This document shows, one piece after another, positions 1 to 64,000 of a DNA stretch of 64,000 nucleotides. Source of the stretch: Haladaptatus sp. QDMS2 (GTDB lineage: Archaea; Halobacteriota; Halobacteria; Halobacteriales; Halococcaceae). The notes under the pieces were generated by a model. It made no database searches and was not told the origin of the DNA. It was given only the letters and a program-made list of their open reading frames with translations. The first letter of the stretch is position 1. Each line of letters begins with the position of its first letter. A program made the position numbers and the translations under genes. The stretch lies in the NCBI RefSeq assembly GCF_029338295.1, contig NZ_CP119791.1:2542001-2606000 (forward strand), in the 5' to 3' direction.

Positions 1-2
1 AA

Positions 3-962
3 GTGTTGTATCAGGTTCGGGGGCGCACGCTCGCCGACGAGCAGGCGTTCGAGGAGTGGGCTGGCGCCGAGAACGTGACGAGCGTGTACGTGAACGCCAA
101 GATTACCGAGGACGGGTTCGTCCGCGCCCTGCAACTGCGATACGTCGTGGCGCATCCGGACGGAAAGATCGTGTTCAACAAGCAACTCACCTACTCCGAC
201 GTCGGTGGCACTGAAGTCACGCTCCCGCCGTGGTGGGGGCAAGACCTGTGGCTCATCGGTGAGAACAGCGGTGGCGAGGCCGCACTCGGCAAGCGAAGCG
301 TCGCCGCACTCGAGAACAAATCGATAACGGTTCGATGGTCCAAAGACGTGCTCGATAACGCCTCCGACTATCGGTCGCGCCTTTCGTCCGTACACCTTTA
401 CGGAACCCTCGGCGCGAATCGCGACCGATACCGGACGAGAGTGTACATCAACAACTCCACCGAACAGGTCGACTTCGAGGCGTTCTCGAACGGCACCGTT
501 CGAATCGAACGCCGGGTGACGCGCGACACGGAGAACGTCACCGTTGCCTCCGACGAGGCAGGGAATCCAATCGACCCGGCCGCCGCGAGACGAGTTCGGC
601 AACTGTCCGTCGCCGAGGCGGAGACGCTGCTTTCTGCCATCGAGTTCGAGGATGTCATCGTAGACACGAACGCCGAACCGGGCGAAGGACCGGGGCCGCG
701 GTACATCTTCGTTGGGCGCGCTGTTGGAGATGAACAGGCAATGCGGGAATGGACCGGGTACGACAACGTCTCCAACGTCTCAGCAAGTGTGTCAATTGCA
801 GCGTCCGGCGCGATTCGTGGATACAGGCTCGAATACACCATCCACCGAAACGGCCAGTCGGATGGGGTGAGCGAGACGTACTACGTCCACGGCGTCGACG
901 AAGTACAAGTCGACGCTCCATACTGGGCGAATCAGACAACAGAGCCGGATTCAGCAGCATGA
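3..962 (+). CDS. Haloarchaeal surface protein with two copies of a lipoprotein-type repeat (5' partial)
   Basis: The frame is open at the window edge and no signal peptide is visible, so the true start is probably upstream. Two copies of one domain bracket a beta-rich middle. Copy one (about residues 2-80) carries EEWAGAENV and a DVGG...PPWW ending. Copy two (about 233-310) carries REWTGYDNV and ends VDAPYWANQT. This domain recurs at the C-terminus of many haloarchaeal lipoproteins (DUF7537-like, from memory). The stop overlaps the ATG of the next gene in ATGA, so the two are probably co-translated. Function is unknown; an extracytoplasmic location is inferred from the family and from several N-x-S/T sites. 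Confidence 0.7.
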   Translation: MLYQVRGRTLADEQAFEEWAGAENVTSVYVNAKITEDGFVRALQLRYVVAHPDGKIVFNKQLTYSDVGGTEVTLPPWWGQDLWLIGENSGGEAALGKRSVAALENKSITVRWSKDVLDNASDYRSRLSSVHLYGTLGANRDRYRTRVYINNSTEQVDFEAFSNGTVRIERRVTRDTENVTVASDEAGNPIDPAAARRVRQLSVAEAETLLSAIEFEDVIVDTNAEPGEGPGPRYIFVGRAVGDEQAMREWTGYDNVSNVSASVSIAASGAIRGYRLEYTIHRNGQSDGVSETYYVHGVDEVQVDAPYWANQTTEPDSAA

Positions 963-1876
963 GACGACTACTATCGACAATTTTGGTGGCACTACTCCTC
1001 ACCACTGCTGGCTGTAGCGGCATCCTTCCCGGCCAATCCGAACCGACAGCGGACATCTCTGCGACGCCGGTACCGGTTCCGGGTAATGGTTCGTACCCGC
1101 CCGGTTCACAGCACGTCGATATCGCTGACAACGTCTCGTATCCGCCGGGCGTGACGGAAGCGGGGCTCGAAAACGGGGTCGCCCTCCGCGAAGCGAACGC
1201 TGACTGGATTTCCGGAAAACGATACACGGTCGTTCGAACGGTGATTCGGGAGCGAACCCAGTCAGCTGAATTCGACAAAACTGAAACGAGGCTGGAAATC
1301 GCCAACAACACCTCCTTCTACCTCCAGCGGACGACCTACTGGGACGAGTCACAGACCATGCTCCGTGCGCATTCGCTCTGGGCGACCGGTGACAAAATCT
1401 ACGAACACGAGGTAGAGGGGAATCAGACAGAGACCGACGTCGTACACGACGGAATCGTCCATCCAACGGGAGAGCGAACGATAGACGGGATTGCCGAAGA
1501 GGAACTCGCTCTGCTCCTCTCTACGAACGGAAACGTGACCGTCGAACCGGCTTCAGTCACGATAAATGGGGAACAAGCCTTCGTCCTCACCGGCAAGCAA
1601 ATTTCAGAAGACGATTTCTTCGACAGCCCACAGTACCTCACTGAGACTGACGGGTTCGCGATTGAGAACGTCACTATCCGAGTGCTGGTGACGAGTGAGG
1701 GGAAAATTTGGTCATACCACTACGCACTCTTTGGAGAGCGAGACGGGGAATCGTACACCGAGCGCGCGACGGTCGAGTACAAACACGTCGGGCAGGGGCG
1801 CGTTCACGAACCCCACTGGGCTGACGAACTAAACGGAACTGACAGCGATTCCACTCAGGAAGCGGCGTCGGCGTAG
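959..1876 (+). CDS. Lipoprotein of the haloarchaeal DUF7537-like family
   Basis: This is a 305-residue secreted lipoprotein. The N-terminus is MRR followed by a hydrophobic stretch and the lipobox TTAGC, with Cys19 as the predicted lipidation site. A Pro/Ser/Gly-rich linker follows, then a beta-rich domain with many N-x-T/S sites. The C-terminal part (VTSEGKIWSYHY...VEYKHVG...PHWAD) matches the repeat seen twice in the preceding protein, so the two are paralogous. The ATG at 959 is chosen because it overlaps the upstream TGA and yields an intact signal peptide; the frame extends upstream but lacks a leader there. Function is unknown. Confidence 0.8.
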   Translation: MRRLLSTILVALLLTTAGCSGILPGQSEPTADISATPVPVPGNGSYPPGSQHVDIADNVSYPPGVTEAGLENGVALREANADWISGKRYTVVRTVIRERTQSAEFDKTETRLEIANNTSFYLQRTTYWDESQTMLRAHSLWATGDKIYEHEVEGNQTETDVVHDGIVHPTGERTIDGIAEEELALLLSTNGNVTVEPASVTINGEQAFVLTGKQISEDDFFDSPQYLTETDGFAIENVTIRVLVTSEGKIWSYHYALFGERDGESYTERATVEYKHVGQGRVHEPHWADELNGTDSDSTQEAASA

Positions 1877-1939
1877 AAAAACGGTCGAAACGCGATTCGT
1901 TCAGCGGTCAGGTGTGGGAGATGGGCTGAGAGCCGATTT

Positions 1940-3613
<1,674 letters not shown>

Positions 3614-3630
3614 AATCAAGAGCGACTATA

Positions 3631-3645
3631 ATTGTGATTCTACAT
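3631..3645 (-). promoter_or_regulatory. Promoter box of the thermosome gene, shared with the second chaperonin gene
   Basis: Read on the minus strand the box is ATGTAGAATCACAAT, ending 17 nt before the ATG. The box before the other chaperonin gene (38026-38040) is ATATAGAAGCACATT: 12 of 15 positions match and the distance to the ATG is identical. It overlaps the expected TATA position. Confidence 0.7.
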
Positions 3646-3916
3646 AAATGCTTTGATTTCCGCTCCGGCCAATTTCCCACACAGTACGCCCGCTGACGCC
3701 TGAAACCACCAGAAAGAGCAGTCTCGTTGGAGAGGGTGTGACGGAGACCCACACGACGTGGACGTTCTGTTCGTTCGTTCTTTAAATACAATCTACTAGC
3801 CACAGGTCTTCGAAACCATCGACCACCTCGAAACGGCAGTCGAAGCACTCGCTCGCACGATGTAACCTATTGGCTCAGAAACAGGTATTTCTCCTCGCTT
3901 CGCCATCCCACTATCA
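3646..3916. other. Intergenic region between divergent genes
   Basis: This stretch separates the thermosome gene from the secreted paralog pair. I see a plus-strand TATA-like TTTAAATAC at 3781-3789 and a small inverted repeat AGAAA-CAGGTA-TTTCT at 3877-3892, just before the next start. No convincing gene is present; the short open frames lack haloarchaeal composition. Confidence 0.5.
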
Positions 3917-4498
3917 ATGGAAAATCGCAGGCGGACGGTGGTCGCGGTGGCCATCGCGGTGCTCTCGATTCTCGGTGCGGCAGTGGTTGCGGGGAGCAGT
4001 GCGACGGTAAGCGAGACACAGACCGACCAACAGCTCGTCACGCGGAGCGTCAACGGCGCAACGAACGGTCTCGATGGTCGACTCTACCTCTACGTCGAAG
4101 GTGAGCGCGAGGCAGATTCGCTCAGAGCTGCGCTCACGGAAGCGTTTGGCGACCGCGGCGTCGAGGTGCTCGAACTCGAAACTCTCGCGGACACGCACGA
4201 TGCGCCCGTGCTTGCAGTGTTCGCTGAGGAGCCGACAATTCGCTACGCCCCCGGCGAGTCTGTCGGCACGGTGCGATGGGCGCTCTCCTACTCCGCCGCC
4301 GGTAACGCCACCCAACTCGCGGCAGTACGCGCAGACCCGACCGCTGGCGTCACCCTGTCCGCGTCGAACCCGTTCGTTCGCACCGGAACGTTCGAAACCC
4401 GTGATACCACGAGGGGAGTGTTCTCGCTCCCAACCTATCGCATTCACCTCGCGGACGTCATCGGAACGACAACTGCAGACGCGGTTTTTGCACCCTGA
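3917..4498 (+). CDS. Secreted or membrane-anchored hypothetical protein, first of a tandem paralog pair
   Basis: This 193-residue protein is not recognised. It opens with a basic N-terminus (MENRRR) and a hydrophobic segment (about residues 7-29) that acts as a signal or anchor. The soluble part shares with the next gene the blocks RLYLYVEG, ALTEAF, DAPVLAVF, a YSAAGNA-type segment and a final LPTYRIH. These blocks occur in the same order and spacing, so the pair arose by tandem duplication. No catalytic motif is evident. It sits alone, divergent from the thermosome gene. Confidence 0.7.
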   Translation: MENRRRTVVAVAIAVLSILGAAVVAGSSATVSETQTDQQLVTRSVNGATNGLDGRLYLYVEGEREADSLRAALTEAFGDRGVEVLELETLADTHDAPVLAVFAEEPTIRYAPGESVGTVRWALSYSAAGNATQLAAVRADPTAGVTLSASNPFVRTGTFETRDTTRGVFSLPTYRIHLADVIGTTTADAVFAP

Positions 4499-4552
4499 CC
4501 GGCAAATATTTTCTCTCCTGTGGAAAGAATTAAAATAACATAAAATAAACCA

Positions 4553-4567
4553 GATAATTATATATTC
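4553..4567 (+). promoter_or_regulatory. AT-rich core promoter of the second paralog
   Basis: The sequence ATAATTATATATTCC lies about 23-37 nt before the ATG at 4590, inside a 90-nt AT-rich stretch that stands out from the surrounding high-GC sequence. The position fits a haloarchaeal TATA box with a short or absent leader. Confidence 0.6.
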
Positions 4568-4589
4568 CTCTCAGCCTTATTAGTGTTCG

Positions 4590-5180
4590 ATGAAAACCCC
4601 CATTCGGTCCCCTCTTCGCCTCGGGTTAACGCTTCTATTGCTGTTCAACGCGGCGAACGTCGCTGCGTTCAACGCCGTCGAGAGCGATACCGAGACGGAA
4701 AGTGTCTTGATTACGAGTAACACTATCGGTGTTGACAACTTGCTCGACGACCGGCTCTATCTCTACGTCGAGGGTGACGTTCGTGATGCGGCGATGCTCC
4801 GAGTCGCGCTCACGGAAGCATTCGCCGCAGAAGGCGTGACCACCGTCCCGGTCGATTCGCTCGACGGTCGATTCGATGCCCCCGTTCTCGCCGTTTTCTG
4901 TGACGAGGTAGCCCTCGAGTACTCTCCCATCCGTTCGAACTCGAAAGTCGATTGGCAACTGTACTACTCCGCGACGGGCAACGCGGCACAACTCGCCACG
5001 CTCCGTGCAGACAACTTCGCCCCCATCGACCTGACCGACGCTGACCCGTACGTCAGCTTCGGGCTGTTCACCACCTACGACGTGACGACGGGCATCTTCA
5101 CGCTCCCGAGCTACAGAACCCACATCACCGACGAGATGGCCGCTGAAGCCGTTCGCAACGTCGAGATTGCGCAGGCTTAG
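4590..5180 (+). CDS. Secreted hypothetical protein, second of a tandem paralog pair
   Basis: This 196-residue protein has a signal-like N-terminus (two hydrophobic runs within residues 10-30) and the same conserved blocks as the preceding gene: RLYLYVEG, ALTEAF, DAPVLAVF, YSATGNA and TLPSYRTH. It has its own AT-rich promoter, so the pair may be expressed separately. Its stop overlaps the stop of the convergent downstream gene by 2 nt. Function is unknown. Confidence 0.7.
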   Translation: MKTPIRSPLRLGLTLLLLFNAANVAAFNAVESDTETESVLITSNTIGVDNLLDDRLYLYVEGDVRDAAMLRVALTEAFAAEGVTTVPVDSLDGRFDAPVLAVFCDEVALEYSPIRSNSKVDWQLYYSATGNAAQLATLRADNFAPIDLTDADPYVSFGLFTTYDVTTGIFTLPSYRTHITDEMAAEAVRNVEIAQA

Positions 5181-5530
5181 GCTTCATTCGCGATGTAGAC
5201 GCCAATCCAGCCGCCAATCGCGCTCAGAACAATCGAGTACGCAACACCGAACAGGACGATAATCCAGAAGAGGAAGCCAAACAGCAGGCCACCGCCCGTC
5301 TCGCCGACGCTGAACGCGCCGATGGAGAGGAATCCGAAGATGAAGAACACGATGAGAATGAACGGAATCGCGGCGATTGCGCCAGCGAGTGCACCCACTT
5401 TGAGTCCTTCGTCTTTCTGCAGGTAGCCTGCTACGCCGCCGCCGAGGACCGGCGACAGCGGAATCCACGAGAGAACGACACCGATTACCGCCCCGATGAG
5501 TGCGTTAACCCAGATATTCTGCTCTGCCAT
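5177..5530 (-). CDS. Small multi-pass membrane protein, DUF5518-like
   Basis: This 117-residue protein has about four hydrophobic segments and Gly-rich turns (VLGGGVAGYLQ near residue 30). It resembles the haloarchaeal DUF5518 family from memory: a helical hairpin, an EG-L-VGALAG motif, then two more helices. The ATG at 5530 (MAEQN) is chosen; an in-frame upstream extension to 5590 is Ser/Arg-rich and unlikely. Function is unknown. Confidence 0.75.
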   Translation of the reverse strand: MAEQNIWVNALIGAVIGVVLSWIPLSPVLGGGVAGYLQKDEGLKVGALAGAIAAIPFILIVFFIFGFLSIGAFSVGETGGGLLFGFLFWIIVLFGVAYSIVLSAIGGWIGVYIANEA

Positions 5531-5665
5531 GCCACCAGATTGACCCCGCGGGGAGAATAGTCTATTGGATGATGTGTTTTCAAATCCCATCAGAAAGCGT
5601 TTCCCAACGCAACGGGTCCGCAGCGCGACTAGACGCGCTGCTCAGAAGTGTTGCGTTGGAGAAAA

Positions 5666-5747
5666 CGCCAGGACTGGGATTTGAACCCAGAATCCCGAAA
5701 GGGAACACGCTTTCCAGGCGTGCGCCTTACCGTTCGGCCATCCTGGC
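5666..5747 (-). tRNA. tRNA-Ser (anticodon GGA)
   Basis: The minus strand folds as a type II tRNA. The acceptor stem GCCAGGA pairs with TCCTGGC and G is the discriminator base. The D arm contains GGCCGAACGG-type sequence. The anticodon stem-loop is CACGC-CTGGAAA-GCGTG with anticodon GGA. The extra arm is long (TCCC/GGGA) and the T loop is GGGTTCAAATCCC. The long variable arm and GGA anticodon identify serine. CCA is not encoded and no intron is seen. Confidence 0.96.
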
Positions 5748-5791
5748 TCGCGTCCGAGACTATCCCCGTGACGCGTTTAAGTCCTTCTTTT

Positions 5792-5983
5792 TCAGTCGGC
5801 GAGTGTCGGTTCGGCGAGGTAGGTCACTACCGTTGCACCGACGCCGATGACGAGGGCCACGGCGAACTTCACGAGCAGGTCCACGGGTTGCCCGGCGACC
5901 AGTTCGTAGGCCTGTAGGAGGACCAGAAACGACAGCGCGCCGATGACGCCCCAGAGCAGACTGGCCTTCGTCCGTGGGTTCAT
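5792..5983 (-). CDS. Small two-helix membrane protein
   Basis: This 63-residue protein has a short polar N-terminus (MNPRTK) and two hydrophobic helices (about residues 8-29 and 37-58), typical of small conserved haloarchaeal membrane proteins. It lies between the tRNA-Ser gene and ridA. I do not recognise a function. Confidence 0.65.
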   Translation of the reverse strand: MNPRTKASLLWGVIGALSFLVLLQAYELVAGQPVDLLVKFAVALVIGVGATVVTYLAEPTLAD

Positions 5984-6035
5984 GGACGTGGTCGTAGGCT
6001 GCGTTTGCGAGTCGAGCGACGAACCGACGACACGC

Positions 6036-6419
6036 TCACTCCTCGACGGAGGCGATGGCTTCGATTTCGACGTCGACGCCCTTTGGCAGGTTGGCGACTT
6101 CGACTGCGCTGCGGGCCGGCGGTTCGTCGTCGAAGTACGTCGCGTACGTGTCGTTCATCGCCGTGAAGTCGTCGATGTCGTTCAGAAACACTGAGACTTT
6201 GAGCACGTCGCTCATCTCCGCGCCGGCTTCCGCGAGGACGGCAGTGAGGTTGTCGAGACACTGCTCTGCCTGCACGTCGATAGGTTCGTCGTCTAAGAGT
6301 TCGCCCTCCGGCGTGAGTGGAATCTGCCCGGCGGTAAACACGAGCGAGCCGTTCGTCGTTGCCTGGCTGTACGCGCCGACGGCCTCGGGAGCCTCGTCGG
6401 TGTGGATGATTCGCTTCAT
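6036..6419 (-). CDS. ridA: RidA family enamine/imine deaminase
   Basis: This 127-residue protein matches the full length of the YjgF/YER057c/RidA family. Members form cytosolic trimers that hydrolyse reactive 2-aminoacrylate and other enamines released by PLP enzymes. Visible family signatures are VGAYSQA, FTAGQIPLTPEGEL, QCLDNLTAVLAEAG and, near the C-terminus, PARSAVEVANLPKGVDVEIEA, whose Arg is the conserved substrate-binding residue. The ATG at 6419 (MKRII) is chosen because it gives family length. A threonine deaminase, the classic source of the toxic enamine, lies 2 kb away. Confidence 0.93.
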   Translation of the reverse strand: MKRIIHTDEAPEAVGAYSQATTNGSLVFTAGQIPLTPEGELLDDEPIDVQAEQCLDNLTAVLAEAGAEMSDVLKVSVFLNDIDDFTAMNDTYATYFDDEPPARSAVEVANLPKGVDVEIEAIASVEE

Positions 6420-6516
6420 ACCCCGAGAGGCACGCCGAGTGTGATAAAACTGCATGAGATGGGTCCACCCGGCGAACGTTGAAGGGGGCTGTCTGTCAAC
6501 CATCCACCGAGGACAG

Positions 6517-7377
6517 ATGACAGACGACTACGAGATTACACCGCCCGAACTGACCGCAGACCGGATTCTCACCCTCTCAGACCCGCGTTTTTCCGACGAC
6601 TCTGTCGCCATCGTCACCGGGGCCGCATCCGGCATCGGCCGCGCGACTGCGGTGGCACTCGCGAAAAACGGCCTCACCGTCGTCGCCACCGACATGGACG
6701 AGGACGGTCTCGCAGAGACGGTGGCGGTCGCAGACGAGGTCGATGCACCCGGCCCTGTCGAGACGGTGGACGTGAACCTCACCGACGACGCCGAGGTGGA
6801 GGCACTCGTGGAGACGGCCGCCGAGCTGGGACAGTTGCGCTACGTCGCGAACATCGCGGGTCTCCAGCACATCGCCAGCATCGAGAACTTCCCGATGGAG
6901 ACGTACGACCTGATGCAGAACGTGATGGTTCGTGCGCCCTTCCTGCTCACGAAACTCGCCTTCCCCCACATCCGCGAGGCAGACGACGGCGTCGGCGCAA
7001 TCGCCAACATGGCCTCGGTCCACGGTCACCTGGCGACGAAGGACAAGCCCTCCTACATCATGACGAAGTTCGCCCTGCGCGGGCTGACGCAGGCCATCGC
7101 CGCCGAGGGCGAGGGGCGGATTCGCAGTTTCAGCGTGAGTACCGCCTACGTCAAGACGCCGCTCGTGACGAATCAGGTGCCGGACACGGCCCGCGAGCGC
7201 GGTATCAGCGAGCGCGAAGTCGTCGAAGACGTGATGCTCGGCCACAGTCGGGTAAAGGAGATGATGGAGCCGGTGGACGTAGCGAACCTGTTCACGTTCG
7301 GCTTCTCGCAGTACGGCCAGCATCTGGACGGTGGAGACCTGCGCTGGGACGGCGGCATGACGCTCACGTATGAGTAA
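6517..7377 (+). CDS. bdhA: Short-chain dehydrogenase, probable 3-hydroxybutyrate dehydrogenase
   Basis: This 286-residue SDR carries the cofactor loop TGAASGIG (34-41), an acidic residue after strand 2 (ATDMDEDG, favouring NAD), the active-site Ser in NMASVHG and YIMTK (about 180-184). The segment after the active site (TPLVTNQVPDTARERGISE) matches 3-hydroxybutyrate dehydrogenases. It would oxidise 3-hydroxybutyrate to acetoacetate. Its stop overlaps the start of the patatin gene by 8 nt, and a bdhA/patatin pairing is known for PHA degradation in Haloferax mediterranei. The ATG at 6517 is preferred over an upstream in-frame start because it gives normal SDR length. Confidence 0.8.
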   Translation: MTDDYEITPPELTADRILTLSDPRFSDDSVAIVTGAASGIGRATAVALAKNGLTVVATDMDEDGLAETVAVADEVDAPGPVETVDVNLTDDAEVEALVETAAELGQLRYVANIAGLQHIASIENFPMETYDLMQNVMVRAPFLLTKLAFPHIREADDGVGAIANMASVHGHLATKDKPSYIMTKFALRGLTQAIAAEGEGRIRSFSVSTAYVKTPLVTNQVPDTARERGISEREVVEDVMLGHSRVKEMMEPVDVANLFTFGFSQYGQHLDGGDLRWDGGMTLTYE

Positions 7378-8329
7378 GCGCGTCGCCATCGCCTGTCAGG
7401 GCGGAGGGAGTCATACGGCGTTCACCGGGGGCGTCCTCAAGGGAATACTGGACGAGGACCCAGACGTGGACATCGTGGGCTTCTCGGGAACCTCGGGTGG
7501 GGCCGTGTCGGCGCTCGCCGCGTGGTACGGACTGCTCACGGAGGGGCCCGAGAAAGCCTGTCGCCTCATCGACGCCCTCTGGGGGGACATCGCCGCCAAT
7601 CCCGGCGTCGACCGCTGGGTCAACAGTTCGATGGTCGCGTGGACGCGAGCGGGCAACAGCGGCCTCCCGATTCCCGAGGTCAGCCCCTACCAGCATCCGT
7701 TCTCCGACTGGGGCCACAATCAGTTGCGCGCCACGCTAGAGCAGTTCATCGACTTCGAGCGCATCCCCGACCTGCTCGAAGCGGACAGCCCTGAACTCGT
7801 CGTCGGGACGGTGAACGTGAACGCGGGCGAGTTCAAGACGTTCGCCGACGAGGAGATTACGGTCGAAGCCATGCTCGCCTCAACCGCCCTGCCGACGCTG
7901 TTCCCAGCCGTCGAGATTCATGGTCACAGCCACTGGGACGGCCTGTTCAGTCAGAATCCACCGATTCACGACCTGTTGACCAACGGCACGAAACCGGACG
8001 AAATCTGGGTCGTCCAGATAAACCCGCAGACCCGAGAAACGGAGCCAAAATCGCTCCTCGAAATTCACGACCGGCGCAACGAACTCGCGGGGAACATCTC
8101 GATGAATCAGGAACTGCGCTTCATCCACACGGTAAACGAGTGGATAGAGGCGGGTCACCTGCCGAGAGAACACTACAACGTCGTCCGCACGCGGAAAATC
8201 ATGTTCAACAGAGACCTCCACGCCGCGTCGAAACTCGACCGTTCGCCCGACTTCCTCGCGGAGTTGCTCGAACTGGGCGAGCGACGCGGGCGCAGCTTTA
8301 TCGATCAGATGAGGACGTCCACTTCGTAG
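7370..8329 (+). CDS. phaZ: Patatin-like phospholipase, probable PHA depolymerase
   Basis: This 319-residue protein has all patatin hallmarks: a Gly-rich oxyanion loop (GGGSHTAFTGG, 11-21), the nucleophile elbow GTSGG with Ser42, and the dyad Asp in HWDG near residue 190. No signal peptide is present, so it acts in the cytoplasm. Patatin-family PhaZh1 of Haloferax mediterranei degrades native polyhydroxyalkanoate granules, and the overlap here with a 3-hydroxybutyrate dehydrogenase supports the same role. A lipid acyl hydrolase is the alternative. The 3' end overlaps the convergent ilvA gene by 25 nt. Confidence 0.8.
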   Translation: MSKRVAIACQGGGSHTAFTGGVLKGILDEDPDVDIVGFSGTSGGAVSALAAWYGLLTEGPEKACRLIDALWGDIAANPGVDRWVNSSMVAWTRAGNSGLPIPEVSPYQHPFSDWGHNQLRATLEQFIDFERIPDLLEADSPELVVGTVNVNAGEFKTFADEEITVEAMLASTALPTLFPAVEIHGHSHWDGLFSQNPPIHDLLTNGTKPDEIWVVQINPQTRETEPKSLLEIHDRRNELAGNISMNQELRFIHTVNEWIEAGHLPREHYNVVRTRKIMFNRDLHAASKLDRSPDFLAELLELGERRGRSFIDQMRTSTS

Positions 8330-9516
8330 TCGTTCTGCTCTAAGGCCGCGAGTACCTCGGCGACGTGGTCGTGGCCCCGCGTCTCCAAGTCGATTTCGAC
8401 CTCCGCTGCGTTCATCGCGAGGTCACGCGAGGTCCGGTCGTGCTGGATGGCGTAGATGTTCGCCTTCTCCGCGGCGATGACCTCGATGAGGCGTTCGAGC
8501 GCGCCCGGTCGGTCTTTGAGCACCGTTCGAATCTTCAGATAGCGACCGGTCTCGACGAGGCCGCGCATGATGACGGTCGTGAGGACGTTCAGGTCGATGT
8601 TTCCGCCACACAGCGCCGGGACGATGACCTCGCCCTCCTCGTAGTCGAACTTCTCAGAGAGCAACGCGGCGAGTGGAACCGCCCCGGCCCCCTCGACGAG
8701 CGTCTTGCCGCGTTCGAGCAGCGAGATGAGCGCGACGGCGATTTCCGAGTCGGAGACCGTGACCACCTCGTCTACGCGCTCCTGGATGACCTCGAACGTC
8801 TGCTGGCCGACGCTCCGAGTGGCGATACCGTCGGCGATGGTGTCGACGCTGTCTAGCTCCTGGACGGACCCCTTTTCGAGCGACTGGGCGACGCTCGATG
8901 CGCCTTCTGCCTGCACGCCGATGACGCGGATGTCCGGGTTCTTCGCCTTGAGTGCCGTGGCGATGCCCGCAATGAGGCCGCCGCCGCCGATACCGACCAC
9001 GACGGTTTCGACCTCCGGGAGGTCGTCGTAAATTTCGAGGCCGATGGTTCCCTGCCCGGCCATCACCGTCTCGTCGTCGAAGGCGTGGACGTAACAGCGC
9101 CCTTCCTCGCGCTCGATTTCGTGGGCTTTCTCTGCCGCTTCGTCGTAGTCTGCGCCGTGCAGGACGACTTCTGCGCCGTAGGCGCGGGTGGCCTTGACCT
9201 TTGAGATGGGAGCGTACTCGGGCATCACGATTTTCGAATCGACCCCGTTTCGCGTGGCGGCGAGTGCGACGCCCTGTGCGTGGTTGCCCGCGCTCGCGGT
9301 GACGACGCCCGCTTCCTTCTCCGCAGGCGAGAGCGTCGCGATGCGGTTCGATGCGCCGCGAATCTTGAACGACCCGGTCCGCTGGAAGGTTTCGAGTTTG
9401 AGGTGGACCTTCGCACCGGTTATGTCCGAGAAGGTGTGAGAGTAGTCGAGCGGTGTGTGGCGAGCGACCGCCTCGACCCGCTCTCGGGCCTCGAGTACGT
9501 CAGAAAGTTCGAGCAT
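8305..9516 (-). CDS. ilvA: Threonine ammonia-lyase (threonine deaminase)
   Basis: This 403-residue PLP enzyme converts threonine to 2-oxobutanoate, the first step of isoleucine synthesis or threonine catabolism. The PLP lysine lies in RTGSFKIRG (Lys51) and the phosphate loop is GIGGGGLIAG. Residues from about 325 form a C-terminal ACT domain (LKDRPGALERLIEVIA), so allosteric control by an amino acid is likely. One ACT domain and this length resemble the single-ACT type rather than E. coli IlvA. A TATA-like GATAAATG lies about 25 nt before the ATG. Confidence 0.93.
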   Translation of the reverse strand: MLELSDVLEARERVEAVARHTPLDYSHTFSDITGAKVHLKLETFQRTGSFKIRGASNRIATLSPAEKEAGVVTASAGNHAQGVALAATRNGVDSKIVMPEYAPISKVKATRAYGAEVVLHGADYDEAAEKAHEIEREEGRCYVHAFDDETVMAGQGTIGLEIYDDLPEVETVVVGIGGGGLIAGIATALKAKNPDIRVIGVQAEGASSVAQSLEKGSVQELDSVDTIADGIATRSVGQQTFEVIQERVDEVVTVSDSEIAVALISLLERGKTLVEGAGAVPLAALLSEKFDYEEGEVIVPALCGGNIDLNVLTTVIMRGLVETGRYLKIRTVLKDRPGALERLIEVIAAEKANIYAIQHDRTSRDLAMNAAEVEIDLETRGHDHVAEVLAALEQNDYEVDVLI

Positions 9517-9783
9517 ACCTCCGAGTTGCTGTTGCGCCGCATTTATCGTTTACGTGTAACTCAGGGCGATGAAGTAGGGGGATCGGGACGAGCATCCCAG
9601 GGGATGGGGGGCTGTCCCAAAGCGTATGACTGCGTCTGGATGACAGCAGGGAGACCATATAAATGATTTGGAGGTAGAGTGAAAGTGAAACCGGACGACT
9701 GCAGCGGGTTCGAGCGGGCGTCAGACGCTCGTCGGCCGGACGTCATGCTGGCGTATCTGCAGGGAATTGTTTGTCAGCCGACA
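9517..9783. other. Intergenic region upstream of ilvA with a nested hairpin and a strong TATA box
   Basis: No gene is supported here. Two nested stems are present: GGGAC (9585-9589) pairs with GTCCC (9614-9618) and encloses CATCCC (9593-9598) pairing with GGGATG (9601-9606). A CATATAAAT box lies at about 9654-9662 and works on either strand. Read on the minus strand, the box plus hairpin would make a structured leader before ilvA. Confidence 0.4.
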
Positions 9784-10176
9784 CTATTCGCGAGGTCGAA
9801 CCTGAATCGGTTTTTCCTGGAGATAGCGGGTGACACGCGCCTCGAACGACCCGCTCCCGGGCCACTCGACGGGTTCGGAGACGGCGAGTCGCTCCGGGTC
9901 GCCGACGTACAGCGCGATGTCCCGGTCAGGCCCGGGGACGTCTACGCGGACGTACAGGCCGCTCTCGACGCCCTCGTAGGCGTCGAGTGAGCGGATGTCG
10001 GCGGTTCGCAGTAGCTTGCCCTCCACCTCGCTGCCCGGTGCCGGACCGAGCGTCAGGTAGTTGCCCGAGACCACTTTGAGCCCTTCGAGCACCGCGTCGC
10101 CGAAGAACTCGTAGCTCGATACGACGTCTTCGACGGTCTTTCGCTCGGTCAGCGTTCCGTACACGAACACATCCAT
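9784..10176 (-). CDS. Gamma-glutamylcyclotransferase-like (AIG2/GGCT fold) protein
   Basis: This 130-residue protein begins MDVFVYGTLT, the YGTL phosphate-binding loop of the GGCT fold. It continues with the family pattern GNYLTLGPAPGSEVEGKLL and LDAYEGVESGLYVRV, including the usual acidic residue before G-LY. Family members cyclise gamma-glutamyl groups or open related amine linkages. Halophiles use gamma-glutamylcysteine as their thiol, so a role in its turnover is possible but inferred. It is a single gene with no operon partner. Confidence 0.85.
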   Translation of the reverse strand: MDVFVYGTLTERKTVEDVVSSYEFFGDAVLEGLKVVSGNYLTLGPAPGSEVEGKLLRTADIRSLDAYEGVESGLYVRVDVPGPDRDIALYVGDPERLAVSEPVEWPGSGSFEARVTRYLQEKPIQVRPRE

Positions 10177-10239
10177 GGCCGGGGCTATGGCGGCGGATGG
10201 TTTGCCAGTTGTGGCTCGAAAATCGAGGGCGTCAGGCGA

Positions 10240-11382
10240 TTATCGCTCGTCGAGCGGCGTGACCGTCAGGTCCTTCTCGCCGACGTAGCGAGAGCGCGGG
10301 CGGATGAGGCGGTTGTCCTCGTACTGTTCTAAGACGTGGGCAATCCAGCCACCGGCGCGGGACATCGCGAAGATGGGGGTGTAGATATCGATTGGGATGC
10401 CCATCTGGTAGTAGGTCGTCGCGGAGTAGAAGTCCACGTTGGGCGCGAGGCCCTTCTCGTCGCTCACGTACTCCTCGATGGCGACGGAGTAGTCGTACCA
10501 CTTCATGTCCCCTGCGGCCTCGCCGAGGGATTCAGACTGCTCGCCGAGAATCTTCGCACGTGGATCTTTCACGTTGTAGACGCGGTGGCCGAATCCGGGG
10601 ACGCGACGGCCGTTTTCGAGGGCGTCTTTGACCCACTGAGTCGGCTCCTTGCCGCTCTCGTCTACCTCTTTGAGCATCTTCATCACGTTCGCGTTGGCTC
10701 CGCCGTGGAGGCCGCCTGCGAGCGTGCCGATTGCGCTCGTGATGGCGCTGTGGAGGTCGGTAAGCGTGGAGGCCGTGACCATCGCGGAGAACGTAGAGGC
10801 GTTCAGGCCGTGGTCTGCGTGGAGCACGAGCGCCTGGTCGAACACGTCTTCTTTGACCTCGTCCGGTTCCTCGTCGTTCAGCATGTAGAGGAAGTTCGCC
10901 GCGTGCGAGAGGTCCTGGCGTGGTTCGACGGGGTCGTTACCGTTGCGGATGCGGTTGTACGCCGCGAGGATGGTCGGAATCTTCGCCGTGATGCGACGGG
11001 CCTTGCGGAGGTTGGCGTCGTAGTCGGTCGGGTCGACGTCGTCCTCGGCGTCTGGGTCGTACGCGGAGAGGGCGGAGACGAGCGTTCGAAGGGCCGCCAT
11101 CGGCTGTTCGTCCTGTTCTGCGAGTTCGCGAATCTCGGCCATGAGGCCGTCCGCGATTTCGCGCTCGGTCGTCATCGCGTCGGCGAATTCGGCGAGTTCG
11201 TCCTCGGTCGGCAAATCGCCGTGCCAGAGGAGGTAGAGTACTTCTTCGTAGCTTGTATTTCGAGCGAGGTCCTCGATTGTATAGCCACGATAGACGAGTT
11301 TGCCGGCGTCGCCGTCGATAAACGAAAGTGACGACTCAGCGACAAGCACGCCTTCTAGCCCTTTCTTGAGCTCGTCAGACAT
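10240..11382 (-). CDS. citZ: Citrate synthase
   Basis: This 380-residue type II citrate synthase condenses oxaloacetate and acetyl-CoA at the entry of the TCA cycle. Catalytic and binding residues are visible: His188 in LVLHADH, His226 in GGLHGGANAN, His266 in GFGHRVY, and the Asp in PNVDFYSA near residue 316. Length matches the archaeal enzymes. An insert of acidic residues (about 109-120, DPDAEDDVDPTD) is typical of halophilic adaptation. It is monocistronic, and the divergent gene is a PhoU/TrkA-C protein. Confidence 0.95.
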   Translation of the reverse strand: MSDELKKGLEGVLVAESSLSFIDGDAGKLVYRGYTIEDLARNTSYEEVLYLLWHGDLPTEDELAEFADAMTTEREIADGLMAEIRELAEQDEQPMAALRTLVSALSAYDPDAEDDVDPTDYDANLRKARRITAKIPTILAAYNRIRNGNDPVEPRQDLSHAANFLYMLNDEEPDEVKEDVFDQALVLHADHGLNASTFSAMVTASTLTDLHSAITSAIGTLAGGLHGGANANVMKMLKEVDESGKEPTQWVKDALENGRRVPGFGHRVYNVKDPRAKILGEQSESLGEAAGDMKWYDYSVAIEEYVSDEKGLAPNVDFYSATTYYQMGIPIDIYTPIFAMSRAGGWIAHVLEQYEDNRLIRPRSRYVGEKDLTVTPLDER

Positions 11383-11485
11383 ACCGTGTCACTAGCTTAC
11401 CTGCCGGGAAAAACATTATTGTTCGCCCGCATTCTGCCGACGGCTCCGGGCAACGTTTTTTGCCGGTGGCGGAGAACTGGCGAGT

Positions 11486-12715
11486 ATGTCCGACGAGGTC
11501 GGCTACGAGCCGGTCAGCGTGAAGCAGGTTTTAGCGGAGATGAAAGACATCGCTGAACTGCTCATCGACCTCTCCTACTCGGCGGTGCTCCTCGGCAGTG
11601 ACGAGGTCGCAGAGGAGGTCCTCGTCTTAGAAGAGCGTATGGACGTCCTCCAGATGCAAGCGCGCATGAGCCTGCTCATGGCCGCACGCAGCCCCGAGGA
11701 CGCAGAGGCACTCGCCCCTGTCCTCGGCGTCGTCGGCGCGGCAGAGAAGATAAGCGACGCCGCAGGCGACATCGCGAAGGTCGTCTTAGAGGATATCGGT
11801 CTCCCTGACGCGATGCGCGCGGCGATTCCGGAAGCCGTCGAAACCCTCGTGCGCGTCACCATCACCGACGACTCGCTCCTCGACGGGATTTCGCTCGGTC
11901 GCGAGAACATCGAGACGGAGACGGGCGTCCGCATCATCGCCCTGCGCCGGAGCGGAACCTGGCTGCTCAACCCCGACCACGAGACGAAACTCGCCGCAGG
12001 CGACGTCATCCTCTTGCGCGGTCCCGAGGAAGGGGTCGCGCAGGTGTTCGAGCAGGCGAGCGGCCGCGCCTACGTCCCGCCGACGCCGCCGGAACCAGGC
12101 ATCGAGGACTTAGAACGCGCCGTCGATTCCATCGTCCTGATGAAGAACATGGCCGAACTCGCCGTCGATTTGGCCTACGGTTCCGTGCTGTTCGACAGCG
12201 CCGAAGTCGCAGAGGAAGTCGTCGAACTCGAAGCCGAAGTCGACGCCCTCCAGTCGCGCTTCGAGGCGTGGGTGTTGCAGGCGGCCAGCAGGGTGGACGA
12301 CCCCGTGCAGTTGCGTGGTCTCGTCCATCTCGCGCGGTCGACGGAAGTCATCAGCGACGCCGCCCTCGAAATCAGCGAGGGCGTCCTGCGCGGCCTCGGC
12401 ACGCACCCCGTCGTCGAACAGGCGGTGCTCGAAAGCGACGAGGTCATCGTCCGCCTGAACGTCGCCGAGGGGAGCGACTTAGACGGCGTCACCCTCCGCG
12501 ACAAGATGGTCAAGACGGAGACGGGAATGCGCGTCATCGCGGTCCACCGCCGCAACAAAACCCACGACGCCCGCGGCGTCCCCGACGAGTGGGTCGTCTC
12601 GCCGGGGCCGCTCACGGCACTCCACGGTGGGGACGTGCTCATCGCAAAAGGAACGCGAACGGGAGCGGAGCGCCTCGCACAACTGGCCGGTCAGGACTCC
12701 CTCGACAATCTGTAG
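11486..12715 (+). CDS. Tandem PhoU / TrkA-C (RCK_C) domain protein
   Basis: This 409-residue cytoplasmic protein is built as two copies of one module. Each has a PhoU-like helical part (about 10-110 and 213-312) and an RCK_C ligand-binding part (about 115-198 and 318-400). Repeat landmarks are MKDIAELLIDLSYSAVLL versus MKNMAELAVDLAYGSVLF, and ETGVRIIALRR versus ETGMRVIAVHR. RCK_C domains bind small ligands and gate ion transporters. No channel gene is adjacent, so it probably serves a transporter encoded elsewhere. The 3' end overlaps the convergent gene. Confidence 0.85.
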   Translation: MSDEVGYEPVSVKQVLAEMKDIAELLIDLSYSAVLLGSDEVAEEVLVLEERMDVLQMQARMSLLMAARSPEDAEALAPVLGVVGAAEKISDAAGDIAKVVLEDIGLPDAMRAAIPEAVETLVRVTITDDSLLDGISLGRENIETETGVRIIALRRSGTWLLNPDHETKLAAGDVILLRGPEEGVAQVFEQASGRAYVPPTPPEPGIEDLERAVDSIVLMKNMAELAVDLAYGSVLFDSAEVAEEVVELEAEVDALQSRFEAWVLQAASRVDDPVQLRGLVHLARSTEVISDAALEISEGVLRGLGTHPVVEQAVLESDEVIVRLNVAEGSDLDGVTLRDKMVKTETGMRVIAVHRRNKTHDARGVPDEWVVSPGPLTALHGGDVLIAKGTRTGAERLAQLAGQDSLDNL

Positions 12716-12948
12716 GCCGACCGCAGCACGAGGATGACCGTCGCGAACGCGCCGAGCGACGTCGCGAGGACGAACCCGAGCGCGATGTAGAAAAACGGCG
12801 AGCGGAACGTCCCCGGCAGGATGACGAAGAAGACGAAGATGGCGACCGTAGCGAGCACGCCGAATGCGAAGCCACGACGGGCGTTTTGTGGCACATTCAG
12901 CGCATCGACCATATTCGCTCGCGGGGAGCGGGACCGTTCGTCTGTCAC
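12691..12948 (-). CDS. Small two-helix membrane protein
   Basis: This protein is about 85 residues if started at GTG 12948, or 73 from ATG 12912; the choice is uncertain. A charged N-terminus is followed by two membrane helices (GFAFGVLATVAIFVFFVIL and IALGFVLATSLGAFATVILV) and a basic end. It resembles a conserved small haloarchaeal membrane family (DUF7536-like, from memory). Its stop overlaps the convergent PhoU/TrkA-C gene by 25 nt. Function is unknown. Confidence 0.6.
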   Translation of the reverse strand: MTDERSRSPRANMVDALNVPQNARRGFAFGVLATVAIFVFFVILPGTFRSPFFYIALGFVLATSLGAFATVILVLRSAYRLSRES

Positions 12949-13036
12949 AGCCGGAAGTTGGGACGCGAGTGCAAAAACCACGTTGATTTTCCGCATACCG
13001 AACGGCTAAAGAGCGTGGGGCCGCCGTCTAGGGGTA

Positions 13037-13993
13037 ATGACGACCCTCGGCACGGCAGTGGCCGAACCAGGCGAGATGGACGTCGGTCGGTTAGCCGTCG
13101 GCGAACTCCGCGACGGCAGTCCGCTTCGCCTCCCTGTCGCCGTGATAAACGGGGCCTCCGAGGGGAAGACACTCTATATCCAGGCGGCGAGCGACGGCGA
13201 CGAACTCAACGGTGTCGGCGTGCTGAAGACGTTCGTCCCACAGCTCGACCCTGCTGAACTCACTGGAACGATTCTCCTCGTCGGCATCGTCAACTACCAC
13301 GGCTTTCAGGTGGCACAGCACCGCAACCCAATCGACGACACGAAGATGAACCGGGCATACCCCGGCGACAAACGCGGCACCTCCTCTGAACGCATCGCCG
13401 CCGCAACGTTCGAGGTGGCCAGTCAGGCTGACTACGTCTTAGACCTCCACCAGGGCTCGACCAGTCGGATGATAAACGAGACGCGCGTCCGCTGTGGTCG
13501 CCGCCACCACCTCCACGACGAGTGTCTCGAACTCGCCCGCGTGTTCGGCTGTGGCCACGTTCTGGACCAGAAAGGCCCGAACGGCCAACTCGCCCGCGCC
13601 GCCCCGGACAAGGGCATCCCGACCATCGACCCCGAACTCGGCGGTGCGGTTGGCTGGGACGAACAGAGCATCGGCATCGGCGTCCGTGGCATCTACAACG
13701 TGCTGCGCTACTACGGCTTCTTAGACGGCGACGTGGACGTCGAACCCCAGACCCGCGCCCGCGGCTTCCGCCAGTTCGGCGCGCCCGCCGGCGGCGTCGT
13801 CACCTTCGAGAAGGAACTCGGCGAGTGGGTCGCCCCCGGCGACACGCTGTTCCGGGTGACCGACGTGTTCGGGACGGTAAAGGAAATCGTCGAATCGGAC
13901 ACCGACGGCATCTTCTGGCGAACCCGCCGCCTGCCACAGGTCGCAACCGGCGAGTACGTCTGCTCCGTGGGCGTCGACATCGACGAAATCTGA
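13037..13993 (+). CDS. Succinylglutamate desuccinylase/aspartoacylase-like deacylase
   Basis: This 318-residue protein has the AstE/AspA metallo-deacylase fold. Visible landmarks are LYIQAASDGDELNG (first metal loop), QHRNPIDDTKMNRAYPG (substrate loop), VLDLHQG (second-His metal loop) and DPELGG (catalytic Glu region). A beta-rich C-terminal domain (GAPAGGVVTFEKELGEWV...) follows. In the first metal loop the usual His of H-G-x-E is Asp. Members remove acyl groups from amino acids such as N-acetyl-diaminobutyrate. Its TGA shares its last base with the next gene's ATG, so it is coupled to a threonine-synthase-like enzyme; the true substrate is unknown. Confidence 0.8.
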   Translation: MTTLGTAVAEPGEMDVGRLAVGELRDGSPLRLPVAVINGASEGKTLYIQAASDGDELNGVGVLKTFVPQLDPAELTGTILLVGIVNYHGFQVAQHRNPIDDTKMNRAYPGDKRGTSSERIAAATFEVASQADYVLDLHQGSTSRMINETRVRCGRRHHLHDECLELARVFGCGHVLDQKGPNGQLARAAPDKGIPTIDPELGGAVGWDEQSIGIGVRGIYNVLRYYGFLDGDVDVEPQTRARGFRQFGAPAGGVVTFEKELGEWVAPGDTLFRVTDVFGTVKEIVESDTDGIFWRTRRLPQVATGEYVCSVGVDIDEI

Positions 13994-15075
13994 TGCTCGC
14001 CTGTCCCGCCTGCGACCGAACCTACGAATCCGGCCCCGACGAGCCGTGGCGCTGTACGTGCGGCCACGCCCTCGAATTCGCCGAGCGACCGCTTCCCGAC
14101 GGCCCTGCACCCGACCCCGTCGCGCTCGACACGCGACCCGGCCTCTGGACCTTCACGGACTTTCTGCCGATGGACTCGCTCGTGACCCTCGGTGAAGGCT
14201 GGACACCCCTCGTCGACGCGCCCGACTGGAACGCCCAGTTCAAACTGGAGTACGTCTTCCCGACGGGGAGTTTCAAAGACAGGGGCGCGACGACGACGCT
14301 CTCACAGGCCAAAGCACTCGGCGTCGAAACCGTCATCGAAGATTCGTCCGGGAACGCGGGGGCCGCCATCGCGACGTACGCCGCCCGCGCCGGCATCGAC
14401 GCCGAAATCTACGTCCCCGCCTCGGTGAAACCCGCAAAGCGCCGAGCCATCGAGCGGGCGGGGGCAACCGTGATTCCCGTCGAGGGAAGCCGCGAAGCCG
14501 TCACCGACGCCTGCATCGAGGCCGTCGAGCGCGGCGAGGGCTGGTACGCCAGCCACGCGTGGAACCCCACCTTCTTCGCCGGGACGCAGACTGTCGCCTT
14601 CGAAATCGCCGCCCAACGCGACTGGGACGTGCCGGACGCCGTCGTCCTGCCACTCGGCCACGGGACGCTGTTTTTGGGCGCGTACCGCGGCTTCAAAGCC
14701 CTCCTCGACGCTGGCTGGACCGACGAAATGCCGCGATTGCTGGGTGCGCAGGCTGCTGGTTTCGCCCCGATTGCAGACGAATTGCACGGCGATTCGGGCG
14801 AGCAAAACGACGTGGCTGACGGCATCCAGATTCGCGAACCCGCACGCAAGGACCAAATTCTGGAGGCCATTCGGGAGACAGGTGGCGATGCGATTGCCGT
14901 CGGGGAAGCGGAGACGGCGCGAGAACTGGAGAACCTCCACCGTGCCGGCTTCTACGTCGAACCGACGTGCGCGGCCGCCCCTGCTGCGCTTTCGGTGTAT
15001 CGGGAACGAGGGGAACTTGCCGACAGCGACGACGTGGTCGTCCCGCTCACGGGGAGCGGGCTGAAGATGAGATGA
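13993..15075 (+). CDS. Threonine synthase-like PLP enzyme
   Basis: This 360-residue fold-type II PLP enzyme starts with a zinc-ribbon-like segment (CPAC...CTCG, residues 3-25). It continues with the threonine synthase core: GEGWTPL, the PLP lysine in PTGSFKDRGA, EDSSGNAGAAIA and the final GSGLK phosphate loop. It probably catalyses beta/gamma replacement on a phosphohomoserine-type substrate. It may be a paralog rather than the main threonine synthase, because it is coupled to a deacylase. The ATG at 13993 overlaps the upstream TGA. Confidence 0.85.
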   Translation: MLACPACDRTYESGPDEPWRCTCGHALEFAERPLPDGPAPDPVALDTRPGLWTFTDFLPMDSLVTLGEGWTPLVDAPDWNAQFKLEYVFPTGSFKDRGATTTLSQAKALGVETVIEDSSGNAGAAIATYAARAGIDAEIYVPASVKPAKRRAIERAGATVIPVEGSREAVTDACIEAVERGEGWYASHAWNPTFFAGTQTVAFEIAAQRDWDVPDAVVLPLGHGTLFLGAYRGFKALLDAGWTDEMPRLLGAQAAGFAPIADELHGDSGEQNDVADGIQIREPARKDQILEAIRETGGDAIAVGEAETARELENLHRAGFYVEPTCAAAPAALSVYRERGELADSDDVVVPLTGSGLKMR

Positions 15076-15403
15076 CGGCCGGAATGGCCGTCGCTCGGTA
15101 GAATGAGGGTGTGTACCTGCTGGCGCGGCGTTCGGGCGTCGGGCGAACGCCACAGGCCAGGGGTCGCCGGAAGGGGAGCCGTCGACCCGCGGCGGCCGCG
15201 CCAGCAGTGGGTATGGCAGTCGGAGGCGCTGGATGACGCCTCCAGGGACCGCGAGGGGGACGCGGTCGGGTGGTGCAGCGCAGTGGGGGTGCGCAGTGGT
15301 GGTGGTTCACAGCCGCGCGGGGGACACGGCCGGGGCGATTCACCCGGTGGAAGCCACCGGGGAGCTCCAACCATGAGGGTTGGAGGAGGGTCTGAGTCGT
15401 TCC
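15076..15403. other. GC-rich, hairpin-dense non-coding stretch (candidate structured RNA)
   Basis: No gene with haloarchaeal composition fits. Strong stems occur in series. GACGGCC/GGCCGTC (about 15074-15092) is first. CTGCTGGCGCGGC (15117-15129) pairs perfectly with its complement at about 15194-15206 and encloses GGCGTTCG/CGAACGCC and GGGTCG/CGACCC. Then come GGAGGCG/CGCCTCC, GACCGCG/CGCGGTC, CCCGGTGG/CCACCGGG and CTCCAACC/GGTTGGAG. Purine-rich loops (GGAA, GGATGA, AGGGGGA) favour the plus strand as the RNA. I found neither the GAGGAAAGTC core of RNase P RNA nor the GGAAGGGAGCAG-type apical element of SRP RNA, so its identity is open. Confidence 0.5.
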
Positions 15404-15637
15404 TCAGCGCGCGTCTTTCAGGTCGACGAACGAGCCTGCAGCGGCGGTGATCCACTGGGTCATCAGCTCGTCTTCGGTCGCCTCACGCGGGTACACGGTG
15501 CACTCCTCTGTCGGGCCGTTCGTCTCGAGGGTGTAGTCGAGGTCGAATTCCGGCCAGCGGTCGCGCGAGGTGAACTCGGAAGTTGCCGCGCCGTTCGTCC
15601 ATTCGGACTCGCTGAGGTCGTATTCGTTTCCGCTCAT
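15404..15637 (-). CDS. Small acidic haloarchaeal protein (DUF7511-like)
   Basis: This 77-residue protein is acidic, with WPEFDLDYTLETNGPTEECT, TEDELMTQWITA and a final FVDLKDAR. It resembles short haloarchaeal conserved proteins grouped as DUF7511 from memory. The upstream minus strand has a TATA-like GTGTATAGG near 15700-15710, giving a leader of some 60 nt. Any read-through transcript would run into the structured stretch downstream. Function is unknown. Confidence 0.65.
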   Translation of the reverse strand: MSGNEYDLSESEWTNGAATSEFTSRDRWPEFDLDYTLETNGPTEECTVYPREATEDELMTQWITAAAGSFVDLKDAR

Positions 15638-15803
15638 GGTTGGGGTCTCCGTTCACGCCGGGTCGTCGGCGCTTACTCCATCCAAGAACACATACCACCT
15701 TTCCTATACACTGACTAATCTAACCGTTAATTCCGTTCGAAGGACTGAAACGGTCTGAAACGATTCGGAAGCGACTGTAAGGATAGGCTAAAAACGCAAG
15801 ACG

Positions 15804-17066
15804 CTAGCGCTCTGTGTGAGTTTCACAGTCGAACCCGCCACGAATTAACGGTTTTGCGATATGTCTCCGGGCACACGGGGGCACTTCGTACCAACCGGGT
15901 TCGATGTCGCGCGCGACGGAAACCTCGACCTTGCCCGGCGCGGTCGTCCCACAGTCGCGACAGCGATAGCCCTGGTTCGCGCCCGCAGACTTCATTCGCC
16001 GGTCGCACCCGGGACACGTGGGCGTTTCGAGCGCGGTGGTCTGCACGGCGCGAACTGCGAATTTCTCGAGTTTCAGCGTGCCGTCGCTGCATTCGCCACA
16101 CACCACGAGGTCGTCGCCGACCCGCAAGTTTCGGACGTGGTCGCGAAACCGCTTCGTCGGCTCGAATGCCGCACACTGCAGGCGATTAATCCCGGCTTGA
16201 ATCTCGAAGAAGACGTGGCCGCCCTCCCGCGTTTCCGGTGGGGTGGTAACGACCCCCGAAAGGCGGTACGAGCGGCCGTTTTTTGCAGTGGAAATGGTAC
16301 CCTCTCGGAGGTGAGCGTCGGTGCCCTGGTTGGTCACGAACAGGGCCGTCTCGGCGACCGGTTCACTCTCGATGGCGGCGGCGACTTCCCGGACGGCGTC
16401 GGGGTCGTCGCCACGGATGCCGTAGAGGATGGGACCGGGCGTGTGGGGCACGCAAACGGCCTGCCCCTCCACTTCGTCCACCGTGTCCCAGACCGCTGGA
16501 TAACCGGCTTCCGCCGCGGCAAACACGGAATCGTAGTCGATGTCACGCTCCGTTCCCCACCGCCCGCGGGGTCTATAAGAGATGTGCTCGTAGGTCCACT
16601 CTGAGAAGGTGTCCCACGCGCCGACGGCGGCGAGCGCCCCGATGAGGCCCCGTCCCTGCTTCCACTCAGCATGAAGGAAGCCGGCCTGCTCGATGAGCGC
16701 GCGGGCGTCGTCGATTTCGTGAAAGTCGCGGACTGCGGCCCGAGCAAAGTCGATAACATCCGCAGAGACGGCATCATCGGGACAGACGACCACGCCGGGA
16801 TTCGTGCGCGGGTCTGCGGTTTCGGCCGAGGATTCGACCTCGTCGCGGGCGAGTTCGAGGGCCGCCTCCGGGTCGCAGTCAGTGTGGATGCAGAGAGCGG
16901 CGTTACCCCGGGTTTTGTGCTTGACAGCAGGATTCAGCCGCACGAGGAGGAGTCGGTCAACGTCGTTGCCAGCCTCGCGGATGCGGCGTGCGACCCGGGC
17001 AGCGGCGTAGGTCGTACACATCCCGCGGTCGCGTGAATCCGTGTCGTCGAGGCCAACGAGCGTCAC
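15804..17066 (-). CDS. tiaS: tRNA(Ile2) 2-agmatinylcytidine synthetase TiaS
   Basis: This 420-residue enzyme attaches agmatine to C34 of the CAU-anticodon isoleucine tRNA so that it reads AUA. The N-terminus [11 protein letters not shown] carries the family signature. The middle has an OB-fold segment ([20 protein letters not shown]) and the C-terminus has a zinc ribbon (CPGCDRRM...CRDCG). Length fits the archaeal family. It is divergent from a HTH regulator; a minus-strand TATA-like GATATATTC lies near 17116-17124. It is essential in archaea that lack TilS. Confidence 0.93.
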
Positions 17067-17179
17067 ATCGAGGCGTTGTCGGTGCGCGAATTTCCCGGTT
17101 TCGGACCGGGGACAGAATATATCAATCTATCCCCACAGACCGGGCAAATCGCCCGAAGGAGTGGGTTTTCGAGTGGCAC

Positions 17180-17190
17180 AACGCATATAT
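17180..17190 (+). promoter_or_regulatory. TATA box of the HTH regulator gene
   Basis: GCATATATGG lies 25-33 nt before the ATG at 17215, which fits a leaderless transcript and supports that start over the longer open frame. Confidence 0.65.
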
Positions 17191-17214
17191 GGCAGGAATA
17201 GCTTATTATTGTCC

Positions 17215-18177
17215 ATGTCACGGTCAGCACTGGTCGAGAACGTGACCGCAATGCTCGCCGACGCGGGCTTTACGGTGAGCGACCGGTGTGCCATCCGTCC
17301 GAAAAGCTTCGACGTGGCGGCCCGCCGGCACGATGACCTCATCCTGGTCAAGATTCTCGGCAACATCGACGCCCTCGACGCACACACGGGCATCGAGATG
17401 CGTCGCCTCGGGCAGTTTCTGGACGCGACACCCCTCGTATTGGGCCTCAGAACCCGCGACGAGGACCTGAAACCCGGGGTCGTCTACTTCCGACACGGCG
17501 TCCCCGTCGTCAGCCCGGACACCGCGATGGACCTCTTCGTCGAAGGGGTTCCGCCGCTCATCTACGCTGCACCGGGCGGCCTGTACGTAAACATCGACGC
17601 CGAAGTGCTCGCAGACGCCCGCGAGGAACAGGGCTGGAGCCTGGGACAACTGGCCACCGAACTCGGCGTCTCGCGGCGCACCGTCTCGAAGTACGAAGAC
17701 GGCATGAACGCGAGCGTCGAGGTCGCGGCCCACTTAGAAGAACTGTTCAACCGACCACTCACGAGTCCCGTCGAGATGCTCGCGGAGGAACTCGACGAAC
17801 AGGAGCGCGAACCCGACACCGCGGCGGTCGACCCGGACGACGAGCAACTCGTGACCATCCTCACGCGGGTCGGCTACCAGGTCCACCCGACCGCTCGCGC
17901 CCCGTTCAAGACCGTAAGCGAGACCGACAACCGCGAAGACCGCGTGCTCACTGGCCACTCCGCGTTCACCAAAACCGCAGAAAAGCGCGCTCGCATCATG
18001 AGTTCGCTCGGCGAAGTCACCCGCACCCGGTCTGTGTACGTCGTCGACCGCGCGAAACGCGAATCGGTCGAGCACACGGCCATCATCGAGCGCGATGAAA
18101 TCGCCCGCATCGACGACCCCGACGACCTACGTGACCTCATCTACGAGCGCACGAAGCGCTCTGGCTCTGAGGCCTGA
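17215..18177 (+). CDS. Cro/CI-type HTH transcriptional regulator (COG1395-like)
   Basis: This 320-residue protein has an N-terminal nuclease-like alpha/beta domain (about 1-120, with [17 protein letters not shown]). A XRE-type helix-turn-helix follows (about 138-165, [21 protein letters not shown]), then a C-terminal alpha/beta region repeating the N-terminal theme. This is the architecture of a conserved archaeal predicted regulator (COG1395). The ATG at 17215 is favoured by the TATA box. It is divergent from tiaS, but no direct regulatory link is shown. Target genes are unknown. Confidence 0.85.
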
Positions 18178-18178
18178 G

Positions 18179-18568
18179 TCACTCAGGTTGTTTTTCTCGG
18201 GCCTGCGCTCGCTCTTCGACGTTTTCGAGCGTTTCAGTGTCGAGCAGTCGCTCTAGCTTGCGCTCGAACTGCTCGTCGGTGAGTTCGCCGCGTGCGTAGC
18301 GGTCTCTGAGGGTATCGAGCGCGTCGCGCTGGCTCTCGTCGTCTGCGTCCTGCATCGGTGAAGTGGCGTCTTCCTCGAGTTCCGGTTCCTCCTCGTCGTC
18401 GCCGAACAGGATGCCGACGATAGGGACGATGACGATGTACCCAAACAGCATGAACGGGAGCCACCAGTCCAGCCCCGACAACAGCGCGGCGAGCCAGATG
18501 CCGGTGACCAGCAAACTCGCGATTCCGGTCGCGTTCCCCACGAGTCGCTCCCGGAGTGTCGAACTCAT
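18179..18568 (-). CDS. SHOCT-domain membrane protein
   Basis: This 129-residue protein has two membrane helices (about 15-33 and 36-55), a strongly acidic linker (DDEEEPELEED), then a SHOCT motif (about 90-117, LRDRYARGELTDEQFERKLERLL). SHOCT modules are short oligomerisation helices often attached to membrane segments. Its stop lies just beyond the convergent regulator gene's end. Function is unknown. Confidence 0.85.
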   Translation of the reverse strand: MSSTLRERLVGNATGIASLLVTGIWLAALLSGLDWWLPFMLFGYIVIVPIVGILFGDDEEEPELEEDATSPMQDADDESQRDALDTLRDRYARGELTDEQFERKLERLLDTETLENVEERAQAREKQPE

Positions 18569-18704
18569 ACAGTGCAGTTGGCGCGAGGGGAGTAAAAATC
18601 AGGGCGGTGAATCTGCTATCTCGCGGCCAGTTCTCCAGTCGAAACGAGGGGGTGTGGGTGGCGTTGGCGAACGCCACCGCGACGAACGGTCCGGGAACGC
18701 GGGA

Positions 18705-18950
18705 TTACGCGTAGGTCTCTTCTAAGTACTGGACGATGTCCGAACTCTCTGGCATGCCGGAGACGTCGTGTTCTTCGTCGACGAGGACGGGAACGCCGGT
18801 CTGACCGCTCACATCCTTCACTTCGGTGCGCTCGCTACGCGCGGCCGGTACCTCGATGGATTCGTACTCGAGGTCCAGTTCGTCGAGTTTGCTCGTGACC
18901 TTCGCACAGAACGGGCACCCGGGGAGTTCGTAGAGTTGAATGGAACTCAT
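18705..18950 (-). CDS. Glutaredoxin / GST-N-like thioredoxin-fold protein
   Basis: This 81-residue single-domain protein carries the redox motif CPFC (LPGCPFCAKV, residues 8-17), the cis-Pro of the thioredoxin fold (TGVPVLVD) and a final SSDIVQYLEE helix. It would reduce disulphides or mixed disulphides, in haloarchaea probably with gamma-glutamylcysteine rather than glutathione. The ATG at 18950 is preferred to the longer frame because it gives a compact glutaredoxin. It lies next to the purine permease gene. Confidence 0.87.
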   Translation of the reverse strand: MSSIQLYELPGCPFCAKVTSKLDELDLEYESIEVPAARSERTEVKDVSGQTGVPVLVDEEHDVSGMPESSDIVQYLEETYA

Positions 18951-19021
18951 CAGACACACGTATGGGTGGAAGCATAAAAAGCCAACTGGCGGTGTGCGGC
19001 CCGCGCACACCAGCGGCCAGT

Positions 19022-20461
19022 TCAGAGTTGGCCGGCGAGCAAGCCGCTCGTACGGACGAAGAAGTAGAAGACGAACAGCACGGCGAGAATCCACTGGCCG
19101 GCGTGGACGTCGCGTGCCTCACCGACGGCAGCCTTCACGAGCGGGTAGGAGATGATGCCCGCGGCGATGCCGTAGGCGATGGAGAACGTGAATGGCATCA
19201 CGAGGATGGTCAGACCCGCCGGAACGGCGTGGGAGATTTTGTCCCATTGCACGTCCGCGATGTTACGGAGCATGAGCACCGCGACGACCACCAGCGCGAG
19301 GTGCGAGGCGTAGAGCGGGACGGCCGCGGCGAGTGGGACGAGCGCGAGCGAGGCGAGGAACAGGAGGCCAACCACGAGTGCAGTCATACCCGTGCGACCG
19401 CCCTCCTCGACGCCAGTCGCGGATTCGATGTACGTCGTGACCGTCGAGGTGCCGAGGATGCCGCCCGCGGTGGTGCCGACTGCGTCGGCCATGAGCGGTT
19501 TGTCGATGTCTGGCAGGTCACCATCTTCGTCGAGGAAGCCCGCCACCTGCGCGACACCCGTCAGCGTGCCTGCAGTGTCGAAGAAGTCCACGAAGAAGAA
19601 CGTGAAGACGATGAGCGAGAAGGCGAGGGCGTCGACGTTCTGGAAGCCCTGGATGAATGCGCCGACGAGTGGCGTGATGTCGTAGCCTGCGGCGGAGTAG
19701 GCAATCTGGGTCGACCCGACGAGCGAACTGTCGGCGAGCGTCGTGCCCTGTGGGGCCTGGTCTGCCGGGAACGCCCGGTAGCCCATCGCGTGGGCCGCGT
19801 AGCCAGCGATGGTGGTGAGGATGATGCCGAGAATGATAGATCCGCGAACGCCGCGGGCGTAGAGCGCGAAGGTGACGAAGAGGCCGACCGCCGAGATGAT
19901 GGCGACCGGGTCGGAGGCGAAAACTGGGTTGAAGGCGACGAAGGTGGCGGCGTCGCCGGTGACGACGCGCATGGCTTCGAGGCCGATGATGGCGAGGAAC
20001 AGCCCGATACCGGTTCCGACGGCGAATTTGACGGGTTCGGGGAACAGCCCGATGATGAACTCACGTGCCCCGATGGCGGTGAGCGCGATGAACAAAATCC
20101 CCTCGACGACGACGGCGGCGAGCGCCGTTTGCCACGGGACGCCGAGGCCGAGGACGACGGTGAACGCGAAGAACGCGTTCAGGCCGAGGCCCGGAGCCTG
20201 CGCGAACGGCCGATTCGCGTAAAAGGCCATCACGAGCGTGGCGATGGCGGCGGAGATGAGCGTGACGACCGCAATCATCTGGAAAGTTTGTGCGTCGGTG
20301 CGCCCGGGGACGTCGATTGCGAGGTTGAGAATCGCTGGGTTGACGACGACGATGTAGGACATCGTGAGGAACGTCGTGAGCCCGGCGAGAACCTCCGTCC
20401 GGAGGTCCGTGTTGTATTCCTCGAAGCCGAAGTAATCGGCAATTGTGTCAGTTATCGCCAT
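19022..20461 (-). CDS. NCS2-family purine permease (AzgA-like)
   Basis: This 479-residue membrane protein has about 12-14 hydrophobic segments. The start (YFGFEEYNTDLRTEVLAGLTTF) and MSYIVVVNPAIL match the AzgA/PbuG branch of xanthine/uracil permeases. The core also shows NRPFAQAPGLGLNAFFA and FFVDFFDTAGTLTGVA. It would import hypoxanthine, guanine or adenine with protons or sodium. It lies 83 nt downstream of, and on the same strand as, a PRTase-type regulator, which supports a purine salvage role. A TATA-like stretch near 20495 may give it its own promoter. Confidence 0.9.
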   Translation of the reverse strand: MAITDTIADYFGFEEYNTDLRTEVLAGLTTFLTMSYIVVVNPAILNLAIDVPGRTDAQTFQMIAVVTLISAAIATLVMAFYANRPFAQAPGLGLNAFFAFTVVLGLGVPWQTALAAVVVEGILFIALTAIGAREFIIGLFPEPVKFAVGTGIGLFLAIIGLEAMRVVTGDAATFVAFNPVFASDPVAIISAVGLFVTFALYARGVRGSIILGIILTTIAGYAAHAMGYRAFPADQAPQGTTLADSSLVGSTQIAYSAAGYDITPLVGAFIQGFQNVDALAFSLIVFTFFFVDFFDTAGTLTGVAQVAGFLDEDGDLPDIDKPLMADAVGTTAGGILGTSTVTTYIESATGVEEGGRTGMTALVVGLLFLASLALVPLAAAVPLYASHLALVVVAVLMLRNIADVQWDKISHAVPAGLTILVMPFTFSIAYGIAAGIISYPLVKAAVGEARDVHAGQWILAVLFVFYFFVRTSGLLAGQL

Positions 20462-20544
20462 AATGCACGTTTAAGCACAGCGCCTGAAGTAGACTTAAGT
20501 CTTATCCAATCTTCGCCACGAAAATCAGCACAGACGTGAATACC

Positions 20545-21261
20545 TCACGGTTCGAGCTGGGTGAGCGCGCCGACCGGGGCTGGGGTGAGTTCGCGCGCTC
20601 GGCCAATGCCCTCCTCGCCCACGGCGATCAGCGCGAACACGCCACCCACGTCGGCGTCGGCACTCGCGGCGATGTCGAGGAGGAGTTCCTGCGTCTCGCC
20701 CGAACGAATCAGGTCGTCGACGACGAGCACGGAGTCGTTCGCGTCGATGGCCGAACTCGGGAGGTAGTAGGTGAGTTCGATGCCAGACTGGAGGCGCTGG
20801 CGGGCCTCGATGAAGTCCTCGACGGCGGTCTCCTTCGACTTCTTCGCGTAGGCGAGCCGTGCGCCGAAGTAACTCGCCATCGCGGCGGCGAGCGTGATGC
20901 CGTCGGTGGCGGCCGTGAGCACCACGTCGGGCGTTTCGAATTCGAAGGCATCTGCGGCGATTGGGGCGACGAGGTCCAAGAAGGACTGGTCGAAGACGAC
21001 GCCGGAGTTGTCCACGTAGCCTTCGTCGTCCACCCGGATGCGAGAGTGTAGTTCGCGGGCGAGTTCCTCGCGGCCGACGCCGCCGACGACTTCGCGGGCG
21101 CGTTCGACGCCGGGGAGGACGTGGCCGTTGACGTAGCGATTCAGGTCACCGGCGGGGAGGCCGGTGAGGTCGGCGAGCTCGTCGTAGGTCCGACTCTGCT
21201 TCAGCATTCGCAAGACGGCGACTGCCTGCAACTGGATGGCGGCTTTCTCCGCTCGATTCAT
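20545..21261 (-). CDS. HTH-phosphoribosyltransferase protein, probable purine regulator
   Basis: This 238-residue protein has an N-terminal helix-turn-helix-like part (TYDELADLTGLPAGDLNRYVNGHVLPG) and a type I phosphoribosyltransferase domain with the PRPP loop VLVVDDLIRSGET. The layout resembles PRTase-derived regulators such as bacterial PurR or archaeal GfcR. It could be a PRPP-sensing regulator, a salvage enzyme, or both. The downstream purine permease supports purine control. A TATA-like ATTCATAAC lies about 25 nt before the ATG. Confidence 0.8.
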   Translation of the reverse strand: MNRAEKAAIQLQAVAVLRMLKQSRTYDELADLTGLPAGDLNRYVNGHVLPGVERAREVVGGVGREELARELHSRIRVDDEGYVDNSGVVFDQSFLDLVAPIAADAFEFETPDVVLTAATDGITLAAAMASYFGARLAYAKKSKETAVEDFIEARQRLQSGIELTYYLPSSAIDANDSVLVVDDLIRSGETQELLLDIAASADADVGGVFALIAVGEEGIGRARELTPAPVGALTQLEP

Positions 21262-21283
21262 GCCCTGTACCTCACGTTTGCAC

Positions 21284-21446
21284 AGTTATGAATACATCGA
21301 TGGATTGTCGTGCTGGAAGTAACCATTGACGTGCATTAGCACGGCGGCGTCGTGTTACGGGAGAAGAACGAAGAGCGGTGCGGTTGCGGTGTGGAAGCTG
21401 TCCAGTGTAACACCCGAACGTGAGCGAAGCGAGCGTTCGGTTTTTT
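21284..21446 (+). ncRNA. Candidate small RNA with intrinsic-type terminator
   Basis: The stretch lies between two minus-strand genes. In order, the plus strand shows a TATA-like GTTATGAATAC (about 21284), the hairpin CGTGC-ATTA-GCACG (21330-21343), a closing stem GTGTTAC (21352-21358) with GTAACAC (21407-21413), and directly after it CCGAACG (21414-21420) pairing with CGTTCGG (21434-21440) followed by T6. No coding frame with acidic composition fits. The T tract fixes the strand. The exact 5' end, about 21311, is inferred from the TATA position. Confidence 0.45.
21414..21446 (+). terminator. Hairpin plus T6 terminator
   Basis: A 7-bp GC-rich stem, CCGAACG/CGTTCGG, is followed immediately by TTTTTT. 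A second T5 run follows at about 21456. There is no plus-strand protein gene upstream, so it probably ends a small RNA. Confidence 0.65.
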
Positions 21447-21506
21447 CGGGCGCGTTTTTGCAACGAGCGGTTCGTCGAAGGCGAACCCGAGTTGTAAAAA
21501 GGTGCG

Positions 21507-22052
21507 TTACCAGGGTTCGTTCTTCAGTCCAAGAACGTAGGCGATTACGTTCGTGAGGATGTGGAGAACCGGCGTGAGGATGAGCACGGTCACAATGACG
21601 GGGAGGGTGAACGTCTGTCTGAACCAGCCGGTTGCGACGAGGAAGGTGAGCAGGAGCGCCACGACGACGAAGTCGAGTTGGTCAAGCAGGGGGAAAGCGG
21701 CCCCGCGTTCGCGTCCCGACCGGCGCTTGATGAACGAAGCGAGGATATCGCCGAGCATCGCACCGAAGGCGAGGCTGAAGGCGGCGACGAGCGGGAACGC
21801 CGGGAGGGTGAAGTCGAGCAGCTGGTTGAGCGAGGGGCGGATGGCGTTTAGCGCGACGCCGACGAGGACGCCGATGAGCGTTCCGGCGGCGGTTCCGCGC
21901 CAGGTCTTCCCGTCGCCGAGAATCCGTCTGCCCCGCCACGTTCGACCGCCGTCGATCGGCGGGCCGCCGCCGAAGAGGACCGCCGCGTTGTTGGGGATGT
22001 AGGCCGGCAGCATCGCCCAGAAGGCAATCGCAATCACCGCAAAGATACCCAT
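21507..22052 (-). CDS. carS: CDP-archaeol synthase
   Basis: This 181-residue integral membrane enzyme transfers CTP-derived CMP to 2,3-di-O-geranylgeranylglycerol phosphate, giving the activated precursor of archaeal polar lipids. Signature segments are [21 protein letters not shown] and [12 protein letters not shown] near residues 18-60, then about four helices and [16 protein letters not shown], whose Asp/Lys pattern is typical of the family. Length is normal. A TATA-like GATTAAGTC sits about 30 nt before the ATG. Confidence 0.93.
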
Positions 22053-22154
22053 ATACTCTCCCTGAATCGCGGCGGTGACTTAATCTCGGGTGGTTCTCGT
22101 CTGGGACGTAGTCAAAACAACATTCTGAATAGGGGAGCGAAAAAAGTGCCTGCA

Positions 22155-22991
22155 ATGATTCCGCCCATCGCGAGCAAATTCGTGGCCGGTGAGACGGAGG
22201 CGACCGTCTTAGACCACACCCGAAAACTCAACGAACGGGGCGTCAAGGCCATCCTCAATCTGCTCGGCGAACACTACGACGAGCGCGCCGAGGCCGACGC
22301 CGACGCCGACGTATACATCGACCTCGTCGACGAAATCGCCGCGGCGAATCTCGACGCCTGCATCTCGGTGAAACCGTCACAGGTAGGCCTCGACTTCGGC
22401 GCTGACGTGTTCGGGGAGAACGTCACGCGCATCGTCGACCACGCCGCAGACAAAGGGGTCTTCGTCTGGATCGACATGGAGGACCACACGACGACCGACG
22501 ACACCCTCGACGTGTTCGAGGAACTCGCCCGCAAACACGAGGGCGGCGTAGGGCTCGCGATTCAAGCAAATCTGAAGCGCACCAAAGCAGACTTAGAACG
22601 ACTCGTCGACGTGCCGGGCAAGATTCGACTCGTGAAAGGGGCGTACGACGAACCGAAAGCAATCGCCTTCAAGGATAAAGCGGACGTGAATCAGGCGTAC
22701 AAGGACTACCTGAAGTTCATGTTCGAGGAGTTCGAGGGCGGCATCGCCGTCGGGAGCCACGACCCGGCGATGATTGCCTACGCGAAGGAACTCCACGAGG
22801 AGTACGGGACGGACTTCGAGATTCAGATGCTGATGGGCGTGCGGGAATCGGCGCAGTACGAACTCGCAGAAGAGTACGAGATGTGGCAGTACGTGCCCTA
22901 CGGCGACCGCTGGGCGCAATACTTCTATCGCCGCGTCATGGAACGCAAAGAGAACGTCCTGTTCGCGCTTCGGGCCATCGTCGGGCGCTGA
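22155..22991 (+). CDS. Proline dehydrogenase
   Basis: This 278-residue FAD enzyme of the PutA proline dehydrogenase barrel oxidises proline to pyrroline-5-carboxylate. Family landmarks are SVKPSQVG, VWIDMEDHTTTD, IQANLKRT, RLVKGAYDEPK, IAVGSHD and IQMLMGVRE, then the C-terminal YGDRWAQYFYRRVMER with the carboxylate-binding arginines. It matches the short monofunctional form (about 300 residues). The start could be GTG 22146 or ATG 22155; MIPPIASKF at 22155 looks like family N-termini. No P5C dehydrogenase is adjacent. Confidence 0.9.
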   Translation: MIPPIASKFVAGETEATVLDHTRKLNERGVKAILNLLGEHYDERAEADADADVYIDLVDEIAAANLDACISVKPSQVGLDFGADVFGENVTRIVDHAADKGVFVWIDMEDHTTTDDTLDVFEELARKHEGGVGLAIQANLKRTKADLERLVDVPGKIRLVKGAYDEPKAIAFKDKADVNQAYKDYLKFMFEEFEGGIAVGSHDPAMIAYAKELHEEYGTDFEIQMLMGVRESAQYELAEEYEMWQYVPYGDRWAQYFYRRVMERKENVLFALRAIVGR

Positions 22992-23099
22992 GCCGCGCTA
23001 TCTGCCGAATCGTTCACGTTTGCTGAGTGACTGCTGTCCGATAGTGTAATCGACGCGAAGGAAAGGGCTGATAATCGTTGGGCGTGTTGGTACCGTCAA

Positions 23100-23717
23100 A
23101 TGGCCTCCTGGAAACGTGATATGGCCAGCGGCCTGGTCGTCCTCATCCCTATCCTCGTCGTCGCGTACGTCGTCTTCCGACTGTACGTCCTGATCGCGTC
23201 GATTTCGGGGTTCGCCAACATCGAACCGATCTGGCTCGGCGTCATCCTGACGCTCATCGTCTTTTCGCTGTTCGTCCTGTCGGTTGGCTACCTGATGCGC
23301 ACGGCATTCGGGAGTTTCGTCGAAGAGACAATCGACAGTGCAATGAACCGCCTGCCGGGCCTTCGCATCGTCTACAACGCCTCGAAGATGGCCATCGAGA
23401 CGGCCCTCACCGGCACCGAGGACCTCCAGAAGCCCGTCAAGGTCGAGACGTGGGACGGCCTCCGCATGACCGCGTTCAAGACCGGAAAGATGGCTCCCGA
23501 CGGCCGCGAAGTGCTCTTCTTACCGACCTCACCGAACATCACCACCGGATTCGTCATCGAAGCCGAATCGGACCGCTTCGAAGAAATCGACGAGAAGGTA
23601 GAGGACGCACTCATCCGCGTTCTGTCGGCCGGATTCGGGGAGAACCGCGATAAGGCAGGCGTGAAAATCGATGTCCACGAAGACGGCGAGACGCCTACGC
23701 CCGGCGACGACGACTGA
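23100..23717 (+). CDS. DUF502 family membrane protein
   Basis: This 205-residue protein has two N-terminal membrane helices (about 10-34 and 44-65) separated by a short loop. A soluble domain follows with the DUF502 pattern: RLPGLRIVYNASKM, TGKMAPDGREVLFLPTSPNITTGF, and an acidic tail (DGETPTPGDDD). The family is widespread in bacteria and archaea, membrane-bound and of unknown function. It is a single gene. Confidence 0.88.
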   Translation: MASWKRDMASGLVVLIPILVVAYVVFRLYVLIASISGFANIEPIWLGVILTLIVFSLFVLSVGYLMRTAFGSFVEETIDSAMNRLPGLRIVYNASKMAIETALTGTEDLQKPVKVETWDGLRMTAFKTGKMAPDGREVLFLPTSPNITTGFVIEAESDRFEEIDEKVEDALIRVLSAGFGENRDKAGVKIDVHEDGETPTPGDDD

Positions 23718-23756
23718 ACGCAGCGCCTTTACTTTCCTCCGCCCTACCTCTCGCCA

Positions 23757-24254
23757 GTGAAGCTGCACGTCCGCTACGAGGGCGACGACGACCCGAAGAA
23801 ATGTACCGCCCGTAAACTCGCACGATTCGACCTCTGTGAGTTACACCGCTCTGCGCGGGCGACCCCCTACGGCGTGATTCTGAATCCGCACGCTGAGCAG
23901 GCGCTCTCGCCCGCCGACGCGGGGCAATCGAACCTCGTCGCGCTCGACTGCTCGTGGGAAACCGCGGGCGAGGCGATGTTCAAAATGCGCGGCGAACACC
24001 GGGCGCTCCCCTTCCTCGTCGCCGCGAACCCCGTAAACTACGGGAAGCCCTTCCAGTTGAACACGGTGGAAGCCTTCGCCGCCGGACTCGCGATTCTCGG
24101 GGAGTACGACCACGCAGAAGAAATTCTCTCGAAATTCCGCTGGGGCCACACCTTCTTGGAGATGAACGAAGAACCCCTGCGTCGGTACGCCGTGTGTGCC
24201 GATTCTGCGGAAGTCGTCGAGGTCCAACAGGAGTATCTGGACCGGGGGAACTGA
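23757..24254 (+). CDS. tsr3: rRNA aminocarboxypropyltransferase Tsr3
   Basis: This 165-residue SPOUT-like enzyme transfers the 3-amino-3-carboxypropyl group from S-adenosylmethionine to a small-subunit rRNA pseudouridine/uridine. Landmarks are [48 protein letters not shown] and [16 protein letters not shown]. It starts at GTG 23757. Haloferax 16S rRNA carries an acp modification, consistent with this role. The 3' end lies near the small membrane gene and L40e, all on one strand. Confidence 0.93.
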
Positions 24255-24295
24255 CCTCCAGAAGGCTTATTCTACGTGTCGTTGATTTGTTATGT

Positions 24296-24508
24296 ATGGT
24301 CAATCCAGTCGGCCTCGTCCTCATCGCATTCGGCCTTCCGGCCGCCATCTGGCCATACCGAATCTCGCGACTCCAAGAGCGTCTCGACGCCGTCGGCAGC
24401 ACGACTCCGTGGGACGAAGTCGAACCCGCAGATTGGCGCGTCGCCCTCACTCGAATCGTGGGCGTTAGCCTGTGTCTCGTCGGGTTGGTCGGCTTCCTGC
24501 TCGGGTGA
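24296..24508 (+). CDS. Small two-helix membrane protein
   Basis: This 70-residue protein has a helix at about residues 5-20 ([15 protein letters not shown]) and another at about 52-70, joined by a polar loop ([26 protein letters not shown]). The ATG at 24296 is chosen because the longer upstream frame overlaps tsr3 and has unrelated composition. An AT-rich TTATTCTACG lies about 25 nt upstream. Function is unknown. Confidence 0.65.
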
Positions 24509-24561
24509 CCTGCCGGCCCAACTCGGAACATTTTAACCGCCACAGACGGTACCCCGCCAGT

Positions 24562-24711
24562 ATGGCCAGCTTTGAAGCCGCGGAAAAGCGGATTCTCGAG
24601 AAGATGATCTGCATGCGGTGCAACGCACGGAACCCGAAGCGCGCAGAAAAGTGCCGCAAGTGCGGCTACGCGAAACTCCGCCCGAAGAGCAAAGAGCGCC
24701 GCGCAGCCTAA
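24562..24711 (+). CDS. rpl40e: Large-subunit ribosomal protein eL40
   Basis: This 49-residue ribosomal protein has the zinc-binding pattern [19 protein letters not shown] at residues 17-35. The C-terminus is the basic tail expected for rRNA contact. Length equals other archaeal L40e proteins. An AT-rich TTTTAACCG lies about 30 nt upstream. The gene directly precedes a convergent broken acetyltransferase gene. Confidence 0.95.
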
Positions 24712-24716
24712 TCGAG

Positions 24717-24973
24717 CTACTCGCGGGCGAGAATGGCGTAGTGGGCTACCGCGACGCGCTCACCGTCCAGAATCGCCGCTTCTTCGAACGTCTCCTCGTG
24801 TCGATAGCCGAGGCGCTGCCAGATGGGCGCCGAGGCTTCGTTCGGGGCATCGTTTCTGCACACACATGGTGTAAGCCGCGTTCGCGAAAGCCGTAGTCAG
24901 TCACGAGGCGACTCGCCTCGGTGCCGTGGCCCTGCCCCCAGAACTCGGGGGCGAGATTCAGTGAGCCAGCCAT
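24717..24973 (-). pseudogene. GNAT acetyltransferase remnant (truncated and frameshifted)
   Basis: The minus strand encodes the C-terminal half of a GNAT fold. The first part (24973 to about 24855) reads NLAPEFWGQGHGTEASRLV...YGFRERGLHHVCAET, containing the acetyl-CoA loop. It then must shift frame near 24850 to continue as NDAPNEASAPIWQRLGYRHEE...ILDGERVAVAHYAILARE and stop at 24717-24719. The two halves together match the rimJ-type family, but the N-terminal half is missing. The shift could be a sequencing error; the missing N-terminus could not. Confidence 0.8.
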
Positions 24974-25014
24974 AGCTGAAAGGCGATTGAAAGTGAGAAA
25001 AAACGGTTGCTCGA

Positions 25015-25623
25015 TTACTCGGGGTACTTCGATTTTCGCTGCTCTGCGCGGCCGAGTGCCGTCTCGATGACGTCGCGGACGTCGCCGTGGAACTCGTCGC
25101 CGTGGCCCGAGTACATGTGTTCGACGCCCTCGGGGAGCCGGGCTAAAATCTCCTTGATGCTTTCGATGAGGCGTTCGCGAGACTGGCCGGGCATGTCCGT
25201 GCGCCCGAAGCTGCCGTAGTCGAAGGCCGCGTCGTTGTGGACCACGACGTCCCCGGAGAAGATGGTAGCGTCACTGGTGAGGGCGATGTGGTCTGCGGCG
25301 TGGCCGGGCGAGTAGATGGCCTCGAACTCCTCGTCGCCGATTTCGACGGTGTCGCCGTCGTCTAAGTGGTCCGTCCGAAGGTCGTGGTCGCCGTAGGCGT
25401 AGCACGGACAGTCGAACGCATCGAGAACTGTCGCCAGTTCCGAGACGTGGTCGCCGTGCTGGTGGGTGAGCACGACCGCGTCCAGCGAATCGGTGTGCTC
25501 GCGGATGGCCGCTACGACGCCGTCCATCGCACCTGCGTCGACGAGCACCGTCCGCTCACCGAGAACGAGGTAGGCGTTGCAGGTGAACACCTCCGCATCT
25601 TCGGTGATATTGATAACTTCCAT
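25015..25623 (-). CDS. Metallo-beta-lactamase-fold hydrolase
   Basis: This 202-residue protein carries the metal motif THQHGDHV (about residue 55), a downstream metal-binding SPGHAADH segment and an Asp-containing IFSGDVV strand, with a last His in YSGHGDE. The overall pattern resembles glyoxalase II-like and persulphide-dioxygenase-like hydrolases; substrate is unknown. The ATG at 25623 (MEVINI) is preferred to 25632. It is a single gene. Confidence 0.88.
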   Translation of the reverse strand: MEVINITEDAEVFTCNAYLVLGERTVLVDAGAMDGVVAAIREHTDSLDAVVLTHQHGDHVSELATVLDAFDCPCYAYGDHDLRTDHLDDGDTVEIGDEEFEAIYSPGHAADHIALTSDATIFSGDVVVHNDAAFDYGSFGRTDMPGQSRERLIESIKEILARLPEGVEHMYSGHGDEFHGDVRDVIETALGRAEQRKSKYPE

Positions 25624-25787
25624 ACCGTCCACTTGGCCCGGGGGTTCTTGAGGCTACCGGGGACGGCAAGTGAGAGACGGCAGGCCCGTCTGGCGATAGT
25701 GACGCGGACAGCGAACTGAAGGTGTCGGGCATCACGCACGTGATAGGTGGCGTGGCTTTTTTCCCCGAGAATCCACAATGGTTGCCC

Positions 25788-25964
25788 ATGGGATTTGGGA
25801 GCTACGACGAGTCTGAACAGGAGCGACAGGAAGTCGACGGTGACTTAGACGAGAGTGACGGCGTAGCGACCAGCGAGAACGACCATCAGGGGAGCATCGA
25901 CTTCGAAAACGGCGCTTCGAACGACGAACTGCTCGACCGCCTCCAGGAAATCAAACAGCAGTGA
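25788..25964 (+). CDS. Small acidic protein, DUF5786-like
   Basis: This 58-residue, strongly acidic protein begins MGFGSYDESEQ and ends with a short helix (NDELLDRLQEIKQQ). It matches my memory of the haloarchaeal DUF5786 family. The stop overlaps the GTG of the DUF99 gene in GTGA, so the two are translationally coupled. Function is unknown. Confidence 0.8.
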   Translation: MGFGSYDESEQERQEVDGDLDESDGVATSENDHQGSIDFENGASNDELLDRLQEIKQQ

Positions 25965-26512
25965 AGTCAGGAGTGCGGACGCTCGGTGTCGCCGAGTCGT
26001 TCCGCGACGAACGGAGCACGCTGGCTGGCGTCGTCACCCGCGCCAGCCGCATCGTAGACGGCTTTTCTTTCGGCGAGTGTACGGTCGGTGGCCTCGACGC
26101 GACGGACGCTATCAGTGACCTCTACGACCGGCTGGGCCGCGAGGACGTCCAGTCGGTCATGGTTTCGGGCATCGCTCTCGCGTGGTACAACCTCGTGGAC
26201 CTCCACCGACTCCACGAGGCGACAGCGCGCCCGGTCATTTCGGTCACCTACGAGGCGAGCGATGGTCTCGAAACCGGACTGCGAGACGCCTTCGACGGGA
26301 CGGAACTCGACGCCCGTCTGGCCATCTACGAGGCACTTCCTCCGCGTCACGAACTTCAAGTTGGGGCGGAGACGGTGTGGGTTCGGTGTGTGGGTTGTGA
26401 ACCCGACGAGGCCGCCGAACTGGTGCGGGGATTCACGCCGGAAGGCGGCCGCCCGGAGCCACTTCGCGTCGCCAGGTTGGCCGCCCGGGCGGCCGACGAG
26501 TGGTGGCATTAA
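25961..26512 (+). CDS. DUF99 (UPF0215) endonuclease V-like protein
   Basis: This 183-residue protein has the DUF99 pattern, a relative of endonuclease V with an RNase H-like fold: RTLGVAESF, LAGVVTRASRIVDGFSFGECTVGG, MVSGIALAWYNLVDLHRL and RPVISVTYE. The biochemical role of archaeal members is not established; nucleic-acid repair or processing is inferred from the fold and from the uracil-DNA glycosylase directly downstream. It starts at GTG inside the preceding stop. Confidence 0.88.
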   Translation: MKSGVRTLGVAESFRDERSTLAGVVTRASRIVDGFSFGECTVGGLDATDAISDLYDRLGREDVQSVMVSGIALAWYNLVDLHRLHEATARPVISVTYEASDGLETGLRDAFDGTELDARLAIYEALPPRHELQVGAETVWVRCVGCEPDEAAELVRGFTPEGGRPEPLRVARLAARAADEWWH

Positions 26513-26538
26513 GTATGCACGTCTCGCAGTTTTTTCCA

Positions 26539-27126
26539 ATGGGAACAATGGAAGGACTCGACGTCGTCGAGTGTACACGGTGTCCCGAACTCGTCGAGTG
26601 TCGGTCGCAAATTGTCAATGGGGTCGGTCCCGCCGATGCAGACATTCTCTTCGTCGGCGAGGGCCCGGGCGCACAGGAAGACGAGCAGGGCGAACCCTTC
26701 GTCGGGCGCAGCGGGACCGTCCTCAGCGACACGCTGCGCGACGTGGGCTTGGAGCGAGAGGTCGTCCGCATCACCAACTGCGTGCGGTGTCGCCCGCCGG
26801 ACAACCGCAACCCACGCAAAGAGGAACTCGCAAACTGTCGTGAGTATCTGGAGAACGAAATCGACCGCGTGGACCCAGAACTCATCGTCACGCTCGGGAA
26901 GGTCCCCTCTGAACACCTCCTTGGTCGCTCCGTCGCCGTGACCAACGAGGCCGGCAGCATCGTGGACAAAGCGATTGGTGGCAAGCCCCGGCGCATCCTC
27001 GTTTCTGTACACCCGGCCGCGACGCTCTACGACCGCAGTCAGACCGAGACGTTCGTGAAGACGCTCACGAAGGCCGCAGAGACCACGAATGAGACCGGCG
27101 ACCAGTCCCGACTCGGCGACTACTGA
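26539..27126 (+). CDS. udg: Family 4 (Fe-S) uracil-DNA glycosylase
   Basis: This protein of about 195 residues removes uracil from DNA at the start of base excision repair. Four Fe-S cysteines are visible: two in VECTRCPEL, one in TNCVRC and one in ELANCREY. The active-site loop is GEGPGAQEDEQGEPFVGRSG and the C-terminal motif is HPAAT. Start is ATG 26539 or 26548; an ATTAAGTAT box at 26508-26516, overlapping the upstream stop codon, favours 26539. High-GC halophiles face frequent cytosine deamination, which fits this gene. Confidence 0.93.
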   Translation: MGTMEGLDVVECTRCPELVECRSQIVNGVGPADADILFVGEGPGAQEDEQGEPFVGRSGTVLSDTLRDVGLEREVVRITNCVRCRPPDNRNPRKEELANCREYLENEIDRVDPELIVTLGKVPSEHLLGRSVAVTNEAGSIVDKAIGGKPRRILVSVHPAATLYDRSQTETFVKTLTKAAETTNETGDQSRLGDY

Positions 27127-27176
27127 GTTTCACCGCAACGGAAAGCGACTTGTTCGAGACCCCCTCTAGCTAGCGT

Positions 27177-27836
27177 ATGAGCCAGCGTGCCCCACAACAG
27201 GCGACGACGGCCGACGTCGTCGTCGTGGACTACGGCCTCGGCAACCTCCGGAGCGTGACCCGCGGGCTGGAACGCGCCGGTGCGGCGGTCGAAATCACCG
27301 ACGACCCCGACCGCTTCGCCGACGCAGACGGCATCGTCCTCCCCGGCGTTGGTGCCTTCCGTGAAGGTGTCGAGAACGCCGCTCCCTACCGTGAGGCGCT
27401 CCGCGACGCCGCCGACCGTGGCCAACCAATTTTCGGCATCTGCCTCGGAATGCAGATGCTCCTGACCGCGAGCGAAGAGGCAGACCGGGCCGGACAGGGC
27501 GACGTCACCGGTCTCGATTTCATCCCTGGAAACAACGTCAAGTTCCGCGAGGGCCAGAAGGTCCCGCACATGGGCTGGAACGAACTCACCGTGAAACGCG
27601 ACCACCCACTCGTGGAGGGCATTGATGGTGAACACGCCTACTTCGTCCACTCCTACTACGCCGTTCCCGACGACGAGAACGCGATTGTCGCCACGACCGA
27701 CTACGGCGTCGAGTTCCCCGCCATCATCGCAAACGAATCGGGCACTATCTTCGGCACGCAGTTCCACCCAGAAAAGAGCGGCGAGACCGGCCTTCGCATC
27801 CTGCGGAATTTCGTCGATATCTGCGATTCGGCGTAA
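27177..27836 (+). CDS. hisH: Imidazole glycerol phosphate synthase, glutaminase subunit
   Basis: This 219-residue class I glutamine amidotransferase supplies ammonia to HisF in histidine synthesis. The catalytic Cys is in GICLGMQM and the His/Glu pair in QFHPEKSG. DYGLGNLRSV and VLPGVGAF are HisH-specific. An N-terminal extension of about 12 residues precedes the conserved VVVVDYG strand, so a later start is possible. hisF is not adjacent, whereas hisG lies 31 kb away in the same window, so the his genes are dispersed. Confidence 0.95.
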   Translation: MSQRAPQQATTADVVVVDYGLGNLRSVTRGLERAGAAVEITDDPDRFADADGIVLPGVGAFREGVENAAPYREALRDAADRGQPIFGICLGMQMLLTASEEADRAGQGDVTGLDFIPGNNVKFREGQKVPHMGWNELTVKRDHPLVEGIDGEHAYFVHSYYAVPDDENAIVATTDYGVEFPAIIANESGTIFGTQFHPEKSGETGLRILRNFVDICDSA

Positions 27837-27897
27837 GCTAAAATCGGTTTTTGTGTCACGCGAGAGTTAATATACGGAGCGGACGCAGTGGGACTCG

Positions 27898-28416
27898 ATG
27901 CGCGCGCTCATCGCTGTCGCCATCGCCCTCACCGTCGTTCTCGTCGGCGTCGTTGCGGGTGGCGTCTACCAGTCTGCCGAATTTGGATCACCCGACGGAC
28001 CCGCTCCCGACGAGGCCCGCGTCCTCTCCTTCGAATCCGGAGGCGGTCAGTGCGTCGAAACCACGAATCGGAACATCACGTCGACACAGCGGGGTAGCGA
28101 CCGAGCTACGGTCATCGAGACGCGGGCCAACGTCACCGTTCCCGACGCGAACTACGCCCTCACCGACCCGACCATCACGAAGGTGGGTGAGCGACGGTAC
28201 GTCGTCTCCTTCGAGAGTGAAGAAGTACCAGAAAAGGCCGCGCGTAACTGTCAGGCGATGGCTCGCTACCACCTGACGTTCGAGGTCCCTCACGGTCAGG
28301 CAGACCGCTTCAACGTGACCGTCGAATACAACGGCGAAGAAACGCAGTGGTTCGAAAATGGACCGGATGGGTCGGGAAGCGGCGCGAACGCCGGCGGCAG
28401 CGACGCGACCACCTAG
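27898..28416 (+). CDS. Secreted or anchored hypothetical protein
   Basis: This 172-residue protein has one N-terminal hydrophobic helix (about 3-23, LIAVAIALTVVLVGVVAGG) and an extracytoplasmic domain with two Cys residues (GGGQCVE, ARNCQAM) that could pair. Several N-x-T sites and a Gly/Ser-rich tail (DGSGSGANAGGSD) are present. No known motif is seen. Its end overlaps the stop of the convergent SWIM gene by 4 nt. Confidence 0.7.
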   Translation: MRALIAVAIALTVVLVGVVAGGVYQSAEFGSPDGPAPDEARVLSFESGGGQCVETTNRNITSTQRGSDRATVIETRANVTVPDANYALTDPTITKVGERRYVVSFESEEVPEKAARNCQAMARYHLTFEVPHGQADRFNVTVEYNGEETQWFENGPDGSGSGANAGGSDATT

Positions 28417-28760
28417 AGGAACTCGCGGACGTCCGAGTACCACATGTCGTGTTCGTCCACCATGTCGATGCGACGGGCGATTTCCGCGGCCAGCACGTGC
28501 CAGCACAGCTGTTCTGGGTCGTCCTTGTCCAGATTGAACGCCGCGTCCTGACAGCCACAGGCTCGGCCTTCGACGACGTACTCGTCCTCGTGGCCGACGA
28601 CGACGGTGAAGTCTCGGTACTGTTTGACTCGCATCTCTGAGACGGCCTCGATGGCGCGGACGCCCCGCGACCCGTGGACGGAGATGATGCGGTCGACGAT
28701 AGCGGGGGCTAGCGAGCCACGTTCAGCCAAATCGGCCTGCCAGCGGTCGACCGCGTTCAC
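28413..28760 (-). CDS. SWIM zinc-finger protein
   Basis: This 115-residue protein has the SWIM pattern C-x-C...C-x-H, seen as RACGCQDAAFNL followed by QLCWHVLAAEIA (about residues 68-92). SWIM domains bind zinc and mediate DNA or protein contacts. The rest is helical and acidic. It starts at GTG 28760. In haloarchaea such small SWIM proteins stand alone; the partner is unknown. Confidence 0.83.
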   Translation of the reverse strand: MNAVDRWQADLAERGSLAPAIVDRIISVHGSRGVRAIEAVSEMRVKQYRDFTVVVGHEDEYVVEGRACGCQDAAFNLDKDDPEQLCWHVLAAEIARRIDMVDEHDMWYSDVREFL

Positions 28761-28806
28761 GCCAGACCCTACGGCGTGCGCACCAAAAACCCATGCGATA
28801 CCCGTA

Positions 28807-29316
28807 TCAGGTGCGGCTGGGGTCCCCGGCGCGGAATCGCTCGATGGAGCGGCAGGTGACCTGATGTGCGGCGACGAGAATGGTGACGCTCACGACGATG
28901 GTCGCCGCCTCGTACGGCGTCGAGAGCAGCCCGAGCGAGACGATGAGGGTGGTCGCACACGCCGGAGCGTGGACGGTGTCAGTTTCGAACATCCCGAAGC
29001 TGGTGAGGGAGATGGAGAGGATGCCGCTCGCAGCGAGACGAAGGCCGTCCGGCGAGGAGGGAGCGAGTGTGGCCGTGACGACCACGCCATTCGCGAACAG
29101 GAGATAGGCGACGAGACCGGCGAGTGCGCCGATGAAGTGACTCCCGACGACGCGACGTAGGTCCGTCGCCGGGCCCTTCTGCTCGACGGCGAGGATGAAC
29201 GCGGAAGGGCCGAGGCTCGGGAAGATGAACGGCTGGCCCGTGACCCACGCGAGCGCCCCGAGGACGGTGAACAGCGCCCCGGCGTAGAGGCTCGTTCGCA
29301 GGCGGCGACGACGCAT
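28807..29316 (-). CDS. HPP family membrane protein
   Basis: This 169-residue protein has four or five hydrophobic helices. It shows the HPP family pattern of [12 protein letters not shown] in the first half and [17 protein letters not shown] in the second, the latter being the HPP-like signature with small residues. Some HPP proteins transport nitrite in chloroplasts and cyanobacteria; the archaeal substrate is unknown. The ATG at 29316 is used, giving a basic N-terminus (MRRRRLRT). It is divergent from trm1. Confidence 0.88.
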
Positions 29317-29403
29317 ATCGGTGTGCTGCCGGCGGAGCAAGAAAACACCTTCTTCTCGCACCGAGAGCGTGTCCCTTTTCGTCTATCGCCGGAGAGAACA
29401 GGC

Positions 29404-30516
29404 ATGAACGTCCGGGAAGGGGCCATCGAGGTGGCGGTACCCGAACAGTCAGGCGACTCGATCGAGGACGCCGTGTTCTTCAATCCGAACCAGGAGTTGA
29501 ATCGCGACATCACCATCGCCGTCCTTCGGGCCTACGCCGAGCGAAACGAGTACGCCAGTTCGTACCTAGATGCGACAGCAGCAAGCGGTATCCGCGGGGT
29601 TAGAGCCGCGAACGAGGGGTGGGAGGCTACCTGCTGTGACGTAGACGAGGAAGCCGTCTCGCTTTGCGAAGAGAACTTCGAGCGAAACGGCCTCGCTGGG
29701 ACCGCCGTCCGCCGAAACGCAAACGCCCTCATGCACGAAGAACGCTTCGACGTGGTGGACGTAGACCCCTTCGGAACGCCCATCCCCTTCGCCGACGCTG
29801 CGTTCAACAGCGCCCGCAACCTCGTCTGTGTGACGGCGACGGACACCGCCCCGCTCTGTGGCGCGCACTTCAACTCCGGCGTCCGCAAGTACTCGGCGGT
29901 CCCCCGAAACACAGACTACCACGCGGAGATGGGGCTCCGCATTCTCCTCTCGGCGCTCGCCCGGACCGCCGCCCGCTACGACGTTGGCGTCACGCCCATC
30001 CTCAGTCACGTCACCCGCCACTACGTCCGGGTGTACCTCGAGTGCAGTCCTCGGGCGACGGACGCGAACCACGCAATTGACGAACTCGGCTACGTCCACC
30101 ACTGCAACGAGTGCATGCACCGCGAGTGGGAGGACGGGATGATTGCCCACCCCCCAGCCGCGTGCCCGAACTGCGAGACGAGTATGGTCACCGCTGGCCC
30201 GGTCTGGCTCGGTGCAATTCGTGACCGTCACTTCACTGCGCAGGTCCGCGACCAGTTGAGCGAGGAGATGGGGCAGGCGAAGAAAGCAGAACGCATGCTC
30301 GCCACCATCGAGGACGAACTCGACCTCCCGTTCCACTTCGACCAGCACAAGGTCTGCAAGCAGTGGGGCATCTCGGCCCCGGCGATGGACGACTTCCTGG
30401 AGGTGCTCCACGAAGCGGGCTACGAGGCGCGACGCGCCCACTACGGCGGAACCACCTTCCACACGGACGCGACGATTGCGGAAATCGAGGACGCCGCCCG
30501 CGCTCGATTCAGCTAA
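29404..30516 (+). CDS. trm1: tRNA (guanine(26)-N2)-dimethyltransferase
   Basis: This 370-residue SAM-dependent enzyme makes N2,N2-dimethylguanosine at position 26. The N-terminus shows [13 protein letters not shown], the SAM site region [11 protein letters not shown] and the catalytic DVDPFGTP. A zinc-binding part has CNECMH...CPNC (about 236-262). The C-terminus contains a winged helix-like segment ([19 protein letters not shown]). Length is normal for archaea. Start at 29404 is supported by conservation of the first residues. Confidence 0.95.
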
Positions 30517-30880
30517 GACAATCTGCGAGTGATTCTCCTGTTGACTGCGCCCATTCGATAAGCGGCCAGAACAGGACGAACGAGAGCCCAATCACGAGTA
30601 GTTTGACTCCCGTTTCCCTGAGCCCGGCGGGCGACCCGCCGCGTTCGAGGGCGAACACGACGGCAGCGAAGGCGAACGAGAACCACGCGACTGCGAGGTG
30701 TTCTGAGCGTGCGACGAGATAGTAGCCAGCGAGCAGCATAGCCGAAAGGATGGCAAAACCCCCCGCGAGTGCCAGCGTCGGCGTGACGCCAAGGAATCCA
30801 GCTACGACGACGATTGAACTGGTCACGAGGAACGTCGCGAGCGTCTGTCGGCGACCATTCGGGGCGGCGTACTCGGACAC
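30509..30880 (-). CDS. Four-helix membrane protein
   Basis: This protein has about 123 residues if started at GTG 30880. Four hydrophobic helices are seen ([66 protein letters not shown]) with short loops. The frame extends upstream but without membrane-protein logic. It overlaps the 3' end of trm1 by 8 nt and is divergent from the BrkB operon. Function is unknown. Confidence 0.65.
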
Positions 30881-30967
30881 GGATGTTCGTTCCGGCCGAA
30901 CTGTCAAGAATGCACGGGAGTGGCCGAAACCCTTGAAAGGGCCGACTGGTAACGGACTATCCATCGA

Positions 30968-31765
30968 ATGGCCGCCCTCCACACCGCGAAGTCGGTCGTC
31001 ACCGTGGCGAAAGAAAAACAGTTGAACGTAAAGGCGGCGAGTCTCGCGTACTTCGCCGTCGCATCGTTTATCCCGTTCGTCCTGCTCCTCATCATCGCAC
31101 TTTCGAAGTGGGGCGGTGACGGCTTCGCGGCGTTCGTCATCGACAGCGTCCTCTCGCGAGTCCTGCCGGCGCAATCGGGGCAACTTAGGGAGATGGTGAT
31201 GAATGCGGCCGGCCGGAGTCGGGCGACGGCACTCTCTGGAATCGTGCTCTTCTGGTCGTCGCTGCGGCTGTTTCGCGGCCTCGACGCCGTGTTCGTCGAG
31301 ATGTACGGCGACCGGGAAAAGCACGGTATCGGGGACCGAATCGTCAACATCCTCCTCGCGTTCCTCACCGTGACGGGGGCGCTCGCGCTCTTGCTGGTGG
31401 TGGGCGTTGCCCTCGCCATCAACTTCGATGCCGCGTTCTGGAGATATCTCGCCCCACTGCTCTTGGTTCCGGGGCTCACGCTCGTATTCCTCCCGATGTT
31501 CCGCATCTTCCCGAAGGGGACGGTTCCGCTGCGCGAGGCGCTGCCCGGGGCACTCATCTCTGCAACCTCGTGGGCGCTCCTGTTCGCCGGCTTCCGCCTC
31601 TACATCACGACCATCGGCCAGTCGCGGCTCTACAGTTTCGCGGGCCTCGCGCTCATCGTCCTGACGTGGCTGTATCTCGGCGGCATCGGCTTACTCCTCG
31701 GCGTCGTGTACAACGCCGTCACCAACGGCCACGTCAAACCCGAGCGGCCACCGAGTTTTTTGTAG
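30968..31765 (+). CDS. YihY/BrkB family membrane protein
   Basis: This 265-residue protein has about six membrane helices. It shows the YihY/BrkB pattern LNVKAASLAYFAVASFIPFVLLLI, LFWSSLRLFRGLDAVFVEMY, PLREALPGALISATSWALLF and a final GIGLLLGVVYNAV. The family was once misassigned as RNase BN; its role is probably in envelope transport or lipid handling. It begins an operon with a second BrkB paralog 21 nt downstream and a PAP2 phosphatase. Confidence 0.9.
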   Translation: MAALHTAKSVVTVAKEKQLNVKAASLAYFAVASFIPFVLLLIIALSKWGGDGFAAFVIDSVLSRVLPAQSGQLREMVMNAAGRSRATALSGIVLFWSSLRLFRGLDAVFVEMYGDREKHGIGDRIVNILLAFLTVTGALALLLVVGVALAINFDAAFWRYLAPLLLVPGLTLVFLPMFRIFPKGTVPLREALPGALISATSWALLFAGFRLYITTIGQSRLYSFAGLALIVLTWLYLGGIGLLLGVVYNAVTNGHVKPERPPSFL

Positions 31766-31786
31766 TCCTTTTCGTAAGAGAGCAGT

Positions 31787-33034
31787 GTGAATCAACGCGT
31801 CGCCACCCTCGCCGACACGGGTCGCACCATCCTACGTGAGGCCCAGGACCACCAAATCACGTTTCTGGCGGCCAGTCTCGCCTACTACGCGTTCATCTCG
31901 CTCATTCCGCTGTTGTTGCTCGTTCTCGCCCTCGGGTCGCTGTTCGGCGGTCAGGAGTTCGCGGCCGCCATCGTGGGTTCTCTCAGCGGACTGCTCTCCG
32001 CACAGGGGCAGTCCGCCATCGAGGAGGCGCTCACCGGAAGTGCCGGACGAGGCGGGGCGACGCTCATCGGGGTCGCGTTCCTGCTCTGGAGCGCGCTCAA
32101 AATCTTTCGCGCCCTCGACATCGCCTTCTCCAGGGTGTACGACAGCGAGTGGCCCGATTCGCTCGTCTCACAGCTCAAAAACGGCCTCGTGACGCTCGTC
32201 GCCGTGGGCGGCGGCCTCGCGCTGACCGCAGCCGTCGGCGCGGCGATTTCCCTGCTCGGCCTGCCGGTGTTGGAGATTATCGGGCCGTTCGCCCTCGTCG
32301 TCTTCCTCGCCGTGGCGTTCGTCCCATTGTACTACTTTTTGCCCGCGAAGGACGTATCCATCCGTGAAGCACTGCCCGGCGCGGCGTTCGCCGCGGTTGG
32401 CTGGACGATACTCCAGACGGGCTTTCGCATCTACGCCTCGCAGGCGGGCAACTTCGAAGCCTACGGCGTCATCGGCGCGGGCCTGCTGCTCGTGACGTGG
32501 TTCTACCTCGGCAGCGTCATCCTGCTCGCCGGTGCCGTCATCAATGCCGTCCTCGCCGGGCGCAGCGACGCATCGACGGACCGGCAGTTACACAAAGGCG
32601 GCCCCCGAGGTGACAAGCGACAACTGGCGAGCATGACTGACGAACGCGACGACACAGAGGCGGCCGCAGAATCGGTTTCCGACGAACTCAACGCCCTCCG
32701 CGCGGACTTAGAGGCCTTCGAGGAGGAAATCGAACAGCGGACGGTCCAGCGCGACCAGGTCGAAAGCGACTTGAAACGATACGTCCGAAGCCGGATGCGA
32801 CGCGGCCACGCCCGCGGCTGGGGGCCGTATCTCGTTTTGCTCTACGGGACCATAATGACCCTCGGCGCGTTCTTCTACCTCTCGGGTGGCTGGGCCATCC
32901 TCGCCATGCTCGTCGTCTGGCTCTCGACACTCGGCCTCTACGTCGTGATGCTCGCCGTCGGCGTCGTCGGTGGGGCGGTAAACGTTCCCGGTCGACTGCG
33001 TGACCGCTACACCGCGTGGCGACAGGACCGATGA
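31787..33034 (+). CDS. YihY/BrkB family protein with coiled-coil and C-terminal membrane extension
   Basis: This 415-residue protein starts at GTG. Residues 1 to about 265 are a YihY/BrkB domain paralogous to the preceding protein (ITFLAASLAYYAFISLIPLLLL, REALPGAAFAAVGWTIL). An acidic, coiled-coil-like stretch follows (about 285-335, rich in E, R and Q), then a basic patch (YVRSRMRRGHARGW) and two more helices (about 345-400). The extension is absent from the first paralog. The stop overlaps the next ATG in ATGA, indicating coupling with PAP2. Confidence 0.88.
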   Translation: MNQRVATLADTGRTILREAQDHQITFLAASLAYYAFISLIPLLLLVLALGSLFGGQEFAAAIVGSLSGLLSAQGQSAIEEALTGSAGRGGATLIGVAFLLWSALKIFRALDIAFSRVYDSEWPDSLVSQLKNGLVTLVAVGGGLALTAAVGAAISLLGLPVLEIIGPFALVVFLAVAFVPLYYFLPAKDVSIREALPGAAFAAVGWTILQTGFRIYASQAGNFEAYGVIGAGLLLVTWFYLGSVILLAGAVINAVLAGRSDASTDRQLHKGGPRGDKRQLASMTDERDDTEAAAESVSDELNALRADLEAFEEEIEQRTVQRDQVESDLKRYVRSRMRRGHARGWGPYLVLLYGTIMTLGAFFYLSGGWAILAMLVVWLSTLGLYVVMLAVGVVGGAVNVPGRLRDRYTAWRQDR

Positions 33035-33918
33035 CCAGGAGCTTTGGCGTAGTCGAATTTCTGCGCGAACTCGTCCCCGAGTTACTTATTCCGCTGTTCG
33101 CGCTCGTCACGCAACTCGGCGACCTGTGGTTCTACTTCCTCGTCCTCTCGCTGCTCTACTGGCTCGGCCCGCGCACGCCACTCTGGAACGATGGCGTCTC
33201 ACGCGACCGCATCGCCTACGTCATCGCAATTACGCTTGGGGCGCTCTCGCTCACCCTCGCGCTCAAGGGCCTCTTCGCACTTCCCCGCCCACCCGCGCCG
33301 GACGTCGTTCCCGGGAGTCGGTTCATCCCAGACGCCTACCACGCCGCCTACGAGTGGCTCGCGGTCTCTGACGGCTACGGCTTTCCGAGCGGGCACGCCC
33401 TTGGGTCGACGGTGGTCTGGGGCGGGCTCGCACTCACCCTCGGTGTGAGTACGTTCCGCCGCCGAATCGTGACGGCGGGAGCCATCATCGCCCTCATCTC
33501 GCTGTCGCGACTCGTTCTCGGGGTTCACTACCTCGTGGACATCCTTGCGGGCATCACGATTGGCGTGACCTACCTGCTCGTCGAACGGCGAATCACTGGC
33601 GAAGACCCGCGACTCGCGTTCTGGGTCGCCGCCACCATCGCGCTGTTCGCGTTCGTCACCAGTGGCTTCGGAACCGAGGGGGCCGCCGCCGTCGGCGGCA
33701 CGGTCGGTGGCATCCTCGCCTGGCAGTACGTCGAACCGCGACTCGACCAATTCCCCTCTCGGCGCCAGGCACTCCTGACCGTCATCGTTGGCCTGCCGGT
33801 GCTCGGCATCCTGCTCGCCATCGTGACGACGGTCACTGGGTCGGTGATGGTCTCGCTGCTCGGTAACGCCGTCGTCATCACCGGGCTACTGGCGCTGCCG
33901 CTCGTCGCGAACCGCTGA
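33031..33918 (+). CDS. PAP2 superfamily membrane phosphatase
   Basis: This 295-residue protein carries the three PAP2 motifs: KGLFALPRP (KxxxxxxRP), PSGH, and SRLVLGVHYLVD (SRxxxxxHxxxD), within about eight helices. It would hydrolyse a lipid phosphate or diphosphate such as dolichyl diphosphate released by protein glycosylation, or a phospholipid-type substrate. It is coupled to the upstream BrkB gene by ATGA overlap, which suggests a shared lipid-linked substrate. Confidence 0.9.
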   Translation: MTRSFGVVEFLRELVPELLIPLFALVTQLGDLWFYFLVLSLLYWLGPRTPLWNDGVSRDRIAYVIAITLGALSLTLALKGLFALPRPPAPDVVPGSRFIPDAYHAAYEWLAVSDGYGFPSGHALGSTVVWGGLALTLGVSTFRRRIVTAGAIIALISLSRLVLGVHYLVDILAGITIGVTYLLVERRITGEDPRLAFWVAATIALFAFVTSGFGTEGAAAVGGTVGGILAWQYVEPRLDQFPSRRQALLTVIVGLPVLGILLAIVTTVTGSVMVSLLGNAVVITGLLALPLVANR

Positions 33919-33939
33919 AAAAGACCTGAATAGCGGGAG

Positions 33940-35313
33940 TTAGAACGTCTCGAGGTAGCGGTCGAGTTCCCACTGGCTGACGGAGATGCGGTACTCGTCG
34001 TACTCCTGGGACTTCGCCTGCATGAACTTCTCGTAGACGTGTTCGCCGAGTGCGGACTGCATGTCCTCGTCTGCTTCGAGCGCAGAGAGTGCCTCGCCGA
34101 GGTTGGCCGGCAGCGTGTCGATACCGTATTCGGCGCGTTTGTCGGCGTCGAACTCGTAGATGTTCTCGCGGACCGGGTCGGGCGCTTCGAGGCCGCGCTC
34201 GATGCCGTTCAGACCGGCGTGGATGATGACGGCGAGCGCGAGGTACGGGTTGCACGATGGGTCCGGCGAGCGCAGTTCGATGCGCGAGGCGGCAGGCACG
34301 CGGGCGGCCGGCCGGCGGATGAGCGCAGAGCGGTTGCGGTCGGACCACGCGACGTAGACGGGTGCCTCGTAGCCGGGGACGAGACGCTTGTACGAGTTAA
34401 CCGTTGGGTTGCAGACGGCGGTGAGCGCCGGGGCGTGTTCGAGGACGCCCGCGAGGAACTGCTTTGCCGTCCCAGAGAGGCTGAACTCGTCGTCGCCGTC
34501 GTGGAATGCATTGTTGCCGTCCTCGTCGAACAGCGAGATGTGGGTGTGCATGCCCGAGCCGTTGATCTTCGCGATTGGCTTCGGCATGAACGTGGCGTGA
34601 TAGCCGTGTTCGGCGGCGATAGCGCGGACGACCATGCGGAAAGTCGCGACGTTGTCGGCCGTCGTCAGGGCGTCGTCGTACTCGAAGTTGATTTCGTGCT
34701 GGCCCTCTGCGACCTCGTGGTGGCTGGCTTCGATTTCGAAGCCCATGTTCTCTAAGCCGTAGATGATGTCGCGGCGAACGTCGGAGGCGAGGTCCTTCGG
34801 CGCGACGTCGAAGTAGCCGCCTGCGTCGTTGGTGATGGTCGTCGCGCGGCCATCTTCGTCTTCCTCGAACAGGAAGAACTCGGGTTCCGGCGCGGCGTTT
34901 ACCTTGTAACCCATCTTCTTCGCGCGGTCGAGCGCCTGCTTCAGAACGTAGCGTGGGTCGCCGTTGAACGGTTCGTCCGTCGTGGTGTCCACGACGTCGC
35001 ACATGAGACGCGCAGAGGCGCTCTCTTCGGTGTTGCGCCATGGTAAAATCGCGAACGTCGAAGGGTCGGGTTTCAAACGCATGTCCGATTCCTGAATGCG
35101 GACGAAGCCTTCGATAGAAGACCCGTCGAAATAGATGCCCTCCGAGAAGGCCTTTTCGGCTTGCGAGGCGGGGACAGCGACGTTTTTCACTGTACCGAGA
35201 ATGTCGGTGAACTGGAGTCGAAGGAAGTCTACGTTGTTCTCTTCGATTTTGTCAACGACTGCCTGCGCTTCCGCCGAAAGACCACCATCAGGGGCAATAT
35301 TTTCGTTTGTCAT
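33940..35313 (-). CDS. glnA: Glutamine synthetase
   Basis: This 457-residue type I glutamine synthetase makes glutamine from glutamate, ammonia and ATP. Landmarks are [17 protein letters not shown] (N-terminal domain), [21 protein letters not shown], the ATP site [19 protein letters not shown], and [18 protein letters not shown]. The adenylylation loop Tyr typical of enteric GS is not evident, so control is probably transcriptional. The divergent neighbour is lrp, and an 18-bp palindrome overlaps the promoter. Confidence 0.96.
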
Positions 35314-35344
35314 CTTTCTCTTACATGCCTTCGGACTACCTCAA

Positions 35345-35362
35345 CCATTAAAACACTAATGG
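35345..35362. promoter_or_regulatory. Palindromic operator candidate over the glnA promoter
   Basis: CCATTA-AAACAC-TAATGG is a perfect 6+6 inverted repeat about 32-49 nt upstream of the glnA start. It overlaps the minus-strand TATA-like TTTTAATG. The half-site TAATGG recurs at 35413-35418 beside the lrp TATA-like TAAAATT (35405-35411). Lrp of the adjacent gene is the obvious candidate ligand. Confidence 0.6.
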
Positions 35363-35439
35363 TCGGCGCAACTCTCCGAATCGCGGGGTAAAATTGGATA
35401 TTCGTAAAATTCTAATGGGTGGGGAAAGTGATAGCAAAT

Positions 35440-35898
35440 ATGACGTACGAAAATCTCGACAGCAAACTCATCAACGCGCTCCTCAAAGACGGGCGGGCAA
35501 GCCTTCGCAGCCTCGCAGACGAACTCGACGTCTCCGTGACCACCGTCTCGAACCACCTGAAGAATTTAGAGGAAGAGGGCGTCATCACCGGCTACACGCC
35601 AAAGGTGAGCTACGACAAACTCGGCTACGGCGTCACCGCCGTCATCCAGCTCAAAGTCGAAGGGTCTGCGCTCCCAGACATCACCGAACAGCTTCGCACC
35701 CACCGCCAGATGGTCTCGGTGTACGAAGTCACCGGCGACCACGACATCATCGCGATTGGCAAGTTCAAGGACACAGACGACATGAACAAGCAAATCAAGG
35801 CGCTGCTCGTGGAGCCGGAAATCAAAGAGTCGAACACGAGCGTCGTGCTCAACGCCGCCGCAGAGCACGAGCAGTTCGACTTAGAAATCGAAGAGTAG
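35440..35898 (+). CDS. lrp: Lrp/AsnC family transcriptional regulator
   Basis: This 152-residue feast/famine regulator has an N-terminal winged helix ([24 protein letters not shown]; recognition helix in [16 protein letters not shown]) and a C-terminal RAM/ligand domain (about 65-145, [10 protein letters not shown] ... [16 protein letters not shown]). The ATG at 35440 is preferred to 35419 because the TATA-like box sits about 30 nt before it. In Halobacterium the Lrp gene next to glnA controls glutamine synthetase, so the same control is likely here. Confidence 0.93.
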
Positions 35899-35961
35899 AC
35901 TCCCGAACAGTCACGTTTTCCAGCACTCACATCTAAGCCAGTTGACATGAAAGTCGGTGGT

Positions 35962-36186
35962 ATGGCTCCCGCCCCACAGACGCGAAAACAGGTCGAACAA
36001 GCGACGTCCCGATTCCGTATCGGCATCGTCGTCTTTCTCGTTCTCGGCGGCCTGTTCGGCGTGCTGACGATGGACGGCCACGCCGGCGCACTCGTCGCTG
36101 GCGTGGCCGGCCTCGGCCTGTTCGTGTACCTGACACGACTCGCCGGGCAGCAATCGCACCATCCGTGGAACCGTGGCCGCGTCTAG
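35962..36186 (+). CDS. Small two-helix membrane protein
   Basis: This 74-residue protein has a polar N-terminus (MAPAPQTRKQVEQATSRF), two hydrophobic helices (RIGIVVFLVLGGLFGVL and GALVAGVAGLGLFVYL) and a basic end. An in-frame ATG at 35947 is an alternative start. It follows lrp on the same strand after about 60 nt. Function is unknown. Confidence 0.6.
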   Translation: MAPAPQTRKQVEQATSRFRIGIVVFLVLGGLFGVLTMDGHAGALVAGVAGLGLFVYLTRLAGQQSHHPWNRGRV

Positions 36187-36331
36187 CGGCGCGGCGACGA
36201 AAGAAGAATGTCTGGTTTTCGAGTCGGTACTGGAACCGCGGGGTAGTGGGTGTAGGGTGTCTAGGGACGATTTTCAGCCGCTTTGCCGAGTTATACTCGA
36301 CAGCCCATGTGAAATTGTTACCTGCTCAATT

Positions 36332-38008
36332 TCACATTGCGCCGCCCATACCGCCCATACCGCCCATGCCGCCCATGCCACCGCCGCCCGGTGGCATGTC
36401 CATGTCGTCGTCGTCGCCGTCGACCTGGCCGCCGGAGAGGTCGCCTGCGGCGATGACGTCGTCGATGCGGAGGATCATGACCGCGGCTTCGGTTGCGGAT
36501 TCGATGGCCTGCGTCTTGACGCGGAGTGGCTCCACGACGCCTTCGGCTTGCATGTCGATGATGTCGCCGGTGTAAGCGTCGAGACCCGTCGTCGTCTCGC
36601 CTGCGTCGTGCTTCGAGCGAAGATTGACGAGACTGTCGATTGGGTCGAGGCCAGCGTTCTCTGCGAGGGTGCGTGGGATGACGTCGATTGCGTCTGCGAA
36701 CGCCTCGACGGCGAGCTGCTCGCGGCCGCCGACGGAGTCGGCGTAGTCGCGCAGACCGAGGGCGAGTTCCGTCTCCGGAGCCGCGCCGCCGGGCAGGACT
36801 TTGCCGTCTTCGAGCGTGACGCGAACGACGCCGAGGGAGTCCTCGATGGCGCGCTCGACTTCGTCGACGACGTGCTCGGTGCCGCCGCGGAGAATCAGCG
36901 TGACGGACTTCGCTTCCTTCACGTCCTCGACGAAGATGCGGTCCTTGCCGCCGACGTCGCGCTGGGCGACGGAACCGGCGTAGCCGAGGTCCGCTTCCTC
37001 GATGTCCTCTAAGTTCGAGACGACGCGAGCTCCCGTCGCGCGAGCGAGGCGCTTGATGTCGGACTTCTTGACCCGGCGGGCCGCGAGGATGCCTTCCTTC
37101 GCGAGGTAGTGCTGGGCCATGTCGTCGATGCCCTTCTGGCAGAAGACGACGTCAGCGCCGACGGCTTTGAGCTTGTCGACCATCTCCTTCAGTTGCTTCT
37201 CTTCCTGGTCTAGGAACTGCTGGAGCTGGGCCGGGTCGGTGACGTTGACTTCGGCGTCGATTTCCGTCTCCTTGATTTCGAGGGCCTGGTCGAGAACTGC
37301 GACGTTCGCGTCCTCGACGCTGTACGGCATGTTGTCGTGGACGCGCTCTTTCGAGATGATGACGCCCTCGACGAGTTCGGACTCGTCGATGGAGCCGCCG
37401 ACGACCTTCTCGACTTTGATGTTGTCCGTGTCGATACCGTCCTCGTCTGCGACGGCGCGAACGGCGTCGACGACGAGCTTCGAGAGCGTGTCCTTCGCGC
37501 TCTCTGCGCCCTTGCCGGTCATCGCGGTCGCGGCAATCTGGGTGAGAATCTCCTCGTCGTCCTCGGAGACGTCGATGGCGATGTTCTCGAGAATCTCCTT
37601 GGACTTGGCTGCGGCCTGGCGGTACCCCTGTGCGAGCGTGGTCGCGTGGATGTCCTGCTCTAAGAGGTCCTCGGCCTGCTGGAGGAGGCCGCCCGTGATG
37701 ACGACGGCTGTGGTCGTCCCGTCACCGACTTCGTCCTCCTGAGTCTGGGCGACTTCGACGATCATGTTCGCCGCCGGGTGTTCGATGTCCATCTCTTTGA
37801 GGATGGTGACGCCGTCGTTCGTGACGACGACCGAGCCCATCGAATCGACGAGCATCTTGTCCATCCCTTTCGGGCCGAGTGTCGTGCGTACCGCCTCGGC
37901 GACCGCCTTGCCGGCGGTGATGTTCATCGACTGCGCATCTCGACCTGAGGTGCGCTGGCTGTCCTCCGAAAGTACGATGAGGGGCTGGTTGCCCATTCGC
38001 TGAGCCAT
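36332..38008 (-). CDS. thsA: Thermosome (group II chaperonin) subunit
   Basis: This 558-residue chaperonin subunit is paralogous to the one at 1940-3613. TLGPKGMDK lies at residues 43-51, GDGTTT at 95-100, and a GGMGGMGG-type tail ends the protein. The linkage thermosome - KH protein - Rio1 - aIF-1A resembles the Haloferax thsA neighbourhood as I recall it, which is the basis of the A label. The two subunits probably co-assemble into mixed rings. The promoter box matches that of the other subunit. Confidence 0.95.
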
Positions 38009-38025
38009 AATCAGTCAACAGATTG

Positions 38026-38040
38026 AATGTGCTTCTATAT
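38026..38040 (-). promoter_or_regulatory. Promoter box of the second thermosome gene
   Basis: The minus strand reads ATATAGAAGCACATT, with 17 nt separating it from the ATG. It matches the box at 3631-3645 in 12 of 15 positions, and both leaders end TGATT before the ATG. Confidence 0.7.
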
Positions 38041-38129
38041 GAATCTTTTGCCGGTCCGGTGAGAAATCGTACCACACAGACCCCGTCGAGAGGTGTGTGA
38101 AGCCGTGTCAAACGAGAGTTTAAATAGGA

Positions 38130-38678
38130 TTATCCGGAGAAGTTGTGGTACTCCATCCCCTGAGTCTTCAGTTCGTTGTGCGCCCGTTCGAGATAGGAGT
38201 ACACCGTCCCGTGGGGAGCGCCGTCGAGAATCATCTCGGCGGCCCGCCGGGCGACTTCCACTTGCTTTGGCGTCCCGATGATGCCGAGGGTGGAGCCGTA
38301 GATGGTGACCGATGCGCCCGAGAGTTCGGCCATCAACTGGCGGGTGCGGCCGCCCTCGCCGATGAGCCGACCTTTCTGGCGTTTCAGGTCGTTTTTGTTC
38401 CTGCTGTGGGCGTCGATGTCGATGAGGTCGAACATCATCAAATCGTCGTTGAGCAGCGAGAGGGCGTCGTCCGGGGAGAAGCCACGACCGATTGCACGCA
38501 CCACGTCGGGCCCTTTCAGCCCGGAGATGGGGTCGCCAACCGACTCGACTTTCACCGACCCGGATTCGGAATCGATGTCGAGGCGCACCTCTGCACGCGC
38601 TTCGATTTCGCGCATCGTCGCACCGCCTTCACCGATAAGGACGCCAATGCGGTCCTGCGGAATCTTCACGTGTTGCAT
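38130..38678 (-). CDS. KH-domain RNA-binding protein (Dim2/Krr1-like)
   Basis: This 182-residue protein has two KH modules. The first is IPQDRIGVLIGEGGATMREIEA with the GxxG loop; the second has KGRLIGEGGRTRQLMAELSG. This matches the archaeal homologue of eukaryotic Dim2/Pno1, a factor in small-subunit rRNA maturation. The ATG at 38678 (MQHVKI) is the usual start. It lies upstream of and in line with the thermosome gene, and Rio1 and aIF-1A follow the same order further on, consistent with a ribosome-biogenesis neighbourhood. Confidence 0.9.
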   Translation of the reverse strand: MQHVKIPQDRIGVLIGEGGATMREIEARAEVRLDIDSESGSVKVESVGDPISGLKGPDVVRAIGRGFSPDDALSLLNDDLMMFDLIDIDAHSRNKNDLKRQKGRLIGEGGRTRQLMAELSGASVTIYGSTLGIIGTPKQVEVARRAAEMILDGAPHGTVYSYLERAHNELKTQGMEYHNFSG

Positions 38679-38728
38679 GCGCCTCACTACTTTCTCACGG
38701 CGTTTTAAGCCTTCGCACACGGAACGAA

Positions 38729-39964
38729 TCAGTCGGCAGCGGCCCCAACAGCGAACTCCACGTCGCCGATGGGCCCCAGTTTTCGAAGCCGCGGCAGGGC
38801 GGTGACGTAGCCGGCGACGAAGACGAACGAGACGCCCGTAGCGAGCATGACGACCGTCGGGCCGGAGGCATCCGCCGCCGCCCCACCGAGGAGTGCGCCG
38901 AAGGGTGTCGCCACCGTCGCCATGCTCACGAGGACAGACGTGACCCGCCCGACGAGTCGCTCGGGCATGCTCGTCTGGACGAGCGTCATGACGAGGACGT
39001 TCGTCGCGCCGATGGGCACGGCCGCAACCGCAAACAGGGCCGCGGTCAGCGCGAGCGACGGGGCGAGGACGGCGAGCACCCAGAGTACGCCCGAGAGTAG
39101 ATACGAGACGACGATGAGTCGGCCAAACGCGAAGTGGTCTACCGTCCCCGCGCCGAGCGCCCCGGCGAGCATCCCCGCGGATAAGGCGGCGAGCAGCAGG
39201 CCGTACGCCGCGGAGTTACCGAGCGTGTCCGCGTAGGCGGGGAGCACGGCGAAGTAGCCGCCGAAGGCGAAGTTCGCGACCACCGCGCCGAGAATCAGGA
39301 GGAACAGCGGGGACGCCCGGAGCGCCGCGATACCCTCGCGGAGGTCCGTAAGATACGTCTGCAGGGGTGATTCGGTGGCGTCTGCGTCTTCAGCAGGGGG
39401 CACGCGAACCGAGAAGAACAACAGAGCTGCCGCGGCGAAGGTCACCGAATCCACGAGAAACAGCGTGACCGCGCCGAACACGGCGACGACGATGCCGCCG
39501 ACGGCGTTGAACACGAGGTCGACCCCCTGATAAGCAAAAGAGAACGCCGAGTTCGCGGGGACGAGGTGCTCGTCGTCCACGAGTCGCGGGAGGGCGGTAA
39601 TCTGGGCGGGGTAGACGAGCTGGTTGAGCGAGGCGAGGACGGGCATCACCGTGAGCACGAACCAGACGGTGAGGTGGCCGGTGTAGTGGGCGAGCGGAAT
39701 CGTGAGCACCAGAACGCCCTGAATCACCTGCGTCGTCACGAGGACGCGGCGAATCGAAACGCGGTCGACGAGCGGTCCGGCGAGAAACTGGAACGCGCCG
39801 GGCAGCATCGTGAGAAAGCCGGCCAGCCCCGTGTAGAACGCAGACCCCGTGAGCGAATAGACGAGCCACATCGCCGCGATGTAGTAGAGACTGTCTCCGG
39901 CGTTGGTCACCAGTCGGCCCGTCATGAGGCGGACGAACGGGCCGTTTCGCAGGAGCGGATGCAC
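38729..39964 (-). CDS. MFS transporter (enterobactin-exporter-like branch)
   Basis: This 411-residue protein has about 12 membrane helices. It resembles MFS exporters of the EntS/macrolide-efflux type (LMTGRLVTNAGDSLYYIAAMWLV at the N-terminus, GPLVDRVSIRRVLV after helix 2). GTG 39964 is preferred because a TATA-like CCATTTATTCG at 39988-39997 lies about 28 nt upstream; longer frames run through the regulatory region. It is preceded by an ArsR-type regulator and two palindromes, suggesting regulated efflux. Confidence 0.85.
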   Translation of the reverse strand: MHPLLRNGPFVRLMTGRLVTNAGDSLYYIAAMWLVYSLTGSAFYTGLAGFLTMLPGAFQFLAGPLVDRVSIRRVLVTTQVIQGVLVLTIPLAHYTGHLTVWFVLTVMPVLASLNQLVYPAQITALPRLVDDEHLVPANSAFSFAYQGVDLVFNAVGGIVVAVFGAVTLFLVDSVTFAAAALLFFSVRVPPAEDADATESPLQTYLTDLREGIAALRASPLFLLILGAVVANFAFGGYFAVLPAYADTLGNSAAYGLLLAALSAGMLAGALGAGTVDHFAFGRLIVVSYLLSGVLWVLAVLAPSLALTAALFAVAAVPIGATNVLVMTLVQTSMPERLVGRVTSVLVSMATVATPFGALLGGAAADASGPTVVMLATGVSFVFVAGYVTALPRLRKLGPIGDVEFAVGAAAD

Positions 39965-40000
39965 GGACGAAGGGACGAACGACTGGCGAATAAATGGTCG

Positions 40001-40016
40001 CAGAAATACATTTCTG
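40001..40016. promoter_or_regulatory. Palindromic operator candidate 1 for the MFS gene
   Basis: CAGAAAT-AC-ATTTCTG is a perfect 7+7 inverted repeat placed immediately upstream of the MFS TATA-like box. It shares CAGAA-N6-TTCTG with the copy at 40029-40044. Confidence 0.6.
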
Positions 40017-40028
40017 TCCGACCAGTTG

Positions 40029-40044
40029 CAGAAACGCGCTTCTG
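40029..40044. promoter_or_regulatory. Palindromic operator candidate 2 for the MFS gene
   Basis: CAGAA-ACGCGC-TTCTG is a 5+5 inverted repeat centred 28 bp from operator candidate 1. It lies between the regulator stop codon (40060) and the MFS promoter. Confidence 0.55.
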
Positions 40045-40059
40045 TAATCGTCGCGAGGG

Positions 40060-40920
40060 CTACCCGTCGCGCGTCGTTTCGAGAACCGTGAGCGAGTCGT
40101 CGATGGTCACCCGAAGCGTGCCGTCCCCGACGTGACCCGTGACGCGAAGCCGAAGCGGGTCGGTCGAAACCGTCTCGACGGTGGTATCGTCGAGCCACTC
40201 GAGTCGCCACGTCGGTTCGGCGTCGAGGGCGACACCCTGTTCGTGGTGGAAGGCGACGACTGCCGGGTCGGTGACGAGCGCCTCGGGAATCGTCATGTAG
40301 ACCGTTCCATCACACCGCACGCAGGTGAATCGCACCATCCGGTCGTCCGTGCCGAACTCCTCCGGGTCGAGCAACACCTCGGGGATAGACCGCCCCTCGC
40401 ACGAGAGACAGAACCCATCGATAACGCTCCTGACCTTCGAGCGAATCCAGCGGTCGTACACCATCGGATACTCGTGAGGGTCGTAGCCGTCGAAGACACC
40501 GGGAGGAACCGAACTCTGGAGGGTCGTCCGGTCACAGTCGGCACAAACGACCAGCGCCCGTTCGTCCTCGTAGGAAAATTCGAGTGTCCCGCCGCAGACC
40601 GGACACGGGTCGTCGAGCGAAAACGGCCCCACGGTCGCGGCCTGCTCGTAGGCACCCGCCAGAATCGCGCCCATGACGTGCGCCCCGGCATAGCGCAGGC
40701 GGTAGCCGGCATCGACCTTATCGATGAAGATACCAGTGAGTTTGCCGAGGTGGTAGTTGAACTGCCCGCTGTCGCGCATTCCCACCCGCTCGCGAAGTGC
40801 AGAAAACGAGAGCGGCGTGTCCGAGGCGTCTGCGAGTTCACGCAGGATGGCGACGCGCGTCTCGTTGCCGAGCAGCGCGAACGCCTCGTCCGGTCGCGTG
40901 TCCGCGCGTGAGTCGTTCAT
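40060..40920 (-). CDS. ArsR-type winged-helix regulator with zinc-ribbon-like domain
   Basis: This 286-residue protein has an N-terminal winged helix (EAFALLGNETRVAILRELADA; LSFSALRERVGMRDSGQFNYHLGKL). A middle region has paired Cys motifs (CPVCGG...CADC and CLSCEG...CVRC) and the C-terminus is beta-rich. This layout recurs in haloarchaeal ArsR-like regulators. Its gene is directly upstream of an MFS exporter on the same strand, and two palindromes separate them. The signal is unknown; metal or redox sensing through the Cys pairs is only an inference. Confidence 0.87.
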   Translation of the reverse strand: MNDSRADTRPDEAFALLGNETRVAILRELADASDTPLSFSALRERVGMRDSGQFNYHLGKLTGIFIDKVDAGYRLRYAGAHVMGAILAGAYEQAATVGPFSLDDPCPVCGGTLEFSYEDERALVVCADCDRTTLQSSVPPGVFDGYDPHEYPMVYDRWIRSKVRSVIDGFCLSCEGRSIPEVLLDPEEFGTDDRMVRFTCVRCDGTVYMTIPEALVTDPAVVAFHHEQGVALDAEPTWRLEWLDDTTVETVSTDPLRLRVTGHVGDGTLRVTIDDSLTVLETTRDG

Positions 40921-40959
40921 GACGGCACAACGCCACTCTCGAATAACAGCGTTTCGCCG

Positions 40960-42111
40960 TCAGAGACCGAGGGCAGCGAGCGCGGCTCGGCGCTCGTCCG
41001 CGGTCAATCTAAAGGGGGCGAGTCGTTCGTCCAGTTCCGCGTCCGACGGCCGTCGCGACTGGTGGGCGGAGAGGAAGTTCGCAATCTTGTCCGCGGCGTA
41101 CTGCTTCAGTTCGCCGCTCAGTAACTCTCCCGAACGGTACTCGCGGGCGAGGCGGTCGAGTTCGCCGTCGTCGGGTTCGAAGAACGCCTGCAGGTACTGG
41201 AACGCCACGTCGATTTCGGGATTGCCGCCCTGTTCGCGGTGGGCATCGAGGCTCGATTGCCCGCCCGAGAAGGCGTACTGCTGGAGTTTCTCGGTCACCG
41301 TCTCCCGGTCGTCGGTGAGGCGAATCGAGGGGGCGTCGTCGCTCGAACTCATCTTCCCCGGCCCGGCGAGACTCGGGAGGAATTTCCCGAGGAGCGCTCC
41401 CGGTTTCGACACGGGGACCTTCTGCAGGTCGGCCACGTCCCGACAGAGGCGGACGTGAGGGTCCTGGTCTACGGCAATCGGGACGAGCGTCGGATGTGCG
41501 CCGTGGACGAGTTGCGGGAGCACGAGGTGGGCGGCCTGCACCGCCGGGTAGAACCCAAGGCCGATGTTCGGCGGGTCGCCGTACGTCGCCGAGATGGTGG
41601 CGGGCGTGAGGTGCTTCGCGAACGCGGCGGCCGCGGGGTACACCACGTCCGCGTCCTGCGTGTCCACGAGGATACGGGTGTTCTCGGGGTCGAACCCGAC
41701 GGCGAGCAGGTCCTTGAGGTTGTCTCGCGTGTAGGCGCGCCCTTGCGCGAGGGTCTGGTCCTTCGCGAAGTACTTCTCGTCGTCCGAAAGCGGGATGTAG
41801 ACCGTCGCGCCGGTCTGGTCTTGCAGGTGCTGTGCGAGGGAGAACACCTGGATGTGGCCGAGGTGCATCGGTCCGGAAGGTCCGATGCCGGTGACGATAG
41901 AGTGGTGCTGGCCGGCGTTCGCGGCAGCGAGGTAACGGTCTACGTCGCGGTGGGCGTAAAACACCCCACGGCGAACGAGCGGGTGAACCGGCTGTGGAAA
42001 GTGTTCGAGGTGGTCTGTAGTCAGTGCGTCTGCGCCGAACTCGGCAAGGAGTTTCTCGTAATCGACCTCGCCGGAGACGGCGTACGGGGTGACGGAATTG
42101 GATGCTGGCAT
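40960..42111 (-). CDS. trpS: Tryptophanyl-tRNA synthetase
   Basis: This 383-residue class I synthetase charges tRNA-Trp. The HIGH motif appears as GPMHLGHIQV and the KMSKS motif as GKMSSSD. Other archaeal/eukaryotic TrpRS features are YIPLSDDEKYFAKDQTL and LVPIAVDQDPHVRLCRDVA. Length is that of the archaeal type; haloarchaea often carry two trpS genes, and I cannot say which this is. It lies downstream of rio1, separated by 176 nt containing a long hairpin. Confidence 0.93.
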   Translation of the reverse strand: MPASNSVTPYAVSGEVDYEKLLAEFGADALTTDHLEHFPQPVHPLVRRGVFYAHRDVDRYLAAANAGQHHSIVTGIGPSGPMHLGHIQVFSLAQHLQDQTGATVYIPLSDDEKYFAKDQTLAQGRAYTRDNLKDLLAVGFDPENTRILVDTQDADVVYPAAAAFAKHLTPATISATYGDPPNIGLGFYPAVQAAHLVLPQLVHGAHPTLVPIAVDQDPHVRLCRDVADLQKVPVSKPGALLGKFLPSLAGPGKMSSSDDAPSIRLTDDRETVTEKLQQYAFSGGQSSLDAHREQGGNPEIDVAFQYLQAFFEPDDGELDRLAREYRSGELLSGELKQYAADKIANFLSAHQSRRPSDAELDERLAPFRLTADERRAALAALGL

Positions 42112-42287
42112 TGTGGGTGCGTCGCTGGTGGTCTGAAGACGGTGCGAAAAGAGAGCGAGGGAGCCGTCGACGGGCGGGCTGTCGGGTTAGGCCGCGACGC
42201 CTGCACAGGCGAAACTGTCCGCTCTCGAACCGGGCCAGCGCCAGTCGAAAGCGGACTCCATGCGAGAAAGAAGTTGCCGTGAGAACT
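42112..42287 (-). other. rio1-trpS spacer with a long hairpin
   Basis: GTCCGCTCTCGA (42217-42228) pairs with TCGAAAGCGGAC (42245-42256), an 11-bp stem with one mismatch and a 16-nt loop. It may mark the end of the rio1 transcript or be part of a leader for trpS. No gene is seen. Confidence 0.4.
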
Positions 42288-43130
42288 TTAGCGTTCCTGC
42301 TCGGTGACGTGTGCGAGCAGGGATGTTCCGTCGGTGTCGACGCTCTGGCGGGCGAAGAAGTTCGCGATATTCCGACAGTCGCGTTCGAGGAAATCGCGGG
42401 AGTTCGGGTGGTGGACGGTGACCGCCTGTCCGAGGTCGATGATGGTGAGTTCGCCCTCGTGGACGACGATGTTGTACTCAGAGAGGTCGCCGTGGACGAG
42501 ACCGGAATCGTAGAGACGGCACATGTACTCACGGACGACCTCGAAGGCGGTTTCGGGGTTCTCGATGTGAACTTCGCCGAGCCGGCGGGCGCGGTCGTCG
42601 CCCTGGCCGAGATACTCCATCACGAGCACGTTGCGTTCGACGGCGATGGGGTTCGGGACGCGAACGCCCGCTTCCTTCGCCCGCCTGAGGTTCGCGAACT
42701 CCTTTTTCACCCACGCCATCACGACCTGGCGTTTCTGGTTGCCAATGCCCTCGAAACGTGGGTCGCCCTCCAGATAGTCACGCATCTGGCGGAAGTTGCT
42801 CGTGTTTATGAGGTACACCTTCACCGCGATTTCGCCGTCGGGGCCGTCTGCGAGGTAGACGTTCGCCTCCTTGCCGGTCGAAATCGGCCCGCCGAAGGCG
42901 TCGATGTAGCCGTCTTGAACGAGTTTGTAGAGTGCGGCGAGCGTCGCATCGTCGAACACAGCCCCCTCTACTTTGAACTGCTCTGTGTCCTTGAGCCGAA
43001 TCGCGAACTCCTCGAAGTCGCGGTCGTGGCTCTTTGCGATGCGGTCGGCCTCGCTGTCTTCGACGTGGATTTCCTCCCACTCGTCTGTGTCGGCCATCTC
43101 GGTGTCAACGAGGCCGTGGTCGTCGCTCAT
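42288..43130 (-). CDS. rio1: RIO1 serine/threonine protein kinase
   Basis: This 280-residue atypical kinase acts in late small-subunit ribosome maturation. Visible are the flexible P-loop region GGPISTGKEANVYLA, the ATP lysine strand EIAVKVYLI, the catalytic loop VHGDLSEYNIVVH and the metal-binding IIDLGQAV. The acidic N-terminus is a halophilic feature. It directly precedes trpS and follows aIF-1A with about a 50-nt gap, all on one strand. Confidence 0.95.
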   Translation of the reverse strand: MSDDHGLVDTEMADTDEWEEIHVEDSEADRIAKSHDRDFEEFAIRLKDTEQFKVEGAVFDDATLAALYKLVQDGYIDAFGGPISTGKEANVYLADGPDGEIAVKVYLINTSNFRQMRDYLEGDPRFEGIGNQKRQVVMAWVKKEFANLRRAKEAGVRVPNPIAVERNVLVMEYLGQGDDRARRLGEVHIENPETAFEVVREYMCRLYDSGLVHGDLSEYNIVVHEGELTIIDLGQAVTVHHPNSRDFLERDCRNIANFFARQSVDTDGTSLLAHVTEQER

Positions 43131-43181
43131 CTACCGGAGCGTACGGGGTGGAACCGTAAAAGCGGTGGTGCTCCGGGCGTG

Positions 43182-43478
43182 TCAGGCCGTGATGTGGCCT
43201 TCGCGGCGCAACTGGTCTGCGTCTGCCTTCTCGAAGCGCCAGACGATGTCGGCCTTCTCGTCTTGCCAGTCCCAGGGCTCGACGATAACCACGTCGTCTT
43301 CGCGAATCCAGACGCGCTTTCGCATTCGACCGGGAATTCGAGCGGTCCGCTCGACGCCGTCCATGCACCGCACTTTCACACGGTTCGCGCCGAGCATATC
43401 CGTCACGATGGCGAACACTTCTCCGTCGTCGGGCATCCGGAGGTTCTTCCGGCCCTCGTTGCTCTCGTTCTCGCTCAT
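43182..43478 (-). CDS. eif1a: Translation initiation factor aIF-1A
   Basis: This 98-residue S1-type OB-fold protein binds the ribosomal A site and helps start-codon selection. Conserved segments are [37 protein letters not shown] and [21 protein letters not shown]. Length is full. It heads the aIF-1A - rio1 pair, a linkage conserved in haloarchaea. Confidence 0.96.
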
Positions 43479-43580
43479 GGGGGCCTGTTTATCGGCAGGC
43501 CATTTAACAGTTGCAACCTTCGGCAGATCCGAACTGCCGCGTGCAGCACACTTAACCGCTCGCTACGATGACTGATACCA

Positions 43581-44642
43581 ATGCGCGCAGTAGTGTTTCA
43601 GGGAGTGGGCGAACCGCTCACCGTAGAAGAGGTCGATGCGCCGACGTGCCCGCCTCATGGCGTGGTCGTGGAGACGGAAGCCTGTGGCATCTGCCGGTCG
43701 GACTGGCACGCCTGGCAGGGCGATTGGGACTGGGTCGGCGTGACGCCGAAACCGGGGCAAATTTTCGGCCACGAACCGGTCGGTATCATTGCGGAGGTCG
43801 GCGAGGAAGTCACCCAGTTCAGCGAGGGCGACCGGGTAACGACCCCGTTCAACCTCTCGGACGGAACCTGTCCGCACTGCCGGGCGGGCCGGGCGAATAT
43901 CTGTGAGAACATCGTCCCGCTCGGTTTCGTCGGACCGGCACAGGGCGCGTTCGCAGAACGCTTCACCATCCCCGATGCGGACCACAACGCCGTGTTGCTC
44001 CCCGAGGGTGTGGACCCGACGGCGGTTGCGGCCCTCGGCTGTCGATTCGCCACGGCGTTTCACGGTCTCGCCCACCGCGTGGACGTGGCTCCCGGCGACT
44101 GGGTCGCGGTTCACGGCTGTGGCGGCGTCGGCCTCTCTGCGGTCCACATCGCGGCGGCCCTCGGTGCGAACGTCGTCGCCGTCGACATCGGCGCAGAGAA
44201 GCTCGACCGAGCGCGAGAACTCGGCGCCCACGAGACGGTGAACGCGACGGACGTAGACAGCGTCCCTCGCGAGATAAAACGGCGTACCGGGGGCGGCGCA
44301 CACGTCTCGGTGGACGCCCTTGGCATCGCAGAGACCTGCCGGAACTCGGTAAACTGCCTCGTTAAGGGCGGCCAGCATCTCCAGATTGGCCTGACCACGA
44401 GCGAAGAGCGCGGCGAAATCGCCCTGCCAATCGACGCCATCGCGATGGGCGAAAAGGAGATTTACGGCGCGTTCGGGATGCAGCCAAACCGCTACGACGA
44501 GGTGTTCCGGATGATTGCAAGTGGGAGCGTAAACCCCGGCAAAATCGTCTCTGAAACCGTCTCCCTCGACGAGGTGCCGGAGAAGCTGGCGGCCCTCGGA
44601 ACCTACGAGTCGGTCGGGATTCCGGTCGTCGATACGTTCTGA
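43581..44642 (+). CDS. Zinc-dependent alcohol dehydrogenase-like protein
   Basis: This 353-residue medium-chain dehydrogenase has the catalytic zinc ligands Cys (ACGICRSD) and His-Glu (FGHEPVG), and the coenzyme loop VHGCGGVGLSAVHIA followed by VAVDIG (acidic end, favouring NAD). In the structural zinc lobe the segment is DGTCPHCRAGRANIC: the first of the usual four Cys is Asp. Haloarchaeal dehydrogenases sometimes replace this ligand. The substrate is unknown; a secondary alcohol or sugar is plausible. Confidence 0.9.
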   Translation: MRAVVFQGVGEPLTVEEVDAPTCPPHGVVVETEACGICRSDWHAWQGDWDWVGVTPKPGQIFGHEPVGIIAEVGEEVTQFSEGDRVTTPFNLSDGTCPHCRAGRANICENIVPLGFVGPAQGAFAERFTIPDADHNAVLLPEGVDPTAVAALGCRFATAFHGLAHRVDVAPGDWVAVHGCGGVGLSAVHIAAALGANVVAVDIGAEKLDRARELGAHETVNATDVDSVPREIKRRTGGGAHVSVDALGIAETCRNSVNCLVKGGQHLQIGLTTSEERGEIALPIDAIAMGEKEIYGAFGMQPNRYDEVFRMIASGSVNPGKIVSETVSLDEVPEKLAALGTYESVGIPVVDTF

Positions 44643-44688
44643 GCCGCCATCACCGCACTTAAGAGGGCAGGCCGTGCACTCCCCGCGT

Positions 44689-44877
44689 ATGTTGGATAAA
44701 CTCGGAACGGGCGGCCTCGTTGGCCTCCTGTTACTGGTCGTCGGCCTCGGCGTCATCGCCTACGCAAACCCACTCGTCGCCGCCGGGCTCGCACTCGTAC
44801 TCGCGGGTGTCGGACTCGTCGCGAAGGGACTCGTCTCCGGGATGCTCTCCGCATTCGGGATGGGTGAAATGTTCTAA
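44689..44877 (+). CDS. Small two-helix membrane protein (DUF7470-like)
   Basis: This 62-residue protein begins MLDKLGTGGL and has two adjacent hydrophobic helices rich in Gly, Ala and Val, ending LSAFGMGEMF. It matches a short conserved haloarchaeal family (DUF7470, from memory). A TATA-like CACTTAAGAGG lies about 28 nt upstream, supporting this ATG over an upstream GTG. Its stop overlaps the convergent gene's stop by 4 nt. Function is unknown. Confidence 0.75.
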   Translation: MLDKLGTGGLVGLLLLVVGLGVIAYANPLVAAGLALVLAGVGLVAKGLVSGMLSAFGMGEMF

Positions 44878-45104
44878 CTGCGGGAGAAGAGGTACGCGAA
44901 CAGGCCGAACGCGCCGGTTAGCACGTTGACCAGGAAGAGCGCACCGACGAGCAGCCCCCAGACTGGTGCGCGGGATTTCCCCCTGCGATGTGCGTCGCGG
45001 TAGACGTACCGACCGGCAGCGATTGCGAATACGGTGTTGCAGACCAGAAAGAACACCACCAGCACCGCGAGGTCAGGGCCTCCCGCGAACGGAAACGAGA
45101 CCAT
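44874..45104 (-). CDS. Small two-helix membrane protein
   Basis: This 76-residue protein has a helix at about residues 9-28 (LAVLVVFFLVCNTVFAIAAG), a basic loop (RYVYRDAHRRGKSRAP) and a second helix (VWGLLVGALFLVNVLTGAFGLFAYL). The ATG at 45104 (MVSFPF) is chosen; the longer frame has unrelated composition. It is divergent from the bacterio-opsin activator-like gene. Function is unknown. Confidence 0.7.
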   Translation of the reverse strand: MVSFPFAGGPDLAVLVVFFLVCNTVFAIAAGRYVYRDAHRRGKSRAPVWGLLVGALFLVNVLTGAFGLFAYLFSRS

Positions 45105-45231
45105 ACACAGTCTCTGCGGACGGAAAGCAAATACTTGCTGGCTCGTCCCGTTGGCGGTTGTGACGGTATCGTTTCGTGATAGATGACAGTTGGCAGGTAC
45201 ATTTATCAGCAGGAATCTCCGAGTGTTACTA

Positions 45232-46899
45232 GTGACGCGCGACACCGACGTCGCCCAGTCAGAAGCGATAACGTCAAAGATTCTCGAAACCAGTCCGGTC
45301 GGTATCGCTGTTTTCGATGGAGACGCTCGAATCGTCCGCGTCAACGACCGCCTCGCTGACCTGCTGGGTGCGACGAAAGCCGAGATACTCAAGGGGGCGA
45401 GCGAGCTGCAAGAGTGGCCGGTGTACGACGAAGACGGAAACCACGTCCCGAAAGCAGAACTCCCGATTCGCCAGGCCATTCTCACGGGCAAACCGATATA
45501 CAATCAGGCCTATCAGGTTCCTCGAAACGACGACGAGCTGTTCTGGTGTTCGCTGAGCGCCTCGCCTATCTTCGACGAGGACGGCTCCGTCGCGTTCGTG
45601 GTCGTCTCGGTAGAGGACATCACGGAGGCGAAACGACGCGAGCAGGTCCTCGAAACCCAGACCCAGGAGTTAGAGACGGTCAATCAGATAAACCGCATCA
45701 TCCGCGACATCAACCGGTCGCTCGTGTCCGCGACCACGCGCGGAGAGATAGAGCAGGCGGTCTGTGACTGTATCGTGAAGTCTGGGCTGTACGCCTTCGC
45801 CTGGATTGGCGAGCGCCACAGCAGCGGCGTCGGGTTGGTCCCCCGGGCGCGGGCCGGGGTCGACGACCGCTACTTTGCGACCCTCGAACGACTCGCGACA
45901 AACCATCCCGAACGGTCCGAATCCTGGCCGTCCACCATGGCGCTCACGACGGGGGAGTTGATGTTCGAACCCGACGTCGCGGCCACCGAGTCGATTCCGG
46001 AGTCGATTCGCGCCGAATCGCTGCGACTCGGCGGCGAGTCGGCCGTCGCCATCCCGCTTCGCTACGACGAAACCGTCTACGCAGTGCTCGTCGTTGCGTC
46101 CACTCGAGAAGCAGCCTTCGCCGAGCGCGAACTCGACGTGCTCACCGAACTCGGCGAGAGCATCGGCTACGCCATCAACGCGATTCAGGCGCGACGGCTA
46201 CTGTTCTCGAACTCGGTCATCGAACTCGAATTCGAACTCACGAACCGGGACGCTGTGTTCGCCCGTCTCTCGAAGGACGGTGACTGTAGAATCCAATTCA
46301 AGCAGATGGTGGCTGGCCGCGACGGGAGCCTGTTGCTCTACTGTGGCATCACGGGGGCAACGGCCGAAACCATCGAATCGCTGGCCGGTGAGTTTCCCGA
46401 AATCGAACAGTGCCGGCTCATCCGCAAGGACGACGAGGAGACGCTGTTCGAGTTCGTCGTCTTCTCCCCGTCAGCGGTCAAGTCGTTGATGGACCTCGGT
46501 GGGCACATCTCCGCAACCGTCGCAGACCGGGGCGTGAGTCGCATTCGCGTCGAGTTCCCACCAGACGCCGACGTCAGAGCGGCTGTCAACGCCGTCCGCG
46601 ACCTGTACCCTGACGCGAAACTCGTCGCCAAGCGAGAACGCGACAACCCCGTCGAGACCACCCGCGAGTTCAGGCACAAACTCGACGAGCAGCTCACCGA
46701 CCGCCAGCGCTCGGCGCTCAGAGCAGCCTACTACGCGGGCTACTTCGACTGGCCGCGGGGCTCGACGGCTGAGGAAATCGCAGCGTCGATGGGTATCTCC
46801 TCGGCGACGTTCCACCAGCATCTCCGGGCCGCACTCCGCAAACGCTTCTCTGCGTTCTTCGGTGACGACACTGACGAGACCACGAACCTAATTACATAG
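45232..46899 (+). CDS. PAS-GAF-HTH10 regulator (bacterio-opsin activator-like)
   Basis: This protein of about 555 residues has a PAS domain (about 10-135, ILETSPVGIAVFDGDARIVRVN), a GAF domain (about 150-325), a bacterio-opsin-regulator middle domain (about 330-490) and a C-terminal HTH_10 (LTDRQRSALRAAYYAGYFDWPR, then STAEEIAASMGISSATFHQHL). It is a cytoplasmic one-component sensor and transcription factor. GTG 45232 is preferred because a TACATTTATC box lies about 28 nt upstream; a TTG at 45190 is less likely. The ligand and targets are unknown. Confidence 0.87.
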   Translation: MTRDTDVAQSEAITSKILETSPVGIAVFDGDARIVRVNDRLADLLGATKAEILKGASELQEWPVYDEDGNHVPKAELPIRQAILTGKPIYNQAYQVPRNDDELFWCSLSASPIFDEDGSVAFVVVSVEDITEAKRREQVLETQTQELETVNQINRIIRDINRSLVSATTRGEIEQAVCDCIVKSGLYAFAWIGERHSSGVGLVPRARAGVDDRYFATLERLATNHPERSESWPSTMALTTGELMFEPDVAATESIPESIRAESLRLGGESAVAIPLRYDETVYAVLVVASTREAAFAERELDVLTELGESIGYAINAIQARRLLFSNSVIELEFELTNRDAVFARLSKDGDCRIQFKQMVAGRDGSLLLYCGITGATAETIESLAGEFPEIEQCRLIRKDDEETLFEFVVFSPSAVKSLMDLGGHISATVADRGVSRIRVEFPPDADVRAAVNAVRDLYPDAKLVAKRERDNPVETTREFRHKLDEQLTDRQRSALRAAYYAGYFDWPRGSTAEEIAASMGISSATFHQHLRAALRKRFSAFFGDDTDETTNLIT

Positions 46900-47119
46900 G
46901 CATATTATTTGTTGCCACGGCTGGCATAGCAGGTGATACCTCTCCGGGAGAGAGGTGCCTCTATTGCGGTACGGAAGGTGGGGTAGGGGGGAGGGGCCGT
47001 TTCCGGCGCCTTCTGCCACTCCACAGTGGACAAAGTGACACACATCTCGGAGTAGCATACTCATTTAGGGAGTGGTACGGTTAAACGTGACTATAAGTGA
47101 CACACGGAAAGTACAAGCC
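46900..47119. other. Spacer between convergent genes with a hairpin and direct repeats
   Basis: ACCTCTC (46938-46944) pairs with GAGAGGT (46950-46956), placed to end the upstream regulator transcript. The 11-mer AAGTGACACAC occurs at 47033-47043 and again at 47095-47105. No gene is supported. Confidence 0.45.
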
Positions 47120-49096
47120 TCAGTCACTCTCACCGTGACCGGCACGATGTTCGCTGATGAGACGGTCTATCATCGCCTCCTGCTGTGCCTTTTCGCGTTC
47201 TTCTGCGCGCTCGTTCCAGGCGTCGATGACCGCTTCGACGTCGCTTTCACGCGCCACCGCGAGGTCGTCAATCTCCTGAATTGACACTTCCTCCGCAGAC
47301 CCGACGGGGATGTCGTGTTCAAACAGTACCGCGTCGGCAGCATCAGAGAGCATCCCGTACTTGAGCACGACGCGCGGTTCGGTCGCCGCGAGCGCCTCAG
47401 CCGTGCTCCGGCCCGCGCCGCTCGCGTCTCGCAGGAGAATCACGTCCGCCTTTGCGAGGCCGTACCGTTCTTGCGTGTCGGCGATGGCTCCCTTCGTGAA
47501 CTGCGCGATTGGCTTTACCGACACGAGGTCCTCGTTCTCCGCGGCAACGTCTGCGAAGTTCGAGTGGTCGATGCGCCAGAGTTCTTTCAGGCGCTCCAGT
47601 TTGTCGCGCAACTTCTCGCTCGTCTCTTTTTCCGTGGCGAGTTCGCGTTTCAGACGGTCTGTCTCGCGTTCGAGACGGGTTATTTCGCGGCGCTCTCTGG
47701 CTTCTTTTCGCTCCTCGCGGCGGGCCGTCGAGAGTTCTTTCTCGTACTCCTGTACCCGCTCGTTTTTCGTGGCAATCGTGTTCCGAAGGTCCTCGACGTG
47801 CGATTGGAGGCGGTTGACCTGCGCTTCGAGGCGCTTGATGCGCTTTTCCTCTTTGGTCAGTTCACGTTCGGTGTGTTCTGACTGCTGCTCTTCCGAGTCG
47901 TCTTCCGCCAGCAGGTCGTCGAGAACGCCCTCCACCGACTCGCCGCCGGCCACTACCCGTGCGGTTACTTCGCCGCGGTCTACGGGCGCGGGCACCTTCT
48001 TCGCGATGCGGTCGAACTGGTCTTCGTGGGCGTCGTAGGCGAACAACGCCGCGGCCATCGCGTCGCGTTCGTGGTCGTTGTCGTATCCCTCCTGGCGCGT
48101 CCGGTGTTGTTTTTCGTCGACAGGGAGGTCGCGCTGTGGAACCCACGCCGCCGCGTTGAAACTCCGGCGTATCTTCTCGACTGTTTCGGGCATCGGCGTC
48201 ACGTCGGCGGCGACGAGAATGGGCCGCCCGTGTTCGATGATCCACTCGATGACGTCAGCGGTGTCCGCGGTGCGCGTAGAGAGGACGTCGAGCACTTCGC
48301 CGTCCAAGCCGACGATGGCCACCGCCGTGGTCGTGCCGGGGTCGATACCGACGAGGACGTGGTCGCGTCGCTTTGCGAGCGGCCGAAACTCGATGCCGTC
48401 GCGTCGCTCGCGCTCCATCTCCACGCGCACGTCGCCAGAGCGGTGGGTCGTCACCGGAATCTCGTCCGGGCGGCCTTCGACCCGGAAGACGGCGTTCGCG
48501 TACCCCCCGTATTTTTCGGTAACGTCCTTCTCGAAGTCGAGGCCAACGTCCTTGAGCGTGGCTTCGACCTCACGGGACCGGGTGCGGACCGCGCCGTGAA
48601 TCCGCCGCGTGAAGCGGTCTTCGCTCCAGCCACCCTTGCCGGTCGAGCGGCCCCGCGAGACCTTGATTCGCGTCGTGTTGGTGAACGCAGAGACTTCGTA
48701 CCCCACGTTCGCGGCGGCGAGGCGGGCAGCGGCCTCCGCCTCCTTCATCGGGTCCTTGCCGTAGGGGACGCCGTGACGGGCGGCGACCCGAGAGAGCGGT
48801 TCCGGGCGCTCGTCGCCGGTCACCTGGACGAGTTTCGTCTCGCTCGGGAGTTCCTGCAGGAAGTGGACGAGGGCGTCCTTGTCCGCCGCGAGTTCGTACA
48901 TGTTGTCAGTCGCGACGATGGCCGGCTTCTCGCGTTGGATGAGCCGACAGAGCTTGCGAAAAGTGACGACGTCGCGGTCGAGCGACTCTCCTTCGAAGGC
49001 GACGAGGGCGAAGGAAGGCGCATCACCCCGGATGTCGCCGCTTTGCACGTCGACCCCGAAAATCAGGGCGTCGAGGGCACTCGTTCGAGTACTCAC
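47120..49096 (-). CDS. DUF460 protein: predicted RNase H-fold nuclease with coiled coil
   Basis: This 658-residue archaeal protein (COG2433) starts at GTG. An N-terminal domain of about 220 residues is followed by an RNase H-like core (DHVLVGIDPGTTTAVAIVGLDGEVLDV; DVTPMPETVEKI; DNDHERDAMAAAL) with the acidic residues expected for a Holliday-junction-resolvase-like nuclease. A charged coiled coil spans about 410-530, and a C-terminal alpha/beta part resembles a small GTPase-like or Toprim-like sheet. Function is untested to my knowledge. A TATA-like GTATAAGTC lies about 25 nt upstream. Confidence 0.85.
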   Translation of the reverse strand: MSTRTSALDALIFGVDVQSGDIRGDAPSFALVAFEGESLDRDVVTFRKLCRLIQREKPAIVATDNMYELAADKDALVHFLQELPSETKLVQVTGDERPEPLSRVAARHGVPYGKDPMKEAEAAARLAAANVGYEVSAFTNTTRIKVSRGRSTGKGGWSEDRFTRRIHGAVRTRSREVEATLKDVGLDFEKDVTEKYGGYANAVFRVEGRPDEIPVTTHRSGDVRVEMERERRDGIEFRPLAKRRDHVLVGIDPGTTTAVAIVGLDGEVLDVLSTRTADTADVIEWIIEHGRPILVAADVTPMPETVEKIRRSFNAAAWVPQRDLPVDEKQHRTRQEGYDNDHERDAMAAALFAYDAHEDQFDRIAKKVPAPVDRGEVTARVVAGGESVEGVLDDLLAEDDSEEQQSEHTERELTKEEKRIKRLEAQVNRLQSHVEDLRNTIATKNERVQEYEKELSTARREERKEARERREITRLERETDRLKRELATEKETSEKLRDKLERLKELWRIDHSNFADVAAENEDLVSVKPIAQFTKGAIADTQERYGLAKADVILLRDASGAGRSTAEALAATEPRVVLKYGMLSDAADAVLFEHDIPVGSAEEVSIQEIDDLAVARESDVEAVIDAWNERAEEREKAQQEAMIDRLISEHRAGHGESD

Positions 49097-49124
49097 ACAC
49101 TTGGGTAGGGCGTCATGTGACTTA

Positions 49125-49200
49125 TACTGTCGTCTGTAACGTTTTCACGATACTCGACACCCGCTGGTGTCGGATTCTTCAGTGCTTACAGACGACAGTA
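49125..49200. repeat. 15-bp perfect inverted repeat with nested hairpin
   Basis: TACTGTCGTCTGTAA (49125-49139) is perfectly complementary to the sequence at 49186-49200. Inside lies a 7-bp hairpin CGACACC/GGTGTCG (49155-49161 and 49166-49172). It sits between the stop of an MFS gene and the TATA-like box of the DUF460 gene. It could be a terminator, an operator or a short element with terminal repeats; no target duplication is obvious. Confidence 0.6.
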
Positions 49201-49221
49201 CAGCGAATGGGGGGGTTCACT

Positions 49222-50397
49222 TCACGCGGTTTGCTTGACGACGCCGCCGAAGAAGACGGCCGCGAGCAGGGCGAAGACGACGAGCACGCGCCACCCGGCG
49301 GCGTAGCCGCTCGCGTCCGCGACGTAGCCAAAGAGCGGTGGGATGACGAGCGCGCCGGAGTTGAGCGCGGTCTGTGCGCCGGCGGTCGCCGCCCCCACCT
49401 CGCTCGGTGCGACGAGCATCGTCACAGAGGCGTGGTACAGACCCGTGAACCCGAGGACGGAGAGGCCGAGCAGGGCGAACACGGCGATGGCGGCGAAGCG
49501 GGCGTCCATCATCGGCAGGACGAAGAACAGCGCCGCAGAGCAGATCGCGAGCACGACCATGATGAGGGCGCTGGCGTTCACGGGGTCACCCGGGAGGCGG
49601 TCTGCGAGGCCGCCAAAGGCCACCCGACCGGTGCTCCCCATCACCTGCACGAGCGCGAGGGTGAGGCCCGCAACCCCCACGGAAATCGACACGGATTCGG
49701 TGAGGTAGGGGACGAGGTAGCCGGTCATCGTGAACAGTGTCGCCGCGAGAAAGAGGCCACCGACGATGAGCAGGACGTAGGCGCGATTGTCGGCGAGGCC
49801 GCGCACGTCCGGAATCGAGATGGTGCCCGAACCGTCGTGCTCGTTGGGATAGCCCCGCGAGAACGCGGCGGTCACGAAGAACGCGAGGCCGGCAGCGACG
49901 TAGAACCCGGCGTCCCATGGCACGCCGGCGCGTGCGGCGAGGCCGGTGACGACGAGCGCGCTCGCCCCGGCCCCGGCGGAGACGCCGACCTGTTTCACGC
50001 CGAGAGCGAGATTGCGATGGGAATCAGGGACGCCCTCGACGATGGCGCGATTGGTCGCGGGCATGGCCGAGGCGTAGGCCGCCCCGAGCGCGAACACCGC
50101 CCCCAGCAGGAAGGCGAACGAGGAGGCGAGAGTGACGCCGAGGACGCCGAGCGCGAGGGCGACGAGGCCGCCGATCATGACGCGTTTCTCGCCGAGGCCG
50201 TCCACGGCCGCCCCCATCGGGAACAGAAACAGGGTGTACCCGAGAGTGAGTGTCGAGACGACGATACCGAGGGAGAACTTAGAGAGCCCGAATCCAGACT
50301 GGATGAGTCCGGTGGCGGCGAACACGCTGTAGTAGCAGACGCTCGCGGCGACTTGCCAGGCGAGAATGACGCCGACGGTTCGCCGTGCCTCAGTCAT
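49222..50397 (-). CDS. MFS transporter
   Basis: This 391-residue protein has 12 predicted helices, with MFS loops after helix 2 (AAVDGLGEKRVMIGG) and helix 8 (FGGLADRLPGDP). It resembles oxalate/formate-antiporter-like or cyanate-type permeases; the substrate is unknown. Its ATG at 50397 lies inside the last codons of the upstream rnz gene (8-nt overlap), so the two are probably co-transcribed. Longer frames upstream overlap rnz entirely and were rejected. Confidence 0.85.
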   Translation of the reverse strand: MTEARRTVGVILAWQVAASVCYYSVFAATGLIQSGFGLSKFSLGIVVSTLTLGYTLFLFPMGAAVDGLGEKRVMIGGLVALALGVLGVTLASSFAFLLGAVFALGAAYASAMPATNRAIVEGVPDSHRNLALGVKQVGVSAGAGASALVVTGLAARAGVPWDAGFYVAAGLAFFVTAAFSRGYPNEHDGSGTISIPDVRGLADNRAYVLLIVGGLFLAATLFTMTGYLVPYLTESVSISVGVAGLTLALVQVMGSTGRVAFGGLADRLPGDPVNASALIMVVLAICSAALFFVLPMMDARFAAIAVFALLGLSVLGFTGLYHASVTMLVAPSEVGAATAGAQTALNSGALVIPPLFGYVADASGYAAGWRVLVVFALLAAVFFGGVVKQTA

Positions 50398-51310
50398 CCG
50401 GGTAGGGGACATCCACGGTTTGCCCGTCGTGAGGGACGAACACGTCACCGTCGAAAGCGGCAACAGCGTCGCTGTGGATGGCCCCGGCGTTCCCGGCGTA
50501 GCGCGAAGAGATGTGCGTAAGCGCGAGGCGTTTGACGCCGGCTTGCTGAGCGACTTCGCCCGCCTCGGTGCCAGTCGAATGACCCGTCTCGCGGGCGCGG
50601 TCGGCGCGTTCGTCGTCGAACGTCGCGTCGTGGATGAGCAGGTCTGCGTCCGTCGCGGCCTCGACGACGCTCTGGGCGGGGCGAGTGTCCCCGGTGTAGA
50701 CCACGCGGCGGCCGGGGCGGGGTTCGCCGACAACCTGTTCCGGTTCGACGACCGTGCCGTCGTCGAGTTCGACGGGGTTGCCCGCGTGGAGTTCCTGAAA
50801 CAGCGGCCCGACGGGGACGCCGAGTTCCTCTGCGCGCTCGCGGTTGAACCGCCCTTTGCGGTCTTCTTCGACGAGGGCGTAACCGACCGAGGTGGTGCGG
50901 TGGTCTGTTTCGAAGGTTCTGACTTCGTACTCCTCGCCCCCGTGGGCGACCTCGTCCGGTTCGACTTCGTTGATGTGGACGGGGTAGGAGGGGCGTGCGC
51001 CCGTGGCTTCGACGAGGTTGCGAATCTCGCGGCGGGTTCCCGTCGGCGTGTGGATGGTGAGCGGGTCGTCGCGGCCGTTGAAATCCCACGTCTGGACGAG
51101 GCCGGGGATCCCGAGGACGTGGTCCCCGTGGAGGTGCGTGACGAAGAGGTGAGAGACGGCAAAACCGGTTCCAAAGCGCATCATCTGTCGCTGGGTGCCT
51201 TCGGCGGCGTCGAACAGCAATCGCTCGCCTTCGCGGTTGACCATCAGCGCACTGGGATTGCGCTCGGTGGTCGGCACCGCCCCACTCGTTCCGAGAAACG
51301 TCACGCGCAT
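50390..51310 (-). CDS. rnz: Ribonuclease Z (tRNA 3' endonuclease)
   Basis: This 306-residue metallo-beta-lactamase endonuclease removes the 3' trailer of precursor tRNAs. The metal motif THLHGDH (about 58-64) is intact, as are FLGTSGAVPTTERNPSAL, the VVYTGDTRPAQS metal strand and the C-terminal LTHISSRYAG. Length matches the short tRNase Z form. It is followed by, and slightly overlaps, an MFS gene that shares its operon but not its role. Confidence 0.95.
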   Translation of the reverse strand: MRVTFLGTSGAVPTTERNPSALMVNREGERLLFDAAEGTQRQMMRFGTGFAVSHLFVTHLHGDHVLGIPGLVQTWDFNGRDDPLTIHTPTGTRREIRNLVEATGARPSYPVHINEVEPDEVAHGGEEYEVRTFETDHRTTSVGYALVEEDRKGRFNRERAEELGVPVGPLFQELHAGNPVELDDGTVVEPEQVVGEPRPGRRVVYTGDTRPAQSVVEAATDADLLIHDATFDDERADRARETGHSTGTEAGEVAQQAGVKRLALTHISSRYAGNAGAIHSDAVAAFDGDVFVPHDGQTVDVPYPDD

Positions 51311-51451
51311 GGCCCGAATTTGGGCGGTGAAGCATTAAACGCGCTTCGGAAACGGGCCGTAAGTCAGGCGAAACCGGTCGCAACCCGGTCGCGACGAAAT
51401 CGTTGTTCGAAGGCGAGTTCTTATCAGTCAGAGAGTTTTTGAAAACATTGT

Positions 51452-52498
51452 ATGTCTACAAAACTGATTGGTTCGCTGCTGGTGGCAGCCATGCTCGTGC
51501 TCGCTGGCTGCACCGGCGGCATGGGACCAGCCGACGACACCACGACGGCAGCGGGAGACGGTGACCCATCCGAGACGGGGACGGTCAACTTCTTCATCTC
51601 CGACCAGGAGAACGCCATCTCCGCGTTCTCGCACCTGAACGTGACCGTCGATGCGGTGTCGTTCCGTAAGGCGGGGAGTGACGACGGAGGCGACGACGAG
51701 AAATCGACCACGGCTGAGACTGCAACGACCACGGCTGAAACGACCTCGGCCGAGGCGACCACACAGGCCGACACGACAACCGAGACGGAAACCGAAGCCG
51801 AGACAGAAACCACGGAAACCGAGTCAGAAGACGGTGACGACTCCGGCTGGGAGACCTACGAGGTCGATTCGAAGACCTTCGACCTGACCGAGCTACAGGG
51901 TGAGAACGCACAGAAGCTCGCCGCCTTCGACCTCGAATCCGGCACCTACACCGAGGTTCGCCTCCACATCTCCGACGTGGACGGAACGCTCAAAGACGGT
52001 GAGGAAGTGTCGGTGAAACTCCCGAGCGACACGCTCAAAATCAAGTCCGAGTTCACGCTCGACGCCGAATCCGAGGTGGACTTCGTCTACGACATCTCCG
52101 TCCGTTCGGCGGGCAACAGCGGCAAATACGTCATCCAACCGGTCGTGAAGGAGTCCGGCGTGAACGTCCCGTACACCGACATCGGGAGCGACGAGGGTGA
52201 CGAGGAAACCGACAGCGCAGACGGTGACCTGTCGCTCGAACTCGTCGGCGACGCCGTCGCCGGCGAAGAAGCCACCGTGAAAGTGACGCAGGCCGGCGAA
52301 CCCGTCGCGAACGCAAACGTCACGGTCAACGGCGAAGCCGCCGGAACGACCGGCGAAGACGGAACCGTCTCGTTCACCGTCCCCGTCGGGTCCGAGGTGA
52401 ACGTCGAAGCGACGTCAGGCGAGGCCGAAGGCGAACTCGACGTTTCGCTCGAAGGGACTGCAGGCGTATCGAGCGACTCCCTCGCCCCGCTCGCATAA
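51452..52498 (+). CDS. DUF4382-domain lipoprotein with C-terminal Ig-like domain
   Basis: This 348-residue secreted lipoprotein has lipobox LAGC (Cys20). A DUF4382 domain begins GTVNFFISDQENAISAFSHLNVTVD and is interrupted by a Thr/Glu-rich low-complexity insert (about 80-128). It resumes at WETYEVDSKTFDLTELQGEN, with RLHISDVDG. The C-terminal part (about 255-330, ATVKVTQAGEPVANANVTVNG...VSFTVP) is a carboxypeptidase-regulatory/Big-type Ig fold. It is an anchored surface protein of unknown role. Confidence 0.87.
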   Translation: MSTKLIGSLLVAAMLVLAGCTGGMGPADDTTTAAGDGDPSETGTVNFFISDQENAISAFSHLNVTVDAVSFRKAGSDDGGDDEKSTTAETATTTAETTSAEATTQADTTTETETEAETETTETESEDGDDSGWETYEVDSKTFDLTELQGENAQKLAAFDLESGTYTEVRLHISDVDGTLKDGEEVSVKLPSDTLKIKSEFTLDAESEVDFVYDISVRSAGNSGKYVIQPVVKESGVNVPYTDIGSDEGDEETDSADGDLSLELVGDAVAGEEATVKVTQAGEPVANANVTVNGEAAGTTGEDGTVSFTVPVGSEVNVEATSGEAEGELDVSLEGTAGVSSDSLAPLA

Positions 52499-52537
52499 TC
52501 GACCGATTCTTACCCCCACATTTCCTTCTATGCGGTA

Positions 52538-53536
52538 ATGGACGGGCCGCTGTGGACCGATACGCACGCGCCGGCACTCTCAGACCTCCCCCAGCCGGAG
52601 GTCCGCGACTACCTCACGCGGGCCGTAGACGAGCCGATTAACCTCGTTCTGCACGGCCCACAGGGCAGCGGGAAGACCGCCGCCGTGCGTGCGCTCGCGA
52701 GAGAAGCACACGACGACCCGGACAACGATTTGGTAGAAATCAACGTCGCCGACTTCTTCAACCGAACCAAAAAGGAGATTACGAACGACCCGCGCTTCGA
52801 GCACTTCCTCACTGGAAAGAGCGACCTGCCGAAACGCGACATGATAAACCACGTCCTCAAGGAGTCTGCGAGTTACGCGCCGGTGTCGGGCACCTACAAG
52901 ACCATCCTGCTCGATAACGCGGAAGCCATCCGCGAGGACTTCCAGCAGGCGCTGCGACGGGTGATGGAGCGCCACCACAAGACGACCCAGTTCGTCGTCA
53001 CGACCCGGCAACCGACGAAGCTGATTCCGCCCATCAAGTCGCGCTGTTTCCCGGTTCCTGTCCGCGCACCGACGGCGAAGGAAAGCGCAGAAGTCCTGCG
53101 TCGAATCGTCGAAGCCGAAGAAGTCGAGTACGAGGAAGACGGCATCCAGTACCTCGCTGGCTACGGCGGTGGTGACCTGCGCAAGGCCATCCTCGGCGCA
53201 CAGACCACGTTCGAAGACGCTGGTGAAATCACCATGCAGACCGCCTATGAGGCACTCGGCGAGATTGGCAACAAAGAGCAGGTCGAGACGATGGTCGCGA
53301 AGGCCGAAAAGCGGGAGTTCACGGACGCGCGCAAAATTCTCGACGACCTGCTCGTAGACGAGGGCTACAGTGGCAGTGAAATTTTACAGGACATCCTCGG
53401 GGTGGCGCGGTCGCGCTACAGCGGCGATAATCTGGCTCGGCTTTACGAGATTGCCGGTGAGATTGATATGGATTTGGCGGAGGGGACGAGCGACCGAATT
53501 CACATCTCGCACCTGCTCGCTGAGATAGGGCGGTAG
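52538..53536 (+). CDS. rfcC: Replication factor C small subunit-like clamp loader
   Basis: This 332-residue AAA+ protein belongs to the clamp loader that places PCNA on DNA. Walker A is GPQGSGKT (about 40-47) and the SRC arginine-finger motif appears as IKSRCF. The Walker B strand reads TILLDNAEAI: the usual second acidic residue is Asn, so ATPase activity may be weakened. The C-terminal collar helices are present. The rfcC label is from memory of the second haloarchaeal small subunit. Confidence 0.87.
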   Translation: MDGPLWTDTHAPALSDLPQPEVRDYLTRAVDEPINLVLHGPQGSGKTAAVRALAREAHDDPDNDLVEINVADFFNRTKKEITNDPRFEHFLTGKSDLPKRDMINHVLKESASYAPVSGTYKTILLDNAEAIREDFQQALRRVMERHHKTTQFVVTTRQPTKLIPPIKSRCFPVPVRAPTAKESAEVLRRIVEAEEVEYEEDGIQYLAGYGGGDLRKAILGAQTTFEDAGEITMQTAYEALGEIGNKEQVETMVAKAEKREFTDARKILDDLLVDEGYSGSEILQDILGVARSRYSGDNLARLYEIAGEIDMDLAEGTSDRIHISHLLAEIGR

Positions 53537-53540
53537 TCGC

Positions 53541-54758
53541 TCACTTTTTCCCACCAGCCAATCGCGTCGCCTCCGGGCGCAGCCGAAGTCTCAACATGGA
53601 GAGCGTGCCGAGCAGTGGCCCAATCGCGAGTGGGGCGAACGCCCACTGCCAGCCGACGAGGTCCACGAGGACAGGAACCAGTTGAATCGAGGCGATAGTG
53701 AGCAGGAAGCCGAGGGCGGTCTGGAGGGTGAGCGCCGTCCCGACGTAACTCGATTCGGCGAGTTCCGTGACCGCGACCGAGAACTGGGCGGAGTCGGCGA
53801 CGATGGTGAATCCCCAGAGGAGGACGAACGGCGCGAGAATCCAGAGCGGTGCGCCGAAGACGAACCCGGCGGCGAGACAGCTCAGGCCGCTCACGCCCAT
53901 ACTGACGCTCGTGACCGTGGTTCGACCGAGGCGGTCTGCGGCGAGGCCGGCGACCATTGCGCCCGCGCCGCCGATGGCGATGGTGCCAAAGGCGAGCAGG
54001 CCGGCGGTTCGCTGTGAGCCGGGGGTTCCGGCGGCGAGGCTGGCGACGAGGAAGACGGGAATCCACGTCCAGACGGCGTAGAGTTCCCACATGTGGCCGA
54101 AGTAGCCGCCGTTCGCGAGCAGGGTCGGACGGTCACGAAGAATGCGGACGACGGCGCGCGGGTCGAACGGGGCGGCGGGCGACTGGTAGGGGCCTTCGGT
54201 CACGAACAGCGCGAGGGCTGCGCCGACGGTGGCGACGCCCGCCGCGCCGAAGAGGACGAGTCGCGGGTTGTCGACACCGCCGATGACGCGGATGAGGTGG
54301 GGCAGGGCCGAGCCGACGGTGAGCGCCCCGACCAGAACGCCGACGGCCATGCCCCGCCCGGCGCGGAACCACCCGGCCATGAGTTTCATCCCCGGTGGGT
54401 AGACGCCGGCGAGCATCATGCCGGTCAGGAAGCGCAGGACGACGGCGGGAAGGAGCGATTCGACGAACGCGGCGATGGCGGCGGTTGCCGCCGCGCCGAC
54501 GAGGGCCGCACCGGCGACGAGGTACTTCGGCGTAATCACGTCGGAGATGGTGAACGCCGCAGAGAGGAGTGCCCCGGTGACGAAGCCGAGTTGGACGGCG
54601 TTCGTGAGCCACGCCGTCTCCGCAGGCGTGAGGTCCCACGCCGCGGCGAGTTCCGGGGCCGCCGCCGTCGCCGAGAACCACAGCGACATTATCAAAAGCT
54701 CCGCCGTGGCGATGAGCAAGAGCATCCGAAGACGGCGGGTGGACGAAACGCCCGTCAT
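53541..54758 (-). CDS. MFS transporter (cyanate permease-like)
   Basis: This 405-residue protein has 12 hydrophobic segments. It shows the CynX/NimT-type start (AELLIMSLWFSATAAAPELAAAW), GMMLAGVYPPGMKLMAGWFRAGRG after helix 4, and a middle loop of about 40 residues (YQSPAAPFDPRAVVRILRDRP). Helices are Ala- and Gly-rich, as is common here. It is monocistronic and convergent with rfcC; the substrate is unknown. Confidence 0.85.
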   Translation of the reverse strand: MTGVSSTRRLRMLLLIATAELLIMSLWFSATAAAPELAAAWDLTPAETAWLTNAVQLGFVTGALLSAAFTISDVITPKYLVAGAALVGAAATAAIAAFVESLLPAVVLRFLTGMMLAGVYPPGMKLMAGWFRAGRGMAVGVLVGALTVGSALPHLIRVIGGVDNPRLVLFGAAGVATVGAALALFVTEGPYQSPAAPFDPRAVVRILRDRPTLLANGGYFGHMWELYAVWTWIPVFLVASLAAGTPGSQRTAGLLAFGTIAIGGAGAMVAGLAADRLGRTTVTSVSMGVSGLSCLAAGFVFGAPLWILAPFVLLWGFTIVADSAQFSVAVTELAESSYVGTALTLQTALGFLLTIASIQLVPVLVDLVGWQWAFAPLAIGPLLGTLSMLRLRLRPEATRLAGGKK

Positions 54759-54959
54759 TATTCAGAACGATGACAGGCGACGGCTAAAGGCTTGCCCGCG
54801 CGTGTGAGGAGCGCGCAGCCCGTACAGCATTTTTTTTGGTCGAAACCGTTTATCAAAAATTCTGGGTTGGCACACTGACACAAATGACAGAACGTTCAGT
54901 CTAAAAGAGTGTAACACAGCTCTTTCCGCTGGTTTTTATACATTGTGCAGCCGACCTAT
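54759..54959. other. Intergenic region before the epimerase-like lipoprotein
   Basis: This stretch holds GCGCG...CGCGC followed by T8 (about 54788-54838) and a TATA-like TTTTTATACATTG at 54930-54942. It also contains AT-rich sequence with near-repeats of ACAC. No protein gene is supported before 54960. Confidence 0.4.
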
Positions 54960-55145
54960 ATGGTTAGCGTACGTGAATTATTGACCAAAAGACATTTACT
55001 CGGACTCGCGGTTACACACGGTGATGTTGACGAGTGGCCGACGAACCTCCCTCCAGGTTCTCGGTACCCTGGTGGGGACGGACAGATACGACACAGGATT
55101 GACAGCACAGTCGCGGTTCGCGACCAAGGAGTGCGTGTAGCATGA
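54960..55145 (+). CDS. Short leader-type open frame coupled to the downstream lipoprotein
   Basis: The 61-codon frame starts at ATG 54960, about 20-30 nt after a TATA-like box. Its TGA overlaps the next ATG in ATGA. The protein has no recognisable domain; composition is mixed, not clearly haloarchaeal. The exact overlap and promoter distance are its support. It may be a real small protein, a coupling frame, or chance. Confidence 0.35.
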   Translation: MVSVRELLTKRHLLGLAVTHGDVDEWPTNLPPGSRYPGGDGQIRHRIDSTVAVRDQGVRVA

Positions 55146-56302
55146 GCGACCAGCCCTCCAAGCGTGGTCCTCGACCGTCTCGACGACACCTGCTCGCGCT
55201 CGGCGCGTCACTCGGCCTCGCGGGGTGCATGGACATCACCTCCGGGTTCGAAAAGTGGCGACAGGACGGGCCTGCGACCACTTCGACGAACACCCCGGCA
55301 GCGACGTCGACCGCAACCCCACAGACTGAGACGGCCACAGAGACGGAGACAGAAACGCCCGAACCGGTCGAAGAAGCCGTAAACGGCGTCCCAATAAAGC
55401 GCACCGAGTTCACGTATCGCGAACTGCCCTACGAAGAACGTCCTCAGTTCTTCGGGCAGTACCGTGACGCGAAGCCACAGTGTGACAAAACCGTCTCACA
55501 GGTCAACGAACTGCCCGACCTCATCCCGGCGACGGTCGGCGACCACACCGGTCACTTTCCGCTCCGGACGACACGTTGGCTGCTTCGCTGCCTGCACTGT
55601 TATCGCGAAAGCGGAAAACAGGGCTACCTCGACCGCGCAGAGGAGTTCTCCCAGGCGCTCGTAGACGACGCCGCGATTGGCCCAAACGACGGCATCTACT
55701 TCTCGTATCGTCTCGACAAGGCGGGGTCGAGCGCCGACCTGAAAGCGCCGTGGTACTCGGGAATGTGCCAGGGCGTCGGCCTCTCTGCATACACTTACTT
55801 CCACGAGCTCACGGGCGACGACAAGTACCTGGACTTAGCAGAGCGGGTGTTCCAGACGTTCAAGTCCGTAAAGCGGACCACTGACGGCCCGTGGACGACG
55901 ATGGTCGACCCAAACGGCTACTACTGGGTCGAGGAGTATCCCTTCGAACCGCCGACGCACGTTATAAACGGCAAGTGTATCGGCATCTGGGGGCTGTACG
56001 ACTACTGGCTGCACACCGAATCTGCGGAGGCGAAGTTACTCCTCGACGCCACGCTCACCACGGTGCAGAACTACGCCGACCACTGGCGCGTCCCCGGTGA
56101 AGTGAGCTACTACGGACTCGACGGCTACCGGCGCTGGCAACTCGGCCAGACCGACCGGTATCCGGACCCGTACCGTGGCAACGACTACTACCACGGCGTC
56201 CACCTCATCCAGATAGACAAGCTCTACAAGCTCACCGGCGACGAGTTCTTCAAGCAGATGTGGGAACGCTACAAGTCGGACGACCCCGGCGACATGTCCT
56301 GA
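55142..56302 (+). CDS. Tat-exported lipoprotein with D-glucuronyl C5-epimerase-like domain
   Basis: This 386-residue protein has a twin-arginine signal with lipobox (RRHLLALGASLGLAGC), a Thr/Glu/Pro-rich linker (about 42-78) and a helical domain. Sections of that domain resemble the C-terminal catalytic domain of D-glucuronyl C5-epimerases: APWYSGMCQGVGLSAYTYF, GDDKYLDLAERVF and EEYPFEPPTHVINGKCIG, then IWGLYDYW. Eukaryotic members epimerise glucuronate in heparan sulphate. Here the likely substrate is a uronic-acid-containing cell-surface glycan, by inference. The linkage and substrate are not shown by the sequence. Confidence 0.8.
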   Translation: MSDQPSKRGPRPSRRHLLALGASLGLAGCMDITSGFEKWRQDGPATTSTNTPAATSTATPQTETATETETETPEPVEEAVNGVPIKRTEFTYRELPYEERPQFFGQYRDAKPQCDKTVSQVNELPDLIPATVGDHTGHFPLRTTRWLLRCLHCYRESGKQGYLDRAEEFSQALVDDAAIGPNDGIYFSYRLDKAGSSADLKAPWYSGMCQGVGLSAYTYFHELTGDDKYLDLAERVFQTFKSVKRTTDGPWTTMVDPNGYYWVEEYPFEPPTHVINGKCIGIWGLYDYWLHTESAEAKLLLDATLTTVQNYADHWRVPGEVSYYGLDGYRRWQLGQTDRYPDPYRGNDYYHGVHLIQIDKLYKLTGDEFFKQMWERYKSDDPGDMS

Positions 56303-56317
56303 CCACGTGGCCAGCTT

Positions 56318-57298
56318 TTATTCGAGCACGAGAATGTGGCGGGTCAGCGTGCCGTGAACGTACCGCTCGAACGAGTGAGTGACTTCCCAGCCAGCCGCTC
56401 GCGCTTCCTCGGCCCACGGGCGGTCCGCGACGAGGACGCACTTCTCTCCGACGCGCCTCGCTTCCGCGAGCGCACCGGCTACGAGGTCCGCGAGGTCGAG
56501 GTTCGCGATTTTCGACTGGCGACCGTACGGCGCGTCGAACACGACGGCGTCAACCGAATCGTCACGGAGGGCGAGGGCAGTCGCATCGCCGCGCACGATG
56601 CCGAAGTCCGCGTCATCGGGCAGCAGTTCGGTGAGATTCTGCTTCGTGCCCCGAACCATCTTCCACTGGGCGTCGTTGCCGACGAGACGCGCCCCCACGA
56701 GACCGCCTTCGAGGAGGACGCCGCCAGTTCCGCACATCGGGTCTAGAAGGGTGCGCCCCGGGCCGGCCCCGGCGATGTTCACGAGCGCCCGGGCGAGCAG
56801 CGGTTCCATCGACCCGGGCTGGAAGAAGGGACGGGCGGTCGGATTGCGGTCACCGTAGTCGCGGAGGCTCGCGGCAGCTTCCCAGCCGAGTGCGCAGACG
56901 TCGTCTGCGAACAGCGCGCGGAGGGTGTGGTCGGGGTCGTCCAAATCGACGGTGAACCCGCGGTCTACGAGCACGCCACCGAGCACGCGCTCTGCCTGCT
57001 GGGTGCTCACGTTCGCCGTATTCTGGATGTCCCGGGCGCGGACGGCGACGCTCCCCTCACGGTCGAACGTCGCGGATTCGAGCAGCAGGCGGGCGCTCTC
57101 GACGGAGGCATCGGTGTGGCCCACGAGTTCGTTCGCGCGGTGGGTGTAGGCGAGACGCGCGATGGCCGCGGCGTCGATGCTCCCGGCGCGGACGAGGCCG
57201 GTGGCCATCGGGGTCACCGCTGTCGCCGCGCTCTCGGCCTCGCAGGCGGCGAAAGCGTGGTCTTCACCACCGAGTTCCAGGACGTACACGATGCGCAC
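56318..57298 (-). CDS. trmG10: tRNA (guanine(10)-N2)-dimethyltransferase
   Basis: This 326-residue enzyme of the Trm11/Trm-G10 family methylates G10 in tRNA. It has an N-terminal THUMP-containing half (ERVLGGVLVDRGFTVDL) and a methyltransferase half with LLDPMCGTGGVLLEGGLVG and a catalytic motif reading DAPYGRQS instead of the commoner DPPYG. It starts at GTG 57298. It is divergent from tbp, with which it shares 102 nt of upstream DNA. It ends 15 nt from the convergent epimerase-like gene. Confidence 0.9.
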   Translation of the reverse strand: MRIVYVLELGGEDHAFAACEAESAATAVTPMATGLVRAGSIDAAAIARLAYTHRANELVGHTDASVESARLLLESATFDREGSVAVRARDIQNTANVSTQQAERVLGGVLVDRGFTVDLDDPDHTLRALFADDVCALGWEAAASLRDYGDRNPTARPFFQPGSMEPLLARALVNIAGAGPGRTLLDPMCGTGGVLLEGGLVGARLVGNDAQWKMVRGTKQNLTELLPDDADFGIVRGDATALALRDDSVDAVVFDAPYGRQSKIANLDLADLVAGALAEARRVGEKCVLVADRPWAEEARAAGWEVTHSFERYVHGTLTRHILVLE

Positions 57299-57365
57299 TC
57301 TGGAACCTCGAACAAAGAGCGTATCGGTTAAATACGCCGAAACCTGTCAACGGCTGGCACCAACA

Positions 57366-57395
57366 TTTATAAACCTTAAATACAAGTTTTTAAAC
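57366..57395 (+). promoter_or_regulatory. Clustered TATA-like boxes of the tbp gene
   Basis: Three AT-rich boxes precede the ATG at 57401: TTTATAAA (57366-57373), CTTAAATAC (57375-57383) and TTTTTAAAC (57387-57395). The first two sit near the normal -27 position for a leaderless transcript. The third lies too close to the start for a core TATA box and could be a binding site of TBP or a repressor. Confidence 0.6.
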
Positions 57396-57400
57396 GAAAC

Positions 57401-57961
57401 ATGACTGACCCCAAGGAGACTATTAATATTGAGAACGTGGTTGCCTCCACAGGCATCGGTCAGGAACTCGACCTTCAGTCTGTCGCGATGGACTTAGAAG
57501 GTGCCGACTACGACCCCGAACAGTTCCCCGGTCTCGTTTACCGCACCCAGAACCCGAAGTCTGCCGCACTCATCTTCCGCTCTGGCAAAATCGTCTGCAC
57601 CGGTGCAAAGAGCACCGACGACGTCCACGAGAGCCTGAACATCGTGTTCGACAAGCTCCGTGAACTCAACATCAACGTAGACGAGGACCCTGAAATCGTC
57701 GTCCAGAACATCGTCACGAGCGCGGACCTCGGTCGCAACCTGAACCTGAACGCAATCGCCATCGGGCTCGGCCTCGAAAACATCGAGTACGAACCAGAGC
57801 AGTTCCCCGGCCTCGTCTACCGCCTCGACGAGCCGAAAGTCGTCGCCCTGCTGTTTGGCTCCGGCAAACTCGTCATCACGGGTGGGAAGAAACCGGTCGA
57901 CGCAGAACACGCCGTCGACAAGATCGTCTCGCGCCTCGAAGAACTCGGCCTGCTCGAGTAA
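57401..57961 (+). CDS. tbp: TATA-binding protein
   Basis: This 186-residue general transcription factor has the two-fold saddle. Repeat one (about 7-90, INIENVVASTGIGQELDL, GLVYRTQNPKSAALIFRSGK) and repeat two (about 97-180, IVVQNIVTSADLGRNL, GLVYRLDEPKVVALLFGSGK) are clearly homologous. Both keep the Phe-rich DNA-bending region (FPGLVYR). The end is LGLLE. Haloarchaea carry several TBPs, and I cannot tell which paralog this is, though its neighbourhood and sequence fit a primary one. Confidence 0.97.
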   Translation: MTDPKETINIENVVASTGIGQELDLQSVAMDLEGADYDPEQFPGLVYRTQNPKSAALIFRSGKIVCTGAKSTDDVHESLNIVFDKLRELNINVDEDPEIVVQNIVTSADLGRNLNLNAIAIGLGLENIEYEPEQFPGLVYRLDEPKVVALLFGSGKLVITGGKKPVDAEHAVDKIVSRLEELGLLE

Positions 57962-58003
57962 CTTCCGGCACACACAAGCCTTTTCGCACTCTCACAGACG
58001 AGT

Positions 58004-58378
58004 ATGGACTCTACCGCACTGCAGGTCGTCCCAGCCGAAGGCGGCCCGCTCGCGGTCGCTGGGACGTTCGTCCTTGGGGCGCTTTTCTACGCACTCACCG
58101 CGCACATCGCCGCCCGGTACGTCCTCGGCGACGTACCGCCGACCCGTGCACTCATGGTCGGCCCCGTGCCGGCACTGGTGACGATTCTCCTCCAGCAATA
58201 CCCCGTCGCCGTAATGTTGCTCATGGGATTCATCGCCGACTTTCTGGCGATTCGGTTCATCTACCGCGTGCGGCTCAAAACAGGTGGTCTCATCGCCGTC
58301 GTCCACTACACCGTCACGGTGTTGCTCGCGCTCGTCCTCGCGAACCTCGTGGCGCTACTCGGAACCGCACCGACCTGA
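58004..58378 (+). CDS. Multi-pass membrane protein (DUF7473-like)
   Basis: This 124-residue protein has four hydrophobic segments (LAVAGTFVLGALFYALTAHIA; MVGPVPALVTILL; VAVMLLMGFIADFLAIRFIY; VVHYTVTVLLALVLANLVAL). The basic pattern RVRLKTG lies between the last two. It matches a conserved haloarchaeal family that often follows tbp. Its role is unknown. Confidence 0.8.
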   Translation: MDSTALQVVPAEGGPLAVAGTFVLGALFYALTAHIAARYVLGDVPPTRALMVGPVPALVTILLQQYPVAVMLLMGFIADFLAIRFIYRVRLKTGGLIAVVHYTVTVLLALVLANLVALLGTAPT

Positions 58379-58390
58379 AAAATCCAGTTT

Positions 58391-59239
58391 CTATTCGACC
58401 AATCGCTCGATTTCCGTCACGAGAATCCCCGACGCGCCGAGTTGCTTTACCTCCGTGATGGTCTCGAACACGTCGCGCTCGTCCACGACCACATGGACAG
58501 CGACGTTGTCTCCGCCCGCGATATCCATCACCGTCGGGCCGCCGAGGCCGGGCAATGCCTCGCGAATGGCGTCGAGCTGGTCGCGAGGTGCGTTCATCAT
58601 CAGGTAGCGCTTGCCCTCCGCGTGGAGCACGGAGTCGAGCGCCGTCTTGATTTGCCCCACTTTCTCGTCCTCGACGACGTCCTCGCGAGCGAACAGGCGC
58701 ACGGAGCTGCCCAAGACTTCATCAAGGATAGCGAGGCGATTGACGCGTAGCGTCGTCCCGGTGGAGGTGATGTCGATGATGGCGTCGGCCATGTCCACGT
58801 GCGGTGTGAGTTCGGTCGCCCCAGTGACCTCCACGATGTCCGGGTCGATGTCCCGCTCTGCGAAGTAGTTGCGCGCGATGTTCGGGAACTCCGTGGCGAC
58901 GGTCTTCCCATCTAAGTCGTAAATCTCCTCGATGTCGCCGTCTTCGGGCGCGGCGAGCACGAGGCGACACTGCCCGTAGCCGAGGTCCAGCAGGTCGACG
59001 AGGTTCGAGACGCCCGACTCGTGGACCTGGTCTAGGCCGGTGATGCCCACGTCCGCCGCGCCGTCTGCGACGTACTCGGGGATGTCCGCGGCGCGGACGA
59101 AGAGAATAGTGACAGCTGGGTCGACCGTACTGGCGTAGAGTTTGCGGTCTGCGCCGTCCACGACGTGCAGCCCTGCGCGTTCGAGCAGGTCAATCGTCGG
59201 GTCGTGCAGTCGGCCTTTGTTCGGCACAGCGATGCGCAT
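58391..59239 (-). CDS. hisG: ATP phosphoribosyltransferase (long form)
   Basis: This 282-residue enzyme starts histidine synthesis by joining PRPP and [18 protein letters not shown] and the PRPP-binding region [14 protein letters not shown] are intact, and residues beyond about 205 form the HisG C-terminal ACT-like regulatory domain ([16 protein letters not shown]), typical of the hexameric long form inhibited by histidine. The ATG at 59239 is the normal start. It lies convergent to the DUF7473-like gene with 12 nt between stops. Confidence 0.95.
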
Positions 59240-59452
59240 TGGCTGGGCCTTTGCGTGGCGAAGCAAACTGTCTTTCCCTCCCGGAGTATTTTTCTCACCC
59301 AGATGAAGACTGTGTGACGTATTCGGATTGAAGGGTATCCTTCGCTGCAAACCATTCCAACCAATTCACTCAACGACCAATACTTCTCAAACCGACTTAA
59401 ATGAAGAGAGACTGCTAGGAGAAATTATATGAGATGAGAACGTGTCAACAAT

Positions 59453-59644
59453 ATGTCAAGCATAGATAAATTTGGAGGGACGTATCTAAGCGCCAACATA
59501 GCAATTGGAATTAGTGCAGTCGCCACCGTATTTATTGCAATAGCGGCAAGTGAGTTTATAGACAAAAGTATTGCATTAATTATCGCAATCTCAATAGGAG
59601 TTGTATTGGCGATTGGCTTGTACAGATTTATTAGAGGACCCTAA
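59453..59644 (+). CDS. Small AT-rich membrane protein gene
   Basis: This 63-residue protein has two hydrophobic helices (NIAIGISAVATVFIAIAA and SIALIIAISIGVVLAIGLY) separated by SEFIDK. The gene and its flanks (about 59390-59650) are strikingly AT-rich with AT-ending codons (ATA, TTA, ATT), unlike every neighbour. This suggests recent acquisition. A TATA-like ACTTAAATG lies at 59396-59403. No homologue is recognised. Confidence 0.55.
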   Translation: MSSIDKFGGTYLSANIAIGISAVATVFIAIAASEFIDKSIALIIAISIGVVLAIGLYRFIRGP

Positions 59645-59718
59645 CCGATCAAACCAATCGCCTCTACAAGCAGGTCTGAGTCGGCACGTTTTCAACACCC
59701 GCGACAGAATCTCCGGCC

Positions 59719-61005
59719 ATGACCACGCTCCAGATTACCGGCGGGAAGGTCCTCCTGCCGGACCTCTCGGTCGAAGACGCAGACGTGCTCGTAGACCAGG
59801 ACGCGGGCACGATTCTCGCTGTGGGCGACGTCGAAGCAGGCGACGAGACCTTAGACGTCTCCGGGTCGCTCGTCATGCCGGGGCTCGTGAACGCCCACTG
59901 CCACGCCGCGATGACCCTGCTCCGGGGCTACGCCGACGACAAGCCGCTCATGGACTGGCTCCAGGAGGACATCTGGCCGGCAGAGGCGCAGTTGACGCCC
60001 GAAGACGTGCGCGTCGGGACCGAGTTGGGCATCGTGGAGATGCTCAAGGCTGGCGTCACGACGTTCGCGGATATGTACTTCGAGGTGCCCGAAGTTTCGG
60101 CGGCAGTCGAGGACCTCGGCGTCCGCGCCCGCATCGGCCACGGAATCGTGACCATCGGCAAGGACGAGGACGACGCCTGGGACGACATCGAGGAATCCAT
60201 CGAGGTGGCCTCCGAGTTCGACGGCGCGGCAGGCGGGCGCATCAAGACGGCAGTGATGCCACACAGTCTCACGACGGTCGGCGAGGAGTACTACCGCGAG
60301 TTCCTGCCCGAGGTGCGCGAGGCGGGGCTTCCGGTCCACTACCACGCGAACGAGACGTTAGGTGAAGTCGAGCCAATCGTGGAGGAGCACGGCGAGCGTC
60401 CAATCGAGTACGCCGCAGACCTCGGGATGCTCGACGCGGGCGACTTCTTCGCCCACGGCGTGCACCTGGACGAGACCGAGATTTCGGTGCTCGCAGCCCA
60501 CGACGCCTCGGTCGTCCACTGCCCGGCGTCGAACATGAAGCTCGCGAGCGGGATGGCCCCCGTGCAGGCACTCCGCGATGCGGGCGTGACCGTCGCGCTC
60601 GGCACCGACGGCGCGGCCTCGAACAACGACTTAGACCTGTTCGACGAGATGCGCGACGCGGCCATGCTCGGGAAACTCGCCACCGGTGATGCGAGCGCCG
60701 TCCCCGCCGAGGCCGTCGTGGAGATGGCGACGCAGGGTGGCGCGGACGCCCTCGGGTTCGACGTGGGACGCATCGAGGCGGGGGCGAAAGCCGACTTCGC
60801 CGTCGTGGACTTCGAGGCTCCGCACCTGACTCCGGCCCACGACTACGTGAGCCACCTCGCCTACGCCGTCCGCGGGTCTGACGTGCGCCACACCGTCTGC
60901 GACGGACATATCCTCATGCGCGACCGCGATGTGCTCGTCTGCGACGAGGCCGCGGTGCGCGAGCGGGCGGCAGAACACGCCGCAGCGCTCGTCGACCGCG
61001 CCTGA
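59719..61005 (+). CDS. dadD: 5'-deoxyadenosine / S-adenosylhomocysteine deaminase-type amidohydrolase
   Basis: This 428-residue metal-dependent amidohydrolase of the MtaD/DadD group deaminates adenine nucleosides such as 5'-deoxyadenosine, methylthioadenosine or S-adenosylhomocysteine. Metal ligands are visible: HCH (NAHCHAAM, about 60-67), His in HYHANETLGE and HCPASNMKLASG, and Asp in GTDGAASNN. Length matches. An S-adenosylhomocysteinase gene lies 1.2 kb downstream on the same strand, supporting a shared role in disposing of SAM by-products. Confidence 0.9.
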   Translation: MTTLQITGGKVLLPDLSVEDADVLVDQDAGTILAVGDVEAGDETLDVSGSLVMPGLVNAHCHAAMTLLRGYADDKPLMDWLQEDIWPAEAQLTPEDVRVGTELGIVEMLKAGVTTFADMYFEVPEVSAAVEDLGVRARIGHGIVTIGKDEDDAWDDIEESIEVASEFDGAAGGRIKTAVMPHSLTTVGEEYYREFLPEVREAGLPVHYHANETLGEVEPIVEEHGERPIEYAADLGMLDAGDFFAHGVHLDETEISVLAAHDASVVHCPASNMKLASGMAPVQALRDAGVTVALGTDGAASNNDLDLFDEMRDAAMLGKLATGDASAVPAEAVVEMATQGGADALGFDVGRIEAGAKADFAVVDFEAPHLTPAHDYVSHLAYAVRGSDVRHTVCDGHILMRDRDVLVCDEAAVRERAAEHAAALVDRA

Positions 61006-61240
61006 GCGGTCGACTCGCCGGTTGGCCACCGAACGTACAGAAAATCTAACAGTTAGGGTTTGTGAAACGACGGCCTATTTGTCGTCAATTATAAGGGTAG
61101 AAATAAACGTATAGAGTCGTCTCTAAACGGTCTTGAGGAATCTCTACCGCCATATCTCGTCGCATGAACTGAACGAACAACGAAAAACTGAACTGAACAG
61201 AAATCTGTATTTATCTCGTTTCCAGAATATCGTTGTCTCG
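61006..61240. other. Intergenic region between dadD and the secreted-protein gene
   Basis: It carries AT-rich stretches (TTATAAGGG at about 61088, AAATAAACG near 61102, TGTATTTATC at 61206-61215). The last is about 28 nt before the next ATG and is the probable core promoter. No gene is supported; the open frames are short and lack acidic composition. Confidence 0.45.
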
Positions 61241-62011
61241 ATGAATTCGAAACCGAAGTTGTTCGCCATCGCAGCCGTGATGGCGTTGTTGCTCGCGACG
61301 GTCGGCCCCGTGGCCGCGTTCGCGGGTGACGAGACAGCGGGCAACGATTCGATGAGTACAGCTGGAAACGACGCACCGCTCGCGGTGCACGTCACAGAGA
61401 CGGATACCGACGTGACCGTCACCGTGACCAACGCGAGTGAACCCGTCTCGAACGCGAACGTGACCGTCGCGCCGGTGGGCGACGCCACCTACGACGGTGC
61501 TGGTGAGTACACAACCGACGAGAACGGGACCGTTTCACTCCCCGTTCCGGGCGAACAGGTCGAAGTCGAAATCGTCGCCACGAGCGGTGACGAGCGCGTG
61601 ACCACGACCACCGTGCTCGGCGACTGGCGACCGACCGTGGACGGCGACGCACCGTTCGGCCAGCACGTCTCACGGTTCGTCCACTACCTGTTAGACCGCG
61701 ATGATTTAGACGACGACAAGCCGTTCGGGCAGATGGTTCGCGAGTTCGTCCACGAACAGAAACAGCGGGCGGACAAGCACGCGAAGAAACACGACGACGA
61801 GAGTGAGAGCGCGGATGAAGAGTCCGACCGCGAGGACAAACGTCCCGACCACGCGAAGGATAAGGCGGACAAGGAAGACAAGCGCCCCGACCACGCCGGA
61901 CCGAAGGACGGCCACGAGCGCGGCACTGACAAGACATCTGACGACGGCGAGAACGAGGATAGCGAAACCGACGACGAAGACGAAGCGGAGAACAGCGACG
62001 CGGAAAACTGA
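61241..62011 (+). CDS. Secreted protein with Ig-like domain and charged His/Lys/Asp-rich tail
   Basis: This 256-residue protein has a signal peptide (cleavage near VAAFAG, residue 28) and an Ig/carboxypeptidase-regulatory-like domain (about 45-125, VTVTVTNASEPVSNANVTVAP...NGTVSLPVPGE). A helical piece with APFGQHVSRFVHYL and a related KPFGQMVREFVHEQ follows. The tail (about 170-256) is rich in D, E, K and H with the repeat DKRPDHA. Metal binding or surface interaction is possible but not shown. The ATG at 61241 has a TATA-like box about 30 nt upstream. Confidence 0.8.
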   Translation: MNSKPKLFAIAAVMALLLATVGPVAAFAGDETAGNDSMSTAGNDAPLAVHVTETDTDVTVTVTNASEPVSNANVTVAPVGDATYDGAGEYTTDENGTVSLPVPGEQVEVEIVATSGDERVTTTTVLGDWRPTVDGDAPFGQHVSRFVHYLLDRDDLDDDKPFGQMVREFVHEQKQRADKHAKKHDDESESADEESDREDKRPDHAKDKADKEDKRPDHAGPKDGHERGTDKTSDDGENEDSETDDEDEAENSDAEN

Positions 62012-62197
62012 AGTAGAGTCCGCGAAACGGGCACTCCGCGGTCGGAGCTGAATCGCACGCAAACTGACCCATCTGAACTGTCAGTGGCACCCCGCTCCGA
62101 GTTCTCGGAGCCAGCACGTCGATTCGGGATGTGAGTTTTTCTGCGGGCTGTAGACGAGTCCGGTAGCGTTTTGACCCGCCTGTGCCATTCTTCCGCC
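62012..62197. other. Intergenic region before ahcY with two hairpins
   Basis: ACTGAC/GTCAGT (62063-62068 and 62080-62085) and GCTCCGAG-TT-CTCGGAGC (62094-62111) lie between the secreted-protein gene and ahcY. The second is followed by a T5 run after about 25 nt. They may end the upstream transcript. No gene is seen. Confidence 0.4.
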
Positions 62198-63484
62198 ATG
62201 AGTGACGCTTATCCGCCTGTCAGCGAGCACCTCGACGATGTCGAGGCCGCCCGCAAAGAGGGCCGTCGCAAGATGGACTGGGCGCTCCAGCACATGCCCA
62301 TCCTCCAGGCACTCCGCGAGACGTACAAAGCCGAGAAACCGTTCGCCGGCCAAGTCATCGGCATGGCGATGCACGTCGAGGCGAAGACCGCGAACCTCGT
62401 CGAACTGCTCGCCCTCGGCGGCGCAGAAGTCGCCATCACGGGGTGCAATCCGCTCTCGACGCACGACGACGTGAGCGCCGCGCTCGATAACAACGACAAC
62501 ATCACCTCCTACGCCGTCCGCGGCGTTGACAGCGACGAGTACTACGACGCTATCGAGGCTGTCATCGCCCACGCACCCACCATCACCGTCGACGACGGGA
62601 TGGACATGGTCGCCGCGATTCACGAGAACCATCCGGAACTCATCGATTCCATCATCGGCGGCGCAGAGGAGACGACGACGGGTGTCCACCGCCTGCGGGC
62701 GATGGACCGCGACGGGGAACTCAAGTACCCAATCTTCGCCGTCAACGACACGCCGATGAAGCGCCTGTTCGACAACATCCACGGCACGGGCGAATCGAGC
62801 CTCGCCACCATCGCCATGACGACGAACCTCTCGTACGCCGGGAAGACCGTCGTCGTCGCCGGCTACGGCTACTGTGGCAAGGGCGTCGCGAAGAAAGCCG
62901 CCGGGCAAAACGCGCACGTCGTCGTCACGGAAGTCGACCCACGCCGCGCCCTCGAAGCCCACATGGAAGGCTACGAAGTCATGCCGATGGCAGACGCCGC
63001 GGAGGTTGGTGACGTGTTCATCACGACCACCGGCAACCGCGACGTCATCACTGAGAGTCACTTCGAGGTCATGAAAGACGGCGTCCTCCTCGCGAACGCC
63101 GGCCACTTCGACGTCGAAATCAATCTCGACCAGCTCGAAGCGATGGCAGCGAACGTCTACGAAGCCCGCGACGGCGTCATGGCCTACGAACTCGAAGATG
63201 GCCGCGACCTGAACGTCCTCGCCGAGGGCCGCCTCGTCAACCTCGCGAGTCCAATCGCGCTTGGCCACCCGGTCGAAGTGATGGACCAGAGCTTCGGCGT
63301 GCAGGCCGTCGTCGTCGAGGAACTCGTCGAAAATGCAGAGAAATACGACGCCGGCGTCCACGACGTACCGGACGAACTCGACCGCCGCGTCGCAGAAATC
63401 AAGCTGGACGCAGAGGGCATCGACTTCGACGCCCTCACCGACGCCCAGTCAGCGTATCTCGGCTCCTGGGACCACGGGACGTAA
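62198..63484 (+). CDS. ahcY: S-adenosylhomocysteinase
   Basis: This 428-residue NAD-containing enzyme splits S-adenosylhomocysteine into adenosine and homocysteine, keeping methyltransferases active. Landmarks are GCNPLSTHDD, NDTPMKRLFDN (substrate/NAD region), VAGYGYCGKGVA (Rossmann NAD loop), NAGHFDVEI and a C-terminal segment ending AYLGSWDHGT. Length is the short archaeal type. The ATG at 62198 is used; a longer upstream frame has no conserved residues. The deaminase gene upstream handles related nucleosides. Confidence 0.95.
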   Translation: MSDAYPPVSEHLDDVEAARKEGRRKMDWALQHMPILQALRETYKAEKPFAGQVIGMAMHVEAKTANLVELLALGGAEVAITGCNPLSTHDDVSAALDNNDNITSYAVRGVDSDEYYDAIEAVIAHAPTITVDDGMDMVAAIHENHPELIDSIIGGAEETTTGVHRLRAMDRDGELKYPIFAVNDTPMKRLFDNIHGTGESSLATIAMTTNLSYAGKTVVVAGYGYCGKGVAKKAAGQNAHVVVTEVDPRRALEAHMEGYEVMPMADAAEVGDVFITTTGNRDVITESHFEVMKDGVLLANAGHFDVEINLDQLEAMAANVYEARDGVMAYELEDGRDLNVLAEGRLVNLASPIALGHPVEVMDQSFGVQAVVVEELVENAEKYDAGVHDVPDELDRRVAEIKLDAEGIDFDALTDAQSAYLGSWDHGT

Positions 63485-63493
63485 GCCAGTGCC

Positions 63494-64000
63494 CTATTTT
63501 CCGCCGCGGACGACGTGGCCATACTTGAGCAGCGAGACGAACACCGCCCCACCGAGCGCGTTGCCCACCGTCGCGAGGGCGAGGAAGTGCAGGTAGTCGA
63601 GGAAGCCGAGTTCCGGCACGAGGAACAATCCGGCGAGCACCTCGACGTTGCCCGCGATGCTGTGAGGCAGGCCCGCGAGTCCGATAGTGACCGTTACGAG
63701 CCAAACGAAGAACACGCGGCTGATGGTCTCCTGGGCGGCCGCGACGAGCCACGAGAGCAGGCCCATGAGCCAGCCAGCGAGCACCGCGGCGGTGAACAAC
63801 CCCCACGTCGAGTGTTCCGTGAGTTTGACCGCAATTTCTGCGAACGCAGAGGCGTCCGCGATGCCGTAGGAGGGCGCTGCGGTCACGGCGATGGCGGCGA
63901 AGATGATGCCGCCGACGATGTTCCCGACGTAGACGATGCCCCAGAGCCGCCCGAGTTGGGCGAGCGTCGCATCGCGATTGAGCACGGGTAACACGGCGAG
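63494..64000 (-). CDS. Formate/nitrite transporter (FNT) family protein, 5' part outside window
   Basis: The visible 169 codons run to the window edge, so the protein's N-terminal part lies beyond 64000. About four membrane helices are seen. The FNT-like pattern includes RLWGIVYVGNIVGGIIFA (with the inner broken helix), an ETISRVFFVWLV segment and the final GLPHSIAGNVEVLAGLFL with a conserved His in the pore region, then VGNALGGAVFVSLL. Such pentameric channels move small monovalent anions; the substrate here is not decided. Confidence 0.88.
   Translation of the reverse strand, partial: LAVLPVLNRDATLAQLGRLWGIVYVGNIVGGIIFAAIAVTAAPSYGIADASAFAEIAVKLTEHSTWGLFTAAVLAGWLMGLLSWLVAAAQETISRVFFVWLVTVTIGLAGLPHSIAGNVEVLAGLFLVPELGFLDYLHFLALATVGNALGGAVFVSLLKYGHVVRGGK

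What the first reader, a model, noticed from the sequence alone, without database searches (positions are those of the whole stretch)
55142..56302. Archaeal Tat lipoprotein resembling the catalytic domain of heparan-sulphate C5-epimerase
The blocks WYSGMCQGVG, GDDKYLDLAERV and EEYPFEPPTHVINGK-IGIWGLYDY track the D-glucuronyl C5-epimerase C-terminal domain in order. A surface-anchored epimerase in an archaeon would change glucuronate to iduronate within a glycan after assembly, a modification not generally described for haloarchaeal surface polymers. No glycosyltransferase is adjacent, so it may act on a glycan made elsewhere.
Basis: partly seen in the sequence, partly recalled or inferred. Interest (0 to 1): 0.65.

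Follow-up and report, generated by a model that had tools for sequence, protein, structure and literature searches.

The report
Haloarchaeal surface-anchored glucuronyl C5-epimerase homologue

Summary
Window 55142-56302 (+) encodes a 386-aa Tat lipoprotein. Its catalytic domain matches Pfam C5-epim_C at E 2e-31 (109 bits, cut-off 23). The best solved relatives, by sequence and by fold, are human and zebrafish D-glucuronyl C5-epimerase (Z 25.9, against 16.3 for the next family). All five catalytic residues of human GLCE map with one offset to E265, Y266, N276, Y324 and Y350.

Two parts of the interpretation need correction. Iduronate in haloarchaeal glycans is already described, in the Halobacterium salinarum N-glycan, where it is made by Agl32, an unrelated-looking enzyme that acts on the lipid-linked glycan and lacks GLCE's catalytic residues. 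And this is no lone gene: one haloarchaeal clade, almost all Tat lipoproteins, occurs in about 4-5% of Halobacteria genomes, with two copies in the H. salinarum type strain itself. Bacterial homologues are already named 'D-glucuronyl C5-epimerase family' by PGAP.

Most likely mechanism: extracytoplasmic, polymer-level C5 epimerisation of a uronic acid, probably GlcA to IdoA, in an unknown surface glycan. Substrate and activity are untested.

The parts
55142..56302 (+). whole gene: 386-aa Tat lipoprotein of the GLCE (D-glucuronyl C5-epimerase, PF06662) family
55142..55228 (+). Tat signal peptide with twin arginine R14-R15 and lipobox L26-A-G-C29 (predicted lipid-modified Cys29)
   Evidence: sequence directly; conserved in 22 of 24 haloarchaeal members checked
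55229..55366 (+). Thr/Glu/Pro-rich linker, predicted disordered (model pLDDT below 50 up to residue 68), under weak constraint
   Evidence: dN about 0.64-0.74 against 0.16 in the catalytic part
55418..56287 (+). predicted mostly helical catalytic domain, residues 93-382, superposing on GLCE residues 167-610 (264 residues, 3.4 A, Z 25.9)
55727..56278 (+). Pfam C5-epim_C match, residues 196-379
55934..55939 (+). E265-Y266, equivalent to catalytic E499-Y500 of human GLCE
55967..55969 (+). N276, equivalent to N510 of human GLCE
56111..56113 (+). Y324, equivalent to Y560 of human GLCE
56189..56191 (+). Y350, equivalent to Y578 (general base) of human GLCE; followed by H351 and H354, invariant in the haloarchaeal family

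Best explanation
It is a polymer-level uronyl C5-epimerase of the GLCE family. The protein is exported by the Tat pathway and anchored by a lipid on Cys29, with a flexible linker holding the helical catalytic domain outside the membrane. There a tyrosine (Y350, the human Y578 equivalent) and a glutamate (E265, human E499), assisted by Y266, N276 and Y324, would remove the C5 proton of a uronic acid already built into a glycan and return it on the opposite face. The most probable conversion is GlcA to IdoA, acting on an exported glycan: a surface or exopolysaccharide, or an S-layer-linked chain. Shown here by computation: export signals, family membership, fold, conservation of the catalytic residues, purifying selection. 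Inferred: activity, substrate, product, biological role.
For: C5-epim_C E 2.2e-31. The best PDB matches by sequence and profile are GLCE. The predicted model (pLDDT 81.6, pTM 0.78; mostly above 90 in the catalytic part) matches GLCE first in Foldseek (E 1e-10, the next family at 8e-6) and in VIA-align (Z 25.9 against 16.3). Human E499, Y500, N510, Y560 and Y578 all fall on family residues with one numbering offset, and 19 of 21 haloarchaeal members keep all five. The PDB sequence of 6i01/6i02 carries Phe where 6hzz has the Tyr that aligns to Y350, as expected of a catalytic residue mutated to trap a complex. dN/dS is about 0.15 in the catalytic part. The gene and its neighbourhood are conserved in two same-genus genomes. 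The genome encodes a UDP-glucose dehydrogenase-family protein and a nucleotidyl transferase beside each other, so UDP-GlcA is probably available. In other carriers the gene lies with glycosyltransferases, a flippase and sulphatases, and near bacterial relatives GT4 glycosyltransferases are the commonest neighbours. Mechanism of human C5-epimerase: PMC12834895.
Against: No activity has been measured for any member of this haloarchaeal clade, as far as the held literature shows. The window gene's neighbours are housekeeping genes (RFC, MFS transporter, methyltransferase, TBP, HisG), so nothing local names a substrate. The GLCE beta-hairpin and beta-domain are absent, so substrate length and specificity may differ. 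PF06662 has very few characterised members, so family membership does not fix the sugar.
Confidence: 0.72

Rival explanations
1. Same chemistry on another uronic acid: the enzyme epimerises a different hexuronate (for example ManA or GalA, or a modified GlcA) in the host polymer, so the product is not iduronate.
For: The family is broad and little characterised; the haloarchaeal clade is far from animal GLCE in the tree and its identity to human GLCE is about 20-29%.
Against: All five GLCE catalytic residues are kept. One distant bacterial relative, from Bermanella, is reported to act on GlcA in de-sulphated heparan sulphate (PMC4432689).
Confidence: 0.18
2. It is a second epimerase for the N-glycan, overlapping Agl32.
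For: Halobacterium salinarum DSM 3754, of a species with IdoA in its N-glycan, carries two members of this family.
Against: Agl32 acts on the lipid-linked glycan before export, and in cells lacking Agl32 the GlcA at position three is not epimerised (PMC13308652; strain NRC-1, whose content of this family was not tested here). The window protein is predicted to be outside. The window gene is not in an aglB cluster: AglB lies at 1.20 Mb, the gene at 2.60 Mb.
Confidence: 0.1
3. It is a glycan-binding pseudoenzyme, or a helical-barrel hydrolase, rather than an epimerase.
For: Two relatives have lost catalytic residues: L004 has G-I for E-Y, L035 has K, S and F at three positions. GH47, GH76, GH88 and AGE families score weakly.
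Against: The window protein keeps all five residues under purifying selection, and no hydrolase family reaches its cut-off or comes close in fold score.
Confidence: 0.05

Closest known systems
Animal heparan-sulphate D-glucuronyl C5-epimerase (GLCE, EC 5.1.3.12; PDB 6hzz, 6i01, 6i02, 4pw2, 4pxq)
   Same: PF06662 catalytic domain, helical fold (Z 25.9 over 264 residues), residues equivalent to E499, Y500, N510, Y560 and Y578 in the same order and register.
   Different: About 20% identity over the superposed domain; no N-terminal beta-hairpin dimerisation domain or full beta-domain; Tat lipoprotein of an archaeon instead of a Golgi membrane protein; substrate unknown.
Bacterial D-glucuronyl C5-epimerase family proteins (PF06662; characterised member RED65_08024 of Bermanella marisrubri)
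   Same: Same family; relatives from Thermoactinomyces, Alkalihalobacillus, Balneola, KSB1 and WOR-3 keep the W-I/L-E-E-Y-P motif, and several show an apparent lipoprotein or signal sequence.
   Different: The haloarchaeal proteins form their own clade (SH-aLRT 98) and use Tat export. The Bermanella sequence itself was not compared here.
Agl32 of Halobacterium salinarum (archaeal D-glucuronyl C5-epimerase of N-glycosylation)
   Same: Archaeal; same proposed reaction GlcA to IdoA on an assembled glycan; helical domain only.
   Different: Per PMC13308652, Agl32 has none of GLCE's catalytic residues, resembles cellobiose 2-epimerase in fold, is encoded in an aglB cluster and acts on the lipid-linked glycan before export. 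The window protein has the GLCE active site and export signals.
AGE superfamily (cellobiose 2-epimerase, 3vw5, 4z4l)
   Same: Helical toroid fold.
   Different: Much weaker fold score (Z 16.3) and no Pfam match above cut-off.

Membership tests
GLCE / PF06662 C5-epim_C family | profile match above the curated cut-off | tested here: met
   109.2 bits against 23.3; the same gene is the only hit in its genome
GLCE / PF06662 C5-epim_C family | catalytic residues E499, Y500, N510, Y560, Y578 (human numbering) | tested here: met
   map to E265, Y266, N276, Y324, Y350 with one offset
GLCE / PF06662 C5-epim_C family | catalytic-domain fold of solved GLCE structures | tested here: met
   predicted model, Z 25.9, 3.4 A over 264 residues; next family 16.3
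GLCE / PF06662 C5-epim_C family | GlcA to IdoA epimerase activity on a polymer | not testable with these tools
   needs a biochemical assay
Animal heparan-sulphate GLCE (the specific enzyme) | N-terminal beta-hairpin dimerisation domain and beta-domain before the helical domain | tested here: not met
   the window protein has only a signal, a disordered linker and about 310 residues, mostly helical with a few short strands
Agl32-type archaeal epimerase | lacks GLCE catalytic residues; fold nearest to AGE enzymes; encoded in an aglB cluster | tested here: not met
   the window protein keeps the GLCE residues, is nearest GLCE in fold and lies 1.4 Mb from aglB. The Agl32 features are taken from PMC13308652; the Agl32 sequence itself was not available for comparison
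   GH88 11.5, GH76 17.5, GH47 20.9 and AGE 16.8 bits, all below cut-off; fold ranks below GLCE
Tat lipoprotein of haloarchaea | twin arginine plus lipobox Cys | tested here: met
   SRRHLLALGASLGLAGC; 22 of 24 haloarchaeal members alike

The most novel reading that the evidence does not exclude
Haloarchaea edit an exported, glycosaminoglycan-like polymer outside the cell in the same style as animal heparan sulphate: a GLCE-type C5-epimerase, in some species encoded next to an exported Tat-lipoprotein polysaccharide deacetylase, works at the membrane surface independently of the Agl32 N-glycan pathway, so archaea evolved or acquired two unrelated routes to iduronate.
Probability: 0.3. Interest if true: 0.68.

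Novelty: new member of a known kind. Interest (0 to 1): 0.45.

Why it matters
[quoted passage not shown] The window gene shows that haloarchaea also have a separate, exported family with the animal-type active site. Two copies lie in the type strain of Halobacterium salinarum, the species in which archaeal iduronate was discovered. If active, it would mean two unrelated solutions to the same reaction in one group and an iduronate-containing surface polymer not reported in the literature searched here. It would also offer compact, salt-adapted epimerases without the animal accessory domains, of practical interest for heparin-type synthesis.

Tried and rejected
A single-sequence scan of genome contigs found nothing; the alignment-based scan worked. 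NCBIfam gave no meaningful model, PHROGs none. Agl32 itself could not be obtained: the AglB contig of Halobacterium DSM 3754 ends beside aglB and contigs with other GT2 genes showed no clear candidate, so whether the window's organism also has Agl32 was not settled; its own AglB neighbourhood shows apparent GTs and a flippase but no evident helical epimerase (ORF inspection only, and one GT by Pfam). The PF13469 sulphotransferase search found nothing in the window's genome, its two congeners or the Halobacterium genome; since Halobacterium has known sulphotransferases, that model is simply not sensitive here and the result says nothing. A consistent gene neighbourhood for the family was sought and not found. 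No haloarchaeal plasmid carries a homologue in PLSDB. The GLCE primary papers and Raedts 2011/2013 are not held; from memory, Raedts 2011 surveyed putative prokaryotic C5-epimerases, so part of the prokaryotic homology may have been noticed before.

Full report
What is there. The ORF at 55142-56302 (+) is a 386-residue protein starting at ATG. It begins with SRRHLLALGASLGLAGC, a twin-arginine signal ending in a lipobox, followed by a Thr/Glu-rich linker and a folded domain from about residue 75. Pfam assigns C5-epim_C to residues 196-379 with E 2.2e-31, 109.2 bits against a curated cut-off of 23.3; GH47, GH76, AGE, GH127 and GH88 appear only below their cut-offs. It is the only C5-epim_C gene in its genome.

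Catalytic residues. A profile of 21 haloarchaeal relatives matches human GLCE 6hzz at E 2.2e-23. From that alignment, a single numbering offset of 90 places human E499, Y500, N510, Y560 and Y578, the catalytic residues listed in PMC13308652, on conserved family residues; in the window these are E265, Y266, N276, Y324 and Y350. Nineteen of 21 haloarchaeal members keep all five. The exceptions, L004 and L035, may be altered or inactive. An alignment that adds Bacillota, Balneola, KSB1, Zixibacteria, WOR-3, other archaeal and human sequences leaves E265, N276, Y324 and Y350 invariant, with Y266 nearly so.

Fold. AlphaFold2 on the family alignment gives pLDDT 81.6 and pTM 0.78, with residues 1-68 disordered and the domain mostly above 90. 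Foldseek ranks the GLCE chains first (E about 1e-10; next family, cellobiose 2-epimerase, 8e-6). VIA-align gives Z 25.9 for human GLCE over 264 residues at 3.4 A and 16.3 for the best AGE enzyme. The animal beta-hairpin and beta-domains are missing. The tools gave no coordinates, so the geometry of the five residues in the model was not measured.

Is the gene maintained? Two same-genus genomes carry 70-72% identical orthologues in the same gene order. Between the window and these, dN is 0.16 and dS about 1.1 in the catalytic part, while the linker is only weakly constrained. This is the pattern of a working enzyme on a flexible tether.

Distribution. Of 391 Halobacteria genomes sampled, 19 exceed the Pfam cut-off. 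Carriers named by the genome-contig scan include Halegenticoccus, Halocatena, Halogranum, Haloferax massiliensis, Halolamina, Halohasta, Halopiger and Halobacterium salinarum DSM 3754, the last with two copies. Of 24 haloarchaeal proteins checked, 22 have a twin arginine and a lipobox; of the other two, one lies at a contig end (L045) and one (L035) is a longer protein without a lipobox. In a quick maximum-likelihood tree the 24 haloarchaeal rows form one clade (SH-aLRT 98), which in the midpoint-rooted drawing lies among Bacillota, Chloroflexota and Actinomycetota sequences and apart from other archaeal and animal sequences. This fits one acquisition from bacteria followed by patchy loss or transfer, but the root is not established.

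Context. Around the window gene are DUF4382, replication factor C, an MFS transporter, an UPF0020-type methyltransferase, TBP, DUF7473 and HisG: nothing that names a substrate. Elsewhere there are hints. In Halohasta litorea (L060) the gene lies among several sulphatase-family genes, a polysaccharide flippase, a GT4 and a GT2; in Halobacterium salinarum (L056) it is beside two GT4 glycosyltransferases and an ABC transporter, and two neighbours are shared between these genera. Near bacterial relatives GT4 glycosyltransferases are the commonest neighbours (7 of 101 proteins; no background rate was measured). In L061 and L063 a polysaccharide deacetylase gene, itself encoding a Tat lipoprotein, is within 1 kb, and in L049 within 8 kb. 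These genomes carry roughly 40 full-length homologues of that deacetylase in about 66 Mb (my count), so about 0.25 would be expected within 10 kb of the 20 epimerase genes against 3 seen. That test was chosen after seeing the data and is only suggestive. N-deacetylation before epimerisation is the order used in heparan sulphate (PMC13308652).

What is known. IdoA in a haloarchaeal glycan is not new: the Halobacterium salinarum N-linked tetrasaccharide contains sulphated IdoA, and its epimerase Agl32 was identified in 2025 (PMC13308652). The authors report that Agl32 has none of GLCE's catalytic residues, looks most like AGE enzymes, sits in aglB clusters and acts on the lipid-linked glycan before export. 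The window protein differs in each respect. A full-text search for C5-epimerase with haloarchaea returned only the Agl32 group's papers, and the Agl32 paper does not mention PF06662. Public annotation already labels bacterial members 'D-glucuronyl C5-epimerase family protein', so the family is known by name; the exported haloarchaeal clade seems not to have been discussed in the held literature.

Mechanism, shown and inferred. Shown computationally: export and lipid-anchor signals, family membership, fold, catalytic residues, purifying selection. Supported indirectly: UDP-GlcA supply, from a UDP-glucose dehydrogenase-family gene beside a nucleotidyl transferase. Inferred: that Y350 and E265 act as the two acid/base groups as reported for human Y578 and E499 (PMC12834895), that the sugar is GlcA giving IdoA, and that the target is an exported polymer. 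I put the epimerase reading at 0.72 and the specific GlcA-to-IdoA product at about one half.

Verdict. The claim that the modification is undescribed in haloarchaea is not. The thing is a new member of a known kind, raised in interest by its export, by its apparent independence from Agl32 and by its presence in the type strain of Halobacterium salinarum.

Noticed in passing
L112:4529-5515, L099:72-965 (Halobacterium salinarum DSM 3754): The type strain of the species known for N-glycan iduronate carries two GLCE-family genes; the Agl32 experiments used strain NRC-1. Whether NRC-1 has them was not tested.
   Followed up: partly
L063:10429-11841, L061:7740-9254, L049:17748-19043: Tat-lipoprotein polysaccharide deacetylase genes beside or near the C5-epimerase gene in three haloarchaeal lineages.
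   Followed up: partly
L004:1471-2616 and L035:481-2034: Two divergent family members have lost catalytic residues (E-Y changed to G-I; K, S and F at three positions), possible pseudoenzymes.
   Followed up: no
L171:1125-7396 (Halobacterium salinarum DSM 3754 contig): A polysaccharide-type locus with three apparent sulphatase-like genes and several glycosyltransferases (by ORF inspection), similar in make-up to the Halohasta locus L060.
   Followed up: no
window 1940-3619 and 36332-38008: Two group II chaperonin (thermosome)-like ORFs in one window (by their N-terminal sequences), usual for haloarchaea.
   Followed up: no
L018 (G000:C1:292244) and G066:C1:932620: A second, distant STT3/AglB-like gene, in the window's genome close to UDP-glucose dehydrogenase and nucleotidyl transferase genes.
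   Followed up: no
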